In this document: positions 1 through 6,032 of the stretch, piece after piece
Position numbering within the stretch: position 1 is the stretch's first letter
Layout of the letters: the number at the start of each line of letters is the position of its first letter
From: Oscillospiraceae bacterium
GTDB lineage: Bacteria; Bacillota; Clostridia; Oscillospirales; Acutalibacteraceae
DNA: 6,032 nt
NCBI GenBank assembly: GCA_009786735.1
Contig: WQRM01000098.1
Span: 1 to 6,032 of the forward strand
Direction: 5' to 3'
The notes under the pieces: generated by a model
What the model saw: the letters and a program-made list of their open reading frames with translations, nothing else
Told to the model about the DNA's origin: nothing
The model's database searches: none
Program-made: the position numbers and the translations under genes

Positions 1-1
1 G

Positions 2-106
2 CTGCAGGAGATTCTGCACACCCTGCGCGACCGCGACACCGTGCTGGTGAAGGCCAGCCGCGCCGCCAAATTTGAGGAAATCTCACAGGCGATTCAGAAC
101 AGGTGA
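2..106 (+). CDS. murF: MurF-like ligase, C-terminal end only (partial)
   Basis: The frame is open from the window edge to a TGA at 104-106 and gives 34 residues. The segment DTVLVKASRAAKFEEI resembles the end of the C-terminal domain of UDP-N-acetylmuramoyl-tripeptide--D-alanyl-D-alanine ligase, where a GDxVLVKxSRxxxxE pattern is typical. MurF is a cytoplasmic enzyme that adds D-Ala-D-Ala to the UDP-MurNAc-tripeptide, the last soluble step in making the peptidoglycan precursor. The catalytic and ATP-binding parts lie outside the window, so the call rests on this short tail alone. Another Mur ligase is possible but fits less well. The gene is followed by a 230-bp repeat-bearing gap and is probably not part of the downstream ABC cluster. 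Confidence 0.7.
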   Translation: MQEILHTLRDRDTVLVKASRAAKFEEISQAIQNR

Positions 107-160
107 TTTCGATGAGACTGGAACAGGACACAGCGAAGCGGCGAAGCCCCACCGAGGTGG

Positions 161-237
161 TGTAGGGGCGGCAATCTGCCGCCCGTGACGCTCTCTCTTG
201 CACGCGTCAGCATGTAGGGACAACCTGTGGTCGTCCG
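161..237 (+). repeat. Intergenic hairpin repeat pair (TGTAGGGG family, copy 1)
   Basis: Two hairpin units lie in tandem. The first starts with TGTAGGGG at 161 and has stem 166-173/177-184 (GGGCGGCA/TGCCGCCC, 3-nt loop). The second starts with TGTAGGGA at 213 and has stem 218-225/229-236 (GGACAACC/GGTCGTCC, one mismatch, loop TGT). The two start octamers are 52 nt apart. They are joined by a linker that ends in GCACGCGTCAGCATGTAGGG (200-219). The same pair, with the same 52-nt spacing, occurs inverted at 4091-4150. The downstream sequence (238-256, CACCAACCCAACC-like) also recurs inverted near 4207-4225. The rest of the 107-336 gap holds a small CCACC/GGTGG hairpin at 149-160, the hairpin at 293-311 and the RBS at 325-333. 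No gene is supported there. Confidence 0.85.
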
Positions 238-292
238 AAAAACACCAACCCAACCACCCAAACCAGAACATGTCTAAACAACCTTATCTTCC

Positions 293-311
293 GGGCGGAT
301 TACCATCCGCC
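293..311 (+). repeat. Short hairpin GGCGGAT/ATCCGCC upstream of the ABC gene
   Basis: A perfect 7-bp stem (294-300 with 305-311) closes a 4-nt TACC loop. It sits 13 nt upstream of the ABC gene's ribosome binding site. Its size and GGGCGRNN arm match the other intergenic hairpins in this window, so it is probably a degenerate member of the same repeat family lacking the TGTAGGGG lead. If it lies within the leader transcript it could affect translation or stability of the ABC mRNA. No poly-T follows, so it is not an intrinsic terminator. Confidence 0.6.
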
Positions 312-324
312 ACCACATCACACC

Positions 325-333
325 GGGGGTGAT
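325..333 (+). promoter_or_regulatory. Ribosome binding site of the ABC exporter gene
   Basis: The string GGGGGTGAT closely matches the anti-Shine-Dalgarno complement (AGGAGGTGAT) and is followed by the ATG at 337. It fixes the start of the exporter. No convincing -35/-10 promoter was found in the preceding gap. Confidence 0.7.
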
Positions 334-336
334 TTT

Positions 337-2643
337 ATGCAAGTGTTAGAGAAAACGCAAGAAGAACAACACACCACACAGCCGGACGAGCTGCTGACGA
401 ATCTGCCGCTGCCCGAGGCACTGGCGCAGTTCGCGCAGCAAGAAGGTCTGTTGCGCCGAGCCTGCTTTGCCGTGGTGGGTGATCTGAACTTAACGGGCAA
501 ATACGGCCAAGGTGCGCTGCTGTTTATGCAAAACGGCTTGTGGGCTTATGATGACGTTGCACGCAGCGAGCCGCAATATTTTGCATACACCGACCTGCAC
601 GACGTAAAGGTGCGGCGGATGTATGGCAATGCGCTGTTTCAAGCGCGGGACGAAACGGGCAAGCGGCTGAACATCCTTAGGTTCACTTACGCCGCTGCCG
701 AGGCCGCCGAGGCCGGTGCGCAGTTTGTGGAAAGCTGCGTGGCGGACGGTTTTTCGCCGGCGCTGATTGACGCGGTGCAGGCAGGCTTTGACCGCCGCCG
801 CGCGTTTTGCATGCGCTGCGGTCGCCAGCTGCGCAAACCCGATGCGCCGTGCCTGAACTGCGAAAACAAAGCGCAGACCTTCGGCAAATTCGGCAAGTAC
901 ATACTGGAGCAAAAAGGGCTGCTGATTTTCTGCCTGGTGCTTTCGGTGATCACCACGGCAATGGCGCTTGTGCCGCCGCTGGTGACCGGGCACATGATTG
1001 ACGTGGTGCTGTACTATGGTCAGCTGGACATGCTGTTGTGGATGGTGGTGTTGCTGCTGGGCGTGCATCTGGTGCAGTTTAGCGTCGGTGCGGTGCGCAG
1101 CTACTTTTTGCGCCGCGCAGGCAGCCGCATGGTGGTGGAACTGCGCAAGGATATCTACGCCAAAACGCAGTTTTTGCCCATGCGATTTTTCGACAAAACC
1201 TCAACCGGGTCCGTCATCAACCGCATTCATGGCGACACCAGCGTGCTGCAGCAGTTCATCCTGCGCATCACCCAAGAGGCCGTGGTGCAGCTGTTTTTGA
1301 TGATTGGGCTGATGGTGATTATGTTTTCGCTCAACTGGCGGCTTGCCGCGGTGAGCCTGCTGCCGGTGCCCTTGGTGGTCATTGGCGGGCGCATCTTTGG
1401 CAAAAAGATTGCCCCGCGCTATCGCAGGCTGTGGCGGCGCGGCAGTGCCATTTTCGCGTTGCTGGCAGACACCGTGCCCGGCGTGCGTGTGATCAAAGCC
1501 TTCACCAACGAAGACCGCGCCATTGACAAGTTCGCGCGCTACAACGAAGAGTGGTACAAAGAAGACATGATTGCCGGCAAAATCGCCAGCATCTTCCCCA
1601 ACGTGATGACCTTTTTGGTCACCTGTGGGTCGCTGGTGATTTGGCTGATCGGCGGGCGCTGGGTGATTGACGGCGCGGGCGCAGAAGGTGCGCTTTCGAT
1701 TGGCATGCTGGTGGTGTTCATCACCTATGCCGGGCAGTTCTACAACCCAGTGAACTTCTTCGCAAACCTCAACGACGGCTATCAAAATGCACTGGCTTCG
1801 GTGGAGAAAATCCTCGACATCCTTGAAGCCGAGCCGGAAAGCGACTTCGGCAAAGGCGACCCCATGCCCGAACGCTTGCAGGGGCGCATTGCGTTTCGCA
1901 ACGTGAATTTCTCGTTCGACCGCTCGAAGAAAACGTTGAGCAACGTCAACCTCGTCATTGAGCCGGGCGACATCGTGGGCATTGTGGGCACCACCGGCAG
2001 CGGCAAAAGCACGCTGATTAACCTCATCATGCGCTACTATGACGACTACGAGGGCGAGATTCTCATCGATGGTCGCGACCTTAAGGAAGTGGACATGGCG
2101 TTTTATCGCTCGCAGATTGGCTATGTGCAGCAAGAGCCGCTGATGTTCCGCGCAAGCATCTTCAACAACATCGCCTACGGTGCGGGCGACGTGCACCCCG
2201 AAAGCGTGTTGTATGCCGCTGAAGTTGCCAACGCCCACGGCTTTATCGCGCAGCTGCCCGATGCCTACGACACCCTGCTGGGCGAGCGCGGCACCGGGCT
2301 TTCCGGCGGCGAAAAGCAGCGCATTAGCATCGCCCGCGCGGTGCTGAAGAACCCCGGCATTCTCATCTTTGACGAAGCCACTGCCGCCGTAGACAGCGAA
2401 ACCGAGCATCTCATTCAAGATGCGATTGAGCGGCTGATTCGCGGGCGCACCACGCTGATGATTGCCCACCGGCTGTCTACGCTGCGCAAGGCGAACAAGA
2501 TTATCGTGGTGGACAAAGGCGAGATCATCGAGTTTGGCAGTCCCGCCGAGCTGCTTGCGCTGCAGGGTAAGTACTACAAGCTTGTGCAGATTCAGTCCAT
2601 GGCGGAAGAGGCCGAGAAACAGCGTGCGGAGGAGAATTTTTAG
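337..2643 (+). CDS. ABC exporter half-transporter with N-terminal zinc ribbon, DUF1854-associated
   Basis: This 768-residue protein is much longer than a usual half-exporter (about 580) because of an N-terminal extension. Residues 20-140 form a soluble domain resembling a PH-like fold. A zinc ribbon follows, with C158, C161, C172 and C175. Residues 190-470 hold about six hydrophobic segments (for example 195-217, 231-250, 315-335, 337-355, 420-440), typical of the type IV exporter membrane domain. The nucleotide-binding domain is complete: Walker A GTTGSGKST (551-559, K557), Q-loop Q599, signature LSGGEKQR (655-662), Walker B ILIFDE (675-680) with catalytic E680, and H711. It should act as a membrane homodimer that uses ATP to export an unknown substrate. 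Related exporters sit beside DUF1854 genes, and some are named cyanophycin-associated in Proteobacteria. No cyanophycin gene is visible here. Here a DUF559 gene separates the pair. Confidence 0.93.
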   Translation: MQVLEKTQEEQHTTQPDELLTNLPLPEALAQFAQQEGLLRRACFAVVGDLNLTGKYGQGALLFMQNGLWAYDDVARSEPQYFAYTDLHDVKVRRMYGNALFQARDETGKRLNILRFTYAAAEAAEAGAQFVESCVADGFSPALIDAVQAGFDRRRAFCMRCGRQLRKPDAPCLNCENKAQTFGKFGKYILEQKGLLIFCLVLSVITTAMALVPPLVTGHMIDVVLYYGQLDMLLWMVVLLLGVHLVQFSVGAVRSYFLRRAGSRMVVELRKDIYAKTQFLPMRFFDKTSTGSVINRIHGDTSVLQQFILRITQEAVVQLFLMIGLMVIMFSLNWRLAAVSLLPVPLVVIGGRIFGKKIAPRYRRLWRRGSAIFALLADTVPGVRVIKAFTNEDRAIDKFARYNEEWYKEDMIAGKIASIFPNVMTFLVTCGSLVIWLIGGRWVIDGAGAEGALSIGMLVVFITYAGQFYNPVNFFANLNDGYQNALASVEKILDILEAEPESDFGKGDPMPERLQGRIAFRNVNFSFDRSKKTLSNVNLVIEPGDIVGIVGTTGSGKSTLINLIMRYYDDYEGEILIDGRDLKEVDMAFYRSQIGYVQQEPLMFRASIFNNIAYGAGDVHPESVLYAAEVANAHGFIAQLPDAYDTLLGERGTGLSGGEKQRISIARAVLKNPGILIFDEATAAVDSETEHLIQDAIERLIRGRTTLMIAHRLSTLRKANKIIVVDKGEIIEFGSPAELLALQGKYYKLVQIQSMAEEAEKQRAEENF

Positions 2644-2655
2644 GGGGATTACACT

Positions 2656-2697
2656 CCCCCCTGTCGCTTCGCGACATCCCCCCTCGCCCGAGGGGGG
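2656..2697 (+). repeat. Left two-hairpin inverted repeat of the DUF559 element
   Basis: After C6 (2656-2661) comes hairpin 1, TGTCGC/GCGACA with a TTC loop (2662-2676). Then comes hairpin 2, CCCCCCTC/GAGGGGGG with a GCCC loop (2678-2697). Both stems are perfect. It begins 12 nt after the ABC stop codon. Hairpin 2 is followed by TCTTGAC rather than a T run, so it is not a canonical terminator. A stem this strong could still act as an mRNA 3' stabiliser or a partial attenuator between the exporter and the downstream genes. Confidence 0.85.
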
Positions 2698-2726
2698 TCT
2701 TGACAAAGAGGATACAGAGGTGAAGC

Positions 2727-3149
2727 ATGTCGCTTGAGTACAATCAAAAACTGATTCCGCGAGCACAAGAGTTGCGTCGCAATATGACACCGCAGGAAAA
2801 GCGGCTCTGGTACGGTTTTTTGCAACGTTATCCTGTGCGGTTTCAGCGTCAGAAAACGATAAATCAATACATTGCGGATTTCTATTGCGCAAAGGCAGGG
2901 CTCGTGATAGAAATTGATGGTGCGCAACATTTCGAGAAGCCTGTGGCGGAGTATGACCAGATTAGAACAAACACTTTGGAGAGCATGGGGCTGACGGTGA
3001 TTCGTTTCACCAACCAAGAGGTGGATGTTGCACTTGCGGCGGTGTGCGAAAAGATTGATGAAGTTGCGCAGAAAAACCTTGATTTTCGTCAGAACCCCCC
3101 TCAGACGAGGGGGGAAAGCACGCGTCAGCGTGCAGGGGGGAGAGAATAA
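2727..3149 (+). CDS. DUF559 / Vsr-like endonuclease-fold protein
   Basis: This 140-residue protein belongs to the DUF559 family, whose members share the PD-(D/E)XK fold of very-short-patch-repair endonucleases. Visible hallmarks are ELRRNMTPQEKRLW (15-28), the YIADFYC core with D51, the E62-x-D64 pair in VIEIDGAQHF, Q67/H68, and RFTNQEV with E98. A nuclease activity is therefore plausible, but the biological target of this family is not established. The ATG at 2727 is preceded by GAGGTGA (2717-2723) at a short spacing. Residues 121-140 are encoded by the right inverted repeat, and the stop lies outside it, so the tail is probably not part of the fold. Codons such as ATA and AGA and a lower GC content set it apart from its neighbours and suggest transfer. 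It does not obviously serve the exporter operon. Confidence 0.88.
   Translation: MSLEYNQKLIPRAQELRRNMTPQEKRLWYGFLQRYPVRFQRQKTINQYIADFYCAKAGLVIEIDGAQHFEKPVAEYDQIRTNTLESMGLTVIRFTNQEVDVALAAVCEKIDEVAQKNLDFRQNPPQTRGESTRQRAGGRE
3095..3140 (+). repeat. Right two-hairpin inverted repeat of the DUF559 element
   Basis: This repeat mirrors the left one. Hairpin CCCCCCTC/GAGGGGGG with an AGAC loop (3095-3114) is followed by AAA, then hairpin GCACGC/GCGTGC with a GTCA loop (3118-3133), A, and G6 (3135-3140). Its segment 3118-3137 matches the linker module of the intergenic repeats at 200-219 with two differences in 20. It lies within the last codons of the DUF559 frame and next to the DUF1854 start. Confidence 0.85.
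3135..3143 (+). promoter_or_regulatory. Ribosome binding site of DUF1854 gene, made from the repeat end
   Basis: GGGGGGAGA precedes the ATG at 3152 by about 8 nt. Its G run (3135-3140) is the terminal G6 of the right inverted repeat. The adjoining GCACGC/GCGTGC stem could hold or expose this site, so the element may set translation of the DUF1854 gene. Confidence 0.55.
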
Positions 3150-3151
3150 CC

Positions 3152-3640
3152 ATGGCAATTCGCTACATCGACGGGCCCGAAGCCCGCATCACCGACCACG
3201 ACGGTCTGCTTGTTGACGTGGAGTTCCACCACGGCGACACCTTCACCGCGCTCGAGCCGCGGCGGCTGTTCCCCACCACGGGGCTGGAGAAATACATCAC
3301 CTTGCTCGACGACGACGGCAAAGAAGTCGCCATTGTGCGCGACATCAACAACCTGCTGCCCGAGTCACGCCAGGTGCTGCAGCGCAGCCTGCAGGAATAC
3401 TATATGATACCCAAGGTTAAGCGACTGGTGAAGATGACCGACAAGTTCAAAATTTGGATGTGGACGGCCGAAACCGACCGCGGCACCTATACCTTTGAGA
3501 TTCGCGACCACAACAACACCGTCAAGCCCTTGTATGACGGCCGCGTGCTGATCAAAGACGCCAACGACAACCGCTATGAAATCCCGGACATCAAGCTGCT
3601 GGACAAACGAAGCCAGCGGATGATTTTGCCGAATCTATAA
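3152..3640 (+). CDS. DUF1854 family protein, ABC exporter partner
   Basis: This 162-residue soluble protein has the DUF1854 pattern: LEPRRLFP (34-41), the YITLLDDDGKEVA segment (48-60), LPESRQVLQRSL (69-80), YYMIPKVKR (83-91), TDRGTYTFEIR (108-118) and DGRVLIKDANDNRYEIPD (129-146). It has no signal peptide or membrane segment, so it should be cytoplasmic. Members of this family are encoded next to ABC exporters like the one at 337-2643, which suggests an accessory or regulatory role for that transporter. The biochemical function is unknown. Its start lies two bases after the DUF559 stop. The darA-like gene starts 12 nt after its own stop, so these two are very likely co-transcribed. Length and sequence look intact. 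Confidence 0.88.
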   Translation: MAIRYIDGPEARITDHDGLLVDVEFHHGDTFTALEPRRLFPTTGLEKYITLLDDDGKEVAIVRDINNLLPESRQVLQRSLQEYYMIPKVKRLVKMTDKFKIWMWTAETDRGTYTFEIRDHNNTVKPLYDGRVLIKDANDNRYEIPDIKLLDKRSQRMILPNL

Positions 3641-3644
3641 GGAG
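3639..3644 (+). promoter_or_regulatory. Ribosome binding site of the darA-like gene
   Basis: AAGGAG overlaps the DUF1854 stop codon (TAA, 3638-3640) and stands 8 nt before the ATG at 3653. The arrangement points to translation from a shared mRNA. Confidence 0.75.
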
Positions 3645-3652
3645 AAACACAG

Positions 3653-3985
3653 ATGAAACTCATTATCGCAATTGTCAACAACGATGACAGCGCCGTGGTG
3701 GCCTCGGCACTGACCCTGGAGAAATTCAGCGTGACCAAGCTTTCCACCAGCGGCGGATTTTTGATGGTGGGCAACACCACGCTGCTCATCGGCGCGGAGG
3801 AAAATGACGTGCCGCGTGTGAAAGAAATCATCAACGAAAACTCGCGCAAACGTGACCACACCGCGCTGACGGTGAGCTCGTTTGGGCGCGGCACAAACAA
3901 GGATGAACTGCCCGAAGATGCCACCGTGCAGGTGGGCGGCGCGATTGTGTTTGTGTTGAGCGTGGACAGCATGGATAAGTACTAG
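3653..3985 (+). CDS. darA: Cyclic-di-AMP receptor, PII-like (DarA/PstA family)
   Basis: This 110-residue protein matches the full length of the DarA/PstA (formerly YaaQ, DUF970) family of trimeric, PII-like cytoplasmic proteins that bind c-di-AMP at subunit interfaces. The N-terminal strand MKLIIAIV and the motif TKLSTSGGFLMVGNTTLLIG (28-47) are diagnostic. T28, G35, F36, N41 and G47 match positions reported to contact c-di-AMP in the family. A GAIVFVLSVD strand (95-104) closes the ferredoxin-like fold. The downstream target of DarA is not settled in the literature. Here it sits 12 nt after the DUF1854 gene, so it may link c-di-AMP levels, which track osmolytes and cell wall state, to the ABC exporter. 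In many Firmicutes the gene sits beside tmk and holB, so this placement is notable. Confidence 0.93.
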   Translation: MKLIIAIVNNDDSAVVASALTLEKFSVTKLSTSGGFLMVGNTTLLIGAEENDVPRVKEIINENSRKRDHTALTVSSFGRGTNKDELPEDATVQVGGAIVFVLSVDSMDKY

Positions 3986-4030
3986 GGCTAAATGAGAAAT
4001 AATAATGCATAATGCAGAAATGGCGGCGCG

Positions 4031-4150
4031 TGTAGGGGTGAACTGTGTTCGCCCGCGAAATTTCATCGACCTTCGGGCGAACACCGTTCGCCCCTACATG
4101 CTGACGCGAGCAAGAGAAATAGTCACGGGCGGCAGATTGCCGCCCCTACA
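4031..4150 (+). repeat. Intergenic hairpin repeat cluster (copy 2, inverted relative to copy 1)
   Basis: TGTAGGGG at 4031 faces CCCCTACA at 4091-4098 across a 68-bp inverted unit. This unit carries GGGTGAAC/GTTCGCCC and GGGCGAAC/GTTCGCCC hairpins. A second reversed octamer ends the hairpin GGGCGGCA/TGCCGCCC (4127-4145) at 4143-4150. The two reversed octamers are 52 nt apart, the same spacing as at 161 and 213. The linker between them is the inverted counterpart of 184-212, including the module at 4092-4111 (one difference from 200-219). There is no protein-coding evidence. A + strand frame starting at 4005 and running through these repeats is an artefact. Confidence 0.85.
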
Positions 4151-4175
4151 CGCGGGGGCGTGGGTTGACACACAC

Positions 4176-4202
4176 GCCATAAAAAAGACATGGCTGTTTT
4201 TT
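4176..4202 (+). terminator. Weak intrinsic terminator candidate after the ABC-darA cluster
   Basis: A short stem GCCAT/ATGGC (4176-4180 with 4190-4194) with a 9-nt A-rich loop is followed by TG and six T residues (4197-4202). The T run is suggestive, but the stem is only 5 bp, and it lies almost 200 nt after the darA stop, inside repeat sequence. It is offered only as the best terminator-like element in this gap. Confidence 0.22.
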
Positions 4203-4206
4203 AGAC

Positions 4207-4338
4207 TTGGGTGGGTGGTGTTTTCGGACGACCATAGGTCGTCCCTACGAGCATGCGACCCGAGGTCGTGGGGGGGTTCGCTACGTGCGGCAAGGGCCTT
4301 TGGCCCAACGGCTCGTAGGGGCGAGCTTTGCTCGTCCG
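4207..4338 (+). repeat. Intergenic hairpin repeat cluster (copy 3)
   Basis: Several small hairpins are packed together: GGACGACC/GGTCGTCC with an ATA loop (4226-4244), followed by CCCTACG; GCGACC/GGTCGT (4255-4269, one G-T pair); GGGCC/GGCCC (4294-4306); and, after CGTAGGGG (4314-4321), GGGCGAGC/GCTCGTCC with a TTT loop (4319-4337). The left flank GGGTGGGTGGTGTTTTC is the inverted relative of the sequence at 237-256. All fit the dispersed repeat family but with different arms. The remaining sequence up to 4385 is AT-rich leader of the PHP gene. Confidence 0.75.
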
Positions 4339-4385
4339 AAATGCCGAATATCAATACAAAATCAAAAAGAGTCAAAGACATACAC

Positions 4386-4391
4386 AAGGAG
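4386..4391 (+). promoter_or_regulatory. Ribosome binding site that decides the PHP gene start
   Basis: AAGGAG lies 8 nt before the ATG at 4400, in the same string (AAGGAGAAAC) that precedes the darA-like gene. An in-frame ATG at 4328 has no ribosome binding site and begins inside a hairpin repeat (4319-4337), so the later start is preferred. Confidence 0.85.
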
Positions 4392-4399
4392 AAACCCAT

Positions 4400-5722
4400 A
4401 TGCATACCAACAATTTGCAGTTGCGCTACGCCAACGAAGTGCACAACTATGACGTGTATCCCAAGGTGGTGCAGGCGGGCAAAACCAGCGCCATCACCAT
4501 TGCGCCGCGTGGACACCACGCCGCGTTCACGCACGAGAGCTACCGCTTGAGCATTCATCCGTGGGATGAGGGCTCGCGTTGGCAATACCCGGACTACGAC
4601 AACGACTTCATGTTTGAGGCGACGCCCGATGCGGATGGCTGCATTCGGTTTTCGTTCGAGTTCTTCGGCTGCCAGCAGTTTTACATTCGCTTGGCGGACG
4701 ACAAAAACCGGCTGCAGCTGAGCGTGTTTTGCGTGGAAGATGATCTGGTGGGGCGCTATCCGTTGCGCGGCGACCTGCACCTGCACACGAACTACAGCGA
4801 TGGGCGGCAAGCGCCAGCAATCGTGGCGGCGAACTACCGCAAAACCGGCTATGACTTCCTCGCCATCACCGACCACCACCGCTATGCGCCGTCGCTCGAA
4901 GCGATTGAAGTGTACAAAGACGTGCCCATTGAGCTGTGCTTGGTGCCCGGCGAAGAAGTGCATCCGCCGCAGGACGAAACGCACAAAAGCGACCTGCACA
5001 TCATCCACTTTGGCGGCGCGTATAGCATCAACGACATGATGGAAGATGCAGACGAGCACTATGCCCGCGTGGAAGCGTACATGGACGAAATTGAGATTCC
5101 GGCGTGCTTTGTGGGCTCGGAGCGCTACTACTTTGCCAGCTGCCACTGGGCGTTCAGCGAGATTCGCCGAGCGGGCGGGCTGGGCGTGTTCTGCCACCCA
5201 TACTGGATTTCGGACGTGCTGCAGATTCCGCCGAGGCTGACGAACAAGCTGATGGAGCATCTGCCGTTTGATGCCTTTGAGGTGCTGGGCGGCGAGAGCT
5301 ATGAGGAGCAAAACAACTTCCAAACCGTGCAGTATTATGAGCACCGCGCCCAGGGGCTGCGCTATGGCATTGTGGGCAGCACGGACAGCCACAACAGCAT
5401 CAACAGCCGCGACTCGCACGTGTGCCACACGCTTGTGTTTGCGCCGCAAAACGAACGTGAGTCGATCATCAATGCCATTCGCGAGTGCTACAGCGTGGCG
5501 GTGGATACCCAAGACGAAATGCCGCGCATTGTGGGCGATTTGCGGCTGGTGCGCTATGGCTGCTTTTTGCTCAAAGAGTTCTTCCCGCCGCACGACGAAC
5601 TGTGCTTCGAGGAGGGACGCGCGATGCATGACTACGCATGCGGCGTGCCCGGCGCGAAGGAAACACTGGAGTTCATCAGCGGGCGCATGCAGGCGCAACG
5701 AGAGAAGTATTTTGGGTGGTGA
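4400..5722 (+). CDS. PHP-domain metal-dependent phosphoesterase with N-terminal beta-rich domain
   Basis: This 440-residue protein has a PHP domain from about 123 to 350. Metal-binding motifs are DLHLHT (H127, H129), SDG (133-135, D134), AITDHH (D158, H159), GEEV (E185), DLHIIH (H200, H203), FCHPYW (H266) and STDSH (D329, H331). These match a complete trinuclear-type metal site, so it is probably an active hydrolase acting on a phosphate ester or nucleotide. The substrate cannot be told from sequence. Residues 1-120 look beta-rich and may form an immunoglobulin-like or carbohydrate-binding-like domain. No signal peptide or membrane helix is seen, so it is likely cytoplasmic. It stands alone between two repeat clusters, 414 bp after darA, and is probably its own transcription unit. 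The C-terminus (about 375-440) has no recognisable motif. Confidence 0.9.
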   Translation: MHTNNLQLRYANEVHNYDVYPKVVQAGKTSAITIAPRGHHAAFTHESYRLSIHPWDEGSRWQYPDYDNDFMFEATPDADGCIRFSFEFFGCQQFYIRLADDKNRLQLSVFCVEDDLVGRYPLRGDLHLHTNYSDGRQAPAIVAANYRKTGYDFLAITDHHRYAPSLEAIEVYKDVPIELCLVPGEEVHPPQDETHKSDLHIIHFGGAYSINDMMEDADEHYARVEAYMDEIEIPACFVGSERYYFASCHWAFSEIRRAGGLGVFCHPYWISDVLQIPPRLTNKLMEHLPFDAFEVLGGESYEEQNNFQTVQYYEHRAQGLRYGIVGSTDSHNSINSRDSHVCHTLVFAPQNERESIINAIRECYSVAVDTQDEMPRIVGDLRLVRYGCFLLKEFFPPHDELCFEEGRAMHDYACGVPGAKETLEFISGRMQAQREKYFGW

Positions 5723-5732
5723 ATGAGATTTT

Positions 5733-5803
5733 TGTAGGCTTGGGTGACAGTGTTTTTGGGGCTTCGGGCGGCAAGATTGCCGTGCCTACATGCTGACGCG
5801 GGC
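5733..5803 (+). repeat. Intergenic hairpin repeat (copy 4) with linker module
   Basis: TGTAGG at 5733 faces CCTACA at 5785-5790 in a 58-bp unit holding a CGGCAA/TTGCCG hairpin (5769-5782). The inverted linker module follows (5784-5803, matching 200-219 inverted with two differences). It begins 11 nt after the PHP stop codon. No T run follows, so a terminator role is not supported. Confidence 0.75.
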
Positions 5804-5830
5804 GAATGCGCGAGCCGCGTCGCTCCGCGA

Positions 5831-5886
5831 GCCTTCCTCAGCCACGCGCGGCGCGTGCCAGCTCCTTCTAAAAGAAGGAGCCAAGG
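5831..5886 (+). repeat. Solo two-hairpin repeat of a second family
   Basis: CCTTCCTCAG leads to a CACGCG/CGCGTG hairpin with a CGG loop (5843-5857). Then come CCA and a GCTCCTTCT/AGAAGGAGC hairpin with an AAA loop (5861-5881), followed by CAAGG. From memory, similar CTCAG-hairpin-AGCTCC-hairpin-GGAGC units are common in gut Clostridia. The two-hairpin order and spacing resemble the ends of the DUF559 element, but there is no gene beside it. Confidence 0.7.
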
Positions 5887-5922
5887 ATTAGACGGATAAC
5901 GACAGCGGAACTTTCGGCGGGA

Positions 5923-6004
5923 TGTAGGGGCGAACTGTGTTCGCCCGAAGCATAAAAATATGTGTGTTGTTTGAACCCCGGGCGGCAAGATTGCCGCCCC
6001 TACA
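5923..6004 (+). repeat. Intergenic hairpin repeat (copy 5), complete inverted unit
   Basis: This 82-bp unit runs from TGTAGGGGCG to CGCCCCTACA. It carries a GGGCGAAC/GTTCGCCC hairpin with a TGT loop (5928-5946) and a GGGCGGCAA/TTGCCGCCC hairpin (5980-5999). The AT-rich centre between them (5951-5974) resembles no other centre in the window. With the units at 5733-5803 and 5831-5886 it fills most of the last 310 bases, where no gene is visible. Confidence 0.85.
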
Positions 6005-6032
6005 GGTTGCGGCACGCAGCAAGTTGCAGGAA

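What the first reader, a model, noticed from the sequence alone, without database searches (positions are those of the whole stretch)
2656..3140. A Vsr-like (DUF559) gene bounded by mirror-image two-hairpin repeats, inside an ABC exporter operon
The sequence shows two composite ends in inverted order: C6, a 6-bp hairpin, then an 8-bp CCCCCCTC/GAGGGGGG hairpin. The inner stem is identical at both ends while the loops and outer hairpins differ. The gene inside encodes an endonuclease-fold protein with a complete D/ExD core and different codon use. The ABC and DUF1854 genes it separates are normally neighbours. I infer a minimal element made of a nuclease gene plus hairpin ends, without a classical transposase.
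Basis: partly seen in the sequence, partly recalled or inferred. Interest (0 to 1): 0.75.

Follow-up and report, generated by a model that had tools for sequence, protein, structure and literature searches.

The report
Nuclease gene between mobile-like folding repeats
A very small gene for a predicted DNA-cutting enzyme sits between two inverted copies of a DNA repeat that is predicted to fold; related genomes that carry such a gene nearly always have the repeats scattered about while most of those without it lack them, so the enzyme likely helps to spread a widespread class of bacterial repeats whose origin was unexplained.

Summary
The window holds a 489-bp unit (2654-3142): a DUF559 (PF04480, Vsr-like fold) gene between two inverted composite ends. 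Each end is CTCCCCCC, a 6-bp hairpin, then a CCCCCCTC/GAGGGGGG hairpin; the outer block is the exact mirror of the inner arm, the layout of BoxC/PIT/"TM" intrastrand-triplex repeats. In 80 DUF559 loci from other records a strict detector finds an end upstream in 43 of 79 and downstream in 29 of 77 (shuffles 0.3 and 0.1). The ends also occur without the gene, as short inverted pairs (16 plus-minus, 0 minus-plus in this genome). Of 120 family genomes, 25 of 26 with a strong DUF559 match have the repeats against 20 of 94 others; within the genus 7 of 7 against 0 of 7. In cyanobacteria a complete unit, a gene-less repeat pair and a repeat-free site occur at one position of one gene. I infer an autonomous nuclease element with gene-less derivatives, working like RAYT-REPIN systems but with an unrelated enzyme. 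Cutting, movement and triplex formation were not tested; no target duplication was found. My searches found no paper that links DUF559 to these repeats.

The parts
2654..3142 (+). whole unit: DUF559 gene (cut at its last codons) between inverted composite ends, 489 bp
   Evidence: 10-bp terminal inverted repeat (I7); the two other DUF559 genes of the genome have the same layout
2654..2697 (+). left composite end: outer mirror block 2654-2661, middle hairpin 2662-2676, inner hairpin 2678-2697
   Evidence: model R2 match 2656-2696 (this sequence is in the model)
3095..3142 (-). right composite end, inverted: inner hairpin 3095-3114, middle hairpin 3118-3133, outer mirror block 3135-3142
   Evidence: model R2 match 3096-3141 (this sequence is in the model)
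2727..3149 (+). DUF559 (PF04480) gene, Vsr-like PD-(D/E)XK nuclease fold predicted, 140 aa; reads through the right end
5836..5879 (+). solo composite repeat without a nuclease gene
   Evidence: model R1 match, E 0.004; detector hit 5822-5881
337..2643 (+). ABC exporter gene, left neighbour
3152..3640 (+). DUF1854 gene, right neighbour

Best explanation
The unit is likely a minimal mobile element: one gene for a predicted Vsr-fold nuclease (DUF559), bounded by inverted repeats predicted to fold, whose gene-less derivatives would be the short inverted repeat pairs dispersed in the same genomes. Shown here: the anatomy; the enrichment of such ends around DUF559 genes; short inverted pairs of the ends without the gene; co-occurrence of gene and repeats between genomes; and, in one cyanobacterial gene, a complete unit, a gene-less pair and a repeat-free site at one position. 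Inferred: the nuclease recognises the folded end when a strand is exposed (replication, repair), nicks or cuts at it, and copying by host repair or strand transfer places the unit, or a gene-less pair in trans, elsewhere. How the cut becomes an insertion is unknown; alternation of BoxC and REP copies between near-identical flanks in E. coli would suit a break-repair route.
For: Ends around the gene: 13 up, 16 down, 9 both of 31 loci against shuffle means 0.1, 0.05, 0 (loci were held for 31 of the 39 places); 43 of 79, 29 of 77, 20 of 76 in 80 further loci against 0.3, 0.1, 0. Windows 1.2-1.5 kb away 4 of 68 and 2 of 67; 1.8-2.1 kb away 0 of 68 and 0 of 63. Gene-less inverted pairs: 16 plus-minus, 1 plus-plus, 0 minus-plus within 250 bp; with the window's own end type 9 of 9 listed pairs plus-minus. 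Co-occurrence: 16 of 17 against 3 of 23 genomes, 25 of 26 against 20 of 94, genus 7 of 7 against 0 of 7 with two models. Counting only genomes with more than two repeats per gene match: 14 of 17 and 21 of 26, Fisher 1.5e-5 and 4e-8. Site series. Other DUF559 subfamilies lack the ends. Y1 transposase genes do not track the repeats clearly (p 0.09). Nuclease fold.
Against: No cutting, movement, target duplication or base-exact empty site was shown. Strict ends are missing on both sides in 26 of 78 contig loci, and of 19 loci with strict nearest ends on both sides 5 are not inverted; in that set the usual order is minus-gene-plus (12), in the window's genome plus-gene-minus. 20 of 94 family genomes have repeats without a strong gene match; G033 and G374 have the gene without model matches. 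Relatedness was not corrected for. In E. coli the repeats lie on one side of ycjD only (by eye), and strains lacking ycjD still have copies. For the E. coli motif, PMC4666352 reports a triplex of the single strand in vitro but none in double-stranded DNA or by in vivo footprinting (section 20). PMC12907096 reads a Caulobacter DUF559 protein as a repair enzyme (passages).
Confidence: 0.62

Rival explanations
1. Homing-type nuclease: DUF559 would cut at or beside solo repeats already present, and its gene would be copied into them by break repair through repeat homology; the repeats themselves spread by something else.
For: Closest folds include the Vsr-like homing endonuclease I-Bth0305I. The complete unit and a gene-less pair share one site. 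Gene-less repeats far outnumber the genes. BoxC and REP copies alternate between near-identical flanks.
Against: The repeats are mostly absent where the gene is absent, which asks for the gene in their spread; no second gene was identified.
Confidence: 0.2
2. Caretaker: DUF559 is a repair nuclease that deals with folded or triplex DNA, kept in genomes rich in such repeats; it does not spread them.
For: Relation to Vsr; Caulobacter VsrA (DUF559) is read as a mismatch-repair enzyme (PMC12907096, abstract in listing and passages). TM sites are unstable in E. coli (PMC4666352, section 19).
Against: It does not explain inverted ends on the gene itself, nor units and gene-less pairs inside coding genes.
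Confidence: 0.1
3. Passenger: the gene merely tends to land among repeats, for instance because repeats mark tolerated insertion sites; the ends have nothing to do with it.
For: Several loci carry extra repeats beside the two ends.
Against: Inverted order, dispersal of the same pairs, and genome-level co-occurrence; other DUF559 subfamilies lack the ends.
Confidence: 0.05

Closest known systems
RAYT-REP / REPIN systems (PMC2817692, abstract and passages)
   Same: Single gene flanked by two inverted palindromic repeats; the repeats are dispersed and paired without the gene; gene and repeats co-occur.
   Different: RAYTs are PF01797 (Y1/HUH) enzymes; this gene is PF04480 with a Vsr-like nuclease fold. 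The ends are three-block mirror repeats rather than one imperfect palindrome.
BoxC / PIT / TM intrastrand-triplex repeats (PMC4666352; abstract, sections 15, 18, 19 and part 1 of 20 read)
   Same: Outer block plus hairpin in mirror relation, G/C-rich, often inverted pairs, variable between strains. The E. coli repeat beside ycjD fits the described type A/B motif.
   Different: In the window and in clostridia the middle piece is a hairpin, longer than the 1-6 nt loops of that paper's search. The paper reports no mobility gene near the sites.
Vsr, YcjD and the Vsr-like homing endonuclease I-Bth0305I
   Same: Fold; E. coli YcjD is the same Pfam family by name and by NF007294, which the window protein matches below its cut-off.
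   Different: Vsr serves mismatch repair and I-Bth0305I is a mobile-intron protein; neither is known (recalled) to be bounded by such repeats.
MITEs of DDE-transposase elements
   Same: Short gene-less inverted pairs beside a larger gene-bearing unit.
   Different: No DDE transposase in the unit; no target duplication found.

Membership tests
DUF559 / PF04480 | Pfam gathering score | tested here: met
   105.9 bits against a cut-off of 20.6
RAYT (REP-associated tyrosine transposase) | PF01797 / HUH-type enzyme | tested here: not met
   the gene matches PF04480; PF01797 is not among its Pfam matches
RAYT (REP-associated tyrosine transposase) | gene flanked by two inverted palindromic repeats | tested here: met
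   window and L001, L003; in 76 contig loci with both flanks 20 have strict ends on both sides
RAYT (REP-associated tyrosine transposase) | presence of the gene correlates with the repeats | tested here: met
BoxC / PIT / TM triplex repeat | outer block in mirror relation to the hairpin arm | tested here: met
   window, 8 of 8 nt at both ends; 195 modules: mirror better 67, direct better 21, tie 107
BoxC / PIT / TM triplex repeat | loops of 1-6 nt | tested here: not met
   the middle piece is a 15-16-nt hairpin in the window; about 3 nt in the E. coli and cyanobacterial repeats
BoxC / PIT / TM triplex repeat | forms a triplex | not testable with these tools
   shown in vitro by others for the E. 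coli single strand only (PMC4666352)
Transposable element | precise empty site or target duplication | tested here: inconclusive
   occupied and repeat-free homologous sites but junction bases not exact, no duplication defined
Transposable element | observed movement dependent on its enzyme | not testable with these tools
   needs the bench

The most novel reading that the evidence does not exclude
DUF559 nucleases are the missing agents of the BoxC/PIT/TM repeats of bacteria: a new class of mobile element, found from clostridia to cyanobacteria and proteobacteria, in which a single Vsr-fold nuclease and three-block mirror-repeat ends take the place of the HUH transposase and REPs of RAYT systems.
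Probability: 0.5. Interest if true: 0.92.

Novelty: categorically new. Interest (0 to 1): 0.85.

Why it matters
BoxC-like triplex repeats were reported in more than 260 genomes without an assigned function or agent (PMC4666352), and PF04480 is still a 'protein of unknown function' family in Pfam. Tying one to the other would explain both, define a minimal element built on a repair-type nuclease in place of a transposase, and make the origin of a large class of bacterial repeats directly testable in E. coli K-12, which has both ycjD and BoxC.

Tried and rejected
Clean empty site at E. coli ycjD: 3,333 of 5,426 genomes hold one place covering at least 80% of the sapF-ycjD-fabI query. In the four strains without it that I fetched, an MFS / outer-membrane efflux operon follows sapF; PMC12817139 (passages) reports that eefRABCD and ycjD alternate there. 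So not an empty site. Sinorhizobium K101 against C101 and M103: the apparent 124-bp difference was BLAST fragmentation; only single-base differences. YcjD in viral contigs: no relative. A wide DUF559 alignment could not be used for the contig scan; a closer one was. Y1/RAYT as agent: 9 of 19 repeat-positive and 4 of 21 repeat-negative genomes. Rfam: no match in the window and five other loci. PADLOC: only weak matches to larger nuclease models. My first detector setting gave chance hits (about 1.9 per shuffled window), so a score of 12 or more was used from then on; it misses ends visible by eye. Model R1 did not list the window's own C-rich ends, so R2 was built.

Full report
WHAT IS IN THE WINDOW. 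The window is a whole 6,032-base contig (C98) of a 1.59-Mb draft genome in 227 contigs, 71% complete. Genes: ABC exporter 337-2643, DUF559 2727-3149, DUF1854 3152-3640, a cyclic-di-AMP receptor 3653-3985 and a PHP-like protein 4400-5722 (the last just under Pfam's cut-off). The reported hairpins are real and exceed chance. The unit is 2654-3142, 489 bp, with the 10-bp terminal inverted repeat CTCCCCCCTG / CAGGGGGGAG. From outside in, each end reads CTCCCCCC, a 6-bp hairpin, CCCCCCTC-loop-GAGGGGGG. The outer block is the mirror image, not the complement, of the inner arm, at both ends.

THE GENE. PF04480, E 1.3e-30. The model (pLDDT 91.4) matches 3hrl (endonuclease-like protein of N. gonorrhoeae), the Vsr-like homing endonuclease I-Bth0305I and, weakly, PvuRts1I and E. 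coli Vsr; sequence profiles find the first three. E24, Q42, D51, E62, D64, H68 and R80 are among 13 invariant columns in 23 relatives. YcjD was placed in the PD-(D/E)XK superfamily before (PMC1189080, passages).

THE ENDS BELONG TO THE GENE FAMILY. The other two DUF559 genes of the genome also have inverted composite ends (by eye; the strict detector sees both ends of L001 and one of L003). Detector: a 5-nt block repeated across a middle hairpin, plus the inner hairpin, score 12 or more, 300 bp each side of the domain. In 31 loci (of 39 places) it finds ends upstream in 13, downstream in 16, both in 9; 20 rounds of shuffling give means 0.1, 0.05, 0. In the 78 left, 26 have no strict end on either side; of 19 with nearest ends on both sides 14 are inverted (12 minus-gene-plus, 2 plus-gene-minus) and 5 are not. 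The sequence of the ends varies between genomes while the architecture stays, and in 36 aligned ends 5 of 8 predicted pairs show changes on both sides. DUF559 matches drawn from the phylum outside the close relatives mostly lack such ends: short weak matches 1 of 17 and 1 of 17, reading frames over 300 aa 0 of 8 and 0 of 8; three strong ones 0 of 3, two of which show ends of another sequence by eye.

REPEATS WITHOUT THE GENE. Covariance model R1 (36 clostridial ends) has 110 matches in this genome at E 0.01 or less, of 150 candidates scored. Neighbours within 250 bp: 16 plus-minus, 1 plus-plus, 0 minus-plus; the 16 gaps are 38-43 bp (5), 55, 81-84 bp (9) and 122. These are short inverted pairs in the orientation of this genome's DUF559 ends. 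One solo repeat is in the window, 5836-5879. R1 did not list the window's own C-rich ends, so model R2 was built from 11 ends of that type, the window's included. R2 has 70 matches in this genome; among its 150 listed rows over six genomes, 9 of 9 pairs within 250 bp are plus-minus, and the three DUF559 units appear as plus-minus pairs 400-444 bp apart.

GENE AND REPEATS GO TOGETHER. Strong match means 70 bits or more, a line I drew after seeing that the weaker ones are fragments or other subfamilies. Over 40 relatives, 16 of 17 genomes with a strong match have R1 repeats against 3 of 23 others (Fisher 3e-7). Over 120 family genomes (111 genera) it is 25 of 26 against 20 of 94 (1.6e-12); the two searches were the same request and show the same handles, though not every genome is printed. 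The two sets overlap. Within the genus 7 of 7 against 0 of 7 with R1 and with R2. Caution: the ends of the genes themselves count as repeats, and some went into the models. Asking for more than two repeats per gene match leaves 14 of 17 and 21 of 26 (Fisher 1.5e-5 and 4e-8). Against: G033 and G374 have the gene and no R1 match; of the 20 other repeat-bearing genomes three have only weak DUF559 matches (G340, G346, G395) and the rest none listed. Y1 transposase genes occur in 9 of 19 repeat-positive and 4 of 21 repeat-negative genomes (p 0.09).

BEYOND CLOSTRIDIA. Homologues in the plasmid collection, which also holds chromosomes, lie beside repeats of the same plan, with a 3-nt linker or a hairpin in the middle (by eye, five loci): both sides in S. 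meliloti (L184) and N. gonorrhoeae (L183, there in the same direction); one side in E. coli (L180), Sinorhizobium sp. (L181) and Azospirillum (L182). Of nine viral-contig loci printed (of 20) L162, L165 and L166 show them on both sides; L163, L164 and L168 show none. The E. coli repeat fits what PMC4666352 calls BoxC, PIT or TM (abstract, sections 15, 18, 19 and part 1 of 20 read): 23 copies in MG1655, found in more than 260 genomes, five inverted pairs in MG1655, strain-variable sites, no transposase or integrase found near; its main text has no DUF559, ycjD, Vsr or endonuclease. That I call this repeat BoxC rests on that description and on recall of the motif. Triplex geometry asks for a mirror relation: in 195 two-hairpin modules chosen without regard to the outer block, the mirror match is better in 67, the direct one in 21, equal in 107 (related sequences, so not independent).

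COMPLETE, GENE-LESS AND REPEAT-FREE AT ONE SITE. In a Synechocystis sp. B12 plasmid the unit lies inside a pglX-like gene (L195). At the same place Pseudanabaena galeata has only an inverted repeat pair of about 95 bp within one annotated reading frame (L198), and Planktothrix has no such repeat (L199; alignment). Pseudanabaena has a second pair elsewhere in the gene where Synechocystis has none. In another B12 plasmid the unit lies inside a DUF1156 gene; Nostoc and Planktothrix homologues have none there. Homologues are about 70% identical and the sites lie in variable stretches, so junction bases and duplications could not be set. Both Synechocystis host genes look broken for another reason as well; this was only noted.

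STRAIN LEVEL IN E. COLI. The BoxC copy beside ycjD finds 66,549 places, in 5,357 of 5,426 genomes. In 40 records sampled down the ranking, the 24 with a full-length match at 94% or more have 13-22 places; two with full-length matches at 91-93% have 11 and 20; the last 14, with partial matches, have 1-11. That the first group carries the ycjD locus is inferred from the match, and phylogroup is a confounder. Two sites vary between strains: at yhjE-yhjG strain 7/2 has a pair, K-12 ER2796 a REP-like array (recalled motif), ZJ3920 almost nothing; at ypfG-tkt a BoxC copy and a REP-like sequence alternate between near-identical flanks. These look like replacements.

MECHANISM. A RAYT-REPIN-like arrangement with a non-homologous enzyme. 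Shown: anatomy, association, dispersal, co-occurrence, site series. Inferred: recognition and cutting of the ends, movement of the unit, trans-action on gene-less pairs, triplex formation. A DUF559 protein acting on DNA in cells has outside support: Caulobacter VsrA is needed for the SOS response of a methyltransferase mutant (PMC12907096, passages), though its authors read it as a repair enzyme.

IN PRINT? Searches: DUF559 (14 papers listed; two opened for passages), boxC with ycjD (0), ycjD (8 listed; two opened for passages), intrastrand triplex (18, 15 listed), Vsr-like with repeat and transpos (5). None of the listings or passages links DUF559 to such repeats. Most subscription papers and preprints are not held, so this is not proof of absence.

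Noticed in passing
window 160-300, 4020-4350, 5740-6010: Other dispersed repeats, such as GTAGGGGCGGCAATCTGCCGCCC-like and TAGGGGCGAACTGTGTTCGCCCG-like palindromes, unlike the two-hairpin ends.
   Followed up: no
L204 against L205 (E. coli ypfG-tkt); L203, L206, L207 (yhjE-yhjG): BoxC-type copies and REP-like sequences occupy the same intergenic places in different E. coli strains, between near-identical flanks at ypfG-tkt.
   Followed up: partly
L194, L195 (Synechocystis sp. B12 plasmids): Two DUF559 units sit inside methyltransferase-type genes (pglX-like, DUF1156) of kinds often found in phage-defence clusters (recalled).
   Followed up: partly
L196 against L197 (Picosynechococcus PCC 7002 and 7003 plasmids): The same DUF559 locus carries more repeat copies on both sides in PCC 7002 than in PCC 7003 (by eye).
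   Followed up: no
L005, L009: The DUF559 frame runs on without a stop through the right end into what looks like the next gene (open frames of 682 and 799 codons).
   Followed up: no
G009:C468:2293-2838: A plus-minus pair of C-rich ends 462 bp apart without a listed DUF559 match; perhaps a decayed unit.
   Followed up: no
alignment A3 (36 clostridial ends): The base before the middle hairpin and the one after it vary together in most rows (A with G, C with C, T with T), giving end types that recall types A and B of the E. coli repeats.
   Followed up: no
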